Origin: Algoriphagus sanaruensis
GTDB lineage: Bacteria > Bacteroidota > Bacteroidia > Cytophagales > Cyclobacteriaceae
Direction: 5' to 3'
NCBI RefSeq assembly: GCF_001593605.1
Contig: NZ_CP012836.1
Coordinates: 2,980,501 to 3,044,500 of the forward strand
DNA length: 64,000 nucleotides
Part shown: positions 1 through 64,000 of the stretch, piece by piece
Position numbering within the stretch: the stretch's first letter is position 1
How the letters are laid out: every line of letters starts with the position of its first letter
Notes under the pieces: generated by a model
The model's database searches: none
Told to the model about the DNA's origin: nothing
Seen by the model: only the letters and a program-made list of their open reading frames with translations
Program-made: the position numbers and the translations under genes

Positions 1-168
1 TGATGGCAGGGATTTTTTTTGCTCCAGCCCCATCTAAAATCAAGAAAATCAAACCCTTGATCAGAGACTTTTTTTCGGAATCTTAAACTTTTGGCTATTT
101 TGACCACCAAGAAGAGGAATGATTCACCCCTATTACTCCCTGCTTCACCTCCCTTTAAACCCAAAATC

Positions 169-1533
169 ATGAAGAAAAGAACCTTTCTAAAAACCTCAGC
201 CTTAGCCCTTGGCGGGACAATCTTGTCCCCATACTTGGGTTGCTCTCCCCGCAAACCTGAAGAAAGTCTCACCCCGGAAACCCTAAAAAACTGGGCTGAA
301 AACTTCGAGTTCAGTACCCAATCGGTGTATTACCCCAGCACGGTGGAAGAAGTACAGACCTTGGTGAAAGAATTGGATTCCTTGCGGGTCCTCGGCTCTC
401 GCCACTCGTTTAATCGAATTGCAGATAGCGCCGATCACTTGATTTCTTTTGATCAGATGAATCGAATCATCGGGCTTGATCGCGAAAAAATGCAGGTGAC
501 CGTTGAAGGGGGGATCAAATATGGAACCCTGTCCAAGTATCTGCATGAGCAGGGTTTCGCCCTTCACAACTTGGCCTCCTTACCGCATATTTCAGTAGCG
601 GGAACCATTGCAACAGCTACTCATGGCTCGGGAGTAGAAAATGGGAACTTATCCACCAGTGTCGCAGGGATCGAATTTGTCAATGCCCAAGGTGAGCTTA
701 TTTCATGGACCAAGGAAGATCCAAACTTTCCCGCAGCCGTGGTGGGATTAGGAGCTTTTGGACCTGTGACCCAAGTGACTTTGGATATTGTTCCAACCTT
801 TGAAGTTGCTCAGGTGGTCTATTTAGACCTCCCTTTCGAATCCTTGAAGGAAAATTTCACTGAAATCATGAGCGCAGGATACAGCGTCAGTTTGTTTATC
901 GATTGGAAAAAAGACAGCGTCACGGAGGTTTGGGTTAAGAAAAAAATCGAGTCTGGCGCAACCCCTGAATTTCCGGAAGATTTTTACGGAGCAAAGTTAT
1001 CCACCGTCAAAATGCATCCTGTTCCTGATTTGGATCCTGAGAGCTGTTCCGAACAACTTGGAGTTCCGGGTCCTTGGTATGAGCGACTCCCGCATTTCAA
1101 AATGGAATTTCAGCCCAGTGCAGGAAAGGAACTGCAGTCCGAATACTTTGTGCCGATGGAGCAAGGACTAGAGGCCATCATGGCTGTAGCTGAAATGTCC
1201 GAGCAAATCCATCCCTATCTATTTATTTCTGAAATCCGAAGTATCAAGGCGGATTCTCTTTGGATGAGTACTTGCTTCGAGCGGGATTCGATCGCCATTC
1301 ATACCACTTGGAAACAGGAAATTCCAGTTGTAATGGATCTCCTACCCCAAATGGAAGCCAAACTGGATCCCTTTCAACCCAGACCCCATTGGGCAAAATT
1401 ATTTACCATCTCAAAGGAAAAATTGGCTGCGCGCTATCCAAAAATGGAGGATTTCAAACAGCTTTTGCTGCAGCATGATCCCCAAGGGAAATTCAGAAAT
1501 GGATTTATCAACCAACATCTTTTTGGAGCATAA
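169..1533 (+). CDS. Exported FAD-linked alditol (xylitol)-oxidase-like protein
   Basis: 454-residue flavoprotein of the vanillyl-alcohol-oxidase superfamily. In characterised relatives (AldO) the enzyme oxidises sugar alcohols with O2, giving the aldose and H2O2. The FAD-binding half spans about residues 50-210. GSRHSFN (76-82) contains H79, which aligns with the His that binds FAD covalently in AldO, and THGSG is at 151-155. The C-terminal substrate half carries SEIR (354-357) and RPHW (405-408), both typical of alditol oxidases. The ATG at 169 is chosen over an in-frame upstream ATG at 91 because it begins MKKRTFLKTSALALGG, a Tat-like leader (KR variant of the twin-Arg motif) ending near a Cys at 25. 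That suggests periplasmic export of the folded holoenzyme, possibly as a lipoprotein. Family is sure; substrate is inferred. Confidence 0.85.
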   Translation: MKKRTFLKTSALALGGTILSPYLGCSPRKPEESLTPETLKNWAENFEFSTQSVYYPSTVEEVQTLVKELDSLRVLGSRHSFNRIADSADHLISFDQMNRIIGLDREKMQVTVEGGIKYGTLSKYLHEQGFALHNLASLPHISVAGTIATATHGSGVENGNLSTSVAGIEFVNAQGELISWTKEDPNFPAAVVGLGAFGPVTQVTLDIVPTFEVAQVVYLDLPFESLKENFTEIMSAGYSVSLFIDWKKDSVTEVWVKKKIESGATPEFPEDFYGAKLSTVKMHPVPDLDPESCSEQLGVPGPWYERLPHFKMEFQPSAGKELQSEYFVPMEQGLEAIMAVAEMSEQIHPYLFISEIRSIKADSLWMSTCFERDSIAIHTTWKQEIPVVMDLLPQMEAKLDPFQPRPHWAKLFTISKEKLAARYPKMEDFKQLLLQHDPQGKFRNGFINQHLFGA

Positions 1534-1643
1534 ACCATTCCCGGAGTGAGTCATTTACCTAACTGATAGAACTTGAGAAAACACCTTTCAGGATTTGAAA
1601 ACCTAACAGGTATATACCTATCGGAGAATTATAGAAAAAAGAA

Positions 1644-1664
1644 AAGGGAGGTTTAGCCTCCCTT
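1644..1664. terminator. Bidirectional hairpin between convergent genes
   Basis: An 8-bp perfect stem (AAGGGAGG / CCTCCCTT) with a 5-nt loop, with A-rich sequence on the left and T-rich sequence on the right. It lies between the converging oxidase and ammonium transporter genes and could stop transcription in both directions. Confidence 0.75.
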
Positions 1665-1709
1665 CTCGTTTTATTTCATTTTCTAAATTTGATCCGATCT
1701 GGATTTGAA

Positions 1710-3038
1710 TCAGACTGATTCTCCATGCTGTGACATATCCAAGCCAATTTCTTCATATTCCGGTCTTACTCTCAGCGTCACAAATTTATTCAACAAGAAG
1801 AGGATCACGAAAGACATCACAAAAGAGAAAATTGCCACCCCAACCAAGACGACCATATGGGAGGCGAAAATTCCCCAACCCCCATAAAGGAGACTTGCTC
1901 CCGGTTTATTCGCAAAAATCGCGGTTAAAATCATTCCCATAATCCCTCCGATTCCGTGGCAAGCGAATACGTCCAAGGTATCATCAATCTTTCGAAGAAA
2001 CTTCGCATTCATCATGATGTTGGATACAATTGCTCCAAAGAAGCCGAAAATAAAGCTTTGCGGAATCGTAATAAATCCAGCAGCAGGTGTGATTACCACC
2101 AAGCCCACGACTGCACCGATGCAAGCTTGCAAAGCGGAGATTTTTCTTCCTTGAATTCGATCAAATAACACCCAAGTCATCATCGCAGTGGCTGAACTGA
2201 TCGTGGTCGTAGCAAAGGCCATAGCGGCTGTTCCGTTTGCACCAAAAGAAGAACCCGCATTAAAACCAAACCAACCAAACCAAAGCATCCCAGTTCCCAA
2301 AAGCACATAGGTAATATTGGATGGATCATGGTGTGGATTCTTTCGCTTTCCGATAAACAACGCTCCGGCAAGGGAAGCCAAACCTGCGCTGATATGAACT
2401 ACCGTACCTCCCGCAAAGTCAACCACTCCAAAATACGCACCGATCAGTCCTTGAGGATGCCATACCATATGGCAAAGTGGTGCATAGACCAAAACAGTAA
2501 ATATTCCGATAAAGAATAAATAACCGATAAAGCGAACTCGCTCCGCAAATGATCCGGTAATGATTGCTGGAGTAATGACCGCAAATTTCATCTGAAACAA
2601 AGCAAATAATACAAATGGAATAGTTGCTCCCAAGGCTTTATTGGGAAGAGCTCCCACTTGATCAAAAAACATAAACTGAAAGGGATTTCCGATTAATCCG
2701 TTATGTGTGCCATTGATTGTGATTCCAATCGGATCACCAAAAGCCAAGCTAAATCCTACCACTACCCAAAGCATGGTCACCACGCCTAGCGAAATAAAAC
2801 TTTGAAGCATGGTAGAAATAAGGTTCTTCTTTCCAACCATCCCTCCATAAAACAAAGAAAGTCCCGGTGTCATCAACAACACCAAGCAGGAAGCTGTCAG
2901 CAACCAGGCAATATCTGCAAACACCAAATCTGACTCGGTTCCGAAATTTTCTACAACTGGTTCGGCAACTGGCCAAAACAAACTAATAATAGGCGCCGCA
3001 ATGGTGATTAAAAACGCCAATTTCCATTTTGCTTTCAT
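1710..3038 (-). CDS. amt: Ammonium transporter, Amt/MEP family
   Basis: 442-residue inner-membrane channel for NH4+/NH3. About 11 transmembrane helices follow an N-terminal hydrophobic segment (residues 7-25) that may be a cleaved signal, as in E. coli AmtB. The twin pore histidines are visible as H215 in VVHISAG and H361 in CHGIGG. The Amt signature region DFAGGTVVH is at 208-215, and the C-terminal tail (RVRPEYEEIGLDMSQHG) has the conserved cytosolic form. Most Amt proteins are gated by a PII protein, but no glnB/glnK gene lies beside this one. It is transcribed alone, between two hairpins. Confidence 0.96.
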   Translation of the reverse strand: MKAKWKLAFLITIAAPIISLFWPVAEPVVENFGTESDLVFADIAWLLTASCLVLLMTPGLSLFYGGMVGKKNLISTMLQSFISLGVVTMLWVVVGFSLAFGDPIGITINGTHNGLIGNPFQFMFFDQVGALPNKALGATIPFVLFALFQMKFAVITPAIITGSFAERVRFIGYLFFIGIFTVLVYAPLCHMVWHPQGLIGAYFGVVDFAGGTVVHISAGLASLAGALFIGKRKNPHHDPSNITYVLLGTGMLWFGWFGFNAGSSFGANGTAAMAFATTTISSATAMMTWVLFDRIQGRKISALQACIGAVVGLVVITPAAGFITIPQSFIFGFFGAIVSNIMMNAKFLRKIDDTLDVFACHGIGGIMGMILTAIFANKPGASLLYGGWGIFASHMVVLVGVAIFSFVMSFVILFLLNKFVTLRVRPEYEEIGLDMSQHGESV

Positions 3039-3058
3039 GACTTTATTTTTTGACGCGG

Positions 3059-3092
3059 CAAGTATACAGGCTTTTGTTGCAAAATTTTCAAG
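3059..3092 (-). promoter_or_regulatory. Possible amt promoter
   Basis: Read on the minus strand: CTTG, 22 bases, then TATACTTG, one mismatch in each box from the Bacteroidota primary-sigma consensus (TTTG and TAnnTTTG). It ends about 20 bases before the amt start codon. The fit is imperfect, so this is tentative. Confidence 0.3.
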
Positions 3093-3213
3093 ACTTGGAT
3101 TAAAAAATTTTGATTTGGTTAAAAAAAGAAGCTGAATGTTAAAAATTCAGTCAAAAAAAGACTGAAATCGGGTTGAGAAAATCCAACTTAATTAAAAAAA
3201 CTGCTTCAAACAC

Positions 3214-3242
3214 AAAATCCCCTCTCAAGGAGAAGGGATTTT
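3214..3242 (-). terminator. Hairpin downstream of the acylase gene
   Basis: Inverted repeat with AAAATCCC/GGGATTTT arms and an imperfect TCTC/GGAGA core. It lies about 160 bases downstream of the acylase stop on the minus strand. It is a probable rho-independent terminator, but unusually distant from the gene. Confidence 0.5.
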
Positions 3243-3401
3243 ATGCATTTAGTAAACCAAAATTTAACCTGAACGAGGTGTAAAAAACTAAGTCACCTAC
3301 GTGATCAATCAGGGCTAACTAAATTATAAATAATTAGTCATTCTGAAAATTATTCCTAGATCAATTAGAAAACTTAATCAGGTCATCTTTTATTTAATAA
3401 T

Positions 3402-5570
3402 TCAATTGACTCCCGGATGATAGGTTTTCTGAGCTCTTTTTAAGACATCTTCCTTGTAAAAAGCAACGTCTTTGAAATTTGCATCGGCATAGCGTTGCGC
3501 TTGGTCGAAGAAATGAGGTGAATTTGGATCAGAGCTTTGTCCTCCTGCGAGGATGGTTTTTGCTTTTACTTTTTCACCAAATTCCACCACTGCCACAAAG
3601 CTGTTTCCACGATACCCATACAATCGTTTGGTAGATTCAGTTGCTCTAGCTCCATAAGCAGCCAAAGCGCCCCAATTTCCAGATGCCAATCCCACAGGAA
3701 TATAGGCTTGTTCATCATCAAACCCTGCATCAATTGCTCCACTCAATCTCTGGAAGCGATTGATCTCTCCCCATGGCGTATTCCAAGTCCCAAAATCCGT
3801 ATTCATCTGATCCAAAGTTGCCTCAAAAACCTCCTGAATCTCAGTCGGATTTGGTTTTTTCGCATTGGGCATCTCATTGATAAATCGGTTCATAGATCGA
3901 AATTTCCGCTGGTAATTTTCTCCGTAGAAATGAGCCAAAGACATGGCCACTGACTCTTTGGAAGTTTTCAAATCCCATTGTTTCAATATTTCTAGGGCTT
4001 GATTGACTTTCCCCTCTCCAGTTGAGGAAGTGTAGGCAGATAGTAATTCTGGAAGTAAGAACTGAAAGGCAGGTAAATGCGGATCATAGGCCAAAGTCAA
4101 AAAGCTATCTAGGCTTAATTTCCCATCTAGCTCAGAAAGGACTTTGACAGCGTGAACACCCCGGAAATTTTCTGCATCAGGAGCCATGTAAAATGGATAG
4201 TTTTCGGCCTTGGGACTAAACTCCCCTGCAGCAGTAAACGGCGTGGAATTGCAATTTTGAATCCATCCAGTTCCGGGATTGAGGATTACAATACTCTCAT
4301 CCACAGTATGAAGCCCCTGCCAATCAGTAGCAGGATTAGATCCATCCACAGGCTTAGAAAAGTCAAATTCAGGATTTCGTTTGGGGATAAAGTTGCCATG
4401 GAAATAGCCGATATTCCCCTCTGCATCTGCAAAAACGGTATTGTTGGAAGAATTGGTCCGGATATTCATCATCTCCTTAAACTCCCCAAAATTGGCCAGC
4501 TTGGTTCGGGAATAACTTTGGATAAGTGCATTTACAGGGTCCCAATTGATTTTGGTAGCAACCCATCCATTCTCATTTTTATGGGTAATTGGACCATGGT
4601 GAGTTCGATAAATGGTAAAGGGCTTTGATTTTATACTTCCATCTTCTGCCTTATAGCTCAGTTTGATTTCCTGCGTTTTCACCTCACGCTTTTCTCCTCC
4701 ATAATTGTAGAGCATCATCCCATCCTCTTCCAAGATTTCCTCTTCAAATTCATCGATAAAATCCACGAAGGTCGAGGTATGAATCCAACCTGTTTTCTCA
4801 TTAAATCCTTGATAAACAAAAAATTGCCCCCAAGTCACTGCGCCGTACACATTGAGTCCTTCTTCGCTCACGACATGAACTTCCGGTCTGAAATAGAAGG
4901 AAGTATGCGGGTTAATCAGCAACATGGCATTGCCGGATTCAGAAAGTGAAGGCGCAATCGCGATCCCATTGGAGCCTTTCGGCTCTTCAAGGATTTGATC
5001 CATAGTATCCTTGGCATCGATCAAGGCAAGCGCAGAATCCTGTTCGTAAAATGCCTGCAAGGCCTGAGTAGAAATCCGCTCAATATCTCCCCCGATAGAT
5101 CCTTCAAAGAAAAACATAGGCATCCAAGGTTCATACTTGGTGATTACCTGAGGAGTCACTTCTGGATGGGTATGCAAATAATAGTTGACTCCATCTGCAA
5201 ATGCAACGCAGAGTTTTTTCAACCAATCCGGAGCCTTTTCATAGGCAGCTTTGGCCTCCTCTTCGGTCATGTACAAATTCGCTCGGAGGTCCGAATAGAT
5301 AGCATCCTCCCCTTCGAGCTCTGCTAAGCGACCAATCGCCCAAATGTAATTGCGCTCTACCCGACGAAAGTCATCTTCGCATTGGGCATAGAGCAAACCA
5401 AAAACCGCATCTGCATCGGTCTTTCCATAAATATGAGGAACTCCAAAGTCGTCACGGATAATTTCAACTGCTTGAGCTTGAGTTTCCCAACGGGCGAGTT
5501 CTTCATTTTGAGGGGCCTCACAAGCCCAAAAACCAATAAGGGCTACGGCAGCCCAGATTCTCTTTAGCAT
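3402..5570 (-). CDS. Penicillin acylase family protein (Ntn-hydrolase), probable lipoprotein
   Basis: 722-residue member of the penicillin G/AHL acylase (S45) family, whose precursors self-cleave so that a Ser at the new N-terminus becomes the nucleophile. The signal sequence ends at Cys17 (FWAC), so it may be lipid-anchored, although the lipobox is weak. The family start motif VEIIRDDFGVPHIYGK is at 35-50. The probable autocatalytic site is GSN at 199-201, making Ser200 the nucleophile; the following NPHT is typical of the beta subunit. The substrate could be an amide such as an acyl-homoserine lactone or a beta-lactam side chain, and cannot be told from sequence. It is monocistronic, with its neighbours in separate units. 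Confidence 0.88.
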   Translation of the reverse strand: MLKRIWAAVALIGFWACEAPQNEELARWETQAQAVEIIRDDFGVPHIYGKTDADAVFGLLYAQCEDDFRRVERNYIWAIGRLAELEGEDAIYSDLRANLYMTEEEAKAAYEKAPDWLKKLCVAFADGVNYYLHTHPEVTPQVITKYEPWMPMFFFEGSIGGDIERISTQALQAFYEQDSALALIDAKDTMDQILEEPKGSNGIAIAPSLSESGNAMLLINPHTSFYFRPEVHVVSEEGLNVYGAVTWGQFFVYQGFNEKTGWIHTSTFVDFIDEFEEEILEEDGMMLYNYGGEKREVKTQEIKLSYKAEDGSIKSKPFTIYRTHHGPITHKNENGWVATKINWDPVNALIQSYSRTKLANFGEFKEMMNIRTNSSNNTVFADAEGNIGYFHGNFIPKRNPEFDFSKPVDGSNPATDWQGLHTVDESIVILNPGTGWIQNCNSTPFTAAGEFSPKAENYPFYMAPDAENFRGVHAVKVLSELDGKLSLDSFLTLAYDPHLPAFQFLLPELLSAYTSSTGEGKVNQALEILKQWDLKTSKESVAMSLAHFYGENYQRKFRSMNRFINEMPNAKKPNPTEIQEVFEATLDQMNTDFGTWNTPWGEINRFQRLSGAIDAGFDDEQAYIPVGLASGNWGALAAYGARATESTKRLYGYRGNSFVAVVEFGEKVKAKTILAGGQSSDPNSPHFFDQAQRYADANFKDVAFYKEDVLKRAQKTYHPGVN

Positions 5571-5635
5571 AACATTTGGGTAAGGGTGTAAATACGAAAG
5601 TAAGGGAATTTTCCAGTTTCAATTGGGCGGAATTT

Positions 5636-6523
5636 TTAGCAGTGTTCTTGATACAGATTAGCGGAATATTTTGATTTCAGAAGGTCGATCACCTCTGATG
5701 GCACCTGCTTTTGGAGATCGTATGCTCTGGCCAATTCTTCAATTTGATTTACAGCACTTGCTCCAATGACTAGACTGGCAACCGCGCTTTGTTCCAAACC
5801 GAATCTTAGTAAAACTGCCAAGGGATCGAAACCCAAGTTTTGAATCCAATTTTTTACTCCTTGAACTTCAAGCTGAGAATAACCCAAATAAGCATCAGCA
5901 GGCTTATTTAAAAGTATACCCTTTGCCAATGCCCCACGAACCACGACTCGAGTAGAATGTTCTTTCAAAAATGGAAAGACAAATTCCTCAGCTCGGCGAT
6001 CCAATGGCGAATATTGAAGCATCAATGTTGCCGGAGGATAGTCGGTCACCACCTTGCGGATTACGTTGGGACGAATCGAAGAAATTCCAAAATGCTTAAT
6101 TTTTCCCTGTGATTTTAAAATTTCCATCGTTTCAAAAACTTCATCCCAAGGGTCTTCAATAGTCCCTCCATGCAGCTGATAGAGGTCAATCACCTCGATA
6201 TTCAACCTCCTCAAACTTTCCTCCACGGCTTTCAGCAAATAGTCCTTGCGAGGATTCCAAGACCAAGATTTTTCGTCGGATTGCCACTCATTTCCACCTT
6301 TGGTTGCAATCGTGACTTTATTTCTGAGGCTTGGTAAAATTTTTCCAACAAGCCCCTCATTCCAACCCATTTGATAGAGATCGGCAGTGTCCCAATAGGT
6401 CATCCCTGCTTCTATTGCAGCATGTAAAATGGACAAGGCAGACTTCTCTTCTTTTGGCAAAGACATACACCCCAAACCTATCCGACTGAGCTCCAATGAG
6501 TTTTGAATTTTGATTTGATCCAT
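5636..6523 (-). CDS. Aldo/keto reductase
   Basis: 295-residue (beta/alpha)8 NADPH-dependent oxidoreductase. The catalytic tetrad of the AKR superfamily can be assigned as D45 (WDTADLY), Y50, K75 (IATKGG) and H118 (YQLHGG). The N-terminal IGLGCMSLP and the C-terminal segment around VIGASAVNQIEE, which binds the cofactor phosphate in relatives, are intact. The length is typical of bacterial AKRs of the YdhF/Tas kind. It is divergent from pfkA with only about 125 bases between the two start codons. The substrate is unknown. Confidence 0.92.
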   Translation of the reverse strand: MDQIKIQNSLELSRIGLGCMSLPKEEKSALSILHAAIEAGMTYWDTADLYQMGWNEGLVGKILPSLRNKVTIATKGGNEWQSDEKSWSWNPRKDYLLKAVEESLRRLNIEVIDLYQLHGGTIEDPWDEVFETMEILKSQGKIKHFGISSIRPNVIRKVVTDYPPATLMLQYSPLDRRAEEFVFPFLKEHSTRVVVRGALAKGILLNKPADAYLGYSQLEVQGVKNWIQNLGFDPLAVLLRFGLEQSAVASLVIGASAVNQIEELARAYDLQKQVPSEVIDLLKSKYSANLYQEHC

Positions 6524-6649
6524 TGCCTGCAGTTTTATTTATGGCTTTTTTACTAAAAAAAGAATGGAAAACTTCTTGGCTTAATTTTAAAAACAAAGGG
6601 GGGAAATCCTATCAGAATGGCTATTTTTGGGGCGCTTAAACCTAAACCA

Positions 6650-7624
6650 ATGAAAAAAATTGCTGTTTTCACTTCGGGTGGAGACTCTCCAGGAATGAAC
6701 GCTTGCATTCGGGCTGCAGTCCGAACTGGAATATATAAGGGACTTGACGTTTTTGGAATTTACAGAGGCTATGAAGGAATGATCGAAGGAGACATCAAGC
6801 GCCTTCATTCTCATTCTGTGAGTAATATTATTCAGCGAGGCGGAACCGTGTTGAAGTCCGCACGATCTATGGAGTTTAAAACTCCAGAAGGAAGAAAAAA
6901 GGCATTCGAAAATCTCAGCGCACATGGAATCGAGGGCCTCGTAGCTATCGGTGGTGACGGCACCTTTACCGGAGCCAAGGTTTTTTATGAGGAATTTGGA
7001 ATACCTACAGTAGGCTGCCCTGGCACCATTGATAATGATATCTACGGAACAGATTATACCATTGGCTTTGATACGGCGGTAAATACCGCATTGGAAGCTA
7101 TTGACAAAATCAGAGATACAGCCGCCGCACACGATCGGATTTTCTTTATTGAAGTAATGGGAAGAGATGCAGGATTTATTGCAGTCGAATCAGGTATCGG
7201 TGGAGGTGCAGAATTTGTGATGGTTCCAGAAACGCAAACCGATTTGGATGCCGTAGTCAAATCCCTCAAAAAACTCCGAAAAACGAAAACCTCCAGTATT
7301 ATCGTAGTGGCTGAAGGGGATGATTTGGGAAGTGCCGATGTAATCATGAAATTGGTCAAGGAGAAAATCCAAGATCCAAGCAAGGAATTTAAAGTAACTA
7401 CCTTAGGTCATATTCAGCGTGGCGGAAATCCTACTGCTCGAGACCGTGTTTTGGGAAGCCGATGTGGAATGGCTGCTGTAGAAGGATTACTTTCCGGCAA
7501 AACCAACTGCATGGCGGGAATCATGAATGAGCAGGTAGTCTACACTCCTTTTGCTGACTGCATTGGTCTACCGAAACCACTAAATCCTGACCATTTAGCG
7601 TTAATCGATATTTTAAGTATTTGA
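6650..7624 (+). CDS. pfkA: ATP-dependent 6-phosphofructokinase
   Basis: 324 residues, the usual length for bacterial PfkA. It phosphorylates fructose 6-phosphate to the 1,6-bisphosphate, the committed step of glycolysis. The ATP site is seen in TSGGDSPGMN (8-17) and GGDGT (101-105). Gly at 104 and the PGTIDND motif (124-130) indicate ATP rather than pyrophosphate as donor. D128 is the expected catalytic base, and MGRDAG is at 170-175. The ATG at 6650 is preferred to an in-frame ATG at 6617 because the family begins MKKIAVFTSGGD. The next gene starts one base after the stop. Confidence 0.97.
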   Translation: MKKIAVFTSGGDSPGMNACIRAAVRTGIYKGLDVFGIYRGYEGMIEGDIKRLHSHSVSNIIQRGGTVLKSARSMEFKTPEGRKKAFENLSAHGIEGLVAIGGDGTFTGAKVFYEEFGIPTVGCPGTIDNDIYGTDYTIGFDTAVNTALEAIDKIRDTAAAHDRIFFIEVMGRDAGFIAVESGIGGGAEFVMVPETQTDLDAVVKSLKKLRKTKTSSIIVVAEGDDLGSADVIMKLVKEKIQDPSKEFKVTTLGHIQRGGNPTARDRVLGSRCGMAAVEGLLSGKTNCMAGIMNEQVVYTPFADCIGLPKPLNPDHLALIDILSI

Positions 7625-7625
7625 T

Positions 7626-7961
7626 ATGGGATACATTCCGTTGTTTCTTACCGTGGGAGGTGCTTGCCTGTTATTTTTTATGACAGTCAGCAATACCCTC
7701 AAAAGAAAACTACAGGCTCAGGCAGCGCTTTGGGAAAAATTGGCGACCCTCAATCCTGAGTTGTCCAATAGCCTCGGCTCCTCCCCCAACTTGGATACGA
7801 TGATTCAGGATTGGAAAAAATCAGAATCGACAACTGCCTTTACTGAAGAAAGCTTAAAGGTGATTCGAGAACTCAAAATCAACCGAATCCAATACAATGA
7901 ATTGATCAAAAAAGCCCCTTACAACTGGGTGGCCGCATTTGGTGGATTCAAGGCTATTTGA
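7626..7961 (+). CDS. Small membrane protein of unknown function
   Basis: 111 residues, not recognised. One N-terminal transmembrane helix (about residues 4-22) is followed by a charged, helical cytosolic part. It begins one base after the pfkA stop, so it is almost surely co-transcribed with pfkA. Its last 43 bases overlap the 3' end of the convergent miaA gene. No catalytic motif is visible. Confidence 0.7.
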   Translation: MGYIPLFLTVGGACLLFFMTVSNTLKRKLQAQAALWEKLATLNPELSNSLGSSPNLDTMIQDWKKSESTTAFTEESLKVIRELKINRIQYNELIKKAPYNWVAAFGGFKAI

Positions 7962-8857
7962 GCTGAAATAAAATCAATGATCTGGTTGAATTGATCCGGG
8001 TGAAACCATTGGATTTCAGGATCTTTTCTAAACCAGGTCATTTGTCTTTTTGCGTAGCGTCTTGAGTTGCGTTTCAATAGTCGGATAGCCTCTACCCGAT
8101 CATACACTCCCTCCATAAAATCAAAAATCTCGGTATACCCAACTGTCTGCAAAGCGTTCAGATTTCGGTATGGAAAAAGCGATTCTGCTTCCTCAAATAA
8201 TCCCTTTTCGATCATTTGATCCATTCGATCATCAATTCGCTGATAGAGTTCTTCCCGATCTCGATCCAGTCCAATTTTGATCGAAACAAACGGTCTTTCA
8301 ACTTTCTTTTTTTGGCGAAAATTACTGTAGGGCTGCTGAGTACCTAAGCAGACTTCTAGTGCACGCATGAGACGTTGGGGATTTTGTCGATCTACCTGGT
8401 CAAAATAGATCGGATCATGAATCGAAACCTGATTTTGAAGCCATTCTAAGCCATTTTGTTGATATAGACGAATTACTTCTTCCCGGATTTCCGGGGAAAT
8501 ATCTGGTATGGAATCCATGCCTTGGGTAATAATATCCGCATACATTCCCGATCCTCCAGTCAATAGCACCATGTTTGACTTTTGATATAGCTTATCCAGA
8601 ATGGCTAAGACATCCGATTCATACTGCTTGACATCATACTCCTCAAAAATAGAATGGGAATCAATCAAATGATGAGGCACTTGATCGAGCTCTTCGTGGC
8701 TTGGTTTAGCCGTCCCCAAATTCATCTCTCTGTAAAACTGTCTACTATCGCAGGAGATAATTTCTGAATTGAATTTTTTAGCTAGTTTTAAGCACAATTC
8801 GGTTTTACCAACTGCAGTTGGACCGACTATTACCAGCAAGTACTTCTGATTCCTCAA
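7919..8857 (-). CDS. miaA: tRNA dimethylallyltransferase
   Basis: 312 residues. It transfers the dimethylallyl group to N6 of A37 in tRNAs that read UNN codons. The P-loop GPTAVGKTEL is at 12-21, followed by SCDSRQ and the MNLGTAKP motif of IPP transferases. The C-terminal region has the conserved RRYAKRQMTWFRKD. The start is TTG at 8857-8855, with an in-frame TAA immediately upstream; no ATG is available before the P-loop, so the rare start is forced. The gene end overlaps the convergent small membrane protein gene by 43 bases. Confidence 0.95.
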   Translation of the reverse strand: MRNQKYLLVIVGPTAVGKTELCLKLAKKFNSEIISCDSRQFYREMNLGTAKPSHEELDQVPHHLIDSHSIFEEYDVKQYESDVLAILDKLYQKSNMVLLTGGSGMYADIITQGMDSIPDISPEIREEVIRLYQQNGLEWLQNQVSIHDPIYFDQVDRQNPQRLMRALEVCLGTQQPYSNFRQKKKVERPFVSIKIGLDRDREELYQRIDDRMDQMIEKGLFEEAESLFPYRNLNALQTVGYTEIFDFMEGVYDRVEAIRLLKRNSRRYAKRQMTWFRKDPEIQWFHPDQFNQIIDFISAQIALNPPNAATQL

Positions 8858-8900
8858 ATTAGTTTAGGTTTATCCCCGCTCGAAAGTCCAAATTTAAGCC

Positions 8901-9653
8901 ATGGAAAGCAAAAGAATCCTGATCGTAGACGACAATGATCTTAACAGGAAGCTTTTCGAGAATTTGTTGAGCCAATTTTACCACATTGATACCGCTAAAA
9001 ACGGGCTAGAAGCATTGGGAAAATTGGAGGAAGATTTCTTTGACTTGGTATTGATGGATATTCAGATGCCTACTTTGGACGGCATATCTGCTATGAAGCG
9101 AATCCGGAACGGTGAAAAATCGGAAACTAAAATCCTTGCCATTACGGCTTTTGCAGACGAATCCGAGCGCGAAAACTTCCTAACCATGGGCTTTGATGAA
9201 TTCCTCACCAAGCCCATCCGTCCGAGAGAGTTTCTACAGACTATCAAAGGAGTAATCAGCTCCACTCCTTTTACTCTTGAAAAGGAAAAAGATTCTCCTG
9301 AAAATCAAATTGAAATATTGAACCGAAAAACAATTTTTCAATTGATGAAATATAATTCCCGAGAGGCAATGGAGGCGGTTTTTCAAGACTTCATTGCGGA
9401 TTGTGATTCAGTCATCGCTACTGGAAAAAATTTGGATAACTTGGAAAAATTAGACGATTTCGCTTTGGAAATCCATAGTTTGAAAGGAAATTCAGGTACT
9501 TTAGGTGCCGAGAAAATTTACGAGGTAGCCAAGGAGTCGGAAGGCTTCGCGAGGAAGAATATGAAGATCGAACTTCAGGAAAGTTTAAAATCTTTAGAAT
9601 TTTCAATTATTGAGTTTAAAAAACATCTTTTAGAATTTAATTTCGAACAATGA
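8901..9653 (+). CDS. Response regulator with C-terminal Hpt domain
   Basis: 250 residues. The receiver domain (about 4-122) has the acidic pair D10/D11, phospho-acceptor D53 in LMDIQMP, and K104 in LTKP. After a linker, a histidine-phosphotransfer domain (about 145-245) carries the HSLKGNSGTLGA motif with H192. This layout suits an intermediate in a His-Asp-His-Asp phosphorelay. No DNA-binding output domain is present. It is the first gene of a five-gene string and overlaps the next by four bases (ATGA). No kinase is adjacent; the hybrid kinase at 35657-38554 lacks an Hpt domain and is a conceivable partner, which is inference only. Confidence 0.9.
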   Translation: MESKRILIVDDNDLNRKLFENLLSQFYHIDTAKNGLEALGKLEEDFFDLVLMDIQMPTLDGISAMKRIRNGEKSETKILAITAFADESERENFLTMGFDEFLTKPIRPREFLQTIKGVISSTPFTLEKEKDSPENQIEILNRKTIFQLMKYNSREAMEAVFQDFIADCDSVIATGKNLDNLEKLDDFALEIHSLKGNSGTLGAEKIYEVAKESEGFARKNMKIELQESLKSLEFSIIEFKKHLLEFNFEQ

Positions 9654-10027
9654 ATAGTGTTAAAAGAATTTTGGTGGGCGAGGACAGCTCAATTATTATC
9701 AATCTTACCAAGAACGTCCTAGCCTTTGAAAAGTATGAGATGAAAGCGGCCAAAAATGGGAAGCAAGTGCTCGAGCTTTTGGAAAAAGAACATTTTGATT
9801 TGATCCTTATGGATATTGGGATGCCAGTGATGGATGGATTAGAATGTACTCGTTTGATTAGAAATCATGCGGATTCAGCAAAAAGCAAACTTCCGATTAT
9901 TGCTATTTCGGGAAACGCCAATAACTACACGCCAGAAGAGTTTAGAAAATTTGGTTTCGATGACTTTATCCAAAAGCCATTGGATTATGACAAACTTTTA
10001 GCTACTGTCAAAAAACACCTTAGCTGA
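9650..10027 (+). CDS. Single-domain response regulator (CheY-like receiver)
   Basis: 125 residues, a stand-alone receiver domain. The acidic pocket is E11/D12, the acceptor is D55 (LMDIGMP), and the conserved Lys is K109 (IQKP). The sequence resembles receivers found at the end of hybrid kinases more than DNA-binding regulators. Its start overlaps the stop of the REC-Hpt gene, so the two are translationally coupled and could pass phosphate to each other. Confidence 0.9.
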   Translation: MNSVKRILVGEDSSIIINLTKNVLAFEKYEMKAAKNGKQVLELLEKEHFDLILMDIGMPVMDGLECTRLIRNHADSAKSKLPIIAISGNANNYTPEEFRKFGFDDFIQKPLDYDKLLATVKKHLS

Positions 10028-10031
10028 AATT

Positions 10032-10310
10032 ATGGCCCTGAAATACACGAAACATTTTCTGGATAAGCTTGAAAATCTCTTTGCTTCCTCAGAGTATGTT
10101 TTACGGTATGAAAAAGGAAATTTTAAATCTGGCTATTGTGTCTTAAAGGAAACCAGGATTGTCATCGTCAACAAATATTTTCCCCTAGAAGGAAAGATTA
10201 ATGCCTTGGTGGATATCCTTTCTGAATTAAAACTTGATCCTTCAGGATTTAAGGATAAAGCAAATCAGGAGTTTTTGAAAGAGCTCCAGCAAACTACGTT
10301 AAAGTTTTGA
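10032..10310 (+). CDS. Conserved-looking small protein of unknown function
   Basis: 92 residues, not recognised. It has no signal peptide or membrane segment, and the predicted alpha+beta composition suggests a compact cytosolic domain. A central segment (VLKETRIVIVNKYFPLEGK) has strand character. It begins four bases after the receiver gene and its stop overlaps the TTG start of the metallo-hydrolase gene, so it belongs to the same operon. Confidence 0.75.
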   Translation: MALKYTKHFLDKLENLFASSEYVLRYEKGNFKSGYCVLKETRIVIVNKYFPLEGKINALVDILSELKLDPSGFKDKANQEFLKELQQTTLKF

Positions 10311-11071
10311 AAGTCACTTTTTTGGGTACGGGAACTTCACAGGGAGTCCCAGTTATTGCTTGCACTTGTCCTGTTTGTAGTTCTTTGGATTACAGAGACA
10401 AGCGTTTCAGAACTTCGGTGCACTTTGAGGAAAAGGGGTATTCATTCGTAGTTGACACTGGCCCAGACTTCCGTTCTCAAATGCTTCGGGCAAAAATCCA
10501 GTCTTTGGATGCCATACTTTTTACCCATCAGCACAAAGACCATACGGCTGGATTGGATGACATCCGTCCTTTTAATTTTATCCAACAAAAGGACATGCCT
10601 GTATTCGGCACGAAACCGGTAATTGAGCAACTTCAAAAAGAATACGAATACATATTCAGTCATGTAAAATATCCCGGGATTCCTCAAGTCAATTGCATCG
10701 AAATCGATGAAAACCCGTTTCATTTTAACGGAATCCGAATTACGCCCATCCCTGTTTTGCATTACAAACTGCCTGTCTTGGGTTTTAGAATCGGAGATTT
10801 TTCCTATATCACGGATGCGAATTTTATCCCTGATTCCTCCAAAAAACTTTTGGAAGGAACCAAAATCCTCGTTCTGAATGCGCTTCAAATAGAATCACAT
10901 ATTTCGCATTTCACCTTAGATCAAGCCATAGAACAAGCCCAGTCAATTGGTGCTGAGCAGACCTATTTCACCCATATTTCACATCGAATGGGGCTTCATC
11001 GTGAGGTCGAAGCAAATCTCCCAGAAGGGATTTTTCTCGCTTATGACGGATTAGAACTACAGGTAGACTGA
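10307..11071 (+). CDS. MBL-fold metallo-hydrolase, PhnP-like phosphodiesterase
   Basis: 254 residues of the metallo-beta-lactamase fold. The first metal-binding motif is HQHKDH at 74-79 (H74, H76, D78, H79). Further metal ligands are expected at D805-region equivalents: an Asp in SYITDANF and the late THISHRMG His. The N-terminal GTGTSQGVP and the C-P-V-C pair (21, 24) match PhnP-type cyclic phosphodiesterases, where the Cys residues belong to a second zinc site. The start is TTG at 10307, because the family begins MKVTFLGTGTSQG and no ATG is available. Its substrate in this organism is not known. Confidence 0.9.
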   Translation: MKVTFLGTGTSQGVPVIACTCPVCSSLDYRDKRFRTSVHFEEKGYSFVVDTGPDFRSQMLRAKIQSLDAILFTHQHKDHTAGLDDIRPFNFIQQKDMPVFGTKPVIEQLQKEYEYIFSHVKYPGIPQVNCIEIDENPFHFNGIRITPIPVLHYKLPVLGFRIGDFSYITDANFIPDSSKKLLEGTKILVLNALQIESHISHFTLDQAIEQAQSIGAEQTYFTHISHRMGLHREVEANLPEGIFLAYDGLELQVD

Positions 11072-12654
11072 TGCATCTCAATTACCATTTTCTTCGGTAC
11101 CTGATTCCTGAACTAAACGAACAATTAGCAGGAAATCAGATTTCCGCCTGCTTTTCACAAAGTAAGGATGAATTGATCATCGAAACCGACGGCCCAAACT
11201 CTCATCGAGTAATCCGTGCACACTTACTTCCACCACAGGTTTATTTGGCCTTTCCTGAAGTTTTTCATCGCGCCAAACGGAACACGATTGATCTTTTTGA
11301 ACCCATCATTGGAGATATAATAGAATCATTTTCTACGATTTCTTTTGAACGTGCCTTTTGGATGAATCTAAAGTCAGGGAAAAGGGTATTATTCAAGCTC
11401 CATGGTAACCGAAGTAATTTGATCTTATTTGAGGCAAATCAAGATTTTCCCTCTCTCCTTTTCAGAAATGAAATCTCCGAGGATAAGACTTTAAACCCCG
11501 ATAGCCTTGAAAAGCACCAGGATTTATCGTGGGATCAATTTCAATCCGTGGATGGAAATGCCTCGATTTTTCTTCCGACACTTGGTAAGGTACCTCGTCA
11601 ATGGCTTAAGGAAAAGGGATATCCAGAAGCAGACCTACATCGAAAATGGATGTTAATGCAGGAGCTGCTTGACATGCTCGACACCCCTCTATTTAGCTTA
11701 GCAAAAGCTGAAGATGAGCTATTCTTATCCCTCCTGCCAGAACAGAATACTTTAAAAACATTCGCAAATCCAGTAGAAGCTTGCAATGAACTGTTCTACC
11801 TACAGCTAGTCAAGGGGAGTTTTGAAAAAGAAAAACAGGGGATTCTTAAGGGACTCTTGGATCAGTTCAAAAAGACCGAATCCTATTTAGCAAAGGCGAA
11901 AGGAAAGCTTCATGAACTGCAGGAATCTGCGCCTCCTTCTCAACTTGCCGATGTCATCATGGCCAACCTACATCAATTTACAGGTGGACTAAAGCAGGTT
12001 GAATTGGTTAATTTTTACACCAATGAGACTATTCAAATTGAACTAAAAAAAGGTCAAAAACCGCAAGATTTGGCTGAGTCGCTTTATCGAAAATCCAAAA
12101 ATCGACAATTAGAGTTTGATCAAATCAAAAAAACGATTGAAGCAAAAGAGGTATTTTTGGCGCTAACCAAAGATAAAATCAATCAATTGGAGGAAGTTCA
12201 GGATTTCAAACAATTGAAACGCTACCTTCAACAACACCAAGAAGATAAAAAGACCAATCAGGAGACGAGCAGCTTACCGTTTAAGGTTTTTGAATATGAA
12301 GGGTTTACGATTTGGGTTGGAAAATCTGCCAAAGATAACGATGAAATGCTCCGAGGATTTGCGCATAAGGATGACCTATGGCTACATGCTCGGCAAGCTG
12401 CAGGTTCGCATGTAATTATTCGTAAAAAAGGAATGCCTGTAGTCCCCAAAGCCGTATTAGAGCGTGCCGCTGGATTAGCAGCTTTCTATTCAAAACTTAA
12501 AAATGAAAGCCTTGCACCTGTCATATACACAGAAGCAAAGTATGTACGAAAAGTGAAGGGAAGTGCTCCAGGTTCAGTCATGGTGGATCGAGAAAGTGTC
12601 CTTTTGATCCCTCCACAAGGTCCAGATGAGGATACTTCGGCTACTAAAAATTAG
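11071..12654 (+). CDS. NFACT family protein, RqcH/Rqc2-like
   Basis: 527 residues with an N-terminal NFACT-N region (about 1-210), a helical/coiled-coil middle (about 255-390) and a C-terminal NFACT-R (DUF814) domain marked by DLWLHARQAAGSHVIIR (about 431-447). Bacterial RqcH binds obstructed 50S subunits and adds C-terminal alanine tails to stalled peptides; other members were first described as fibronectin-binding proteins. The start overlaps the previous stop by one base (TGATG). It ends the five-gene string and overlaps the convergent gene by 11 bases. Function as quality-control factor is inferred from family. Confidence 0.88.
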   Translation: MHLNYHFLRYLIPELNEQLAGNQISACFSQSKDELIIETDGPNSHRVIRAHLLPPQVYLAFPEVFHRAKRNTIDLFEPIIGDIIESFSTISFERAFWMNLKSGKRVLFKLHGNRSNLILFEANQDFPSLLFRNEISEDKTLNPDSLEKHQDLSWDQFQSVDGNASIFLPTLGKVPRQWLKEKGYPEADLHRKWMLMQELLDMLDTPLFSLAKAEDELFLSLLPEQNTLKTFANPVEACNELFYLQLVKGSFEKEKQGILKGLLDQFKKTESYLAKAKGKLHELQESAPPSQLADVIMANLHQFTGGLKQVELVNFYTNETIQIELKKGQKPQDLAESLYRKSKNRQLEFDQIKKTIEAKEVFLALTKDKINQLEEVQDFKQLKRYLQQHQEDKKTNQETSSLPFKVFEYEGFTIWVGKSAKDNDEMLRGFAHKDDLWLHARQAAGSHVIIRKKGMPVVPKAVLERAAGLAAFYSKLKNESLAPVIYTEAKYVRKVKGSAPGSVMVDRESVLLIPPQGPDEDTSATKN

Positions 12655-13024
12655 GTCGATTTAGATTTCCACGAGATTGGGAAAGAGGTGGACCAAGGCT
12701 GATTTTTTTAAATCCTTTGAATAAGATAACTGTCCCTACCAATCCAGTAGCCCCTCCTACGTAAAGAAGTGCCTTTCCTGTTTGGGGTTGGGTACCGAGA
12801 AGCTGTCCCCCCAGAATGGTCACAGAATAACCCAAAGTGGCAACCAAAATCCCAGTTTTTAAATGCTTTTGAGATTGGTAAAGATTTAATTCGACTTGAC
12901 GTAAGTCACGATCTAATTGAAGAATAGAACGTTTTAAACTATCCTGATCAGAAACTGGAGACTGCCCTTGAGCGAAACCATAAGAAAAACAAAACAGAAA
13001 TAAGAAAAATAACTGCCGCATCAT
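12644..13024 (-). CDS. Exported small membrane protein of unknown function
   Basis: 126 residues, not recognised. A signal peptide (about 1-19) is followed by a helical stretch (30-55) and two Gly-rich hydrophobic segments (about 58-76 and 84-102). It starts directly after the LytTR regulator stop with no gap, so it is the third gene of that operon and may be related to the envelope signal sensed there. Confidence 0.7.
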   Translation of the reverse strand: MMRQLFFLFLFCFSYGFAQGQSPVSDQDSLKRSILQLDRDLRQVELNLYQSQKHLKTGILVATLGYSVTILGGQLLGTQPQTGKALLYVGGATGLVGTVILFKGFKKISLGPPLSQSRGNLNRPNF

Positions 13025-13789
13025 TTATTGATTGATCCAAGTTTTAAATTCATTCACTTTTTCACGTGCTACCACAATTGGCGAATCTGTTTTGGCTTTA
13101 AGACTCAAGGTTAACCGGCCATTGGTATAGGGCTTCATTTCTACCAAATGATCCAAATTAATAATGAAGGATCGGTTGATACGATAGAAAATTTTCGGAT
13201 CAAGCTGATCAAGCTGAAGGTCATTGAGCGAAAAATCAACGATATATTTTTGAGAAGAACCCGATTCCACCAAAAAAGTAATTCCATCTTCGGCGTAGAA
13301 GTATGCGATTTGATCCACAGGAATAAATACTAACCTACTGCCAATTTTTGCCAGAAATCTCTTCTTGTAAATTTTAGCGGGAAAGTGTCTGGAGATTTGA
13401 TCTAAAATAGATTCTGACCAACTCGAATCCGAATATTTACAGACTTTATCAAAGGCTCGAAGAAGCCGTTCTTCCTGAATTGGCTTTAAGACATAATCAA
13501 TACAATTATGTTCAAAGGACTCCAAGGCATATTGATCATAGGCAGTAATAAATACAACTGGGACCTCTACTTTCTTTCCCTTGAAAGCTGTGAAGCTTAA
13601 TCCATCTGCCAAATGGATATCACAAAGAATCAGGTCGTAATTTTCGGAATATTTCAGGGCATCACTGAGTTCTGAAACTCGATTGACTAGAGTCACCACT
13701 TCCCAATCTGGGCGAGACTTTTTAAGAATTGCGAGAATTCTTTGTTGAGCAAGTGGCTCATCTTCTGCTAAAAGTAATTTCTTCTTCAT
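13025..13789 (-). CDS. LytTR-family response regulator
   Basis: 254 residues. The receiver domain (about 3-120) has E9/D10, phospho-acceptor D57 in LILCDIHL, and K102 in VLKP. The C-terminal LytTR DNA-binding domain (about 150-254) shows the typical YFYAEDGITFLV and FYRINRSFIINLDHL features. It binds DNA as a dimer in relatives and controls envelope or secretion genes. It overlaps the upstream kinase gene by 32 bases, so the pair is a cognate two-component system. Confidence 0.95.
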   Translation of the reverse strand: MKKKLLLAEDEPLAQQRILAILKKSRPDWEVVTLVNRVSELSDALKYSENYDLILCDIHLADGLSFTAFKGKKVEVPVVFITAYDQYALESFEHNCIDYVLKPIQEERLLRAFDKVCKYSDSSWSESILDQISRHFPAKIYKKRFLAKIGSRLVFIPVDQIAYFYAEDGITFLVESGSSQKYIVDFSLNDLQLDQLDPKIFYRINRSFIINLDHLVEMKPYTNGRLTLSLKAKTDSPIVVAREKVNEFKTWINQ

Positions 13790-14786
13790 GAATTAAAGGA
13801 AGTTCAACAGTGAAAAATTCCGGCTGATCAATCACCCGGATGTCAAGATTTAAAAACTGATAACGTTGAGATATGTTTTGAAGGCCAATTCCGGATGTAG
13901 GTTCTACGGCAGGTTTTGGCTGCTTGAGATTTGAAATCCTTAAATACTTTTCATCGCAAATCAAGGAAATCTCAAGGGGCATTTTGGGAGTGAAATAGTT
14001 ATGTTTCACCACATTTTCAACCAAAAGCTGTAACACCGCAGGAGGAATAAATTTTGTCCTACAGCTCTCTTTAATGTTCATTTTAAACCGTAAAGCATCC
14101 TCAAATCGGATGCTTAACAATTCAAGGTAATGTTCTAAAAAGTTTAGCTCCTCCTGAAGCGAAACCAACTCATTACCGCGGTTTTTGAGAATATAGCGAT
14201 ATACCTCGCTCAACTTTAACAGGTATCGATCTGCCCGAAGCACATCAGTATGGATCAAGACGGACAATGCGCTCAAATTATTGAAGAAAAAATGTGGATT
14301 GAGTTGGGAGTTGATGGATTCCAATTTAGCCTCGGAGGTCAAAGATTTTACTCGCTCCATTTCAAGCTCCTTTTCCTTATATTTTTTTTGAAAGAAATAG
14401 ATGCCGTTGATACTATTCAAAAACAAATTGATTCTTGAAGTAAATGCCAAAGTCAGCAAGAAGTTTTGAAGCGAGAAACTGAATGGCCCTTGGAGAATCA
14501 TACCGGTAATTTCTGCTGAAAAAAAGGCTAATCCTGCTACAGCAAGCATAGAAAAAGATAATTGTATCACTAATGGATGAACTTGTTTGAAATTTTTTTG
14601 AACTCGATTTTGAACTAGCTGATTAATGCCCCAAACCAAAAAAGTAAGCGACAAAATTATAATCAACAAGGGCAGCACATCCAGTTCAACCGCATACAGC
14701 CGATCTCCATCTAAGACATAGATATTTAAAAATGAATATCCCCCTAATAATCCGGCGAAAAGGTAGCTGTATCGGTGACTAAACAT
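13758..14786 (-). CDS. LytS-type sensor histidine kinase
   Basis: 342 residues. Four hydrophobic segments fill the first 130 residues (about 6-25, 36-54, 72-95 and 105-130) with no large periplasmic loop. A short coiled coil (132-158) is followed by the His_kinase domain with phospho-acceptor H165 in LNPHFFFNNL, and a HATPase domain with PPAVLQLLVENVVKH and GIGLQN. This intramembrane-sensor layout is typical of Bacteroidota kinases paired with LytTR regulators. It is the first gene of a three-gene operon. Confidence 0.93.
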   Translation of the reverse strand: MFSHRYSYLFAGLLGGYSFLNIYVLDGDRLYAVELDVLPLLIIILSLTFLVWGINQLVQNRVQKNFKQVHPLVIQLSFSMLAVAGLAFFSAEITGMILQGPFSFSLQNFLLTLAFTSRINLFLNSINGIYFFQKKYKEKELEMERVKSLTSEAKLESINSQLNPHFFFNNLSALSVLIHTDVLRADRYLLKLSEVYRYILKNRGNELVSLQEELNFLEHYLELLSIRFEDALRFKMNIKESCRTKFIPPAVLQLLVENVVKHNYFTPKMPLEISLICDEKYLRISNLKQPKPAVEPTSGIGLQNISQRYQFLNLDIRVIDQPEFFTVELPLIHEEEITFSRR

Positions 14787-14826
14787 AAGCTGTGAGAAAT
14801 CGGCATTAAGGAAAAGGAATCAGAAA

Positions 14827-14850
14827 AAGGGGCAGACTAATCTGCCCCTT
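14827..14850 (-). terminator. Rho-independent terminator of the fasciclin gene
   Basis: Perfect 10-bp stem (AAGGGGCAGA / TCTGCCCCTT) with a 4-base loop. On the minus strand it is followed by TTTTTC, just after the fasciclin-protein stop. Confidence 0.9.
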
Positions 14851-14868
14851 CTAAAAACTATGGAATCA

Positions 14869-16650
14869 TTAAAGTGTTGGAAGCAATACTCCGTCAATCA
14901 CGTGAACTACCCCATTCTCAATAGCAACGTCAGCGGCAACAACATTAAAGGTGTTTCCGGCCTTATCTGTCACTGTCACAGAATTACCATTTCTGGTTAC
15001 GGTCAACATTTCACCTGAGAGTGTTGGCACCAGCTGGGATCCCTGAGCCAAATCAAATGAGAACGCAGTGGCTGGAACTACATGAAAGCCTAAAACTTTA
15101 ACAACGGCCTCAGCTCCTAAAGTGGAAATCAATTCTTGCAATGAACCCAAATTGAGCGCTGCCAATAAATCTGCGAATGCCTGGTTGGTTGGTGCAAAAA
15201 CAGTCATTGATTCTTGGTCCAAAAGCGTTTGCCCCAATCCAGCAGCTGTAACTGCATCTAACAAAATACTCAAATTGGCAGCTTGCGCCGCTTCAACGAC
15301 ATTAGGAAGAGTGAGTTCGGGCAATAAAACACCATCAATCACATGAACTACCCCATTTTCAATGGCCACATCAGCAGCAATTACATTGATTGTATTTCCG
15401 GTAGCATCAGTTACTGTCACACCCGAAGAGTTCTTCGTCACAGTTAGATTTTGACCTGCCAAAGTGGTAAACGTATTGGTTGCAGCTAAATCAGATGAGA
15501 AAGCTACTGCTGGCACAACATGGAAACCTAAAACTGTTTGAAGGTTTTCAATTCCACCAATCTTGGTAACCAATTGACTAAGATTACTTGCACCGAATGC
15601 TTCTAGAGCTGCTCCAAAAGCATCATTGGTAGGAGCAAATACTGTAATCGCATCTGCATTTACTAAGGCATTGCCCAATCCTGCTGCGGTAACTGCATCA
15701 AGAAGCACGCTTAGTCCGGCACCTTGAGCTGCTTCCACAACAGTTGGCAACTCTAAATCAGGCAACATCACTCCATTCAAAACATGTACAACTCCATTGG
15801 AAATTTCAATATCTGCAGCTACTACTTGAGCCACTCTTCCCAATTGATCTCTAACGGAAACAGTATTGCCTGATTTTTCTACGAAAATTTCCTGACCTGC
15901 CAAAGTCATAAATGTATTACTGGCTTGGAGACTTCCAGAAAGCGCAACCGCAGGAACTACATGATATCCTAAGACTTTTTCCAAATTAGATACTCCTCCA
16001 ATCTTCACTACCAATTCATCCAAAGAAGCAGCACCAAAAACTTCTAAAGCCGCAGCAAAGGCTTCATTAGACGGTGCAAAAACAGTAATTGCTTGAGCAG
16101 AAAGTAAATCTTCGGGCAAACCATCCACTGCAGAAACTGCTGATAAAAGAGTAGTCAATCCATTCTCGGTAGCTACCTCTACAAGAGTTGGTTTGGGTAG
16201 ATCCACAGCTGGTAAAAGCACGCGATCGATGACATGCACCACCCCATTTTCTATTTGTACATCAGCTTGAATCACCCGTGCCACATTTCCAGCAGCGTCT
16301 GTTACAGTTACAATTCCAGGATTAGAAGTTACCCGCAGGGATTGTCCGGCAAGGGTTGTAAAAACATTATCCTGATTGAGGTTTCTTGAAAAGGCTACTG
16401 CTGGTACAACATGAAATCCGAGAACAGTTTGCAAATTTTCAGCCCCTCCTAGCTTGGCTACTAAATCATTTAGATCAGATGCGCCGAACGCTTGAAGAGC
16501 ATTTGCAAATGCTTCATTGGACGGAGCAAAAACAGTAATTGCATCTTGGTCTTGCAAAGCAGCCTCAAGTCCTGGGATAGCTCGAACCGCAGATACAAGG
16601 GTAGTTAAACCTGCCTCTTCGGCTGCTTGAATCAACGTAGGATAAGGAAT
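14869..16650 (-). repeat. Four tandem ~440-base coding repeats (FAS1 modules)
   Basis: The same phrases recur at about 440-450-base intervals, for example the segment encoding the VVHVIDGVLLP-type motif near 14890, 15340, 15790 and 16230. They are diverged, not identical, copies, and represent duplication of a protein domain. Confidence 0.8.
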
Positions 16651-16731
16651 AGGACCCTGATAGTCCTCATTACAAGAGAGAATCGTAAAAAACAACGATC
16701 CGGCGAGAAGGATTTTGAAGAATTTTGCCAT
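14869..16731 (-). CDS. Four-domain fasciclin (FAS1) lipoprotein
   Basis: 620 residues. The signal peptide ends in ILSC (Cys20), so it is a lipoprotein. Four tandem FAS1 domains follow, each about 145 residues, starting near 30, 180, 330 and 475. Each has the two FAS1 hallmarks: an ITVFAPSNEAF-like H1 segment and a VVHVIDGVLLP-like H2 segment (the third-domain H1 reads ITVFAPTNDAF). FAS1 domains mediate adhesion in many bacteria and eukaryotes. Domains are highly alike, showing duplication within the gene. It is followed by its own terminator, and role in surface adhesion is inferred. Confidence 0.95.
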   Translation of the reverse strand: MAKFFKILLAGSLFFTILSCNEDYQGPIPYPTLIQAAEEAGLTTLVSAVRAIPGLEAALQDQDAITVFAPSNEAFANALQAFGASDLNDLVAKLGGAENLQTVLGFHVVPAVAFSRNLNQDNVFTTLAGQSLRVTSNPGIVTVTDAAGNVARVIQADVQIENGVVHVIDRVLLPAVDLPKPTLVEVATENGLTTLLSAVSAVDGLPEDLLSAQAITVFAPSNEAFAAALEVFGAASLDELVVKIGGVSNLEKVLGYHVVPAVALSGSLQASNTFMTLAGQEIFVEKSGNTVSVRDQLGRVAQVVAADIEISNGVVHVLNGVMLPDLELPTVVEAAQGAGLSVLLDAVTAAGLGNALVNADAITVFAPTNDAFGAALEAFGASNLSQLVTKIGGIENLQTVLGFHVVPAVAFSSDLAATNTFTTLAGQNLTVTKNSSGVTVTDATGNTINVIAADVAIENGVVHVIDGVLLPELTLPNVVEAAQAANLSILLDAVTAAGLGQTLLDQESMTVFAPTNQAFADLLAALNLGSLQELISTLGAEAVVKVLGFHVVPATAFSFDLAQGSQLVPTLSGEMLTVTRNGNSVTVTDKAGNTFNVVAADVAIENGVVHVIDGVLLPTL

Positions 16732-16811
16732 GTGGTTATTTGATTTTGTTTAATCTCCTAACGGAATTATTAAACACTATTCTCGCCACATCCTGCGAAC
16801 TGTCATAAAAA

Positions 16812-16839
16812 AAGGGATGAACCCTCAGATTCATCCCTT
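16812..16839 (-). terminator. Rho-independent terminator of pyk
   Basis: Perfect 10-bp stem (AAGGGATGAA / TTCATCCCTT) with an 8-base loop, followed on the minus strand by a run of T, 20 bases after the pyk stop. Confidence 0.9.
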
Positions 16840-16858
16840 GAATTGTAGAAAAGCTAGA

Positions 16859-18289
16859 TTAGCTCACCACATGAATTTTAAGCATATTCGTTTTGCCTTT
16901 TTCTTTCAAAGGCATACTAGCCGTATTAATAATTACATCCCCAGATCCTACATGACCGTCGTTTTTGAGGGTATTTTCAATATCCTCAAAAGTGCCATCC
17001 GTTGAAACCTGACTTTCGTAATGATAGGCTCTCACACCCCAAACCAAGGCCATTTGCGTCAAAAGCTTTTTGTTTCTGGTGAAGACAAAAATATTAGCCA
17101 ATGGACGATGTGAAGCCAATCTGAAACCTGTAAACCCAGATGAAGTAATTCCTACAATCGCCTTTGCTCTCACATTTCGAGAAAGTCTGGAAGCCATTAG
17201 AATTAGGTTATTGCTAAGAAAGGTCTCGTCTTCTTCAGGGATTTTATAAAGGTTGTGATAGATATCAGCGTTTTCTTCAAGGTAAGTAATGATGCTAGTC
17301 ATTGCCTTAACTGCATTCACCGGATATTTACCTGAAGCAGTTTCTGCGGAAAGCATTACTGCATCAGCTCCATCTAAAACAGCGTTTGCTACGTCATTAG
17401 TCTCTGCTCTTGTTGGACGAGGATTTTGGATCATACTTTCCATCATCTGAGTAGCGATAATGACCGGCTTGCAAGCTTGCTTGCATTTTTCGACCATTTT
17501 CTTTTGCCAAAGAGGAACGATTTCCATCGGCACTTCCACTCCCAAATCACCACGAGCAACCATTATTGCATCAGTAGCTTCGATGATGGCATCGATATTT
17601 TCCAAAGCCTCTGGCTTTTCGATCTTCGCGACGATTTTACAATACTTTCCAGCAGCTTGAATTCGACTTCTCAAATCCAAAATATCTTCTGCCGAACGTA
17701 CAAATGAGAGAGCGATCCAATCCACATCCTGCTCTAAACCAAAATGAAGATCTTCAATATCTTTCTCTGTTAGCGAAGGAGCAGAAACTTTCGTATTAGG
17801 TAGGTTGATCCCTTTTCTGGATTTCAAAATCCCACCATGAATCACAGTACAGTTTACATTCTTACCGTCTGTGCTATTTACGACTACTTCAAGATTTCCA
17901 TCATCGATCAAGATCCGATCTCCTGGAACGACATCCTGAGGAAGATTTTGGTAAACCGTGCTTACAAGTGATGAAGTACCTACTACAGGATCATTGGTGA
18001 TTGTAATTTGCTCTCCTGGTTTAATTTCTACACCATTATTCTCTACTTCACCTACTCGGATTTTTGGACCTTGTAAATCTTGAAGAATTCCAAGATGGCA
18101 ATTCAAATCCTTATTTACTTGGCGAATAATTTCGACGACTTCTTTGTGTACCGCATGGCTTCCGTGTGAAAAGTTTAATCGAAAGACATTGGCACCAGCC
18201 AAAGCAAGACTTTTAATCATTTCATAATTGTTGGAAGCAGGGCCTATTGTTGCAAGAATCTTGGTTTTCTTAAAAGGAAGATGGCTCAT
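16859..18289 (-). CDS. pyk: Pyruvate kinase
   Basis: 476 residues, standard length. It converts phosphoenolpyruvate and ADP to pyruvate and ATP. The N-terminal KTKILATIGPAS (8-19), RLNFSHG (37-43), the catalytic K222 in IVAKIEKPEA, and the ARGDLGVE metal/substrate motif (245-252) are all present. An A domain split by the B domain (about 73-170) and a C-terminal allosteric domain (from about 350) can be traced. It lies nine bases after the IPExxxVDY gene, so both form one unit ending at a clear terminator. Confidence 0.97.
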   Translation of the reverse strand: MSHLPFKKTKILATIGPASNNYEMIKSLALAGANVFRLNFSHGSHAVHKEVVEIIRQVNKDLNCHLGILQDLQGPKIRVGEVENNGVEIKPGEQITITNDPVVGTSSLVSTVYQNLPQDVVPGDRILIDDGNLEVVVNSTDGKNVNCTVIHGGILKSRKGINLPNTKVSAPSLTEKDIEDLHFGLEQDVDWIALSFVRSAEDILDLRSRIQAAGKYCKIVAKIEKPEALENIDAIIEATDAIMVARGDLGVEVPMEIVPLWQKKMVEKCKQACKPVIIATQMMESMIQNPRPTRAETNDVANAVLDGADAVMLSAETASGKYPVNAVKAMTSIITYLEENADIYHNLYKIPEEDETFLSNNLILMASRLSRNVRAKAIVGITSSGFTGFRLASHRPLANIFVFTRNKKLLTQMALVWGVRAYHYESQVSTDGTFEDIENTLKNDGHVGSGDVIINTASMPLKEKGKTNMLKIHVVS

Positions 18290-18298
18290 TGGGTATTT

Positions 18299-18730
18299 TT
18301 AATAAGTTAATAGGTTCTCTCTTGATTTTATTTTGTTGATATCTAGACGGACCACACTTTGAATCATGGGGTTTTTGGATAGTTGTTCGGCAAATGTAAT
18401 AATATTGGTTTGTTCTGTTTGATCTTGAAGCAAAAGGAAATAATCCAAATTGCGAAGTTCGGGCACCAAATATGCCAATTGTAGCGAAGAATTAAGCGCT
18501 TTATTTTTCAAAAGTTGAATAAATCCATACGGCAAGGATAGAAAATATTGAGAAATTTCCAATCGTGGTGTTGCCACAAATTCCAATATTAAATCCTCTG
18601 ATTTTGAAAGACTTAGATTTAATTCTTTATTGATCAACCAAGCCATTTTATAGTCCTTTACCGGAGAGACCAATCCCAGCAATTCGAAATCAAAAGTGGG
18701 TTCTATGACTAATTTGGCCTTCTTTATCAT
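18299..18730 (-). CDS. IPExxxVDY family protein
   Basis: 143 residues. The family-naming motif appears here as a variant, VPELRNLDYFLLLQ (about 88-101). This Bacteroidota family has no known function and is typically found beside pyruvate kinase, as here, with nine bases between the genes. There is no signal peptide or membrane helix. A TACCTTTG box (18750-18757, minus strand) could be its -7 element, but no matching -33 box was seen. Confidence 0.85.
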   Translation of the reverse strand: MIKKAKLVIEPTFDFELLGLVSPVKDYKMAWLINKELNLSLSKSEDLILEFVATPRLEISQYFLSLPYGFIQLLKNKALNSSLQLAYLVPELRNLDYFLLLQDQTEQTNIITFAEQLSKNPMIQSVVRLDINKIKSRENLLTY

Positions 18731-18817
18731 GGAGGTAGGTTGATCAGGACAAAGGTAAAAATTTAATTTTAGCCTATGCGACTTAAAAAATCGCTTGAAA
18801 TTTACTTGAATCTTTTC

Positions 18818-18849
18818 TTTGTCAATTAGCCATTAAATATATTTCTTTG
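18818..18849 (+). promoter_or_regulatory. Probable acpP promoter (Bacteroidota type)
   Basis: TTTG (18818-18821), 20 bases, then TTTCTTTG (18842-18849), one mismatch from TAnnTTTG. Transcription would begin near 18856, about 24 bases before the acpP start. Confidence 0.6.
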
Positions 18850-18879
18850 CGGAGTGTTATTAACTAAACTGATCACAAA

Positions 18880-19116
18880 ATGTCTGAAATTGCACAAAAA
18901 GTAAAGGCCATCATTGTTGACAAACTGGGCGTAGAAGAGTCTGAAGTGACTATGGAAGCAAGCTTCACCAACGATCTTGGTGCTGACTCTCTGGATACTG
19001 TTGAATTAATCATGGAATTCGAAAAAGAATTCAACATCTCTATCCCAGATGACCAAGCCGAACAAATCGGTACTGTAGGTCAGGCCATCACTTATCTTGA
19101 GGCTAACGTAAAATAA
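18880..19116 (+). CDS. acpP: Acyl carrier protein
   Basis: 78-residue acidic carrier of growing fatty-acyl chains. S37 in [10 protein letters not shown] is the 4'-phosphopantetheine attachment site. Length and composition are standard. It is first in acpP-fabF-rnc-nadE-lgt, with fabF starting 15 bases after its stop. The acpP-fabF-rnc order is common across bacteria. Confidence 0.98.
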
Positions 19117-19131
19117 TCACCTAAATTCTTT

Positions 19132-20382
19132 ATGAATTTAAAAAGAGTTGTTGTAACGGGACTAGGTGCACTCACACCAATCGGTAACACCAAAGATGAG
19201 TTTTGGAATGGACTTATCAATGGTGTGAGTGGCGCTGCCCCAATTACCCGTTTCGACGCTTCACTTTTCAAAACCCAGTTCGCCTGCGAACTCAAAAACT
19301 TCAATGTAGAGGAGTTTATTGATAAGAAAGAGGCGAGAAAAATGGATGCCTTTACCCAGTACGCAATGGTTTCAGTGGATGAAGCTATTTCGGATTCTGG
19401 ACTTGATTTAGATTCCATCGATAAATCCAGAGCGGGTGTAATATGGGGATCAGGAATCGGAGGACTACGGACATTTCAAGAGGAAGTAACTGAATTCGCC
19501 AAAGGCGATGGCACTCCTCGTTTTAATCCATTCTTCATTCCAAAAATGATCGCCGACATCGCTGCAGGATTTATTTCCATCAAATACGGCTTTAGAGGTC
19601 CTAACTTCGTCACAGTTTCTGCTTGCGCTTCCGCAACTAATGCCCTTATCGATGCATTTAACTACATCCGATTGGGGAAAGCTGATATTTTTATCAGCGG
19701 TGGTTCAGAGGCAGCAGTAACCGAGGCCGGAATTGGAGGCTTTAATGCAATGAAGGCTTTGTCCCAGCGAAACGATTCTCCAGAAACTGCTTCTCGACCT
19801 TTCGACAAAGACCGCGACGGTTTTGTGTTGGGCGAAGGTGCTGGAGCCTTGATTTTGGAAGAGTTGGAGCATGCTAAAGCCAGAGGTGCAAAAATTTATG
19901 CTGAATTAGTCGGTGGCGGTATGACTGCTGATGCTAATCACATCACAGCTCCTCACCCTGAGGGACTTGGTGCGAGTAGCGTAATGCAAATCGCGCTTGA
20001 AGATGCAGGTCTTGCTCCTGAAGCAATCGACTATATCAATGTACATGGTACTTCCACTCCACTCGGAGACGTGAGTGAAACCAAAGCAATTCAAAAAGTC
20101 TTTGGAGAACATGCTTACAAATTGAATATCAGCAGTACAAAATCCATGACAGGTCACTTGTTGGGAGCTGCAGGAGCAATTGAGGCAATCGCTTCTATTT
20201 TAGCGATTCAAAACAGCCTTGTTCCTCCTACCATCAATCACTTCACGGATGATGAGTCATTTGATCCAGGATTGAATCTTACATTCAATAAAGCTCAATC
20301 CAGAGAGATCAATTATGCATTGAGTAATACTTTCGGATTTGGCGGACACAATTGTTCTGTCATTTTCAAAAAATACAACTGA
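19132..20382 (+). CDS. fabF: Beta-ketoacyl-ACP synthase II
   Basis: 416 residues. It condenses malonyl-ACP with acyl-ACP in fatty-acid elongation. Catalytic triad: C165 in VSACASATN, one His in NVHGTSTPLGD and one in KSMTGHLLGAAG. N-terminal RRVVVTGLG-like start (KRVVVTGLGALTPIG) is typical of FabF. It sits between acpP and rnc. Confidence 0.97.
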   Translation: MNLKRVVVTGLGALTPIGNTKDEFWNGLINGVSGAAPITRFDASLFKTQFACELKNFNVEEFIDKKEARKMDAFTQYAMVSVDEAISDSGLDLDSIDKSRAGVIWGSGIGGLRTFQEEVTEFAKGDGTPRFNPFFIPKMIADIAAGFISIKYGFRGPNFVTVSACASATNALIDAFNYIRLGKADIFISGGSEAAVTEAGIGGFNAMKALSQRNDSPETASRPFDKDRDGFVLGEGAGALILEELEHAKARGAKIYAELVGGGMTADANHITAPHPEGLGASSVMQIALEDAGLAPEAIDYINVHGTSTPLGDVSETKAIQKVFGEHAYKLNISSTKSMTGHLLGAAGAIEAIASILAIQNSLVPPTINHFTDDESFDPGLNLTFNKAQSREINYALSNTFGFGGHNCSVIFKKYN

Positions 20383-20387
20383 ATCGA

Positions 20388-21128
20388 GTGAAACTCCTAT
20401 ATAAACTGGGAATCCACACTCTTTTCTTTAACCAACAAGACAAAAGGCTTGCATCCTCGATCAAATTGATCACTGGGCGCAAGCCTTTAAATTTATCCCT
20501 CTACCGATTGGCTTTAACCCCTGCCGGTTTGGGAGAAGAGAGTAATCATGGCGTCAGAATTTCCAATGAGCGCCTTGAATTTTTGGGTGATGCCATTTTA
20601 GGATCTGTTATCGCGGAACATTTATTTCAAAAATTCCCCTTCCGTGACGAGGGTTTTTTAACAGAAACTCGCTCCAAACTTGTCAATCGAGAAACCCTCA
20701 ATGAAATAGGAATCAAAATTGGACTCAAACAAACCTTGGAGCTCTACCTGGAAAAAAGACCTTTTACTGGGAATAAATCGCTTTATGGAGATATTTTAGA
20801 AGCATTCGTGGGGGCTATATATCTGGACAGAGGATATCATTTTACTCAAAAGCTTATTCTCCAACGAATCTTAATCCACATGGATTTGGAGGGAATGATA
20901 GCTACTGTGACAAATTTTAAAAGTAAAATAATCGAGTGGTCCCAAAAGGAAAACAAAGAAGTAGAATATAAAGTAATCCAAGTCAACGGCAACCAACGAT
21001 TTAAAGAGTTTGTTGTAGAATTGTGGATCAACGGAGAGGCAATTTCTCAAGGCAAAGGTGGAACCAAAAAGAAGGCCGAACAGGAAGCTTCTAAAAATGC
21101 CTGCGAAATTCTCCAAATTCCTACTTAA
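20388..21128 (+). CDS. rnc: Ribonuclease III
   Basis: Double-strand-specific endoribonuclease, 246 residues from the start chosen here. The RNase III signature ERLEFLGDAILG and the second acidic site (GDILEAFVGAIYLD) are intact. A C-terminal dsRNA-binding domain begins near the VEYKVIQ segment and ends in a KKKAEQEASKNA motif. No ATG lies near the front. GTG at 20388, five bases after the fabF stop, is chosen; a TTG at 20352, inside fabF, is the other possibility and would add 12 residues. The N-terminal extension before the domain (about 50 residues) is family-like. Confidence 0.92.
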   Translation: MKLLYKLGIHTLFFNQQDKRLASSIKLITGRKPLNLSLYRLALTPAGLGEESNHGVRISNERLEFLGDAILGSVIAEHLFQKFPFRDEGFLTETRSKLVNRETLNEIGIKIGLKQTLELYLEKRPFTGNKSLYGDILEAFVGAIYLDRGYHFTQKLILQRILIHMDLEGMIATVTNFKSKIIEWSQKENKEVEYKVIQVNGNQRFKEFVVELWINGEAISQGKGGTKKKAEQEASKNACEILQIPT

Positions 21129-21156
21129 TACGCAATCCCCATTAGCTCAACCCCTT

Positions 21157-22998
21157 ATGCCTCCAATCAAAATCGCCGGTGTCACCGTCAATCAAACCCC
21201 GCTGGACTGGAAGGGTAACTTTGACCGGATAACTCAAGCTATCTCACAGGCTAAACTTGAAGGAGCAGAAATAGTCTGTTTTCCTGAATTAGCAATAACA
21301 GGGTATGGTTCGGAAGATCTTTTTTTAAGCTATTGGTACCCCCAAAAAGCACTCAAGCAACTTGAGGCATTAGCTCCTTTTTGTAAAAATATCGTGGTGG
21401 CCATAGGCTTACCCATCCGGATAGAAAATAAAGTTTACAATACCGTAGCAGTCATTGAAGACGGGCATTTGAAGGGTATTGTTGCTAAACAGTTTTTGGC
21501 CATAGACGGTGTTCATTATGAATTCCGATGGTTCACACCTTGGCAGGCCCATAAACAAATTGACTTTGATTGGAATGGGGAAAAAATTCCATTCGGCGAT
21601 ATCACTTTCCATTACAAAGGAATTCATTATGGGTTTGAAATATGTGAAGATGCATGGAGAGGTATTGATCGACCGGGATATAGACTCAGAGATCGGAAGG
21701 TTGATCTGATTTTTAACCCAAGTGCCTCCCATTTTGCGATGGGAAAAACTAGGGAGCGAAAGGATTTGGTTGAGACGAGTTCAACTCTCCTCAATAGTTA
21801 TTATTGCTATGTCAACCTGTTAGGTAATGAATCGGGAAGGATGATATTTGATGGAGAGATCATGCTCTCAAAAGAGGGGAAAACCTTGGTCAGAAATCAA
21901 CTTCTTTCTTACCAAGATTTTCAGGTGGTCACTTTTGAACTTGCCAATCATCCCCAACAGATTGCCCCTATCCAACCCAAAGAATGGGAATTTGTACAAG
22001 CATCTTCCTTAGGACTTTTGGATTACTTAAGAAAAAGCAAAAGCCGGGGATTCGTCCTTTCTTTGTCTGGAGGAGCAGATTCTTCAACCATTGCCATTTT
22101 AGTAGCTGAAATGGTCCGTCGAGGCATACAAGAACTTGGATTGGAAAAATTCCAACAGAAAATCGGTATACAAATCACAACCGGAAGTAATGATCCTGAA
22201 AAGGAACTTATGGGGCAGATTTTAACAACCGCTTATCAAGGGACAAAAAACTCATCCCAAGACACATTCCAATCTGCGAAAAATCTTGCTGAAAGTATTG
22301 GTGCTACCTTCTATTCTTGGACCATCGATGAGGAAGTCCATTCCTATACCCAAAAAATTGAAGAGGCATTAGGCAGAAAGCTAACTTGGGAGCAAGACGA
22401 TCTCACCCTTCAAAATATTCAAGCCCGCTCTCGGTCTCCGATCATTTGGATGCTGGCCAATATCAAAAACGCGCTTCTCCTTTCTACTTCAAATCGAAGT
22501 GAGGGAGATGTAGGTTATGCCACTATGGATGGGGATACCAGTGGAAGTATTTCTCCCATAGCAGCAGTGGATAAACACTTTATCCTGCATTGGTTGCGAT
22601 GGGCCCAGCGGGAATTAGACCGCCCTGGCTTAGCCTTTGTAAATGCATTAACTCCAACGGCTGAATTGAGACCCTTGGGAAATAGTCAGACTGATGAAAA
22701 GGATTTGATGCCTTATTCGGTCATCGTAGAAATTGAGCGCCTGGCTGTTCGAGACCGTCGATCTCCAGCAGATATTTTCTTGATTCTTCGGGAAGAATTG
22801 ACATCTTTGGACCCTAAACTACTCAAGGAATACATCCGTAAGTTTTTCAGGCTTTGGTCTCGAAATCAATGGAAGCGAGAAAGGCTTGCTCCTTCTTTCC
22901 ATTTGGATGAGTTTAATGTAGACCCAAAAACCTGGTATAGGTTTCCGATTTTGTCGGGGGGATATGCCGAAGAATTAGAACTATTAGAACAGCTTTAA
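21157..22998 (+). CDS. nadE: Glutamine-dependent NAD+ synthetase
   Basis: 613 residues in two domains. The N-terminal nitrilase-type glutaminase (about 5-270) has its E-K-C triad at E44 (CFPELAITGYG), K111 and C163 (FEICEDAW). The C-terminal ATP-pyrophosphatase domain begins near 290, with the PP-loop SGGADSS at 304-310. It makes NAD+ from deamido-NAD+ using glutamine nitrogen. The ATG at 21157 is chosen because the glutaminase begins directly after it; the open frame continues upstream into rnc (ATG at 21058), which would add an unlikely 33-residue leader. Confidence 0.95.
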   Translation: MPPIKIAGVTVNQTPLDWKGNFDRITQAISQAKLEGAEIVCFPELAITGYGSEDLFLSYWYPQKALKQLEALAPFCKNIVVAIGLPIRIENKVYNTVAVIEDGHLKGIVAKQFLAIDGVHYEFRWFTPWQAHKQIDFDWNGEKIPFGDITFHYKGIHYGFEICEDAWRGIDRPGYRLRDRKVDLIFNPSASHFAMGKTRERKDLVETSSTLLNSYYCYVNLLGNESGRMIFDGEIMLSKEGKTLVRNQLLSYQDFQVVTFELANHPQQIAPIQPKEWEFVQASSLGLLDYLRKSKSRGFVLSLSGGADSSTIAILVAEMVRRGIQELGLEKFQQKIGIQITTGSNDPEKELMGQILTTAYQGTKNSSQDTFQSAKNLAESIGATFYSWTIDEEVHSYTQKIEEALGRKLTWEQDDLTLQNIQARSRSPIIWMLANIKNALLLSTSNRSEGDVGYATMDGDTSGSISPIAAVDKHFILHWLRWAQRELDRPGLAFVNALTPTAELRPLGNSQTDEKDLMPYSVIVEIERLAVRDRRSPADIFLILREELTSLDPKLLKEYIRKFFRLWSRNQWKRERLAPSFHLDEFNVDPKTWYRFPILSGGYAEELELLEQL

Positions 22999-23008
22999 AT
23001 TAAAATTT

Positions 23009-24112
23009 ATGCTTTCATCTTTCTTAAGTTATGTTGTTTGGGATCCTAACCAAGAGGTCTTTTCAGGATTTGAACGCTTGAGATGGTATAGCCTTTTATT
23101 TGCTATGGGCTTTATCATTTCCCAACAGATCATGGTTTACTTTTTCAAGAAAGAAGGACATAATGAGCAATTGGTAGATAAGTTGACCATTTACATGGTA
23201 TTGGCTACCATAATTGGTGCAAGGCTAGGTCATGTTCTATTTTATGAACCAGAAAAATACCTCAGTAATCCGATCGATATTTTGAAAGTATGGGAAGGTG
23301 GATTGGCCTCTCATGGAGCAGCGATCGCTATTCTTTTTGCTTTATGGCTTTACTCCAAACGAACTCCAGGACAGAGCTACCTATGGGTAGTGGACAGAAT
23401 TGTAATCGTGACAGCGATGACTGGAGCAATGATTCGATTCGGGAATTTGATGAATTCTGAAATTGGTGGAAAAGATACAGGTTCGGATTATGGCTTTGTC
23501 TATGCGCATGACGCTGAAGAAATTTTGGAGGCTTTGCGAGTTCCTATCGTATCGATTGAAGCCTACAAACCAGAAGATCGCGCTAATGAACTTCAGGGTA
23601 ATGGTATTGTCCCAGTAAATATCGATTTAGAGATTTCGAAAGGATCATTTAGTAAGGAAGATCTGGAAGGTATTTTGGAAAAGGATATTAAATACGCCCT
23701 GACCCAGTTTAATTCTTCCAAGGAATACCTTGCGGAACCCTTGGAGACCCCACTAAACTTCACTATTCAAGAGCAACCAAGCCAATATTTGGTCACTGTA
23801 AAAACTTTCGGCCGAGCAAAATATCCGACTCAGATTTATGAGTCCATTTCCTATTTTGTGATTTTCTTGATCCTATTGAGTCTTTGGGTAAAATTCAAAT
23901 CGAGACTTCCTGAAGGTCTTCTATTGGGATTATTCCTTATTTCAGTTTTCGGCATGCGATTCTTCTGGGAATTCTACAAGGAAGTACAAGTCGATTTTGA
24001 GTCTAGCATGAAATTTAACATGGGGCAATTACTGAGTATTCCACTTGTCCTAATCGGAGTGATTTTGATTGTTAGAGCCTTGAGTAAGGGATTTAAACCA
24101 GAAAAAAATTAA
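23009..24112 (+). CDS. lgt: Prolipoprotein diacylglyceryl transferase with large insertion
   Basis: 367 residues against about 260-300 usual. It moves diacylglycerol from phosphatidylglycerol to the lipobox Cys of prolipoproteins in the inner membrane. The core motifs remain: SHGAAIA (101-107, with H102), and MIRFGNLMNSE (141-151, R143, N146, the signature equivalent of RxGNFxNxE). A roughly 100-residue hydrophilic insert (about 165-268) sits between membrane helices, and the later HPTQLYE-type motif reads YPTQIYE (272-278). It follows nadE by 10 bases. Several lipoproteins in this window would be substrates. Confidence 0.93.
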   Translation: MLSSFLSYVVWDPNQEVFSGFERLRWYSLLFAMGFIISQQIMVYFFKKEGHNEQLVDKLTIYMVLATIIGARLGHVLFYEPEKYLSNPIDILKVWEGGLASHGAAIAILFALWLYSKRTPGQSYLWVVDRIVIVTAMTGAMIRFGNLMNSEIGGKDTGSDYGFVYAHDAEEILEALRVPIVSIEAYKPEDRANELQGNGIVPVNIDLEISKGSFSKEDLEGILEKDIKYALTQFNSSKEYLAEPLETPLNFTIQEQPSQYLVTVKTFGRAKYPTQIYESISYFVIFLILLSLWVKFKSRLPEGLLLGLFLISVFGMRFFWEFYKEVQVDFESSMKFNMGQLLSIPLVLIGVILIVRALSKGFKPEKN

Positions 24113-24130
24113 CATTAAAGGTGTATGAAC

Positions 24131-24148
24131 GGGCAAGGAAACTTGCCC
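24131..24148. terminator. Hairpin between lgt and yidD
   Basis: Perfect 7-bp stem GGGCAAG/CTTGCCC with a GAAA tetraloop, between converging genes. There is no T-run on either side, so it is a weak terminator candidate. Confidence 0.45.
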
Positions 24149-24211
24149 AGACCTACCCCATTCTTTTGATTTCAAGGAATACTTAAATCGTCAGATTCTC
24201 AAAATTTAGAA

Positions 24212-24436
24212 TCAAGGAACGGGATCATATCCTTGTCCACCCCAAGGATGACATCTTGAAATTCGTCGAACGCCAAGCAATCCTCCTTTTACTACTCCGT
24301 GTTTGAGAATGGCTTGTTTCATGTAGTTACTACAGGTGGGTGTATATCGGCAACTAGATGGAAAAAGCGGAGAAATGAGATATTGATAGACCAAAACAGG
24401 AAATATGGCTATCTTTCTCAGGATGGATTTGAACAT
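24212..24436 (-). CDS. yidD: Membrane protein insertion efficiency factor YidD
   Basis: 74 residues, full-length for the family. An N-terminal amphipathic helix is followed by the conserved [20 protein letters not shown] segment (18-37) and [14 protein letters not shown] at the end. YidD helps YidC insert inner-membrane proteins. It starts only 22 bases from the divergent Omp85-like gene, so both may share a regulatory region. Confidence 0.95.
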
Positions 24437-24458
24437 GGAAGGGAGCTTTTAGGCAAGT

Positions 24459-25943
24459 ATGCAAACAAAAAACCAAATTCATAGCAGTAGAATTCCTTTC
24501 GATCTGAATTTTAAGATTTGGATCATTTTTTTCGGAATTACTTGCGCATCCTTTTTCCAAATTCTTCAAGCTCAGGAAATCGTCTACTCTCCGATTACCC
24601 CAACTCCGCCGGAACGGGTAAAAGTGAATTCGATTTTTATTATCGGTAATGAGAAAACGAAAAAAGAAATTCTGCTCCGAGAACTCGATTTTACGACCGA
24701 TTACTATTATGACTGGACTACCTTTCTTGATATCCTAAAAGCTGACCGTCAAAAAATTTACAATCTCCGATTATTCAATGAAGTAGAAATTACCCCCCTT
24801 TTTACTGGAGAAGAGGAAGTAGAAATTCTAATCACTGTCAAAGAACGCTGGTATGTATTGCCCTCGGTAATTTTTCAACTTGCCGACCGAAACTTTGCCG
24901 AATGGTGGACCAATCAAAATCGTGACTGGTCTAGGGTAAATTATGGGTTAAGAATCAATCACAACAATGTCGCAGGAAGAAATGAGCGATTGCGATTTAT
25001 CGGGCAATTGGGATTTACCAAAAGTTTGGATGTCTTGTATTCCAAGCCCTACATCGATAAAAAACAAAAGCATGGGCTAGCCTTTCAATTAACCTATTCC
25101 GATCAAAAAACAATTGCCCTGAAATCAGAGCAAAATCGGCAAACTTTCTATGCGAATCCTACGGAAGATGTGTTGCGGAAAAATTTATCTTCAGCAATTC
25201 GCTATACCTTCCGTCGAACGTTTTACAATTTCCACTTCGTCACAGCAGGATATACCCGAACTTGGATCAATCCAGAGGTCCTGGAAATCAATCCGAACTA
25301 TTTTCAGCACGATGGAAATACGCTCAATTACCTGTACCTCCAATATTCTTTTCGACACGACAAGCGGGATAATATAGCATATGCCACGGATGGTGAGCTG
25401 CTGCAATTTACCGCAACCAAGTATGGAATATTCCGAACTCAAGACATTGATGAGGTCGAATTAAATTTAACGGCTAACAGATATCTTCCCATTAGCTCAA
25501 GGTTTCATTTTGCTACCGGTCTGACAGGCTATTGGTTTTTGAGTAAAAATCAGCCCTATACCCTCGTCCGTGGAATTGGATATTTCCCAAATTTTATCCG
25601 GGGATATGAGCTTAATGTGATCGAAGGCCAACAACTCTATGTTCACAAAAACAGCCTTCGCTTTAAGTTTCTCGATGTCGCCTATGACATTTCAAATTTG
25701 ATCACACTAGATCAGTTTAATACGATTCCACTCAAACTTTATCTCAGTGCAAATTTTGACCATGGTTATGTCAAAGACCGAAACCGGATTCCAGAAAACC
25801 TCCGTTTGACCAATCGGTATTTGTTTGGGTATGGAATGGGTATCGATATGGTGGGATTCTATGATGCTGTTTTGAGATTTGAATATTCACTAAACAACAT
25901 GGGGGAAGGCAACTTTTTCTTCAATTTCAGAGCTCCTTTTTAA
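24459..25943 (+). CDS. Omp85/BamA-type outer membrane protein with one POTRA domain
   Basis: 494 residues. A basic leader and hydrophobic segment (about 18-38, ending LQAQ) act as signal peptide. A single POTRA-like domain (about 55-130: VNSIFIIGNEKTKK ... VEILITVKERW) precedes a beta-barrel of about 350 residues that ends in Phe (NFRAPF), as outer-membrane barrels do. It is short compared with BamA (about 800), closer to TamA/TpsB-like or Bacteroidota 'BamA/TamA family' proteins. Probably involved in outer-membrane protein handling; substrate is unknown. It is divergent from yidD. Confidence 0.85.
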   Translation: MQTKNQIHSSRIPFDLNFKIWIIFFGITCASFFQILQAQEIVYSPITPTPPERVKVNSIFIIGNEKTKKEILLRELDFTTDYYYDWTTFLDILKADRQKIYNLRLFNEVEITPLFTGEEEVEILITVKERWYVLPSVIFQLADRNFAEWWTNQNRDWSRVNYGLRINHNNVAGRNERLRFIGQLGFTKSLDVLYSKPYIDKKQKHGLAFQLTYSDQKTIALKSEQNRQTFYANPTEDVLRKNLSSAIRYTFRRTFYNFHFVTAGYTRTWINPEVLEINPNYFQHDGNTLNYLYLQYSFRHDKRDNIAYATDGELLQFTATKYGIFRTQDIDEVELNLTANRYLPISSRFHFATGLTGYWFLSKNQPYTLVRGIGYFPNFIRGYELNVIEGQQLYVHKNSLRFKFLDVAYDISNLITLDQFNTIPLKLYLSANFDHGYVKDRNRIPENLRLTNRYLFGYGMGIDMVGFYDAVLRFEYSLNNMGEGNFFFNFRAPF

Positions 25944-25982
25944 TGGAGCACTTGCTCTAACTAAATTAAATTCAGTAAATTA

Positions 25983-26004
25983 GGTCTAGTCATTTTTTTA
26001 GACC
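25983..26004 (+). promoter_or_regulatory. Small hairpin just before a start codon
   Basis: GGTCTA (25983-25988) and TAGACC (25999-26004) form a 6-bp stem with a T-rich 10-base loop, ending two bases before the ATG at 26007. It could fold over the ribosome landing site, or be a weak terminator for the upstream gene. Tentative. Confidence 0.3.
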
Positions 26005-26006
26005 GA

Positions 26007-26825
26007 ATGAAACAATGGATATTTTTAGTCGTCTGCTTGGGCCTACCATTTTTTGGTTTTGCACAGACCCAACTTTTTGACCAAAGCTACGGAGCTCGTA
26101 GTCTGGGAATGGGAAATATCCGGATGATGATTGGAGATTCCTGGAGCATCTTGAATCATGTGGGTTCCTTGGATAGACTGGAATATTCCGAAGTGAGTAT
26201 TGGGCTTGATCAGCGATTTGGGATTCAAGAATTAAGTACGCTGAGTTTTTCTGGGGCATGGAAATCAAAAATTGGAACCGCTGGGATTGGTATTTCTCGC
26301 TTTGGAGGTCAAGCTTTCAACCAACAGCTTTTGGGATTAGGTTTTTCTAACACCCTTGGTATTGTAAGTTTGGGAGGGAGAATAGATTGGTTTCAAACCC
26401 AAATCGAAGGTTTTGGCTCAGGGAGTGCATTTCTTTTTTCCATGGGCGGGGTGGCAGAACTGAGTCCTGAATTTTTCCTAGGAGCAAATTTTTCAAATCT
26501 CAATCAATCCAAATTAAGCAAAAGCTCGGACCTCAAACTACCAACTTCAATCCAGTTAGGGGTCACGTATTTGCCAAGTGATTTTTTACGAATATCTGCC
26601 GAATTGGATAAATCGATCGAATTGCCAGCACAGGTTCGGGTGGGATTAGAGTCTTTTCTTAAGCCTTGGCTTTACCTGAGAACAGGGATTCATTCCCAAC
26701 CCAGCCGACTTCATTTCGGCTTTGGCATTCGCAAAAATGGTTGGGGACTCGACTATGCACTGGGTCAGCAAACGGCCCTTGGAAGTACTCATCATTTGAG
26801 TTTAATACTAAAGTGGACAGAATGA
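26007..26825 (+). CDS. PorV/PorQ-like outer membrane beta-barrel protein, function unknown
   Basis: 272 residues. A cleavable signal (about 1-19, ending FGFAQ) is followed by short repeating amphipathic strands and the segment YGARSLGMGNIRMMIGDSW (about 28-46), which resembles the N-terminal plug of PorV/PorQ/FadL-like proteins (consensus R..GMG.A). The barrel ends HHLSLILKWTE. It overlaps the next gene by four bases (ATGA), so they are co-translated. PorV-type proteins shuttle T9SS cargo; whether this one does is not evident. Confidence 0.7.
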   Translation: MKQWIFLVVCLGLPFFGFAQTQLFDQSYGARSLGMGNIRMMIGDSWSILNHVGSLDRLEYSEVSIGLDQRFGIQELSTLSFSGAWKSKIGTAGIGISRFGGQAFNQQLLGLGFSNTLGIVSLGGRIDWFQTQIEGFGSGSAFLFSMGGVAELSPEFFLGANFSNLNQSKLSKSSDLKLPTSIQLGVTYLPSDFLRISAELDKSIELPAQVRVGLESFLKPWLYLRTGIHSQPSRLHFGFGIRKNGWGLDYALGQQTALGSTHHLSLILKWTE

Positions 26826-28900
26826 TGAGAGCATTTTTTCTTCTCCTACTGGGCCTGACTGTTTACCCTGTCTTTGCTCAAAATCCATCTGGAACCAAAG
26901 CAGAAATTGAATCCCTGATCGAGCGACTTTTTCCTATACCTGATGAGGATATCGATTATGAAGCGCTTTATGAATTATTCAATCAATTTTACCTTGAGCC
27001 ACTGGATTTGAATAAGTCAGATGCTGAATTGCTACTCACCAGTCAACTTTTCACTCCCCTTCAAGTGCAAGCGTTACTTCAGTATCGGCAAGACCAGGGC
27101 CCTTTGATCAGTCTCTATGAACTTCAAGCCATCCCTGAATTTGATCTTGAAACCATTTATTCAATTCTTCCATTTGTCAGTTTGGGGAATTCCTCAGGAA
27201 AGATTCGGGATTTTATTCGTGACATTGGAAGGGAAGAAAATGCCTACCTCATTCTTCGGCATCGCAGGACCTTAGAAAAGCGGAAGGGCTACCTCAAACC
27301 CGAACCTGAGGGTGCTAGTCCTTACCTTGGCGATCCTAATGAGCTCTACCTTCGTGGGAGAATTCAGCATGGAAGAACATTTAGCCTTGGTTTCACATTA
27401 GAAAAGGATGCCGGTGAGAAGTTGTGGTGGAATAATCCTACCTCGAAAGGAGTCGACTTCACTTCTTTTCATTTTTTCAGAGGAAACACGCTCCATTTCA
27501 AGGCCATCGTCTTGGGAGATTTTCAAGTAAGTTTTGGGCAGGGCTTAGTATTTGGAGCAGGATATTCGCTCGGCAAGGGAGCGGAAACAATTACTTCTAT
27601 CCGAAGAAGTAGTTTAGGACTTCTCCCCTATTCGGCGGTAACCGAAGCTGGTTTTTTCAGAGGTGGAGGAATCAGCAAATCCATTAAAAATTGGACAATT
27701 ACATCTTTTGCCTCGAGAGTTAAACGGGACGCAAGAATTTCAGAATTGGAAATTGAAAATTCCAACAATGAGTTAAGTAGTAGTTCCCTACCCATGGCTG
27801 GATTTCACAGAACTCCCTCTGAGCTTGCCACAAGAAAACAATTGACTGAAACAAACCTGGGAGGAAATGTGACCTATTTATCCTCGTCTGGAAAGCTAAA
27901 TCTAGGAATGAATGGCCTTTTCACGCATTTTGAATTCCCGCTACAACGAACTCCAAGAATTTACAATGGATTTGAATTTTCAGGGGATAAAAACTGGGTA
28001 TCCAGCGGTTATGCAAATTTTTACTTGAAAAACTTCCTATTCTTTGGGGAAGCAGCCGTTTCCCAAAGCAAGGGAAAAGGAATGGTTTTTGGCCTGATGG
28101 GAAGTATTCATCCCAAAATTGATCTTTCCTTACTTTGGAGAAATTACGACCGAGATTTCCAGAGTTTTTATGCAACTGGTTTTTCGGAAAACTCGCGTCC
28201 AATTAACGAGAGCGGCACCTATCTTGGCATCCAAATCAAGCCTTCCAAACACTGGAAAATCAACGGCTATTGGGACATGTTTTCCTTTCCTTGGTTAAAA
28301 TTCAGGGTTTATTCACCCACTCAAGGATGGGAATGGTTGGCCAGAGTTTCCTATCAACCCCGAAAAAGTTTGATTGCTTATTTTCAGGTTCGAGGGGAAC
28401 AAAAGGATCGAAATCTTTCTGCAACTGAAAACTCTCAACCCTTGTATCAACTTGGCTCCATTCAAAAGGTCAATGGATTGCTCAATTTAGAGACGGATTT
28501 AAGCAAAAATCTATTCCTACGATCGAGAGTCCTTTTTTCCAGCGTAAACTCAACTTCTTTCCATTCTAAGGGAATCATGGTTCTCCAAGATTTTAAATTC
28601 TCCTTTTCAAAAACCAAATTAACGGGAAGGATTGCGGTTTTTGATACAGATGATTACGATAGCAGGCTCTACACTTTTGAAAACAATGTGCTTTGGACAT
28701 TTTCAATCCCGGCATTTTCTGGACAAGGAATCCGCTACTATTTGATTACAGAGCAAAAAGTCAGTGATCGAATCAGCCTTTACTGGCGAATATCCCGAAC
28801 ATCCTATGCCGACCGAGTTACTATCAGCTCAGGTAACCAAGAAATTCTATCCCCAAATCAAACAGACACTGCGTTTGTTCTTCGGTATTTCTTTCGGTGA
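26822..28900 (+). CDS. Exported helix-hairpin-helix / beta-barrel protein
   Basis: 692 residues. The signal peptide is about 1-20 (YPVFAQ). An N-terminal pair of ComEA/T2SK-like helix-hairpin-helix motifs (about 60-118) shows the pattern LDLNKSDAELLL, then ALLQYRQDQGPLISLYELQAI with an ..IPEFD.. turn. From about 145 to the end there are many alternating strands closing in AFVLRYFFR, consistent with an outer-membrane barrel. HhH pairs bind DNA backbone in ComEA but serve structural roles elsewhere. The ATG at 26822 is chosen over a longer frame beginning inside the upstream gene because it gives a signal peptide and an ATGA overlap. Function is unknown. Confidence 0.8.
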   Translation: MMRAFFLLLLGLTVYPVFAQNPSGTKAEIESLIERLFPIPDEDIDYEALYELFNQFYLEPLDLNKSDAELLLTSQLFTPLQVQALLQYRQDQGPLISLYELQAIPEFDLETIYSILPFVSLGNSSGKIRDFIRDIGREENAYLILRHRRTLEKRKGYLKPEPEGASPYLGDPNELYLRGRIQHGRTFSLGFTLEKDAGEKLWWNNPTSKGVDFTSFHFFRGNTLHFKAIVLGDFQVSFGQGLVFGAGYSLGKGAETITSIRRSSLGLLPYSAVTEAGFFRGGGISKSIKNWTITSFASRVKRDARISELEIENSNNELSSSSLPMAGFHRTPSELATRKQLTETNLGGNVTYLSSSGKLNLGMNGLFTHFEFPLQRTPRIYNGFEFSGDKNWVSSGYANFYLKNFLFFGEAAVSQSKGKGMVFGLMGSIHPKIDLSLLWRNYDRDFQSFYATGFSENSRPINESGTYLGIQIKPSKHWKINGYWDMFSFPWLKFRVYSPTQGWEWLARVSYQPRKSLIAYFQVRGEQKDRNLSATENSQPLYQLGSIQKVNGLLNLETDLSKNLFLRSRVLFSSVNSTSFHSKGIMVLQDFKFSFSKTKLTGRIAVFDTDDYDSRLYTFENNVLWTFSIPAFSGQGIRYYLITEQKVSDRISLYWRISRTSYADRVTISSGNQEILSPNQTDTAFVLRYFFR

Positions 28901-28965
28901 TTTTCCATCAATGGCGCTGTCATACACGCTGTTTTTGATAATTTGGTCCAAAAGCCAAAACACCG

Positions 28966-31380
28966 ATGAAAAAACACTACTGCTCACTCGGAATCTTGAT
29001 TTTATTCCTCATTTCAGGTTTTACAAACGCCCAAGACTTTTCAAAAATGAAACGAATGGATGGGTTTGTACCTTTCTACCTCGATGAAGAAAAAGGCAAG
29101 ATTTACCTTGAAATCAACCATCTCGATAAAGAGTTCTTGTATGTCAATTCCCTTACAGCAGGAGTTGGTTCCAATGACATAGGTCTGGACCGCGGCCAAT
29201 TGGGAGATGATCGATTGGTCGAATTTAGAAAGACTGGAAACAAGGTCTTTCTAGTTCACAAAAACATGGGATACAGAGCTTATACAGACAATCCGTACGA
29301 GGCAAAGTCTATCAAAGACGCCTTCGCTGAATCCATTCTTTGGGGATTTGAAATCATTAAAACTGAGGAGGGGAAACACTTTGTAGATGGCACAACCTTT
29401 TTTCTTCAGGATGCTCATGGTGTAAGTGAAACGTTGAGCAGAAGTCGTCAGGGAACTTACCGTGTAGATGCCAGTCGTTCCGGGCTTTATCTGCCGATGA
29501 CCAAAAATTTCCCAAAAAACACAGAAATTGAAGCCACAATCACACTTACTGGAACTGGAGCCGGCGCCAATCTTCGTTCCGTAACGCCTACCCCTGAGGC
29601 AGTATCTGTTCGAATGAGACACTCTTTCATCGAACTTCCAGAACTACATGCCACCCGGAAATTTGACCCAAGAGCGGGCTATTTCTTTATCAGCTATCAA
29701 GACTACACTACTCCTATCGATGAGCCACTCGTAAAACGATTAATTTCAAGACATCGATTGGAGAAGAAAGACCCTACCGCAGCAGTATCAGAAGTAGTTG
29801 AACCTATCGTGTATTACCTGGACAGAGGAACACCAGAGCCTGTTGCTTCGGCATTGATCGAGGGAGGTAACTGGTGGGCTCAAGCTTTTGAAGCGGCAGG
29901 TTTTAAAAATGCCTTCCGTGTAGAATTAGCTCCTGAAGGAATGGATTTGATGGATGTCCGCTACAATATCATTCAATGGGTACACCGATCTACTCGAGGG
30001 TGGTCTTACGGATCAAGCGTTCGAGATCCAAGAACAGGCGAAATTTTGAAAGGCCAGGTTTCTCTTGGATCGCTTCGAGTGCGTCAGGATTACTTGATTG
30101 CACAAGGACTTCTTCAGCCTTTTGAAGAGGGTAAACCGGTAGATCCTCGCATGATGGAACTCGCACTGACTCGACTCAAACAACTTTCTGCCCATGAAAT
30201 TGGACACACCATTGGCCTGGCGCACAGCTATGCGACTTCCGCGAAAGGTCGCTCTTCTGTCATGGATTACCCTCATCCAGTTATTGAGGAAAAAGCAGAT
30301 GGATCATTGGACTTTTCACAAGTATATGATTTAGGAATAGGCGAATGGGACAAATGGGCGATCACTTATGGGTATGGCTATCCAGCACCAGGGGAATCTG
30401 AAGAAGAATTTTTGGAGAAAACTTTGCTAAAAACCTACGAAGCCGGATTCGAATTCATTACTGATTCCGACTCCCGAAATCCAAGCGGAGTGCATCCTCG
30501 ATCTCACCTTTGGGACAATGGAGCTTCGGCCTCTGAAGAATTAAATCGCCTTTTAAAACTGAGAGCTAACCGTATGAAAAGCTTTGGTTTAAATGCTATT
30601 CAGAATGGAGAGCCACAAGCAATTTTGGAGGAAGTATTTGTACCACTTTACCTCATGCACCGTTACCAACTTGAAGCAACCAGCAAACTTATCGGCGGAT
30701 TGGATTACACTTACAAGGTAAAAGGTGACAATCAACCCAACCATCAATGGATCCCTCGAAAAGATCAAGAAGAAGCTCTTGCAGCTCTGTTAACTACGAT
30801 TTCGCCTAAGCAACTGGAAATCCCAAGCCATATTTTGGCATTGATTCCTCCGAGACCTTATGGCTATGGGAAAAATCGGGAAACATTTCCAAGTCGAACG
30901 GGACCCATTTTTGATCCAATCGCGCCAGCTGAAAATATCGTAGACGCGACTTTTACTTTCCTATTTGAAAGTGGAAGAGCAAATCGAATCTTCCTCCAAA
31001 ATCTTCAGGATAATTCACTTCCAAGCTTTGAAGCGGTACTTAATAGGGTAACTGACCAGGTGTATTCCTCTACCCTTCCGGGCGGATTGGGAAATGAAAT
31101 CAAATGGATGACAGAGGCAAAATTGGCTGATTACCTAATCAATCTCTCCAAAAGTGCAAATGCATCCCAAACAGTCCGTGCCCTGACTCGAATGCAATTG
31201 AAAAAAATCAGTCAGCTGGAAAAAGGAACGGGAATCCTTGCTGCCCATCGAACTTATCTCAATGAAAAAATTCAATCCTATCTTAACCTTCCAGAGGAAT
31301 TGACTCAACAAAGCTCACTGAGTGTTCCTGATGGAGCACCAATCGGAATGGAATCGATGAGTTGTGAATGGGAATTTTAA
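28966..31380 (+). CDS. Secreted zinc metalloprotease (DUF5117/DUF4953 type)
   Basis: 804 residues. The signal peptide is about 1-22 (GFTNAQ). An N-terminal domain of the DUF5117 kind (about 35-230) includes FVPFYLDEEKGKIYLEI and FDPRAGYF. The metzincin-like catalytic motif HEIGHTIGLAH is at 410-420 (H410, E411, H414, H420 as zinc ligands/base), followed by SVMDYPHP, a Met-turn candidate. A C-terminal domain of about 300 residues completes it. Such proteins are common exported enzymes in Bacteroidota. Target unknown. It ends at a strong terminator. Confidence 0.92.
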   Translation: MKKHYCSLGILILFLISGFTNAQDFSKMKRMDGFVPFYLDEEKGKIYLEINHLDKEFLYVNSLTAGVGSNDIGLDRGQLGDDRLVEFRKTGNKVFLVHKNMGYRAYTDNPYEAKSIKDAFAESILWGFEIIKTEEGKHFVDGTTFFLQDAHGVSETLSRSRQGTYRVDASRSGLYLPMTKNFPKNTEIEATITLTGTGAGANLRSVTPTPEAVSVRMRHSFIELPELHATRKFDPRAGYFFISYQDYTTPIDEPLVKRLISRHRLEKKDPTAAVSEVVEPIVYYLDRGTPEPVASALIEGGNWWAQAFEAAGFKNAFRVELAPEGMDLMDVRYNIIQWVHRSTRGWSYGSSVRDPRTGEILKGQVSLGSLRVRQDYLIAQGLLQPFEEGKPVDPRMMELALTRLKQLSAHEIGHTIGLAHSYATSAKGRSSVMDYPHPVIEEKADGSLDFSQVYDLGIGEWDKWAITYGYGYPAPGESEEEFLEKTLLKTYEAGFEFITDSDSRNPSGVHPRSHLWDNGASASEELNRLLKLRANRMKSFGLNAIQNGEPQAILEEVFVPLYLMHRYQLEATSKLIGGLDYTYKVKGDNQPNHQWIPRKDQEEALAALLTTISPKQLEIPSHILALIPPRPYGYGKNRETFPSRTGPIFDPIAPAENIVDATFTFLFESGRANRIFLQNLQDNSLPSFEAVLNRVTDQVYSSTLPGGLGNEIKWMTEAKLADYLINLSKSANASQTVRALTRMQLKKISQLEKGTGILAAHRTYLNEKIQSYLNLPEELTQQSSLSVPDGAPIGMESMSCEWEF

Positions 31381-31392
31381 TCCTTGAATCGT

Positions 31393-31423
31393 AAAGCTTG
31401 CTGGAATCCAGCAAGCTTTTTTT
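31393..31423 (+). terminator. Rho-independent terminator after the metalloprotease
   Basis: Perfect 12-bp stem (AAAGCTTGCTGG / CCAGCAAGCTTT), a 3-base loop and a run of seven or more T, 13 bases after the stop. Confidence 0.95.
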
Positions 31424-31578
31424 ATTTCTATGCCGAAGTTATTCTATCGATTGATAGAGCAAAGTCCTAGGTTGATAACAGCCGTTCGTGAACAATTCGG
31501 TAAATTTGGACTTGAATAATTGAAGCGATTTGCCTTCAAAAACTATTAGCTTACTCCCTTTTGACAAGTTCAATATCC

Positions 31579-33615
31579 ATGGTAACGAATCCACTTTTGG
31601 CAGATTTTGCCACTCCTTTTCAAACTCCTCCATTTCATTTAATTGCCCCTGCACATTTTCTACCTGCTGTTCAAGCAGCCATTGAGGAGGCGCAAAAAGA
31701 AATCGAATCCATCAAGTCGGCTCCATTGCCAACTTTTGAAAATACCATCGAAGCACTGGACCGTTCCGGAAAAAAACTGGGGATTATTTCTGCCATATTT
31801 TTTAATCTCAACTCGGCTGAAACCAATGCCGAAATCCAAAAACTGGCACGCGAAATTTCTCCGCTCCTGACTGAGCATGCCAATAATATTTTATTGGATC
31901 AAGAATTATTTCTGAGGGTATCTCAAGTCCATGAGCAAAAGGAATCCCTTTCACTATCACCCGAGCAAAAGACTTTATTGGAAAAAACCTATAAATCATT
32001 TGTTCGAAATGGCGCAAAATTAGACTCAAGTCAAGCCGATCAGCTTCGAAAAATCGATCAAGAATTGGCACAATTAAGTCTGAAGTTTGGCGAGCATGTA
32101 CTAGCCGAGACCAATAAGTTTGTTCATTTTATTGAAAATGAAGAAGAGCTCGAGGGACTCCCCGAAGGAGCAAAAGAAGCAGCGGCACAGATAGCAGAGG
32201 AAAAAGGCCAAGCCGGAAAATGGGCATTTACCTTAGACTACCCGAGCTATATTCCTGTGATGACCTACGCGAAAAATCGAGAGCTTCGCAAAACGATGTT
32301 TTTTGCATTCAACACCAAATGCTCCAAAGGCGATGATTTAGATAACCAGCAGGTTATCAAGGATATTTTAAGACTCAGAAATGAACGGGCACAATTGCTG
32401 GGATACGAAAGTCACGCTCAATTTGTATTGGAAGAGCGCATGGCTAAAAGCCCGAAGACGGTTTTAGATTTTTTGGAATCCTTACTGGAAAAGGCCACAC
32501 CCAAAGCATTGGCAGACGTCGAAGAAGTAGCTCGTTTTGCTGAAAAACTTGACGGGATAACACAAATACAGCGTTGGGATTTTGGGTATTATTCTGAGCT
32601 TTTGAAGAAAGAAAAATATGCATTGGATGATGAACTTCTCCGCCCCTATTTCAAATTAGAACATGTCATTAATGGAGTATTCCAAACCGCTGAAAGGCTT
32701 TATGGACTGAAGTTTATTCCAAATTCATCGATCCCTGTTTATCATCCAGAAGTCACCGCTTATGAGGTATTGGATCAGCAGGGTAAATTTATTTCAGTTT
32801 TTTATGCTGATTTCTTCCCAAGATCTGGGAAAAGAAATGGGGCTTGGATGACTTCATTCAAAGGTCAATACCAAGAAAATGGGATCGATAGCAGACCACA
32901 TGTTTCGATCGTTTGTAATTTCACCAAACCCACTAAAACCAAACCAAGTCTTCTCACCTTCCAGGAAGTCACCACTTTATTCCACGAATTTGGGCATGCT
33001 CTTCATGGAATGTTGGCGGCGGGAACCTATGAATCCCTCTCAGGAACACATGTATTTTGGGACTTTGTAGAGCTCCCTTCTCAAATATTCGAGAATTGGT
33101 GTTATGAAAAAGAGTGCTTGGACTTATTTGCCATTCATTTTGAAACGGGAGAAAAAATTCCAGAAGAATTGATCGAAAAGATCAAGAATGCCTCCAATTT
33201 TCAGCAGGGATATCAAACCCTTCGGCAAATCAGCTTTGGACTTTTGGATATGGCTTATCATAGTCAAGACCCAAGTTCCATCCAGGATTTAGGGAAATTT
33301 GAGGCCAAGGTCATGAAAAAAACCGATGTTCTACCGAGAGTGGAAGGGACAATGGTGAGTACCAGTTTCTCACATATTTTTCAAGGCGGTTACTCTGCAG
33401 GATATTACAGCTACAAATGGGCAGAGGTACTTGATGCAGATGCTTTTGAGCTATTTCAGGAGAAAGGAATCTTTGACTCTGAGACTGCCTCATCTTTTGC
33501 AAAAAATGTCTTGGCAGCCGGAGGGTCTGAACACCCTGAAATTCTTTATCGAAGATTTAGAGGAAGAGATCCAAAACCTGATGCATTACTAAAACGTGCT
33601 GGACTTATTGCTTAA
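31579..33615 (+). CDS. M3 family peptidase (Dcp/oligopeptidase A-like)
   Basis: 678 residues. The zinc motif HEFGH is at 469-473 (TLFHEFGHALHG), typical of M3A peptidases that cut short peptides or remove C-terminal dipeptides. N-terminal opening NPLLADFATPFQTPPF matches peptidyl-dipeptidase Dcp; no signal peptide, so cytosolic. A TTG at 31561 would add six residues; the ATG at 31579 is preferred. It heads M3-AI-2E-TPR, with the permease starting 30 bases after its stop. Confidence 0.93.
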   Translation: MVTNPLLADFATPFQTPPFHLIAPAHFLPAVQAAIEEAQKEIESIKSAPLPTFENTIEALDRSGKKLGIISAIFFNLNSAETNAEIQKLAREISPLLTEHANNILLDQELFLRVSQVHEQKESLSLSPEQKTLLEKTYKSFVRNGAKLDSSQADQLRKIDQELAQLSLKFGEHVLAETNKFVHFIENEEELEGLPEGAKEAAAQIAEEKGQAGKWAFTLDYPSYIPVMTYAKNRELRKTMFFAFNTKCSKGDDLDNQQVIKDILRLRNERAQLLGYESHAQFVLEERMAKSPKTVLDFLESLLEKATPKALADVEEVARFAEKLDGITQIQRWDFGYYSELLKKEKYALDDELLRPYFKLEHVINGVFQTAERLYGLKFIPNSSIPVYHPEVTAYEVLDQQGKFISVFYADFFPRSGKRNGAWMTSFKGQYQENGIDSRPHVSIVCNFTKPTKTKPSLLTFQEVTTLFHEFGHALHGMLAAGTYESLSGTHVFWDFVELPSQIFENWCYEKECLDLFAIHFETGEKIPEELIEKIKNASNFQQGYQTLRQISFGLLDMAYHSQDPSSIQDLGKFEAKVMKKTDVLPRVEGTMVSTSFSHIFQGGYSAGYYSYKWAEVLDADAFELFQEKGIFDSETASSFAKNVLAAGGSEHPEILYRRFRGRDPKPDALLKRAGLIA

Positions 33616-33645
33616 CTACTAGCATCCAGATCCAAAAACTCCCCT

Positions 33646-34746
33646 ATGCAGAAATCAAATTTCCAAATGCCCGCATACTTAAAGGCCCTTTCAGTGATGG
33701 TTTTCATCATAGTATTGGTTTTCTTTTTGATTGTAGGCAAAAGCTTATTGATTCCCATCTTCATGGGGGGATTTTTTGCAATTTTATTTACTCCGTTGAG
33801 TGATTTTCTGGAAAAATATCGAATTCCACGAACGGTGGCTGCAGTAATTTCTTTGCTCACGATGATGCTACTTGTCGCAGGTTTATTAAGCTTCATCATC
33901 GGAAATGTGGTAAGTTTTACCCAAGACTTCACGGGTGTATCGGGTAGACTCAGCCAAATGGTAGGGCAAGCTGACCAATGGATTACTGACACTTTTGGCT
34001 TACCATCTAACCTAGGTGCTCAGTTGGATTTGGACATCTTACTCAAATACATCAACAAAAATAGCAGTAGTATTTCTGCTTTTGCTTTGGAGACTATCGG
34101 TTCCCTAACGGGCTTGGTGCTAATTCCACTATTCATGTTTTTTCTTCTTTTGTATCGGAGTCACCTTACCCAAATGATGGTGATGATCTACAAAGATCAT
34201 GAACCTCTACAGGTCAAAGAAAAAATAAGTAGTCTCCGAAAGGTTATCCAGAATTACATCATCGGGGTGGGAAAAGTGATGGTCATTTTGGCCATATTAA
34301 ATATTATTGCCTATTCTATCATCGGAGTCAAGCATGCCGTATTCTTCGGCGTGCTTGGTGCCATATTAAACATTATCCCTTACGTGGGTCCACTAATTGG
34401 TGTGACTCTTCCGATCATTTACGCATTTCTGACTATGGATAGTTTGCTCTATCCTGTGTTGATCATTGGAGCTTACCAAATCATTCAACTCTTAGAAGGA
34501 AATTTTTTAACTCCAAAGATTGTCGGAGGAAACGTAAACTTGAATGCCTTCATGACATTTTTAGGTTTATTGATCGGAGGATCTATTTGGGGTATAGCAG
34601 GAATGATTCTGGTGATCCCAACCCTGGCCATTTTAAGAGAAATATTTGACCTAAGTGAAAACACCAAGCCATTTGCCTTACTACTTGGTGAAGAAAAAGA
34701 GGAGAAAAAAGAGGAAACTAAAGACCAATCTCAAGATGAAAAATAA
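33646..34746 (+). CDS. AI-2E family transporter (first of two)
   Basis: 366-residue polytopic inner-membrane protein of the AI-2E/TqsA (PF01594) family, with about eight helices. Conserved features include a long hydrophobic start, LIPLFMFFLLLYR (about 165-177) and IPYVGPLIGVTLPIIYAF with a following QLLEGNFLTPKIVGGNVNLN region. Family members export quorum signals, Na+ or other solutes; the name does not prove AI-2 transport. Charged Lys/Glu tail from about 345. Its end overlaps the TPR gene start by 11 bases. A paralogue is encoded at 47623-48717. Confidence 0.92.
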   Translation: MQKSNFQMPAYLKALSVMVFIIVLVFFLIVGKSLLIPIFMGGFFAILFTPLSDFLEKYRIPRTVAAVISLLTMMLLVAGLLSFIIGNVVSFTQDFTGVSGRLSQMVGQADQWITDTFGLPSNLGAQLDLDILLKYINKNSSSISAFALETIGSLTGLVLIPLFMFFLLLYRSHLTQMMVMIYKDHEPLQVKEKISSLRKVIQNYIIGVGKVMVILAILNIIAYSIIGVKHAVFFGVLGAILNIIPYVGPLIGVTLPIIYAFLTMDSLLYPVLIIGAYQIIQLLEGNFLTPKIVGGNVNLNAFMTFLGLLIGGSIWGIAGMILVIPTLAILREIFDLSENTKPFALLLGEEKEEKKEETKDQSQDEK

Positions 34747-35662
34747 GGTTTGGATAGCACTAGTCCTACTAGGGGTATTTTCATGTGATTCTATAGAAGA
34801 TAAAAAAGGGCGTTTCCTTCTAAAAGGAAATGAGAAAATGGAGGAAAATGATCCCAAGTCTGCTATTGAGTTTTATCAAGAAGCCATTGAATTAGACTCT
34901 TTATATACCGATGCTTATTACAATAAAGCCTTAGCACATTTGAGCCTTAACCAACTAAGCGAAGCCATCGAGGATTTATCAAAAGCCATTCAGCTCCGAC
35001 CTGATTACGAAGAAGCTATTTTTCAGCGTGGATTATGCTATTTGGATAATGGAGAATTTTATAAAGCTAGAGAGGACGGTGACCGCCTACTTAGCCTGAA
35101 TCCCGAACTCTGGAAGTCTCATTTTCTTTCAGGTCTTGTCCAAGAAAAGCTAAAAAATTTGGATTCGGCTCTTTCTCATTTTCAAAAAGCTCGAGAACTA
35201 AAACCTGATAATTCTGACCTATGGGTCAATGAGGCCACTATTCTCTTTTATCAAAAGCGATTTGAAGAAGCTAAAAATCTCCTTCTGGAAGCCGAGCAAC
35301 TCAATGCCAACGAATCCAACATTTACAATCTCAGATCAATGATTCTGTTTGAAGAAAAGGATTACGGCTCCGCTTTGGAACAGGTTGAAAAGGCGATAGA
35401 ATTGGACAATCGACAAGCCTATTTTTACAATAATAAAGGGTTGTATTTACTATTTACCGATCGACTTGAAGAAGGACTAAGCCTGATTAATCAAAGTATT
35501 CAAATGGATCCCAAAAATCCATTTGCGCTGCGGAACAAAGGGATTTACTACGTACTAAAAGGTGATAAAGTATCGGCATTGCAATACCTGAACGAAATCA
35601 GCCAAGATTATCCAGATATGGAATTGGTTCAGGAATATTTACAGAAAGCGCTCTCTTTATGA
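34736..35662 (+). CDS. TPR-repeat lipoprotein
   Basis: 308 residues. Signal peptide with lipobox VFSC (Cys17). From about 25 onward there are about eight tetratricopeptide units, recognisable by recurring patterns such as SAIEFYQEAIELDS, EAIEDLSKAIQLRPD and SALEQVEKAIELDN. TPR arrays bind partner proteins. The ATG at 34736 is chosen for its signal peptide; an upstream ATG in the same frame lies deep within the permease gene. The last six bases overlap the end of the convergent kinase gene. Confidence 0.92.
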   Translation: MKNKVWIALVLLGVFSCDSIEDKKGRFLLKGNEKMEENDPKSAIEFYQEAIELDSLYTDAYYNKALAHLSLNQLSEAIEDLSKAIQLRPDYEEAIFQRGLCYLDNGEFYKAREDGDRLLSLNPELWKSHFLSGLVQEKLKNLDSALSHFQKARELKPDNSDLWVNEATILFYQKRFEEAKNLLLEAEQLNANESNIYNLRSMILFEEKDYGSALEQVEKAIELDNRQAYFYNNKGLYLLFTDRLEEGLSLINQSIQMDPKNPFALRNKGIYYVLKGDKVSALQYLNEISQDYPDMELVQEYLQKALSL

Positions 35663-38554
35663 GATTTTCTCAGAAATCACTTCTTTAATTTTCTTCAAAA
35701 GTTCGGCGGCATCGATGGGTTTTGCTACAAAACCATCAAAGCCACATTCTTCGATTCTTTCCATGATTTCGAGTTTGGCTGCAGCCGTAAGGGCAATAAC
35801 TGGTATCGAGGAGAACTTCTTGATTTCTGTAGTGGCTTCAAATCCATCCATTTCTGGCATTTGAATATCCATCAAAATACAATCATAAGAATTCTCCCTG
35901 ACTGCGTTTACAGCCTCTAACCCATTATTTACACGCTCAAAAGTATACCCCCACTTTTTGATAATTTTTCCTAAAACAAGGGCATTGACATCATTGTCTT
36001 CAGCCATTAGTAAATGTAAATCTGTCTTTGGAGCTATCTGGGTAATCTGAGTTGAAACTGGTAATTCAGCATCTAAAGCAAGATCAAATTCGAGTTCAAA
36101 GAAAAATCTACTTCCAACTCCTACTTCTGATTCCACTGCAATTTTTCCGCCCATCAAGTTTAAAAGCTTTCTGGTAATGGAAAGTCCCAGACCTGTCCCT
36201 CCATATTTGGTTGAAAAAGTTGGCTTTACTTGGTCAAAGTCATTGAAAATCTTTTCTTGATGTTCCGGTGCAATTCCGATACCGGTATCTTTCACCTCGA
36301 AGTAAACACGGATTTTATCCACTTCTCGACTGAGAAGTTCGGCCTTGACATCTACATTCCCTGCTTTGGTAAACTTCAAGGCATTGGTAATCAAATTATT
36401 CAATACCTGAGACATCCTGGTTTTATCTCCTTTTACCATCACTCCCAACTCAGCGGAAGCATGAAGCGTAAGCTTATTTTTTGAATCCTTAGCATGGAAA
36501 CTCAATCCACTGATAACCTGATTCATCAAATCTCCGAGATGGAAAGGATTGTGCTCGATGGTCAGTTTTCCAGCTTCAATTTTCTGGAAGTCCAACAAGT
36601 CATTGATCATGATAATCAGATTGTCCACCGCAAAATTGATGGTATTCAAGGCTGACTTTTGACCCTCGTTTGGATTTTCTTGAATCAATGAATATACGGA
36701 ACCAGAAATCGCATTGAGAGGAGTTCTCAACTCGTGGCTGATCATCGACAAGAAATCAGACTTGATTTGATTGGCTTTTTCCGCAGCTTCTTTGGCTTCA
36801 TTTAAAGTGGATTCGAATTCCTTCTGATGTGTGATATCCGTTAGGTATCCATACCACACCATATCTCCATTGCCCAAAGACTGAGGTCTAGCAGCTCCCA
36901 AAATCCATCGATAGTGTTGTCCTTGAGTGTCAGATTTGACTCGGAATTGACATTGCCAAGGCTCCATTTTTTTTGCAGAAGCCACAGACGTCATAATTAC
37001 TTTTGGCAAATCTGCAGGGTGCACTCTTGAAATTGCAGCAGAGAGATCTGTAAGCTCATTGATTTGCTCCGAAGTAATTCCTAATACACTTTGGATTCCC
37101 TTTGAAAGGAATGAGAATTTCATTTGGCCTTCCGAATTCAAAACCAATTGGTATAGACCTCCAGGAACTTGCTCAGTCAAATTCAACAAGAACTGGTTGC
37201 TGTTTTCAATCGTCTTTTCAAGGCTGACTTTTTCCGAGATATTTTTAAAGGAAAGTTCGAAATACTTCTGATTCAAAAACTCGAAGGAACGGGATGAAAC
37301 CTCCAAAACCAAGGCCTCCGCGGATTCATTGGAAACTTCAGAAACGGTTTTTCTGATCTTATCTTTTGGAGTTAAATCCTTGATCCAATCTTTCCAGAAA
37401 AAGTCTTTTCCAAAAAAAGAATTCAAATCTTGAAGGTGAACGAGGTCTTCAGATTTTGAAAAACCAAATAAACTGCAGAATTCTAAACTAAAAGCAACAA
37501 TAGAAGCATCAGGACGGATGACGACCATTGATTCTGGACTATTTTCCCAGATGGCTTGTTGAAATTCCAGTGAAGATTTAAGAACCTTATCTTCTTGCTT
37601 GTAAGTCAATACTCCCCAGATTTCATCCTGAAAAGTTTTAAATGCCTGAACATAAATCACATCATGATCAGGAGTCAAGAATTCAGAACTAGCTGGGGAA
37701 ACACTGGTTGTCCCTTTGATTTGATCAATGAAGGATGGGCTTAATTGAGAATTATCCTCTGGTTGTTTTCCCAAAAGCCAAGTCCATGAAAATTCAAGTT
37801 CAAGCTCATTTGACTCTGGAAAGTATTTGAACCATCCAACTTTTTCGGATGAATCAGATGCCCGCTTGAGGTTAAGCAAAACTTTCTCTGCTTCTATCTT
37901 CAAAGATGAATGGGTGACATCTTTGGCGATTACGAAAAAAGACTCTTCTTGAAACTGAACAGAAAGATCTAAATACTTGATCCCATTATTTTTTGATTGA
38001 AATCGAACAACACTCGAAAGCACTTGCTTTGAAGTTTTATGTGATTTCCAAAGACCTTGAAGTTGGGAAAGATCTCCTTCGAAAATAAAAGGACACAGGT
38101 TTGTAAAAAGTAATTCTTCAGGATTATATCCTAAAATAGAACTACATATGGGATTGACATAAGTTAGTTGATCACCTTTGCCTACTGCTAAAATTTCCAG
38201 ACTAGAATTAAAAAACTGATAGGATTCCTTTTTACTTGGAAGCCCCACCGTTTTCAGTTCTCGCCCTTTGTAAAACAAAAAATAATTTGACCCTGAATCT
38301 TGGGGTAATTCTAGTTTAAAAGTAAACTCTCTGTCGGCCAAAGAAAGGACAAGTTCCTCTTTAAAAATATATGCATTGATATCAAGACCAAGTCCAACTA
38401 AACTACGATCCGAAAGATTTTCTCCAATCGTTTCTTCGAAAGATTCATTTCCATAAAAAATAGAATACGGATAGGTATCATCTGCCAAAAAAACCATCTC
38501 CGAAGACTCATAGATGATTTTTTTAAATGTACTATTGATTCCCTTGTCCTGCAT
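35657..38554 (-). CDS. PAS-domain hybrid histidine kinase with C-terminal receiver
   Basis: 965 residues, no transmembrane helix, so probably cytosolic. Three or more PAS-like sensor regions (about 110-215, 335-445 and 455-580, the last with a PAC-type end YGYLTDITHQKEFE). HisKA domain with H607 in MISHELRTPLN; HATPase with N-box LITNALKF, DTGIGI (756-761) and GGTGLGL (785-791). A C-terminal receiver (about 847-963) has AEDND and phospho-acceptor D896 in LMDIQMPEMDG. Phosphate would leave through an Hpt protein, and none is fused; the REC-Hpt gene at 8901 is a candidate partner. Monocistronic. Confidence 0.93.
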   Translation of the reverse strand: MQDKGINSTFKKIIYESSEMVFLADDTYPYSIFYGNESFEETIGENLSDRSLVGLGLDINAYIFKEELVLSLADREFTFKLELPQDSGSNYFLFYKGRELKTVGLPSKKESYQFFNSSLEILAVGKGDQLTYVNPICSSILGYNPEELLFTNLCPFIFEGDLSQLQGLWKSHKTSKQVLSSVVRFQSKNNGIKYLDLSVQFQEESFFVIAKDVTHSSLKIEAEKVLLNLKRASDSSEKVGWFKYFPESNELELEFSWTWLLGKQPEDNSQLSPSFIDQIKGTTSVSPASSEFLTPDHDVIYVQAFKTFQDEIWGVLTYKQEDKVLKSSLEFQQAIWENSPESMVVIRPDASIVAFSLEFCSLFGFSKSEDLVHLQDLNSFFGKDFFWKDWIKDLTPKDKIRKTVSEVSNESAEALVLEVSSRSFEFLNQKYFELSFKNISEKVSLEKTIENSNQFLLNLTEQVPGGLYQLVLNSEGQMKFSFLSKGIQSVLGITSEQINELTDLSAAISRVHPADLPKVIMTSVASAKKMEPWQCQFRVKSDTQGQHYRWILGAARPQSLGNGDMVWYGYLTDITHQKEFESTLNEAKEAAEKANQIKSDFLSMISHELRTPLNAISGSVYSLIQENPNEGQKSALNTINFAVDNLIIMINDLLDFQKIEAGKLTIEHNPFHLGDLMNQVISGLSFHAKDSKNKLTLHASAELGVMVKGDKTRMSQVLNNLITNALKFTKAGNVDVKAELLSREVDKIRVYFEVKDTGIGIAPEHQEKIFNDFDQVKPTFSTKYGGTGLGLSITRKLLNLMGGKIAVESEVGVGSRFFFELEFDLALDAELPVSTQITQIAPKTDLHLLMAEDNDVNALVLGKIIKKWGYTFERVNNGLEAVNAVRENSYDCILMDIQMPEMDGFEATTEIKKFSSIPVIALTAAAKLEIMERIEECGFDGFVAKPIDAAELLKKIKEVISEKIS

Positions 38555-38612
38555 TCAGCGCTAGAAATTACTACAACTTTTTAAATTTTGTACTACCCTA
38601 GAGTAATTTCCT

Positions 38613-38644
38613 CAAACATACATCAAATTGTATTTTGTCACAAG
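38613..38644 (-). promoter_or_regulatory. Probable promoter of the hybrid kinase gene
   Basis: Minus strand: CTTG (38641-38644), 20 bases, then TATGTTTG (38613-38620), a perfect TAnnTTTG. One mismatch in the -33 box. The leader would be about 50 bases. Confidence 0.6.
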
Positions 38645-38675
38645 TATTTATCTTTTCAAATACACTTTTTTTTAT

Positions 38676-39356
38676 TTAAAAATTCAAATAGTAACTAATT
38701 TTAGCCCAAAGTCGAGTTCGAAATCCATTTTGAACATACCCATCCGTCCGATAATCAATCCCCCATTCAATTTTTTCACCTGGATCCAATAATTTTCCAA
38801 GCGCCAATGCAATTCGATTCTCAATTTCGAAATCAGAATCCTGAAGACTAAAAATAGATTCAGCGGAAGAATTCAAATAAAATTCTCCCACATCGACTTC
38901 TTCACCTTGAAGTGCGATTTCAGAAGAAAGCCGATATCGAAATCTTAACTCCAGGGCCTCACCCTTAATAAAAGTCTGATCAGTTCTAAAGCGATGATTA
39001 AGCATGTAAGACCTGAAACGCTGTAAATAAACATATTGCTGAACTAATCTATTGGCATCAGATCCATCTTGAAATCGATGAAAAAGCCCAAATCCAAGGC
39101 TTTTGCCGGGACGAATGGATTGATCAAAAAATCCCATAATATCTGTTCGGTAATGGGAAAACTGGAAAATCTCAGGCTGCCTGTTATCAAACCAGACATA
39201 CTGATTTTCTACTTTGAAGTTTAATTTTTGGGTCTGATTTAGTTTTTTGGTCAAGGATATTTCTGGAAAAAATCCGGTAAAAAATCGAGGTTTTTGTTGC
39301 CCAAAGGATTCCGAAAGGATCAGTATAAATACCGCAATTACAAAGATTCGCTTCAT
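38676..39356 (-). CDS. DUF2490 family outer membrane protein
   Basis: 226 residues. Signal peptide (about 1-19, ESFGQ) followed by alternating strands typical of a small outer-membrane barrel; the C-terminus ends WAKISYYLNF with terminal Phe. DUF2490 signature elements are RTDIMGFFDQ and HRFRTDQTF-like strands. Function of the family is unknown. ATG at 39356 is used; it overlaps the upstream stop by one base (TGATG), so the two are co-translated. An adjacent TTG would add only one residue. Confidence 0.82.
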   Translation of the reverse strand: MKRIFVIAVFILILSESFGQQKPRFFTGFFPEISLTKKLNQTQKLNFKVENQYVWFDNRQPEIFQFSHYRTDIMGFFDQSIRPGKSLGFGLFHRFQDGSDANRLVQQYVYLQRFRSYMLNHRFRTDQTFIKGEALELRFRYRLSSEIALQGEEVDVGEFYLNSSAESIFSLQDSDFEIENRIALALGKLLDPGEKIEWGIDYRTDGYVQNGFRTRLWAKISYYLNF

Positions 39357-39931
39357 CAAAAAATCAGGTTATCTGCAAATCTTTGCTGAACGGGAATTAA
39401 AGAAATCAAAGCCCCAGATTCATCAAATAAACCTTCCCAAAGTCTCCAAAACTCCTTTTTACCTTCAAAAACAATTTCATATCGGATCTGAGGTTCAGCA
39501 ACTTCTCTATTCTGAAAGAAGGTCGCTAACTGGGACATGTCTCCAATATATTGCTTTTGAATTTTCAGAATTTTATGTCCTTGAAAATTCTCAGAAAATT
39601 CAAGTTGAACCTTTTCCCAAGAAATTGTTTGAATTTCATCTTCCCGAATTTCGACTTCGACATCGATCAAGTTTCCTGTAGAATCAAATTCAACGCTGTA
39701 AAATTGATCCTGTCTCCAAAACTTAGCTTCAAAACTTTTACCTTCTTGAGAATACTCCTCGTACCATTTGACTTTTCTTGCTTTATCAAACGCATAGCTT
39801 AGCCATGATGAGGCTTTTACGGGGATTATGCTGGATTTGACTTTGACTTCGCGTTCGAATTTCTCTTGTGCAAAGGATGGAATTCCACCCACAAAATATA
39901 GAAATAGAAGCAAGCAAAAGGATCGAGTCAT
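39356..39931 (-). CDS. Exported protein of unknown function (PepSY-like composition)
   Basis: 191 residues, not firmly recognised. Signal peptide about 1-21 (PSFAQ). Two repeat-like halves contain the pattern VKWYEEYS...GKSFEAKFWR...YSVEFDSTGNLIDVEVEI, which resembles PepSY-like/periplasmic putative beta-lactamase-inhibitor-like proteins of Bacteroidota. Upstream of and translationally coupled to the DUF2490 gene, so they probably act together in the envelope. Confidence 0.7.
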   Translation of the reverse strand: MTRSFCLLLFLYFVGGIPSFAQEKFEREVKVKSSIIPVKASSWLSYAFDKARKVKWYEEYSQEGKSFEAKFWRQDQFYSVEFDSTGNLIDVEVEIREDEIQTISWEKVQLEFSENFQGHKILKIQKQYIGDMSQLATFFQNREVAEPQIRYEIVFEGKKEFWRLWEGLFDESGALISLIPVQQRFADNLIF

Positions 39932-39948
39932 AGGTAAAAATAAAAAAA

Positions 39949-39971
39949 GCCGCGGCTCAATGAACCGCGGC
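39949..39971 (-). terminator. Rho-independent terminator of aconitase gene
   Basis: GC-rich 7-bp stem (GCCGCGG/CCGCGGC) with a 9-base loop, followed on the minus strand by TTTTTTTATTTTT. It lies 18 bases downstream of the aconitase stop. Confidence 0.9.
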
Positions 39972-39989
39972 CCTATTCGTTTCTAAAAT

Positions 39990-42254
39990 TTATTTTGCTG
40001 CTGCTTTAATTAGATTTAATGCAGAGCCAGCTTTAAACCATTCAATCTGTCCTTCATTGTAGGTATGATTCGCAGTAATAGTATGCGAGGTACCATCCGC
40101 GTGGTTAAGTACAATTTGAAGCGGTTTGCCTGGAGCAAATTCTGTTATTCCTAAGATATCAAAAGAATCATCTTCCTGAATCAAATCGTAATCAGCCGGA
40201 TTTGCAAATGTCAAAGCAAGCATTCCTTGCTTCTTCAAATTGGTTTCGTGAATTCTGGCAAATGACTTCACCAAAATAGCTCTTACTCCAAGGAATCTAG
40301 GTTCCATTGCAGCATGCTCACGAGAAGAACCTTCACCATAGTTTTCGTCTCCTACTACTATAGATCCAATACCTGCAGCTTTATATGCTCGTTGAGTGGC
40401 TGGAACCTCTCCATATCCACCAGTCAATTGATTTTTGACAGAATTGGTAGCATCATTAAATGCATTTACTGCTCCAATCAACATGTTGTTGGAGATGTTA
40501 TCCAAATGACCTCGATATTTCAACCAAGGACCTGCCATAGAAATATGGTCAGTTGTACATTTTCCTTTGGCTTTGATCAAAAGTTTCAATCCTTTAAGAT
40601 CTGTACCTTCCCACGCAGCAAAAGAATCCAAAAGTTGAAGTCTATCAGATTTAGGATCAACCAATACATTCACCTTTGAACCATCTTCAGCAGGTGCTTG
40701 ATAACCGGCATCTTCTACTGCAAAACCTTTTTCAGGAAGTTCGAGTCCTTTTGGCTCATCCAATTTCACTTGCTGACCTTCCGAATTAGTCAAGGTGTCA
40801 GTCATAGGATTGAATGTCAAATCACCGGCAATAGCCAATGCAGTCACCACTTCTGGAGAAGCTACAAACGCGTGAGTATTCGGGTTACCGTCAGCACGTT
40901 TTGCAAAGTTTCTATTAAATGAAGTAATGATGGAGTTCTTCTCTTGCTTTTCAGCACCATGACGAGCCCACTGACCAATACAAGGTCCGCAAGCATTTGC
41001 CAATACTACGCCACCCATTTTATCAAAAACACTCAAGAATCCATCGCGCTCCACTGTAAAGCGAACTTGCTCAGAACCTGGAGTAATGGTAAACTCTGAC
41101 TTAGCAACTAGCTTTTTGTCTACAGCTTGCTGAGCCAAAGAAGCTGCTCTGGAAATATCTTCGTATGAAGAGTTGGTACAAGAACCGATCAAACCAACAT
41201 CCAATTTTGCTGGCCAACCATTTTCTTTAACAGCAGCAGCAAATTTGGAAAGAGGCCAAGCCAAATCTGGAGTAAATGGTCCATTGACATGAGGCTCCAA
41301 TTCGGAAAGATTGATTTCGATGACTTGATCAAAGTAAGATGAAGGATCTGCATATACCTCCTCATCACCTGTCAAATGAGCTGCAATAGCATCTGCCATT
41401 TCTGCGATATCAGCTCTGCCAGTTCCTTTCAGATAGGCAGCTGATTTTTCATCATATCCAAAAATGGAAGTAGTAGCTCCGATCTCAGCACCCATGTTAC
41501 AAATAGTGCCCTTACCGGTTGCTGAAAGCGAACGTGCACCTTCCCCAAAATATTCAACAATATAACCAGTACCACCTTTAACTGTAAGAATTCCAGCCAC
41601 TTTAAGAATAACGTCTTTTGCAGAAGTCCAACCAGACATTTTTCCTGTAAGCTTTACACCGATAAGCTTTGGAAATTTCAATTCCCAAGGCAATCCTGCC
41701 ATTACGTCGCAGGCATCAGCTCCACCTACACCGATTGCAATCATGCCTAGACCACCAGCATTGGGCGTGTGGGAATCTGTTCCAATCATCATTCCGCCTG
41801 GAAACGCATAGTTTTCCAAAACGACCTGGTGAATAATACCCGCACCTGGTTTCCAAAAACCAATTCCGTATTTATTGGAAACAGAGGCAAGAAAATCATA
41901 TACCTCTTTGTTTTTATCTTTTGCTTTGGACAAATCCTTGTCAGCACCTACTTCTGCTTGGATCAAGTGATCGCAATGTACAGTAGAGGGAACAGCAACT
42001 TTATCTTTTCCCGCTTGCATAAATTGAAGTAGCGCCATTTGTGCAGTTGCATCTTGCATAGCCACACGATCCGGCTGAAAATCCACATAGGACTTTCCTC
42101 TTCCATATACCTGAGAAGCAGGACCTTCGGTTAAATGTGCGTAAAGAATTTTCTCAGTCAAGGTAAGTGGACGACCTACTATTTTCCTAGCCGCTTCTAG
42201 GCGCTCAGGAATTCGGGCGTAAACCTCCTTGATCATCTCGATATCAAAAGCCAT
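39990..42254 (-). CDS. acn: Aconitate hydratase (mitochondrial-type)
   Basis: 754 residues, matching the mitochondrial-type aconitase length. It interconverts citrate and isocitrate in the TCA cycle. The [4Fe-4S] cluster cysteines lie in SCTNSSYED (about 358-366) and in [11 protein letters not shown] (about 421-431). Substrate segment [13 protein letters not shown] is at about 159-171, and the C-terminal swivel domain carries [15 protein letters not shown]. Monocistronic. Confidence 0.97.
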
Positions 42255-42389
42255 CGTTTTGGATATTTTAAGGTGGATAAAAGGTTCGATTTTTTCGTGT
42301 GCGAATATAGAAAAAACCCTTCAAAAAGGTAAATCAACTGCAGGACTTACAGGGAATTGATCCTGTTTTCTAACCATTCAACATATATT

Positions 42390-43700
42390 TTAGAAAAGAA
42401 CAAACATCATAAGAAAAAGGTATCCAAACCCTGCTAAGAAATACACGAAGGTGTAAGGGAATATTTTTCGAATTGGCACACCAGTAATGGATAATAATGG
42501 CAACGCCCAGAATGGCTGGAGTAAATTACTAATCTGATCCCCATAGGCAAAGGCCAAAACAATTTCACCCAAATTCATCCCAAGGTCCTTGGCAGTCAAA
42601 AGCAATACTTCCCCTTGGATAGCCCACTGTCCACCTCCAGAGGGGATTAGTAAATTGACTCCAGCGGCTGAAATAAATGCCACCGCAGGAAAAGTGGATT
42701 CACTTGTATTATTGATTAAATATTCTGAGATCAATCGAATTATTCCTGAACCACCCAAAAGTCCAAGTATGCCCGCGTAAAACGGGAATTGAAGAAAGAT
42801 TTCTGAAGAAGCTTTTAATCCATGACCTACTGAAACAATCATTCTTTCTGAACTTTTATAAAAAAAGAGAGTCAATCCTAACAAAAGGAAAATAACCCAA
42901 TTCAAGGAGAATTTTTGAATGATCCCTTTTTCAGATAAAAATGTAATTCCAACCAAAACAAGGATTAAGAAAATCCCTGCATAGTATCCATACCTATCTT
43001 CTTTTCCTGGACTGATTGGATGAAATGGGACACCTTCCACTTTTTCATCTTGCTTGGACGAAATCTTATTTAATAGCAGGGTAGTCAGCACAAAAACAAG
43101 AAAAAGTCCTCCTGAAATCACAAAATTTTTACCGGAGAAAAGGGTTTCTTCCACAGAAATTACCCCTGTAGTCTGAACCAAAAAGTGGTTTTGATCGGCT
43201 ACAGCTAAAGGCGCTGAAGCTGATAGACCTCCATGCCAAATCGCCATACCTAGATAACCTGCTGCTGCCAACAATCCGGGATTTGAAGGAATGCCTTTGT
43301 TTTGAAAAGTTTTCTGGACCGTTTTAGCCAGAATTGCTCCTATGATTAAGCCAAAGCCCCAATTAAATAAACCAGCCACCATGGTGACCAATGCCACCAA
43401 CAAAAGTCCCTGCATGAAATTAGAAGGCTTTGAAGCCAATCTTACTAAAAATCTATTGACTGGCTCAAATAGCGCTAAGGAATACCCCAAAGTCAGAATC
43501 ATCATCATTTGTAGGGTAAATCCCAATAAACTAAAAAAACCATCAAACCAAAGCTCAATCGTTTTTCCAATCGCTTTGGGTATTTCCATGGCTCCTGATT
43601 GATTAAATATTGCCGCCAGAAATGCCATTAAAGTCAGTAGTAAAACTAAACCGAATGGAGTAATACTTTCAATCCATCTTTTTTTAGTGAGAAATGCCAT
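42390..43700 (-). CDS. Short-chain fatty acid transporter, AtoE-like
   Basis: 436 residues with about 12 hydrophobic segments, inner membrane. Conserved family sequence includes FNWGFGLIIGAI and MAIWHGGLSASAPL, and the later IPSGGGQWAIQG segment, all typical of the AtoE (TIGR00366-type) family. AtoE is linked to uptake of short-chain fatty acids such as acetoacetate/butyrate. ATG at 43700 is used; the codon before it is TTG. No ato catabolic genes are adjacent. It is divergent from the 7TM kinase gene, 88 bases away. Confidence 0.88.
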   Translation of the reverse strand: MAFLTKKRWIESITPFGLVLLLTLMAFLAAIFNQSGAMEIPKAIGKTIELWFDGFFSLLGFTLQMMMILTLGYSLALFEPVNRFLVRLASKPSNFMQGLLLVALVTMVAGLFNWGFGLIIGAILAKTVQKTFQNKGIPSNPGLLAAAGYLGMAIWHGGLSASAPLAVADQNHFLVQTTGVISVEETLFSGKNFVISGGLFLVFVLTTLLLNKISSKQDEKVEGVPFHPISPGKEDRYGYYAGIFLILVLVGITFLSEKGIIQKFSLNWVIFLLLGLTLFFYKSSERMIVSVGHGLKASSEIFLQFPFYAGILGLLGGSGIIRLISEYLINNTSESTFPAVAFISAAGVNLLIPSGGGQWAIQGEVLLLTAKDLGMNLGEIVLAFAYGDQISNLLQPFWALPLLSITGVPIRKIFPYTFVYFLAGFGYLFLMMFVLF

Positions 43701-43788
43701 CAATATTTTTATAGTTGAATTTTTTGATTTAGTATTAAGCCTAGTTTATTGCTGAAAGACAAACATCTTTCAAACCAGTTTTTCTTCG

Positions 43789-45555
43789 ATGGATTTTGTA
43801 ATTAATTCATATTCTTTAGTCCTATTTATTTCCAGTCTGATAGTCTATGGCTTGTCTTCTTATATTTTATTTAAGGTAGATGATGCTTTACGGTGGATTG
43901 CTTTCACCATGATGTCTTTCTCGTTTTGGGGATTTTTTTATGGCATGGAACTGACCAGTCAGACCATGGAGCAGATGCTGATTTGGAGTAAGGTTCAGTA
44001 CCTAGGTCTGGTATTTGCCCCCGCATGCTGGTTGGTTTTTACGTTAAAATATGCTGGTATTGACGATGGAAAAGGGAAATTCATTCAAAATAGTATTTTC
44101 ATACTTCCAATAGTAACCTACATTCTAGTACTTAGCAATAGTTGGCATCACTTACACTATAAAAACACTTGGGTCATTCAAGATGGACCTTTTCCAATTT
44201 TAGGAATAGAAAAAGGCCCTTGGTATTTGGTTCAAATCGCCTATGCCTATGCTTATTATGCGATTGGTACTTATGTACTTTGGAAAAACTTTAAATCAGC
44301 CAACCTCCATTTCAAAACCTTAACGAAAATCCTGATCATTGCAGGATTCCTTCCACTCTTTGTCAATATCCTTTATCAATTAGCTTGGTTTAAACCTTTT
44401 GAAGGGTTAGACTTTACTCCTTATGCCTTTTTGTTCACCTATTCATTATTAGGAATTGCAATCATTCGATTCAATTTTCTAAACATTTGGCCGATCGCAA
44501 GGGACAAAATCTTGGAGGTAATGAGTAGAGGTGTTTTGGTGTTTGATCATCGAAATATTCTAGTTGATTTCAACAAGGCTGCTCGGGATTACTTCACTGA
44601 ACCCGAATATATTGTACTTGGTCAAAGTGCTGAAAAAGTGTTCACTAACTCTCCTCACCTACTTGACCTTGTCAATCGGAAAGAAAATGAAAAATTTCAA
44701 AATAAAATCAGGGTTAAAGATTTTGAAAAGACCTACGAATTAGAGTCCGTGAAGCTTTTGAATTCCCAATCCTTAATAACGGGAACCTTGATTTTCATTG
44801 ATGATATTACGCATGATGTTTTAACCCAAGAGACTTTACAGCAGCAAGCACAGGAACTCAAGCAACTTAATGAACTGAAAGACAAATACTTCAGCATTAT
44901 TTCTCATGATTTAAAGGGACCTGTTTTTGGAGTCAAAGAATTGATCTATTTAACTACTACAGGAATTATTTCTGAGAAGGAATTTTTGGAGATGCTTCCA
45001 GAGGTTTCTAAAAACATGGAGCATGTTGCCATTTTATTGGAAAACCTATTGGCCTGGACAAGTAGTCAACTTCGAGGAGAATACATTCAGATCCAGCGTC
45101 TAGATTTAAATCGAATTATTCAAAATCAAAAAAGTCTCCTAGATCGAATTGCCAAAGACAAAAACATTGAAATAGTCCTTCAGACCCAAAAAGAAATTAC
45201 CATAAACGGGGATAGAAATATGATGGATTTAATTTTTAGAAATCTAATTTCAAATGCCATCAAGTTTTCCAATCCAAATTCAAAGGTGGAAATTTCCTGT
45301 ATGCTTGACCAAGACCTCATTCAAATCAAAATCAAGGATTATGGAGTGGGGATTCCCGAAGAAAATCTAATTAAGCTGAACAATGGCGTTTCATTCTCTA
45401 CAAGAGGTCAGAGTAATGAAAGCGGCACTGGATTGGGGATGCTTATGGTCAAAGAATACATTCAAAAGAACAATGGCTCTCTTCAAATTTTTTCTAAGCA
45501 AGGAGAAGGATCCGAATTTATTGTTTCTTTTCCTTTAGCAAAGGATGAAGATTAG
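43789..45555 (+). CDS. Sensor histidine kinase with N-terminal 7TM and PAS domains
   Basis: 588 residues. Seven hydrophobic helices occupy about 5-230 (histidine-kinase N-terminal 7TM type). A PAS domain follows (about 240-345: RGVLVFDHRNILVDFN). HisKA with H373 in IISHDLKGPVFG; HATPase domain with N-box LISNAIKFSN, DYGVGIPEE and GTGLGM. No response regulator is adjacent. The stop overlaps that of the convergent LuxC-like gene (positions 45552-45555). Confidence 0.93.
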   Translation: MDFVINSYSLVLFISSLIVYGLSSYILFKVDDALRWIAFTMMSFSFWGFFYGMELTSQTMEQMLIWSKVQYLGLVFAPACWLVFTLKYAGIDDGKGKFIQNSIFILPIVTYILVLSNSWHHLHYKNTWVIQDGPFPILGIEKGPWYLVQIAYAYAYYAIGTYVLWKNFKSANLHFKTLTKILIIAGFLPLFVNILYQLAWFKPFEGLDFTPYAFLFTYSLLGIAIIRFNFLNIWPIARDKILEVMSRGVLVFDHRNILVDFNKAARDYFTEPEYIVLGQSAEKVFTNSPHLLDLVNRKENEKFQNKIRVKDFEKTYELESVKLLNSQSLITGTLIFIDDITHDVLTQETLQQQAQELKQLNELKDKYFSIISHDLKGPVFGVKELIYLTTTGIISEKEFLEMLPEVSKNMEHVAILLENLLAWTSSQLRGEYIQIQRLDLNRIIQNQKSLLDRIAKDKNIEIVLQTQKEITINGDRNMMDLIFRNLISNAIKFSNPNSKVEISCMLDQDLIQIKIKDYGVGIPEENLIKLNNGVSFSTRGQSNESGTGLGMLMVKEYIQKNNGSLQIFSKQGEGSEFIVSFPLAKDED

Positions 45556-46577
45556 GCTAAAGAAAGTAGAAAATCCATCGTATCCACTTGATCTGCATAA
45601 TCCCATGGTTTAGGCTGTTGTGCCATTCCGAATTGGATTTTATCTCCTTTACCATCACGGGTCAAAATACATTGGATTTTATGTTGAATGGAACCTAAAC
45701 GCTCCTCCAGTTCCTCTAAATCAGTATAAAACTCATAATAAAGTACTCCAATTGGAGAGACCAACTCCTTACTTTCTTTGAGCAATAGAAAGCCATTGTC
45801 TAAGTGATGTTCTTTATTTACTAGATAAATGGATTTATTGTATTCATAATTATTGAGGTATTTATGGTGGTCTTTCACCCATGAAAATACTTCTAAGGCA
45901 TCCAAAAGCTGAGTTAATTGGGATTCATTCTTAACATAAACTTTGGATACATTTCTACAGCCTAATCCAAAATAAAGAAAGATATCTTTTCCAAGATTCT
46001 GAAGTTCCTGAATTGATTCCCCGCCTTCCAGTATAGCAACTGAGGTTCTATTTGCTCGGATCACACTTGGATATTTTCCAAAGTAGTAGTCAAAATAACG
46101 AGATGAGTTATCACTACCCGTAGCGATATAAGCCTGCTTGCCTTTCAGCATTTCTTGCACAACGATTCGATCCGAAAATAAAGGCTGGACCTCGATCAAT
46201 TTTCCGATGATCCAATTCATCAAGATAGCATCACCAGAACTCATCTTTACATGAGCATCATTTCCAGAAAGCAATACAACCATCAAATCATGGAAACCTA
46301 CTCCTGGAATATTTCCAGCCATCAAAATTCCAACTTGCTTTCTTGGTTCTAGATGAGAAAAAGAATATTTGGAGACCCACTGGTTTAAATATTCCTCATG
46401 GGTTAGAATCCTAATTCCAGCCAACGCCTCATCCACCGAACGGGAGGTAAACCAATTATTTGAGTTTTCAATCCTCCGCAATAAAGTCTCTCTCTCCTCA
46501 TCTTTAAGGTTTTGAATTGAATTACCTAATGACACAAAGGCCTGGACTCGTTCAGAAATTGACATTGAATGATTCAT
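45552..46577 (-). CDS. LuxC-like acyl-CoA reductase
   Basis: 341 residues, aldehyde-dehydrogenase superfamily. LuxC reduces acyl groups to fatty aldehydes with NADPH. Features seen: GILMAGNIPGVGFHDLM (83-99), VKMSSGD (110-116) and the catalytic Cys at 207 in LYFGLGCRNVSKVYV. luxD, luxE and luciferase genes are absent, so it is not a bioluminescence operon; aldehyde or another acyl-reduction role is likely. It is divergent from the ferredoxin gene, 116 bases away; the two may form a redox pair. Confidence 0.88.
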   Translation of the reverse strand: MNHSMSISERVQAFVSLGNSIQNLKDEERETLLRRIENSNNWFTSRSVDEALAGIRILTHEEYLNQWVSKYSFSHLEPRKQVGILMAGNIPGVGFHDLMVVLLSGNDAHVKMSSGDAILMNWIIGKLIEVQPLFSDRIVVQEMLKGKQAYIATGSDNSSRYFDYYFGKYPSVIRANRTSVAILEGGESIQELQNLGKDIFLYFGLGCRNVSKVYVKNESQLTQLLDALEVFSWVKDHHKYLNNYEYNKSIYLVNKEHHLDNGFLLLKESKELVSPIGVLYYEFYTDLEELEERLGSIQHKIQCILTRDGKGDKIQFGMAQQPKPWDYADQVDTMDFLLSLA

Positions 46578-46643
46578 GGCACAAAGTTAGGACAAACTCT
46601 TATGCTTGGAATTATTTTAAATTAATTAGTATGACAACTTTTT

Positions 46644-47039
<396 letters not shown>

Positions 47040-47041
<2 letters not shown>

Positions 47042-47065
47042 AGTGGCAATTGCCACTTTATTTTT
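47040..47065 (+). terminator. Rho-independent terminator of ferredoxin gene
   Basis: Palindromic stem AAAGTGGC / GCCACTTT with a 4-base AATT loop, followed by A and six T. Confidence 0.9.
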
Positions 47066-47218
47066 TGTTTAATTTCTTCCTTTGCTTGTGGATTTTTAAC
47101 TTTTTATCACTGATTTCAACCCTTTTTTTAAAAAAAATCAAAAATGCTTTTGAATTATAGTTGGTATTTGTTTTAACTTAGTTTCACTAATTAACTTCAA
47201 CCTTAACCAGACAGCACT

Positions 47219-47548
47219 GTGGAAGATCATCGAGGGTACGATAGAGAGGAGATATTCTCTAAAAAAGTAAAAGCAGGTAAACGGACTTATTTTTTTGACA
47301 TCAAATCCACCAGAGGAAACGATTACTACCTGACTATTACAGAAAGTAAAAGAAGAATGAATGGAGATAACTTCTCCTATGAAAAGCACAAAATATTTCT
47401 TTACAAAGAAGACTTCTTCAAATTCGTACAGGCTCTAAATGAGGCTGTAGACCATATTAAAAATGATTTAATGCCTGAAGTTGATTTTCAGCAATTTGAA
47501 AATGAAGATTCAGAAAATGAATTAAATGACGAGTTACGCTGGGAATAA
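47219..47548 (+). CDS. PUR-family (DUF3276) nucleic-acid-binding protein
   Basis: 109 residues. The conserved core KVKAGKRTYFFDIKSTRGND (about 16-35) and the ...KHKIFLYKEDFFKF... segment define the bacterial PUR-alpha family. A crystal structure of a Bacteroidota homologue shows a PUR fold binding single-stranded nucleic acid; its role is not known. Start is GTG (47219-47221), as no ATG precedes the domain. Acidic C-terminal tail. Monocistronic between two terminators. Confidence 0.88.
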   Translation: MEDHRGYDREEIFSKKVKAGKRTYFFDIKSTRGNDYYLTITESKRRMNGDNFSYEKHKIFLYKEDFFKFVQALNEAVDHIKNDLMPEVDFQQFENEDSENELNDELRWE

Positions 47549-47556
47549 TTTCCTGA

Positions 47557-47586
47557 CTTGAGACTGTCGTTAATCACGTATATTTG
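47557..47586 (+). promoter_or_regulatory. Probable promoter for the second AI-2E gene
   Basis: CTTG (47557-47560), 18 bases, then TATATTTG (47579-47586), a perfect -7 box. The start site would be near 47593, inside the terminator hairpin of the upstream gene, so promoter and terminator overlap. Confidence 0.5.
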
Positions 47587-47610
47587 AAGGAGGCTTAAAG
47601 CCTCCTTTTC
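47587..47610 (+). terminator. Rho-independent terminator of the PUR-family gene
   Basis: Perfect 8-bp stem AAGGAGGC / GCCTCCTT with a TTAAA loop and T-run, 38 bases after the stop. Confidence 0.85.
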
Positions 47611-47622
47611 CATTTAATTGAT

Positions 47623-48717
47623 ATGCAGCGGTTCTTTGTTTATCTGGCTCTTTTTTTAGTTGTGTTTCTGGCTATAGGATGGTATTTCTCAAATATCGCC
47701 CTGTATTTTGTCATTTCGTTGATTTTGGCAGCATTACTTCGACCTCTTACCAATCGAATCAACGAATTTCACCTTGTAGGTCAACATACTCCCCGCTGGA
47801 TAGCTATCCTCCTCTCCTATGCAGCAATTATTCTTTTAACCTTCAGTTTGGGGCTTCTTTTCTTCCCCTTAATAAAAGAACAAATATCCGTTTTGAGTCA
47901 ATTGAATGTAGAGACGATATACTATCAGATCCAGCAGCCTGTGACTCAGTTCGAGAATTTTTTATTGAAGTTTCAGCTCATCGACCAAAAACCAGGTGAG
48001 TTGTTTTCCCAGTTACAAAACTCCGTCCTTGAAGCGATAAAGAGATTTGATGTAGGAGGATTTATCAGCGGGATTATTGGTTTAACAGGAAGTGTTTTGG
48101 TAGGAACTTTGGCAGTTGCATTTATTACTTTTTTTCTACTGCTCGAAAATGGACTCCTACGGAGAAATATTTTAAACCTTATTCCAAATTCATACTTCGA
48201 ACTGTCAGTTGCCACATTTACTAAAGTCGAAAAACTTTTATCCAATTACTTGTCCGGATTGCTAATTCAGGTTTTAGCTATTTTTTCTATGGCAGCTTTA
48301 GGTTTATCAATAGTCCAAGTTCCTTATGCCTTGACTATTGCGCTTTTTGCAGCAATTGCCAATTTGATCCCATATGCTGGACCAATTTTAGGTACCGTAT
48401 TTGGAATCATCGTGGGCATTTCAACAGGAACATTTGCCAGCGATCAAGAATACACCTACTTCTTGGTTAAAGTACTTTCAGTTTTTGCTGCCGTCCAATT
48501 GACGGACAATGTCCTGCTCCAGCCGATGATTTTCTCCAAATCAGTAAAAGCACATCCCCTTGAAATATTTGTTATTATCTTTGCCGGTGCAAAAATCGCC
48601 GGCATTGTGGGGATGATTTTTGCTATTCCTGTTTACACCATTTTCCGTGTTTTGATAATGGAGTTTTACAAGGGATACAAGTCTTATCGAATCTTTAAAA
48701 TTAAAGCAACAAATTAA
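47623..48717 (+). CDS. AI-2E family transporter (second of two)
   Basis: 364-residue polytopic inner-membrane protein, PF01594 type, with about eight helices. Conserved IPYAGPILGTVFG (about 248-260) and QLTDNVLLQPMIFSKSVKAHP (later half) correspond to IPYVGP and the QLLEGNFLTP segment in the paralogue at 33646. Substrate is unknown. Its stop overlaps the ychF start by one base (TAATG). Confidence 0.92.
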   Translation: MQRFFVYLALFLVVFLAIGWYFSNIALYFVISLILAALLRPLTNRINEFHLVGQHTPRWIAILLSYAAIILLTFSLGLLFFPLIKEQISVLSQLNVETIYYQIQQPVTQFENFLLKFQLIDQKPGELFSQLQNSVLEAIKRFDVGGFISGIIGLTGSVLVGTLAVAFITFFLLLENGLLRRNILNLIPNSYFELSVATFTKVEKLLSNYLSGLLIQVLAIFSMAALGLSIVQVPYALTIALFAAIANLIPYAGPILGTVFGIIVGISTGTFASDQEYTYFLVKVLSVFAAVQLTDNVLLQPMIFSKSVKAHPLEIFVIIFAGAKIAGIVGMIFAIPVYTIFRVLIMEFYKGYKSYRIFKIKATN

Positions 48718-49814
48718 TGGCATTACAATGTGGCATTGTGGGTCTTCCAAACGTTGGGAAATCCACATTGTTTAATGCGCTTTCTAGCGCAAAAGCAGAG
48801 GCAGCAAACTTTCCATTTTGTACGATTGAACCTAATGTCGGTGTGGTTTCCGTCCCTGATAAACGCCTTCAAATCCTAGAGGGATTGGTTAATCCACAGC
48901 GAGTTGTACCTACGATTATTGAATTTGTAGATATTGCAGGCCTCGTTAAAGGAGCTTCAAAAGGTGAAGGACTGGGAAATAAATTCTTAGCCAATATTCG
49001 TGAAGTGGATGCCATAATCCATGTAATCAGATGCTTTGATGACAATAATATCGTACACGTGGCGGGTGGTGTTGATCCAATTTTTGACAAAGAAGTAATT
49101 GACACCGAGCTTCAACTCAAGGACTTAGAATCGATTGATAAAAAAATCTCCAGAATCGAGAAAATTGCGAAATCTGGAGATGCAAAGGCCAAGCGTGAAC
49201 TGGAAGTTCTTAACCAATTCAAAACTGGTCTTCAATCAGGATTAAATGCACGAGCTATTGAGGTTGACAAAGAAGATTTGGAAGCAGTACGAGACCTACA
49301 TCTACTCACCATCAAGCCCGTACTTTATGTAGCAAACGTAGATGAAAGTAGCATACTTACCGGAAATCAATACGTAGACCAACTTAAAGAAAAAGTAAAG
49401 GAGGAAAACGCAGAGGTGATCGTACTATGTGCAGCCATCGAATCTCAAATTGCTGAATTTGAAGATGCTGATGAAAAGGCAATGTTCCTGGGTGAATATG
49501 GCTTGGATGAAAGCGGACTAAACAAGCTGATTTCAGGTGCCTATTCTTTGCTTAACCTCATCACCTATTTCACCGCCGGAGTCCAAGAAGTACGTGCGTG
49601 GACTATTCGCAGAGGATGGAAAGCTCCTCAAGCAGCAGGCGTAATCCATACTGATTTTGAACGTGGATTTATCAAGGCAGAGGTAATTAAGATCAGTGAT
49701 TATCAAAACTTCAAAACTGAGGCCGGCTGTAGAGAAAATGGAAAAATTGCAATTGAAGGGAAAGAATATGTCGTGCAAGACGGCGATATCATGCATTTCC
49801 GATTCAATGTTTGA
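48717..49814 (+). CDS. ychF: Redox-regulated ATPase YchF (Obg-like)
   Basis: 365 residues, standard length. P-loop GLPNVGKST (8-16), DIAGLVKGAS (about 72-81) and the TGS-domain at the end (FYTAGVQEVRAW-like, FERGFIKAEVI). YchF prefers ATP over GTP and binds ribosomes. The specificity G4 motif is replaced (VANVDES), as usual for YchF. It begins at the stop of the AI-2E gene. Confidence 0.97.
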   Translation: MALQCGIVGLPNVGKSTLFNALSSAKAEAANFPFCTIEPNVGVVSVPDKRLQILEGLVNPQRVVPTIIEFVDIAGLVKGASKGEGLGNKFLANIREVDAIIHVIRCFDDNNIVHVAGGVDPIFDKEVIDTELQLKDLESIDKKISRIEKIAKSGDAKAKRELEVLNQFKTGLQSGLNARAIEVDKEDLEAVRDLHLLTIKPVLYVANVDESSILTGNQYVDQLKEKVKEENAEVIVLCAAIESQIAEFEDADEKAMFLGEYGLDESGLNKLISGAYSLLNLITYFTAGVQEVRAWTIRRGWKAPQAAGVIHTDFERGFIKAEVIKISDYQNFKTEAGCRENGKIAIEGKEYVVQDGDIMHFRFNV

Positions 49815-49904
49815 TAATTATTAAATTTTCTTTGTAGTTTTAAAGCTTATTCACCCAAAAAGCATTTTATACAAAAGATTGTCTCATTTTATTTTTAATT
49901 CACC

Positions 49905-50795
49905 GTGAGAGTTAGACTAATATTTTCACTAAAAAACAAAGGCTCTTATTTGCCTTTCCACCATCAGTACCTGTTGGCACAATTCTTAAAAGGTCTTATT
50001 GTCAAAGGAGGGCGTGAGGAGTTTTACAATTACAATTTCTTCAATTTCTCTGGTTTGAAAGGCCAGACGAAAGTGAGCAGAAGCGGATTGCACTATTATT
50101 CGAGTTTGGTAACCTTGGTTCTTTCATCTCACGATGAAGATTTCATGGATTATTTACTTGAACAAGTGTTTGCCACTCCTAAAATTGAATTGGGAAATCT
50201 AATCTTGTCTCCAGAATATACTGAACTGGAAACAGAGCCTGAGTTAGAAACTGCAAACAAATTTGTTTGTATTTCACCATTGGTATTGATCACCCCAGCA
50301 TTCAATGAAGAGATTGGAAAACGATTCATTAGCCCGGATAGTGATGAATTCTCCGATTTATTATATGAATCTACCCTGACCCGTATGGAGCGTTCTGGTT
50401 GGTATACCCCCGAGCAACTAGAATCGTTCTACAAATTCCAGGTAGTTCCTGATATGGTTTATGTCAACAAGCTTAAAGAACAGCAAAAGAAATTTGCTCG
50501 TATTTATGCGGTTTATGACATGGATGTGAAATATGAAGTAAGAGGTTATACGCTTCCCTTCACCTTATATGCCGCACCTGAAGTACAAGACTTTGTTTTC
50601 AAGTGTGGACTTGGTGCATTCACCCATAAAGGATTTGGAATGCTAGATCTAGCGAACCATCCGTCTGGAAATCGTACTACAACTTATAAATTCAAAAGAG
50701 AAGGATTTATTCCTTACAAGCCTACCGATAGAGTTAGAGAAAATGTAGCTCCAGCCGAAGAGGATGAACAGGATGAAAATTCAATGGAATTTTAA
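49905..50795 (+). CDS. cas6: Solitary Cas6-like endoribonuclease
   Basis: 296 residues. The N-terminal RAMP-like strand MRVRLIFSLKN, then LPFHHQYLLAQFLKG (16-30; H19/H20 are possible catalytic positions) and NYNFFNFSGLKG (41-52) match Cas6 proteins. SPLVLITP at 124-131 is typical of the fold, and the C-terminal Gly-rich loop GLGAFTHKGFGML (235-247) is the Cas6 hallmark. An acidic tail (284-296) is unusual. Start is GTG at 49905. Cas6 cuts CRISPR precursor RNA, but there is no repeat array or other cas gene in 64 kb. It follows ychF by 90 bases and ends at a terminator. Confidence 0.85.
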   Translation: MRVRLIFSLKNKGSYLPFHHQYLLAQFLKGLIVKGGREEFYNYNFFNFSGLKGQTKVSRSGLHYYSSLVTLVLSSHDEDFMDYLLEQVFATPKIELGNLILSPEYTELETEPELETANKFVCISPLVLITPAFNEEIGKRFISPDSDEFSDLLYESTLTRMERSGWYTPEQLESFYKFQVVPDMVYVNKLKEQQKKFARIYAVYDMDVKYEVRGYTLPFTLYAAPEVQDFVFKCGLGAFTHKGFGMLDLANHPSGNRTTTYKFKREGFIPYKPTDRVRENVAPAEEDEQDENSMEF

Positions 50796-50803
50796 AAAAC
50801 TAA

Positions 50804-50832
50804 CCCCCGACCAAAAATCGGGGGTTTCTTTT
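50804..50832. terminator. Terminator between cas6 and the plug-protein gene
   Basis: Perfect 7-bp GC-rich stem CCCCCGA / TCGGGGG, 7-base loop, T-rich on the right and A-rich on the left. It serves the cas6-like gene and possibly the converging minus-strand gene. Confidence 0.85.
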
Positions 50833-50879
50833 TGCCTCTTGCAATAACGATCAAAGAGTTACTCTCAGATAAGTTATTT

Positions 50880-52148
50880 TTAAAATCTTCTCTTGTTAGG
50901 TTGGATGTAAGCATACCCAGCCAACTGATCATATCGAGAGCCCAGTTGCCTAAAGTACACCAATACCTCATATTCATTTTCAGTTTGAAAATGACTTCCC
51001 TCGATCAGTGATGAATCCATTCCCTCGGGGGAGCTTAAAGCAAACTGAAAATCATACCATCCTTGCTTTAACAAAAGCTCAGTGAAATAAACCTTCCGAT
51101 TGGAGTCCCATTGCATTTTTGATGTTCCATTTTTCCCCCAGTTGGTCAGTGCTCCCAATACATAAATATCCTGCCCTGGAGATTCATTCAAATAAATGGA
51201 TGTCAATACATATTCACTTTCCAATTCGGGATTTCCCCCAGGTCGATCATTAGTTGCTACTACATATTGTCCATTGATATCCAAATATTGAGAGTACGGT
51301 TCGACAGATCGTGGCTGACTCAATAAGGATTGAGCATAAACAGCCGTTTCCTCTAGTTTAACTGAGCCAATATTTACTCCTGTTGCTCTGATAAATCTCA
51401 AATCAAAGAATCTAAATTCATTTCCTGCCACGAATGTATTTTCGCCATCAAATGACTCATACCTCAAAAGTTTCGAACCTGCATTTACAAAAGTGGGCTT
51501 TTGAAGTCTTTTGAAATTATCCCAGCGTTGATTCTGTCTGATGACTACTTGGATTTGAGTGGTGGGATCAATAACCTCTGTTTGGGAATAATTGACGCTT
51601 ACATTCAGTTGCTGGAGTTTGGACCTATTTTCAACATCAGCCGGAGGAACTAAACCTGCACCAACGGTAAATAATTCCTCAGCCACCATAAATCGCTTCG
51701 TGAAAAGCACCTGATTTTCATCGCGATTTCGATACACTTTAATGATATAATTTCCTGACTTAGTGACAGATGGAATCGTGAGTTCATAATGAACATAGGG
51801 AATTCGGGTATTGACAGAATAGTTATAATCTTCTACGGTAAACTGATTAAACGTACTCAAAAAATCCGTGTCCTTCAATCCTGACTTGGTCCAATCAGCG
51901 TTACAATGAATCAATTTTGCGGTATACAATTCAGGATCATACGCTAAATCATCAAATACTAAAGACAATCTCCTTGAGTCTTGCAAGCCTACGACAGGTG
52001 AGTTGATCATGGATGAAACTTGACCTCCCTGAGGAAACAAACGAACCGAAAAAATATGATCCACAAATACTCGGTCCTCCAGCACTTGCGCCAGAGTACT
52101 CGAGATAAATCCAAATGAAAAGAGAATAACAATAAAGATTTGCTTCAT
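50880..52148 (-). CDS. Type IX secretion system plug-family protein (DUF5103)
   Basis: 422 residues. Signal peptide about 1-20 (SSTLAQ). The whole-length pattern (HIFSVRLFPQGGQ, LIHCNADWTKSGL, then TLTIPSV..SGNYIIKVYR-like) matches the DUF5103/T9SS plug family. In Flavobacterium the Plug protein seals the periplasmic side of the SprA translocon when PorV is absent. ATG at 52148 is used for the signal peptide; the frame continues into the ABC-F gene. It begins 20 bases after the ABC-F stop, so they share an operon. Role in T9SS is inferred from family. Confidence 0.85.
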   Translation of the reverse strand: MKQIFIVILFSFGFISSTLAQVLEDRVFVDHIFSVRLFPQGGQVSSMINSPVVGLQDSRRLSLVFDDLAYDPELYTAKLIHCNADWTKSGLKDTDFLSTFNQFTVEDYNYSVNTRIPYVHYELTIPSVTKSGNYIIKVYRNRDENQVLFTKRFMVAEELFTVGAGLVPPADVENRSKLQQLNVSVNYSQTEVIDPTTQIQVVIRQNQRWDNFKRLQKPTFVNAGSKLLRYESFDGENTFVAGNEFRFFDLRFIRATGVNIGSVKLEETAVYAQSLLSQPRSVEPYSQYLDINGQYVVATNDRPGGNPELESEYVLTSIYLNESPGQDIYVLGALTNWGKNGTSKMQWDSNRKVYFTELLLKQGWYDFQFALSSPEGMDSSLIEGSHFQTENEYEVLVYFRQLGSRYDQLAGYAYIQPNKRRF

Positions 52149-52168
52149 TTCCAAAAGATAAACACCTG

Positions 52169-54088
52169 CTAGATTAATTCCTGAAGTTTTGAAATTTCCT
52201 CTACCAAATTTTCCCATTTCGCATTCGCCTCATAGAGGTTAGACTGAATGGTCTGGTAGGATTCTTGAATTTTGTTGGCTTTTGATTCGTCAGAATATAA
52301 TTCAGGATCAGCCATTTTTTCCTCCGTCTCTGCTTTTAGAATTTCGAGAGATTCGATTTCATGCTCGATTTTCTGAAGTTGCTCCTCGAGTTTCTTTAAA
52401 TCCCGCTTTGCTTGTTGGGCCTCTGGAGAGTTGGTAGAATTAGCAGCAGCTTCCTTTGGTTTCTTTTTATCCTCTTGCATCAGAGGAGCTTGAACTTGCT
52501 GGCTTCTCCAAAACTCATATTCATCGTAGGTACCTGGATATTCCTTGATTTGTTGGTCTTCGATGTACCAAATTTTATTGGCTACTCCTTTGATGAAGTG
52601 TCGATCGTGAGAGACAGTAATAAAAGTACCTTCATATTGTTGTAAAGCTTGAATCAAAATATTCACCGATTGGAAATCCAAATGGTTGGTAGGTTCATCC
52701 AAAAGCAAAAAATTAGCCTCAGAAATCAAGGTTTTAGCCAAGGCTACCCGGGATTTTTCCCCACCTGAAAGCACCTTAATTTTTTTGAAAACATCGTCAT
52801 TGGTAAACAAAAAGCAGCCTAAGACATTTCGTAGTTCCGTTTCAGATTTAGCACTTCCTGCTTGCGCAAGTTCCTGTAGAATTTCATTATCCAGAGTCAA
52901 AGCCTCTAGCTGATGCTGGGCAAAAAACGATTTAATGACATTATGGCCTTCTGTCCGGCTACCCTCGATTTTTTCTGAGCCATCAATAATCCTCAAAAGG
53001 GTAGATTTTCCTTTTCCATTGGCACCTATCAGAGCAATCTTATCGCCTCTTTCGATTCTCGCTGTACTGTTTTTCAAAATAACTAAGTCTCCATAAGCCT
53101 TGGAAACATGGTCTAAAACCACCACATCTCTCCCCGACTTTTGAGAAAACTTAAATTTAAAATTGACAAAAGCCTCGTCGTTAACTACCTCATGTACACG
53201 ATCCATTCGTTCCAAAGCCTTAATTCTGGATTGAACCTGATTGGACTTGGTCGCTTTTGCCCTAAACCGTTCGATAAATCGCTCGGTTTGTTTAATCATC
53301 TGCTGCTGATTTTCATAGGCATTTTGCTGCAACTCCATTCGCAACTTTTTTTCCTCCTTGTAAAAAGAATAATTACCTGGATAGGCAGTCAAGGTTTCAT
53401 TGGCTACCTCCACTGTGGTATTGATGCAATTATCCAAAAAAGTCTGATCGTGGGAAACGACAATAACAGCACCCTCATAGTTTTTGAGGTAGTTTTCCAC
53501 CCATTGAATAGAAGGTAAATCCAAGTGGTTGGTAGGTTCGTCCAGCATCAACAGACTTGGCTTTTCTAAAAGCAATTTGGCGAGCATCACTCGCATTCTC
53601 CATCCACCTGAAAACTGACGAAGGGGCTTTTGCAAATCAGAGGTTTGAAACCCAATTCCCTCCAATACCTCCTCTGCTTTGGCCTTGATGGTATAGCCCT
53701 CATTGCTTTCAAATCGATCCTGAAGTTGGGCGAGCCGATTGATAATCTCATCGGAATAATCGGTTTCCATTTGTTTGAGAATCTTATCGATCTCATCCTG
53801 AAGTGCTAAGGTTTCCTTAAATGCAGCCAAGGCTACATTGAGGATGCTATCATCCGATTGATAGGAAAGCAGGTCTTGATTTAAAAAACCGATGGTACAA
53901 TCTTTTGCTTTTTGAACTTCACCCGTTGTGGCTTGGTAATCTCCATTGATGATTTTTAGCAAGGTAGATTTACCGGTTCCATTTTGGCCGACAAGTCCAA
54001 TTTTATCTTTTGGCTTGATATGTAAGTTGGCATTTTCGTATAAGGCCCGTCCGCCTATGAAATAGGATAAATTGTTAATCGATAACAT
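52169..54088 (-). CDS. ABC-F family ATPase
   Basis: 639 residues. Two nucleotide-binding domains: Walker A GQNGTGKS (34-41) and GANGKGKS (about 356-363), ABC signatures FSGGWRMR and LSGGEKSR, and Walker B LLMLDEPTNHLD / FLLLDEPTNHLD. A linker of about 80 residues lies between the domains (P-site tRNA interaction motif region), and a C-terminal coiled coil from about 560. ABC-F proteins act on the ribosome; none is a transporter. ATG at 54088 is chosen since it starts at MLSINNLSYF; an upstream ATG at 54121 adds 11 residues. Confidence 0.95.
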   Translation of the reverse strand: MLSINNLSYFIGGRALYENANLHIKPKDKIGLVGQNGTGKSTLLKIINGDYQATTGEVQKAKDCTIGFLNQDLLSYQSDDSILNVALAAFKETLALQDEIDKILKQMETDYSDEIINRLAQLQDRFESNEGYTIKAKAEEVLEGIGFQTSDLQKPLRQFSGGWRMRVMLAKLLLEKPSLLMLDEPTNHLDLPSIQWVENYLKNYEGAVIVVSHDQTFLDNCINTTVEVANETLTAYPGNYSFYKEEKKLRMELQQNAYENQQQMIKQTERFIERFRAKATKSNQVQSRIKALERMDRVHEVVNDEAFVNFKFKFSQKSGRDVVVLDHVSKAYGDLVILKNSTARIERGDKIALIGANGKGKSTLLRIIDGSEKIEGSRTEGHNVIKSFFAQHQLEALTLDNEILQELAQAGSAKSETELRNVLGCFLFTNDDVFKKIKVLSGGEKSRVALAKTLISEANFLLLDEPTNHLDFQSVNILIQALQQYEGTFITVSHDRHFIKGVANKIWYIEDQQIKEYPGTYDEYEFWRSQQVQAPLMQEDKKKPKEAAANSTNSPEAQQAKRDLKKLEEQLQKIEHEIESLEILKAETEEKMADPELYSDESKANKIQESYQTIQSNLYEANAKWENLVEEISKLQELI

Positions 54089-54176
54089 GCCCCAAAAATA
54101 ACCAATAGCCCGCTTATCCACCTTCTCTGGGAAAACATTCTCCCTTCTTTTAGCTTAAAAGAAAAAACTAAAGCCC

Positions 54177-55364
54177 ATGAAATATATCAAACAGGTCGCA
54201 CTGTCTTTTGCTTTGGGAATTTTGGCTTCCCAATCAATCGCCCAAGGCAAACTCACGCCTTTACCTACACCCAATAGTAGCAACAAACGAGATATTCGAT
54301 CCGCAAAAGCAGAAGTAAAACTTGACCAAATCAAATTACCGGCAGGATTCAAAATCAGCGTTTGGGCAGCAGATGTACCCAATGCCCGATCAATGGCTAT
54401 TTCCGATAACGGAATCATCTTTGTCGGAAACCGTCAGGAAAAAAACGTCTATGCCTTAGTCGATGAAAATGCAGATGGTAAAGCAGATAGCAAGTTTATT
54501 TTAGCAGAAGGCCTTCGAATGCCTAACGGAGTTGCCTATCGAAATGGGGATTTATATGTAGCCGAGGTCAGTCGAATCCTTCGGTTCAAAGACATTAAAA
54601 ACAACCTGACTAACCCCAAATATGAGGTAGTATATGATGGATACCCTACGGATGCGCACCATGGATGGAAATTTATCGCTTTCGGTCCAGATGGATTGCT
54701 TTACGTTCCTGTTGGTGCCCCATGTAATATTTGTGAAAAAGACTATCCAATATATGCCAGCATCACTAGAATCGATGTGACCAAGCCCGGAGCAAAACCA
54801 GAAGTCTATGCACATGGCGTAAGGAATACCGTAGGTTTTGATTGGCATCCACAATCTAAAAATCTTTGGTTTACTGATAATGGACGGGATATGATGGGTG
54901 ACGATATTCCTGATTGTGAATTAAATCAAGCTACTGCCAAAGGCCAACATTTTGGTTATCCTTATTGGCATGCGGGCACAGTGAAGGATCCCGAATTTGG
55001 GGATAAAGGAAAAGCCTCGAGTGCCTATATAGCTCCTGCTGCCAAAATGGGACCTCATAATGCCCCACTCGGCATGCGTTTTTATCGGGGAGGAATGTTC
55101 CCTACTACCTATAAAAACAACGCGATCATAGCCAAACATGGAAGTTGGAATAGAAGCAAAAAAGCCGGTTATGAAGTAGTCATGGCAAAAATCGATGCTC
55201 AAGGTAAAGTCACTGGCCAAGAAGTGTTTGCCTCGGGATGGTTAAATCCGGCCACTCAGGAAGTGTGGGGAAGACCCGTTGATGTTCAAGAATTACCAGA
55301 TGGAAGCTTGCTAATCTCCGATGATATGGCCAATTGCATTTATCGGGTGACTTACGGAAAGTAA
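54177..55364 (+). CDS. PQQ-dependent sugar dehydrogenase-like (L-sorbosone dehydrogenase family) protein
   Basis: 395 residues, secreted. Signal peptide about 1-22 (SQSIAQG). Six-bladed beta-propeller; recognisable parts include LPAGFKISVWA, RMPNGVAYRNGDLYVAEV (about 112-129) and GVRNTVGFDWHP (207-218, where the R-N-x-x-G region contributes to the cofactor/Ca site in soluble glucose dehydrogenase relatives). Contains a CNICEKD segment (about 183). Substrate and cofactor use are inferred. Convergent with the AarF gene and separated from it by a terminator. Confidence 0.85.
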   Translation: MKYIKQVALSFALGILASQSIAQGKLTPLPTPNSSNKRDIRSAKAEVKLDQIKLPAGFKISVWAADVPNARSMAISDNGIIFVGNRQEKNVYALVDENADGKADSKFILAEGLRMPNGVAYRNGDLYVAEVSRILRFKDIKNNLTNPKYEVVYDGYPTDAHHGWKFIAFGPDGLLYVPVGAPCNICEKDYPIYASITRIDVTKPGAKPEVYAHGVRNTVGFDWHPQSKNLWFTDNGRDMMGDDIPDCELNQATAKGQHFGYPYWHAGTVKDPEFGDKGKASSAYIAPAAKMGPHNAPLGMRFYRGGMFPTTYKNNAIIAKHGSWNRSKKAGYEVVMAKIDAQGKVTGQEVFASGWLNPATQEVWGRPVDVQELPDGSLLISDDMANCIYRVTYGK

Positions 55365-55379
55365 TTCTTCTGAAAGTAG

Positions 55380-55419
55380 AAAAGCCCTCAAGCAAATTTG
55401 ATTCTGCTTGAGGGCTTTT
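55380..55419. terminator. Bidirectional terminator
   Basis: 15-bp perfect inverted repeat (AAAAGCCCTCAAGCA / TGCTTGAGGGCTTTT), 10-base loop, A-run on the left and T-rich on the right, between converging genes. Confidence 0.95.
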
Positions 55420-55439
55420 CCTTTTTATTGCTAAATACT

Positions 55440-56759
55440 TTATTTAAGCCAATCTGGCTTGGTTGTACCCACTTCTGCCTGCAATTGGTTAAGAAGGTTG
55501 TATAACCCGAAATAGGTTCGGTTGATGTATAAACCGTGTCTAGAACCTCGGGCTTGACGAGAATTTTTGAACATTTTATCGTTGGAAATGCGATCTCCCA
55601 ATTGAAAAATCTGCTCAAAGTAGCCATCATTCGCAAAGTCAAAACGATCTACATGAAATGGCTTCCCTAAAAGTGAAATCATTTCTTTAAATACTCCCTT
55701 GAAATAGATCTTTTCTTCTTCTGTGTCTTTGTCTGAAATAAAATCCAGAGAGTAAAAAATCTGATTCAATTCTTCCTCCTTCATGACCAAATCTTTCTTG
55801 ATCAAGGCAAAATAACCTTTATAAAAATCCTCGGGAATGACTTTTACACAGCCAAAATCTATGATACCTAAAGTCCCATCCTTTAGCACAATAAAATTTC
55901 CTGGATGTGGATCAGCATGGACCTGTTTCAACTCATGAACCTGATGGTGGTAAAAATCCCATAGCGCTTGACCTATTTGATTTTTTGCTTCCTGACTAGG
56001 ATTCGTTTCCATCCATTCCTTGATATGTAAGCCAGAAATCCAATCCATGGTAATGATTCGCTCAGAGCTATATTCATCGTAATAGCCTGGGAATTTTAGA
56101 TTGGGAATATGGGAACAGGCATTGGAAATTTCTCTTGAACGTTCGATTTCCAATTGATAGTCCGTTTCTTCTAAAAGTCGCTCTTCCACCTCTTCCATGT
56201 AATGATCCAATTCCTTCTCGTTCATATTGAGAAGTCGCAAAGCAAATGGTCGAACCAATTTCAAATCAGAGCTTACAGAGTCCGCAACTCCCGGATATTG
56301 AATCTTAACGGCAAAGACCTGATCTCCTTTTTTCGCTTGGTGAACCTGTCCTATTGACGCGGCATTTACTGCAGACCGAGTAAATGAGTCGAAAAGCCCT
56401 TCTGGTGTTTTTCCAAAATATTTCTGAAACGTTTTCACCACAAGAGGGTAAGAAAGGGGTGGCGCCGAATATTGAGCCATTGCAAATTTATCCTGATATG
56501 CCCTTGGCAACAGGTTTTTATCCATGGACATCATTTGGGCTACTTTGAGGGCAGAACCTTTCAACTGACTCAATGATTTATAGATGTCCTCTGCATTATT
56601 TTGATGGAGCTCTTCTTTATCAAGAGATGGATTTACCATTTTCTTGGCATAATGCTTCACATAATTCCCACCAACTTTTGCTCCGGTTGAAATAAATTTG
56701 GCCGCACGCTGCACTTTGGAGACTGGTATCGCCTCCTGCTCTTTTACCTTATTGGCCAT
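55440..56759 (-). CDS. ABC1/AarF (UbiB-like) atypical kinase
   Basis: 439 residues. The KxGQ-like region here reads KGSALKVAQMMSMD (about 52-65). ATP-binding Lys in VFAVKIQYPG (about 148-157); catalytic loop VHADPHPGNFIV (about 280-291) and DFG in GIIDFGCV (about 298-305). UbiB-type proteins support quinone biosynthesis or lipid handling. No ubi/men gene is adjacent. Follows the TetR-like gene by three bases, so they form an operon. Confidence 0.9.
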   Translation of the reverse strand: MANKVKEQEAIPVSKVQRAAKFISTGAKVGGNYVKHYAKKMVNPSLDKEELHQNNAEDIYKSLSQLKGSALKVAQMMSMDKNLLPRAYQDKFAMAQYSAPPLSYPLVVKTFQKYFGKTPEGLFDSFTRSAVNAASIGQVHQAKKGDQVFAVKIQYPGVADSVSSDLKLVRPFALRLLNMNEKELDHYMEEVEERLLEETDYQLEIERSREISNACSHIPNLKFPGYYDEYSSERIITMDWISGLHIKEWMETNPSQEAKNQIGQALWDFYHHQVHELKQVHADPHPGNFIVLKDGTLGIIDFGCVKVIPEDFYKGYFALIKKDLVMKEEELNQIFYSLDFISDKDTEEEKIYFKGVFKEMISLLGKPFHVDRFDFANDGYFEQIFQLGDRISNDKMFKNSRQARGSRHGLYINRTYFGLYNLLNQLQAEVGTTKPDWLK

Positions 56760-56762
56760 ATG

Positions 56763-57428
56763 TTATTTATTTTGATATAGAAATTTGGCAAAGTCCACGA
56801 AGGTGTCCAAGGCGCTTTTACCCATCAAGTCAAACGCAAGATTGACTGATTTTTCAATGGCAGCATCCGTCTTCTCAAATCTTGGGCTTCGATCGTCCAA
56901 CCAAAACCGAAAAACAAAAGCAAGCTGCAACCAAAGTGCTTCATCGTACTTTTCAGTGATAAAAGGTCGGCTTGCAATCTCCTGAGTTTCTTTTCCTTCA
57001 AGGATGATCTCGCCTGCAAAGTCTTTGAATTTTTCTTTGAATTCCTTCGTATCGCTAGGAAGTTGCTTCAGGGACTTTGTTTTATCCCCATACAAACTCA
57101 ATAAATAGGATCTGTTTTTCTTCAACTCTTCAATCCAAGTGAATAAAAACCCTAGAAATTTTTCCCGAGCACTGTACTCCTTGAATACTTCTTGAGATTC
57201 AATTGACTCAAGGGTTTGGTCATATATACTTACCCAAATGGAGGATTTGATCGAGTCAAAAGAAGTGAAGTACGTGTAAAACTCCTCCTCTTTCATCTTG
57301 AGTTCTTTGGCAAATTTGAATAGGGAGGCAGGTTCAGAACCATGTTCTAACACATGGTTGACAAATCCCTCCAAAATCAATTTCCGGTAATCTTTCTTGG
57401 TCGTCTTTTTGACAGTCGGTGTATCCAT
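56763..57428 (-). CDS. TetR-family transcriptional regulator
   Basis: 221 residues. N-terminal helix-turn-helix (about 12-60: KLILEGFVNHVLEHG ... SLFKFAKELKMKEEEFYTYF) replaces the usual TetR motif with a diverged version; helical C-terminal ligand domain. ATG at 57428 is chosen; the open frame runs further upstream through the terminator of hslV. In Bacteroidota, such regulators accompany AarF genes. It likely regulates its own operon. The ligand is unknown. Confidence 0.82.
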   Translation of the reverse strand: MDTPTVKKTTKKDYRKLILEGFVNHVLEHGSEPASLFKFAKELKMKEEEFYTYFTSFDSIKSSIWVSIYDQTLESIESQEVFKEYSAREKFLGFLFTWIEELKKNRSYLLSLYGDKTKSLKQLPSDTKEFKEKFKDFAGEIILEGKETQEIASRPFITEKYDEALWLQLAFVFRFWLDDRSPRFEKTDAAIEKSVNLAFDLMGKSALDTFVDFAKFLYQNK

Positions 57429-57491
57429 TGGAATCAAAATATCTTGATGGAATAACACCTGACAAGGGCTTCGGGTTTTGTTAAACACAAA

Positions 57492-57518
57492 AAAAGCCGG
57501 AATTCTTTTCCGGCTTTT
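57492..57518 (-). terminator. Rho-independent terminator of hslV
   Basis: 11-bp stem AAAAGCCGGAA / TTCCGGCTTTT with a short loop, T-run on the minus strand, 17 bases after the hslV stop. Confidence 0.9.
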
Positions 57519-57535
57519 CAAAATCGAATCAAAAA

Positions 57536-58078
57536 TCAGGATTTAACCTTTTCGATGACCAAATTATGATTGGTGTAAATGCAGACGTCAGCCGCAATGT
57601 GCAGACTTTCTCTTACCATCTCTTCTGCGGTGAGTTGAGGTGCAAATTTTTTCATGGCTCGTGCAGCCGATTGCGCAAACATACTTCCTGAACCAATAGT
57701 GGCAATTTCCATATCTGGCTCGATAACATCACCTGTGCCACTGATAATCAAAATATCATCTTTGTCCGCGACGATCATCATTGCTTCCAATCTGCTTAGC
57801 ATCCGGTCCATTCTCCATTCCTTGGCTAACTCGACAGCTGCACGCTTCATATTATTTCCAAAGGCATTGAGTTTTTCTTCAAACTTTTCAAGAAGCGTAA
57901 AAGCATCCGCTGTCGAACCCGCAAAGCCAGTGACAATTTTCCCACTTTGGAGGACCCTTAATTTTTTAACTGAACTCTTGGCTACTGTATTTCCAAGGGT
58001 AGCTTGACCATCTGCACCAATGACTACCTCTCCATTATGCCGAATCGCCACGACGGTGGTTGATTTTATTTTTTCCAT
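57536..58078 (-). CDS. hslV: ATP-dependent protease peptidase subunit HslV
   Basis: 180 residues. Peptidase of the HslUV (ClpYQ) protease. The family's N-terminal threonine nucleophile is T7 or T8 in STTVVAIRHNGEVVIGADGQ, preceded by a six-residue leader (MEKIKS), which resembles the short leader of some other bacterial HslV. Body motif GFAGSTADAFTLLEKFEEKL is at about 53-72. hslU, its usual neighbour, is not in this window. Confidence 0.95.
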   Translation of the reverse strand: MEKIKSTTVVAIRHNGEVVIGADGQATLGNTVAKSSVKKLRVLQSGKIVTGFAGSTADAFTLLEKFEEKLNAFGNNMKRAAVELAKEWRMDRMLSRLEAMMIVADKDDILIISGTGDVIEPDMEIATIGSGSMFAQSAARAMKKFAPQLTAEEMVRESLHIAADVCIYTNHNLVIEKVKS

Positions 58079-58206
58079 TTGGATTTAGTTTTTATTTCTT
58101 GACTTTCTGAGGTCTTGCTAACCCTTATCTATCAAAAAAACATGGACTGTATTGAATCCTGCTGCTCTTTTAATGGTACATGGATTAACAAGAACCATAC
58201 AAAAGC

Positions 58207-58234
58207 AAAAAGTCCTGTTGAAGCAGGACTTTTT
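58207..58234 (-). terminator. Rho-independent terminator of pdhC
   Basis: 11-bp perfect stem AAAAAGTCCTG / CAGGACTTTTT, 6-base loop, T-run on the minus strand, about 13 bases after the pdhC stop. Confidence 0.9.
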
Positions 58235-58246
58235 GACAGATTAGTA

Positions 58247-59887
58247 TTAGATAAGTATTCGAACCGGGTCCTCAAGTAGGCCTTTCAGAGTTAACAAAAA
58301 TGCTGAACCAACGGCTCCGTCTACAACTCGATGGTCACAAGAAAGGGTCACTTTCATCACATTTCCAATCTTCATCTGGCCGTCTTTCACCACAACAGTT
58401 TCCTTGATACCTCCTACCGCTAGAATACAAGCATCAGGTGGGTTGATAATCGCAGTAAACTCATCGATTCCGAACATTCCCAAATTGGAGATGGTGAAGG
58501 TATTTCCTTCCCAATCCTTTGGCTGAAGCTCTTTATTTTTTGCTTTTGCTCCTAAAGTCTTGGCTTGATTAGAGATTTGAGAAAGTGACAAGCTATCCGC
58601 AAATCTGATTACAGGCACTAGCAAACCTTCCTCAACTGCAACTGCCATCCCGATATGGATATGGTCGTTGTATCTGATTTTATCTCCTAACCAGCTTGAA
58701 TTCACTTTTGGATGCTGTCTCAAAGCAGCAGCAGCAGCCTTGATTACCATATCATTGAATGAAATCTTAACCGGAGAAATCTCATTCATGCTCTTTCTTG
58801 CCTCAATTGCCTTATCCATGTTGATTTCCATGGTAAGGTAAAAGTGAGGAGCAGAGTATTTACTTTCTGCCAAACGCTTCGCGATTGTTTTTCTCATTTG
58901 AGAGACTTTTTCTTCACGGAAGCTTTCTTGTCCTAAAACAGGAGCACTTGTAGCGGCAGGTGCAGCAACTGCAGGTGCAGCGGCAGGCACAAAGTTTTCA
59001 ACGTCTTTTTTAACAATCCTTCCACCCTCGCCTGAACCAGCGACTTGACGAATGTCCAAGCCTTTGTCTTGTGCTATCTTTTTTGCAAGTGGAGAAGCTT
59101 TTACGCGCTCATTGGAATTTGAAGAAACCGGAGCAGCTGTAGGTGCAGGTGACGCTGCCACTGAAGGTGCAGGTGCTTGTTCCTGACTTGGAGCCGCACT
59201 TGGCTTGGATTCAGCAACAGGTTCAGCAGCAGATCCACTAGTTTGGTGAGCCTTAAGAAGGGTATTGAAATCTGCTCCCTTTTCTCCGATGACAGCAATT
59301 ACACCATCGACAGGGACACTATTTCCTGCTTCCACACCTATATATAAGAGAACCCCATCTTCATAGGATTCCAATTCCATAGTAGCTTTATCAGTTTCTA
59401 CTTCAGCAATGATTTCACCAGATTTGACCGCATCTCCCACTTTCTTAAGCCAAGTAGCTATGGTACCCTCTTGCATAGTATCACTCATTTTAGGCATGGT
59501 GATGACTGTTGCATTAATGGATGAAGTGTCAATTTTTTCAGCAGGAGCTGGGGCAGATTGAGGTGCGGTAGGAGCAGCTTGAGGAGCTTCTTCTTTTTTG
59601 GCAGGAGCTGCAGATGATCCACCTTCCAAAAGATGTTTATAATCCTCACCTTTCTCACCAATAATGGCGATGATGCCGTTGACAGGCACGGAATCTTTTT
59701 CCTGTACTCCAATATATAGTAGGGTTCCTTCTTCGTAAGACTCCAGTTCCATGGTTGCCTTGTCCGTCTCCACTTCAGCTAGGATGTCTCCAGGCTTCAC
59801 TTGATCCCCCACTTTTTTTAACCATGCCGCGATGACACCTTCTTCCATGGTGTCACTCATTTTCGGCATTCTGATAATTTCGGCCAT
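58247..59887 (-). CDS. pdhC: Pyruvate dehydrogenase E2 (dihydrolipoyl acetyltransferase)
   Basis: 546 residues. Two lipoyl domains (about 3-78 and 128-203) with lipoylated K43 and K167 (both in ETDKATMELES), Ala/Pro-rich linkers, a peripheral-subunit-binding domain (about 262-300) and a catalytic CAT domain ending with DHRVVDGAVG (about 517-526), where His is catalytic. Acetyl-CoA-forming complex core. E1 and E3 genes are not adjacent. Family could include other 2-oxoacid complexes; pyruvate is most likely. Confidence 0.93.
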   Translation of the reverse strand: MAEIIRMPKMSDTMEEGVIAAWLKKVGDQVKPGDILAEVETDKATMELESYEEGTLLYIGVQEKDSVPVNGIIAIIGEKGEDYKHLLEGGSSAAPAKKEEAPQAAPTAPQSAPAPAEKIDTSSINATVITMPKMSDTMQEGTIATWLKKVGDAVKSGEIIAEVETDKATMELESYEDGVLLYIGVEAGNSVPVDGVIAVIGEKGADFNTLLKAHQTSGSAAEPVAESKPSAAPSQEQAPAPSVAASPAPTAAPVSSNSNERVKASPLAKKIAQDKGLDIRQVAGSGEGGRIVKKDVENFVPAAAPAVAAPAATSAPVLGQESFREEKVSQMRKTIAKRLAESKYSAPHFYLTMEINMDKAIEARKSMNEISPVKISFNDMVIKAAAAALRQHPKVNSSWLGDKIRYNDHIHIGMAVAVEEGLLVPVIRFADSLSLSQISNQAKTLGAKAKNKELQPKDWEGNTFTISNLGMFGIDEFTAIINPPDACILAVGGIKETVVVKDGQMKIGNVMKVTLSCDHRVVDGAVGSAFLLTLKGLLEDPVRILI

Positions 59888-59921
59888 AGGTAATTTCGAG
59901 CTTGTTCGTTTTAAAAGCGTC

Positions 59922-59953
59922 CAAAAATAGTTTTAAAAAACGCTTTATTCAAA
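59922..59953 (-). promoter_or_regulatory. Promoter of pdhC (perfect Bacteroidota consensus)
   Basis: Minus strand: TTTG (59950-59953), 20 bases, then TATTTTTG (59922-59929). Both boxes match TTTG and TAnnTTTG exactly. The start site would lie about 28 bases before the ATG. Confidence 0.75.
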
Positions 59954-59997
59954 TTTATATCCGCTAATTTCCGACTGGATTTAGGTCAAAAATTCAC

Positions 59998-60957
59998 ATG
60001 CCCCTGCTTTCACAAAGCCCTTATCGACGTCCTAAATGGCTCTTAAACGGGCACTTAGAAACAATTTATCCTGCTTTATTCCGAAAAGTATCGCTCTTTC
60101 CGAGTCATTCTGAAAAGATCCAAACTCCTGATGAAGACTTCTTGGAACTGGATTGGTATAGACAAAGTAGCTCAAAATTGGTCATCGTTTCTCACGGTCT
60201 AGAAGGCAATAACAAGAGACCCTACGTCTTAGGTATGGTGAGAGCCATATTGAATGCTGGTATGGACGCATTGGCTTGGAACTATAGAGGTTGTGGAGAA
60301 AATTTAAATTCCCAACCCATTTTTTATCATAGCGGAGCTACCTATGATCTTGAAACAGTGGTAAACCATGCAGCCACTCAATATCCCGAAATTTATTTGG
60401 TAGGGTTTAGCTTGGGAGGAAATTTGACTTTAAAGTTTCTTGGAGAAAAGGGTTCTTCTCTTCCTATGCTAAAAAAAGGGGTAGCCATTTCCGTACCCTT
60501 ACACTTAGGAGATTCTTGCGACCAGATTTCAAGAGGAGAAAATAAACTATATGCAAAGCGGTTTTTGAAAACCTTGATCCAAAAAGTGGAACGCAAATCA
60601 AGGATATTCCCTGAGATTATTCCACCGAAACCGCTAACAGAAATCAAAACCTTACGGGATTTTGACAATTGGATAACTGGTCCCTTACATGGTTTCCGAG
60701 ATGCTGATGACTATTATCAAACCAATTCTTCACTTCACTTCTTGGACAAGATTGAAATACCGACTCTCATTTTGAATGCTAAAAATGATCCATTCCTGAG
60801 TCCTACGTGCTTTCCAGAAATTCAAGCAAAAAAACATCAAAAAATCATCCTCGAAACTCCCGAACATGGAGGTCATGTAGGCTTTTTTACCCATCATCCC
60901 AAAAAAACCTACTATTCTGAGTTTCGGGCAGTTGAATTTATTCAAAGCGATTTCTAA
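59998..60957 (+). CDS. YheT-like alpha/beta hydrolase
   Basis: 319 residues. Opening RPKWLLNGHLETIYPALFRK (about 11-30) is the YheT signature. The nucleophile elbow GFSLGGN places Ser138. Asp in NAKNDPFLSP and His in PEHGGHVGF complete the triad. YheT-family hydrolases have unknown physiological substrates. Its stop is 28 bases before the SRAP gene; the pdhC gene is divergent, about 110 bases upstream. Confidence 0.9.
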   Translation: MPLLSQSPYRRPKWLLNGHLETIYPALFRKVSLFPSHSEKIQTPDEDFLELDWYRQSSSKLVIVSHGLEGNNKRPYVLGMVRAILNAGMDALAWNYRGCGENLNSQPIFYHSGATYDLETVVNHAATQYPEIYLVGFSLGGNLTLKFLGEKGSSLPMLKKGVAISVPLHLGDSCDQISRGENKLYAKRFLKTLIQKVERKSRIFPEIIPPKPLTEIKTLRDFDNWITGPLHGFRDADDYYQTNSSLHFLDKIEIPTLILNAKNDPFLSPTCFPEIQAKKHQKIILETPEHGGHVGFFTHHPKKTYYSEFRAVEFIQSDF

Positions 60958-60985
60958 CTTCCCCGCTGATCCAAGAGACCTCACC

Positions 60986-61684
60986 ATGTGCGGAAGATAT
61001 TCCCTGAGTAAAAGTAAAATTGAGTTAGAAGAACGCTTCCAAGCGGAAATGTTGACTGACTTCAAACCTCGATACAACATCGCTCCTACCCAACTTGTAC
61101 CCGTTATCACTTCAGACAGTCCAAAAGGATTCTCCTTTTTTTATTGGGGTATTACTCCTGATTTCGGACAAAATAAGCCTGTAGCCCAAAAGCTTATTAA
61201 TGCCAGAGCCGAGACCATCCATGAAAAAATCTCTTTCAAGAGTTCTTTTCAGAAAAGAAGGTGTCTGATTCCAGCCGACGGATTTTACGAATGGAAAAGA
61301 CTCGGAAAAAAAACCAAAATCCCCTACCGATTTACCCTTCGTGATGAAGAGACTTTTGCCTTTGCAGGGATTTGGGAAGAGTATGAAAATGTCAATGGAG
61401 AAAGTAACCATACTTTTTTGATACTCACCACCTCCCCCAATGAGGTGGTTGATGAAATCCACGATCGAATGCCAGTCATTCTTTCCAGAGAGGAAGAGAA
61501 AAAATGGCTGGACAAATACACCTCCGAAAGTGATCTTTTAGAGATGCTGAATCCACTCGCTCCCGAGCTTATGGTGAGCTATACCGTATCGCCTCTCGTG
61601 AATTCGGTTCAAAATGATTCTCCTGGGATCATTCGAAAAACTTCCCCGATGGACCAGTTTGGAAATTATACCCTTTTCGGCTGA
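60986..61684 (+). CDS. SRAP (HMCES/YedK-like) DNA-protein crosslink protein
   Basis: 232 residues. SRAP proteins bind abasic sites in single-stranded DNA and form a thiazolidine link with the N-terminal Cys. C2 at the very start (MCGRYSLSK) requires this ATG at 60986, although the frame opens upstream at 60932. N72 (INARAET), E102 (GFYEWKR) and H159 (IHDRMPVIL) match the other active-site residues of YedK. Not preceded by an obvious LexA box that I can see. Confidence 0.95.
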   Translation: MCGRYSLSKSKIELEERFQAEMLTDFKPRYNIAPTQLVPVITSDSPKGFSFFYWGITPDFGQNKPVAQKLINARAETIHEKISFKSSFQKRRCLIPADGFYEWKRLGKKTKIPYRFTLRDEETFAFAGIWEEYENVNGESNHTFLILTTSPNEVVDEIHDRMPVILSREEEKKWLDKYTSESDLLEMLNPLAPELMVSYTVSPLVNSVQNDSPGIIRKTSPMDQFGNYTLFG

Positions 61685-61767
61685 AATCTCGACTGTGTTT
61701 TGATTCCATCCTCGCAAGTACCGATATTGCGGGACAGATTTAGTAAAGACTTTAAACCCAAATAGTG

Positions 61768-62766
61768 ATGAAACGATCCAGAATTCTTGGAGCTGGACAT
61801 TATGTGCCAGAGCGAATTGTGACAAACGACGAGTTGTCACAAATGATGAACACTAATAATGAATGGATCGTCGAACGAACTGGAATTCAGGAAAGAAGAT
61901 GGTTTACTCCGGGAGTTGATACCGTCACCAATATGTCAGCTAAGGCCAGCAGAATGGCCATGGAACGAGCTGGAATAGCTGTTCAAGACATTGATTTCAT
62001 TGTATTTGCCACTATTACTTCCGATTATTTTTTACCTGGAAATGGAGTTCTATTGCAGCGAGAACTAGGCCTTGATTCAATTGGAGCCTTGGATATCAGA
62101 AATGCTTGCTCAGGATTCATCTACGCACTTTCAGTTGCTGATCAATTTATTAAAACTGGGATGTACAAGCATATCTTGGTGGTGGGCGCAGAGATTCAAT
62201 CCTCTGCTCTGGATAAAAGCGATGAAGGACGATCTAGTGCCGTGATTTTTGCAGATGGTGCCGGAGCAGTGGTCTTAGGAGCTGTGGAAGAAAATGAATC
62301 TGGAATCCTTAGTACCCATCTTCATTCTCAAGGAGCTTATGCTGAAGAATTGTATTGCATCGCGCCAAGCTCGAGTGGAAAGGTAAGGATATCTCAGGAG
62401 ATGATTGACCGAGGAGATTTTTTCCTGAAAATGAATGGAAACGCAGTTTTCAAACATGCAGTGGTGAGATTTATGGAGGTTATTCAGGAGGCTCTTGATG
62501 CCAATCATCTTCAAAAAGAGGACTTAGATTTACTGATTCCCCATCAAGCCAATCTGCGCATCAGCCAGTACATTCAGCAAAAACTTCAGCTACCTGACGA
62601 AAAAGTATTCAACAACATCATGTACCTAGGCAATACCACAGCAGGAACCATTCCTATTGCCTTATCCCAGGCTTGGGAACAAGGCCGCCTGAAAAAGGAT
62701 GATTTGATTTGCTTGGCAGCCTTTGGATCTGGATTTACCTGGGCATCTGCACTACTGAGATGGTAA
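61768..62766 (+). CDS. fabH: Beta-ketoacyl-ACP synthase III
   Basis: 332 residues. It starts fatty-acid synthesis by condensing acetyl-CoA with malonyl-ACP. Triad: C114 (IRNACSGFIYAL), H259 (IPHQANLRI) and N289 (LGNTTAGTIPIAL). ATG at 61768 is used; an adjoining GTG at 61765 would add one residue. It is separate from the acpP-fabF cluster. A short gene of unknown function starts one base after its stop. Confidence 0.95.
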   Translation: MKRSRILGAGHYVPERIVTNDELSQMMNTNNEWIVERTGIQERRWFTPGVDTVTNMSAKASRMAMERAGIAVQDIDFIVFATITSDYFLPGNGVLLQRELGLDSIGALDIRNACSGFIYALSVADQFIKTGMYKHILVVGAEIQSSALDKSDEGRSSAVIFADGAGAVVLGAVEENESGILSTHLHSQGAYAEELYCIAPSSSGKVRISQEMIDRGDFFLKMNGNAVFKHAVVRFMEVIQEALDANHLQKEDLDLLIPHQANLRISQYIQQKLQLPDEKVFNNIMYLGNTTAGTIPIALSQAWEQGRLKKDDLICLAAFGSGFTWASALLRW

Positions 62767-62767
62767 C

Positions 62768-63331
62768 ATGGACAATGCCCATCAGGTAATCGATTTAGAT
62801 TTATGGATTGACTTAAGTCTGATTCAGAGGCAAAACCATCTTAAAAATCAATTTCAACAAATTCTTGAACGGGTCAGTGACTTTTTCCCTTCCGAAGATT
62901 TAGTGAAAATCTATGGTAGATCTAAGGGTAAAAAGATTTCGAAAGGCAATGAGTTAGTAGGATCCCCCTATTTGGTTTTGGATCTTTTTCGGGACTTTGA
63001 CCCTTTAATGGGATTAAATTTCCGAATCCTTTGCTGGATGGGAAGAGGGTGTTTTTTGATGATTCTAGGCGGAAAAGAGGTGAAATTACCTACAGAAAAT
63101 CTTCTTTCCCAAGGATTTGCATTTGGTCTCGCCCAACAAAAATGGGATTTCGAAAAATTAATTTTGGAGAACTCAACCGCTAGATCGATGGATGTAATTC
63201 AAGCAAGCCAACAAGAATTCTCGCTTTGGATCAAGGAAGTTTCTTTGAAAAATTCCATTGATTTAAATTCCACTCTCCTTACTACTGAAGTAAAAAAAAT
63301 TCTTGATTATCTGGACCAAAGAAAAAAATAA
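62768..63331 (+). CDS. Protein of unknown function downstream of fabH
   Basis: 187 residues, not recognised. No signal peptide. The sequence looks cytosolic, with a hydrophobic mid-section (LMGLNFRILCWMGRGCFLMILGG, about 79-101, too polar to be an obvious membrane helix). It begins one base after the fabH stop and so is in the same operon. No catalytic motif or known domain could be picked out. Confidence 0.65.
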   Translation: MDNAHQVIDLDLWIDLSLIQRQNHLKNQFQQILERVSDFFPSEDLVKIYGRSKGKKISKGNELVGSPYLVLDLFRDFDPLMGLNFRILCWMGRGCFLMILGGKEVKLPTENLLSQGFAFGLAQQKWDFEKLILENSTARSMDVIQASQQEFSLWIKEVSLKNSIDLNSTLLTTEVKKILDYLDQRKK

Positions 63332-63515
63332 GCTCTTATTTCCCTTAATTTTAAACTGAGTCCACAAAAGATCGTTCGGAGTATGTGAAACATGGGTATT
63401 CTTTCGTTAACGGAAAAACCCACCTCCATCTGATTATTCAACTTGAAGCGTTTCTTGTCAAACGATACGTTACTTGAGATTGAGGAAGCGAGACCTTATA
63501 AGAATTAATGAACCA

Positions 63516-64000
63516 ATGAAAAAAATCCTGCTTGTTGTTTTCGCGCTAACTTACTTCTCCACTTTTGCACAAAAGCCACAGCTCACAGTTCAATATACTC
63601 CTGACTCCACCATTATGGGAACAGGAGTAATTGAAGGTTCAGAACGAGAGGGACTTTGGAAATTTTACAACGTCAAATCCAACTTTTTAATATCTGAGGG
63701 CAATTTCAAAAATGGCAAGCGAGACGGCACATGGACCCTGTATTTTTCAAATGGGAAACGTCGAGAAATGGCCGATTACCGAAATGGGACGATCTCAGGA
63801 CCTGCAAAATACTTTGATCAAGAAGGTGCACTGATCAGGGAAATGATTTTTCAAGACAGTGTTTTGGTAGGGAAATATGTCGAGTATTATGGAAAAGCGA
63901 ATGCTCAGCCCTATGTAAGTCCAAGCCAAGTAAAGGTGGAAGGACAATATGAAAATGGCAAGAAATCAGGGCAATGGGTAAGCTTTTATGAATTCGGAGA
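63516..64000 (+). CDS. Exported MORN-repeat (YwqK-like) protein, cut by the window end
   Basis: At least 161 residues, 3' end beyond the window. Signal peptide about 1-18 (STFAQ). From about 40 there are repeated G-x-W-x-x-Y/F units: EGLWKFYNVKS, FKNGKRDGTWTLYFSNGKRRE and YENGKKSGQWVSFYEFGE, with about 20-25 residue spacing. These match MORN-like/YwqK antitoxin-module repeats. In Bacteroidota such proteins are frequent and often unlinked to toxins. The ATG at 63516 fits the signal peptide. Function unknown. Confidence 0.8.
   Translation, partial: MKKILLVVFALTYFSTFAQKPQLTVQYTPDSTIMGTGVIEGSEREGLWKFYNVKSNFLISEGNFKNGKRDGTWTLYFSNGKRREMADYRNGTISGPAKYFDQEGALIREMIFQDSVLVGKYVEYYGKANAQPYVSPSQVKVEGQYENGKKSGQWVSFYEFG

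Follow-up and report, generated by a model that had tools for sequence, protein, structure and literature searches.

Locus and neighboring genes

The gene cas6L (49905..50795, + strand) was analyzed within the window, that is, the whole 64-kb stretch of DNA examined. It encodes a protein of 296 aa with a predicted Cas6 fold, as judged from profile matches, a structural model, and alignment, and its open reading frame begins with GTG, as the sequence-only reading had stated. Directly upstream lies the conserved ychF gene for a YchF/Ola1-type P-loop NTPase (48717..49814, + strand; Pfam and locus comparison), and downstream lies the gene for a type IX secretion system (T9SS) plug protein (50880..52217, − strand; Pfam). 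The DUF3276 gene (47219..47548, + strand; Pfam and locus comparison), which we take to be PUR-like, belongs to the same conserved block. The neighbors identified by Pfam were a 4Fe-4S ferredoxin, DUF3276, an AI-2E transporter, YchF, the T9SS plug, and an ABC-F-type protein, in agreement with the earlier description of cas6L as lying amid ordinary genes (ychF, ABC-F, T9SS plug).

The position of cas6L was compared across loci. In the best 80 of 387 loci encoding a relative, all close to the window sequence, ychF was found directly 5' of cas6L on the same strand (80/80), and 64 of them kept the whole arrangement of ferredoxin, DUF3276, AI-2E, ychF, and cas6L, followed on the opposite strand by plug and ABC-F. 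The ychF–cas6L pair was also present in all 40 more diverse same-family loci, picked to span 43–67% identity, and in six of six further same-family loci. Three of these six duplicate genomes among the 80, and the distinct same-family loci with the pair thus number 123. Outside the family, 1/5 f24 loci (L043) and 3/3 f41 loci (L047–L049) have ychF located 5' of cas6L. No ychF was found within the stretch examined in 8/12 other-family loci, including three from f62 and one from f71, and the ychF link may therefore be mere inertia. Neighbors in other families (ten put to Pfam) differed by family and comprised Exo_endo_phos, Transgly/DUF748, sugar transferase, Kazal, ACP phosphodiesterase, gyrase-B-like, and LplA proteins, with no cas gene among them.

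The gene was missing in 20 of 148 same-family genomes, and ychF was sought in 17 of these (three incomplete genomes were left out). In eight of these 17 genomes, representing four genera, cas6L was gone and 6–134 nt separated the aligned ends of plug and ychF. In seven, ychF was present and the plug gene was not within the 1.5 kb examined, and two (G339, G349) were uninformative, as ychF was cut or missing. Thus, cas6L occupies one locus, can be absent with its flanks intact, and is dispensable in some lineages, given the 20 genomes without it and the abutting flanks in eight. The earlier expectation of an invariable locus holds for the place beside ychF in same-family loci, but not for the presence of the gene.

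Cas6 fold and related structures

The protein matched the Pfam Cas_Cas6_C (1e-20), NCBIfam TIGR01877 (69.6 bits; cut-off 58.65), and PADLOC Cas6b (4.2e-27) models. The predicted structure, together with profile and fold matches, indicates a tandem RAMP (RRM-like) fold, and the Gly-rich loop (G235, G237, G243, G245) is in place, so the protein was rightly described as Cas6-like with such a loop. The acidic tail noted before was also seen (10 D/E vs 6 K/R in residues 258–296), though the tail is variable, with 14 other orthologues measuring 244–296 aa, and residues 275–296 have pLDDT < 50 in the predicted structure. The core of the window protein is acidic, with a pI of 5.6; the 15 proteins measured range from 5.4 to 9.1, and RNA binding is therefore not obvious from charge.

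Canonical Cas6/Cas6b proteins (PfuCas6 3i4h, 5yi6, and copies from same-family genomes) have two RAMP domains and the Gly-rich loop in common with cas6L, and P17, S49, and S124-P125 are mostly shared. Unlike them, cas6L has no LHxxG catalytic segment, no cas neighbors, and one fixed chromosomal place. Among solved structures, the best profile matches were the Cas6nc proteins 3ufc (1.6e-18) and PH0350 (1.2e-15), and the best fold matches were the same two, tied with 5yi6. PhCas6nc and PfCas6nc of Pyrococcus (PDB 3qjj, 3ufc) share the Cas6 fold with cas6L, at 20–23% identity only in the fold alignment, and their genes presumably lie outside cas loci. The protein 3ufc has N-Y-N at positions 19–21, is without K52, K195, R199, and Y201 of cas6L, and groups in the tree (see below) with 5yi6 and not with the cas6L clade, with weak support.

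CRISPR context

No CRISPR-like array was seen in the 64-kb window, as had been reported, and no Rfam match reached the gathering score there. The genome from which the window comes (one contig, 3.88 Mb) has a single Cas6 place and no second Cas6. Profile searches of this genome at E <= 0.001 gave no match for Cas1, Cmr2, or Cas9, the control for Cas9 being weak, with no control genome above the cut-off. Nine matches to the Cas3 profile were all below its cut-off and are no sign of Cas3, because the same profile responds in 14/14 non-CRISPR control genomes. Neither cas genes (Cas1, Cas9, Cmr2 in the genome) nor an array (in the window) was thus found with cas6L, and the earlier claim of no cas neighbor agrees with the ordinary genes identified by Pfam around it.

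Active-site residues

The catalytic residues of PfuCas6 are given as Tyr31, His46, and Lys52 (PMC3652601). The search pattern for the segment with the Pfu-type His (H46) was LHxxG with Y, F, L, or W as the next residue. This segment was found in 0/371 distinct members of the cas6L family (of 384 sequences, 5 shorter than 230 residues and 8 duplicates were removed), in 15/22 canonical Cas6 proteins (one a fragment), and in 6/6 f84 proteins. In the alignment, the segment is deleted in the cas6L family, or replaced in f41. Other positions hardly vary or do not vary at all: H20 (366/366), S49 (370/370), K52 (370/370), and R199 (370/371) are near-invariant, and D151, D183, Y186, K195, and Y201 are present in 371/371 each. 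Those specific to the family are H20, K52, D151, Y186, K195, R199, and Y201. In the 21 canonical Cas6 proteins, S49 is common to 17, position 20 is Tyr in 20, and the cas6L residues K52 (3), Y186 (3), K195 (6), and R199 (5) occur in a minority. Invariant residues have thus been replaced relative to canonical Cas6. When the His, Tyr, and Lys were compared with those of known Cas6, as had been proposed, the Pfu-type His segment was missing throughout, but another His, Tyr, and Lys never vary.

In Cas6 proteins, the active site is described as lying between alpha1 and the Gly-rich loop, with the second RAMP hairpin contributing in some, and the catalytic residues differ between subfamilies (PMC3727216). 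Some Cas6 proteins are active without a catalytic His, and the Pfu-type His is not universal in active ones, by the account in PMC3652601. Because catalytic residues vary in this way, absence of the classic His lowers the probability of RNase activity rather than excluding it. Cas6e and Cas6f have their catalytic His in alpha1 (PMC3652601), and the candidate H20 of cas6L is also placed by the model at the start of alpha1 (helix 20–35).

Distribution and conservation

One strong cas6L relative was present in each of 128 of the 148 same-family genomes (identity 43–100%), with open frames of 262–329 aa kept in all 128 matches. Close named relatives include Algoriphagus, Echinicola, Litoribacter, and Cyclobacterium, and named relatives in listings are nearly all labeled 'CRISPR-associated endoribonuclease Cas6'. 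Cas1 was found in 59/148 genomes, namely in 54/128 with cas6L vs 5/20 without it (Fisher p 0.22), and 74/128 cas6L-bearing genomes are without Cas1. Presence of cas6L is thus independent of Cas1. Orthologues had been expected in the same place in genomes free of CRISPR; the place was the same in the 123 distinct same-family loci, and cas6L is kept whether or not a genome carries CRISPR genes (Cas1 in 54 of the 128 with cas6L).

The family profile split 395 genomes of the class cleanly: 27 matched at 304–398 bits, and all other matches were at <= 55 bits. The 27 were nine from f1 (the own family), seven from f62, six from f24, three from f41, and one each from f71 and f77. No own-family genome was among the 20 unmatched class genomes listed by kinship (334 further unmatched ones lie beyond these), and the seven genomes listed for two further families in the same order had no match. 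In a phylum sample of 395 genomes, strong matches were only the same nine own-family genomes. The next best phylum matches (up to 100 bits) were from family f84, outside the class; the six examined keep LHxxG and were counted as canonical Cas6, not as cas6L members. CRISPR-like repeats were seen near f84 Cas6 in one of four regions scanned, where eight copies of a 27-nt repeat occur every 71–77 nt (L253:5906-6453).

In a tree of 51 proteins, 28 cas6L orthologues form one side of a branch (100/99) and are thus one clade. Outside it fall 21 canonical Cas6 proteins (the weak matches L021–L031 and Cas6 copies from 11 same-family regions; one fragment was dropped). The placement of the canonical groups and of 3ufc and 5yi6 relative to this clade is weakly supported.

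Median identity to the window in Algoriphagus-group loci (65–80 loci per gene) was 90.6% for cas6L, the highest of the block, followed by ferredoxin (89.7%), ychF (87.7%), ABC-F (82.0%), DUF3276 (81.7%), AI-2E (70.4%), and plug (59.2%). In the 40 diverse loci, cas6L (61.7%) was below ychF (74.8%), with plug at 37.5%. These identities point to purifying selection on cas6L. The sequence-only reading of a vertically kept gene, and no CRISPR remnant, is supported by the constant ychF locus, the presence not following Cas1, and the open frames in 128 matches; cas6L would be old and vertically descended.

Leader, start codon, and terminator

The 5' leader of cas6L (49835..49904, + strand) is conserved in the Algoriphagus group, with the blocks TTGTYTCA, TTATTTTTAA, and CCGTGAGA. 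Ahead of these blocks, just 3' of the ychF stop, lies a −7-like sequence, TAnnTTTG, which we take to be of the Bacteroidetes-type promoter consensus. With a promoter-like sequence between them, ychF and cas6L need not share a transcript. In one group of relatives (L185, L186, L188, L189, L035, L036), a hairpin of the CCGCTC...AGCGG type was noted by eye in the ychF–cas6L gap just 3' of the promoter-like sequence; it might serve as an attenuator or as the terminator of ychF.

Across the 35 alignment columns that immediately precede the start, the mean major-base frequency was 0.88 vs 0.52 at 66 fourfold sites within cas6L (52 Algoriphagus-group rows), and the start was GTG AGA in 80/80 Algoriphagus-group loci. 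Across 47 same-family loci, the start was TTG (31), GTG (14), or ATG (2), and 46 had no in-frame ATG upstream, while other-family orthologues start with ATG (12/12). The weak start codon was dismissed as a special sign, since DUF3276 in the same block also keeps a non-ATG start at its aligned first residue (GTG in 29/29 diverse loci; GTG in 65 and TTG in 13 of 78 Algoriphagus-group loci). RNAalifold on 25 chosen rows gave a 5-bp stem UCUCA/UGAGA at the start codon (−1.35 kcal/mol) with no compensatory change. Start-site complementarity against shuffles had a mean z of −0.46 (sem 0.21) in a subset of the Algoriphagus group (every fourth of the 80 loci, n = 20) and +0.10 (sem 0.13) in 39 diverse loci. 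In the Algoriphagus group, a hairpin at the start codon is possible, and the diverse loci do not support an autoregulatory one family-wide.

Between the convergent cas6L and plug genes lies a hairpin resembling an intrinsic terminator (50802..50826). It scores on both strands and may be common to the two genes, so a terminator-like element is present, as previously assigned to cas6L, but need not belong to it exclusively.

Interpretation

In spite of its CRISPR label, cas6L behaves like a housekeeping gene whose presence does not track Cas1. Quite probably, it is a Cas6-derived gene of housekeeping type, most likely acting on one cellular RNA. A Cas6 copy would have ceased to serve CRISPR before the divergence of the six families of the class in which cas6L was found, and would then have lost the segment with the Pfu-type catalytic His. 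A new invariant set, comprising H20 where alpha1 begins, K52 following beta2, and K195, R199, and Y201 in the second RAMP hairpin, would have become fixed, and the gene would since have been inherited mainly vertically, in single copy and mostly beside ychF. As the modeled fold suggests, the protein likely binds RNA, presumably a single target: most likely one specific short cellular RNA element, bound in the Cas6 manner in a family-specific pocket. Its role may be that of a regulator that binds RNA, or else that of a slow endoribonuclease independent of metal, in which case H20 is the candidate for the catalytic His. Cleavage itself is putative and given slightly less than an even chance. RtcB was considered as an end-resealing partner and set aside, as it occurs in 49/148 genomes and not in the one from which the window comes, which has cas6L.

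Two readings keep cas6L within CRISPR biology. A trans-acting Cas6 that processes crRNA wherever arrays are present would agree with the Pfam, NCBIfam, and PADLOC matches and with Cas1 in 54 of the 128 bearing genomes. It is nevertheless very unlikely, given the 74 bearing genomes without Cas1, the lack of a Cas1, Cas9, or Cmr2 match in the own genome, and a cas6L locus that is constant regardless of Cas1. Moreover, a separate canonical Cas6 was present in 11/11 regions, nine of which hold a Cas1 place; these regions were chosen from weak second Cas6 matches in same-family genomes and cover part of the 54 Cas1 genomes. A decaying remnant of a CRISPR system would account for the lack of a cas gene beside cas6L, but the gene is as conserved as ychF in the Algoriphagus group, its frames are open in the 128 strong matches, its position is shared by 123 distinct same-family loci, and it has invariant residues across the family. 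On this constraint and locus constancy, decay was rejected as most improbable.

A non-catalytic RNA-binding protein that has lost cleavage, like the Pyrococcus Cas6nc proteins, is a branch of the housekeeping reading and not exclusive of it, and we consider it nearly as probable as its negation. The closest solved relatives by profile, and by fold in a tie with 5yi6, are of this kind, the Pfu-type His segment is found in 0/371 members, and PhCas6nc, an inactive homologue by the account in PMC3727216, is said there to bind unstructured RNA. However, near-absolute conservation of H20, Y186, Y201, K52, K195, and R199 across six families was judged beyond the usual needs of binding alone. Furthermore, cleavage without a catalytic His is reported for some Cas6, and the His of Cas6e and Cas6f lies in alpha1 (PMC3652601), where the model places H20.

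The housekeeping reading also has a bolder, non-exclusive form, in which Cas6L works with YchF on ribosomes or translation initiation, e.g., through an element of rRNA or mRNA that it binds. It would draw on the ychF adjacency in three families, on TTG or GTG starts in 45/47 same-family loci (46/47 without an in-frame upstream ATG), and on contacts of E. coli YchF with IF3 and the small subunit (PMC8138138). These contacts of a conserved neighbor make a translation-related RNA our first guess for the target, a tentative one. The partnership with YchF seems rather doubtful, as ychF is missing from the stretch examined in 8/12 other-family loci, DUF3276 keeps GTG too, other-family orthologues start with ATG, and the promoter-like sequence makes one transcript unnecessary. 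Likewise speculative, and on the doubtful side, is the full scenario of a Cas6 exapted once, deep in the class, as a core RNA processor that, with a re-sited center (H20, K52, K195, R199, Y201), cuts or clamps one widespread translation-connected RNA and is encoded beside ychF.

Non-cleaving Cas6 proteins from Pyrococcus are already known (PMC3727216). Among the literature matches listed (titles and abstract starts, most subscription papers being outside the scope), no CRISPR-free Cas6 in Bacteroidetes was described, and no paper joining Cas6 with Algoriphagus was found. A family-wide bacterial Cas6 clade that has invariant residues of its own, sits at a ychF locus, and does not track Cas1 may thus not have been described previously. 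If the housekeeping reading is true, cas6L would clearly exemplify an RNase of CRISPR origin that became a cellular RNA factor, and CRISPR surveys of these bacteria that count cas6 genes would be misled. The RNA target could then be sought readily in cultured strains of Algoriphagus, Belliella, Echinicola, and Cyclobacterium.

Elsewhere in the window (14885-16544), direct repeats were observed 441–450 nt apart, as from tandem protein domains of ~147 residues.
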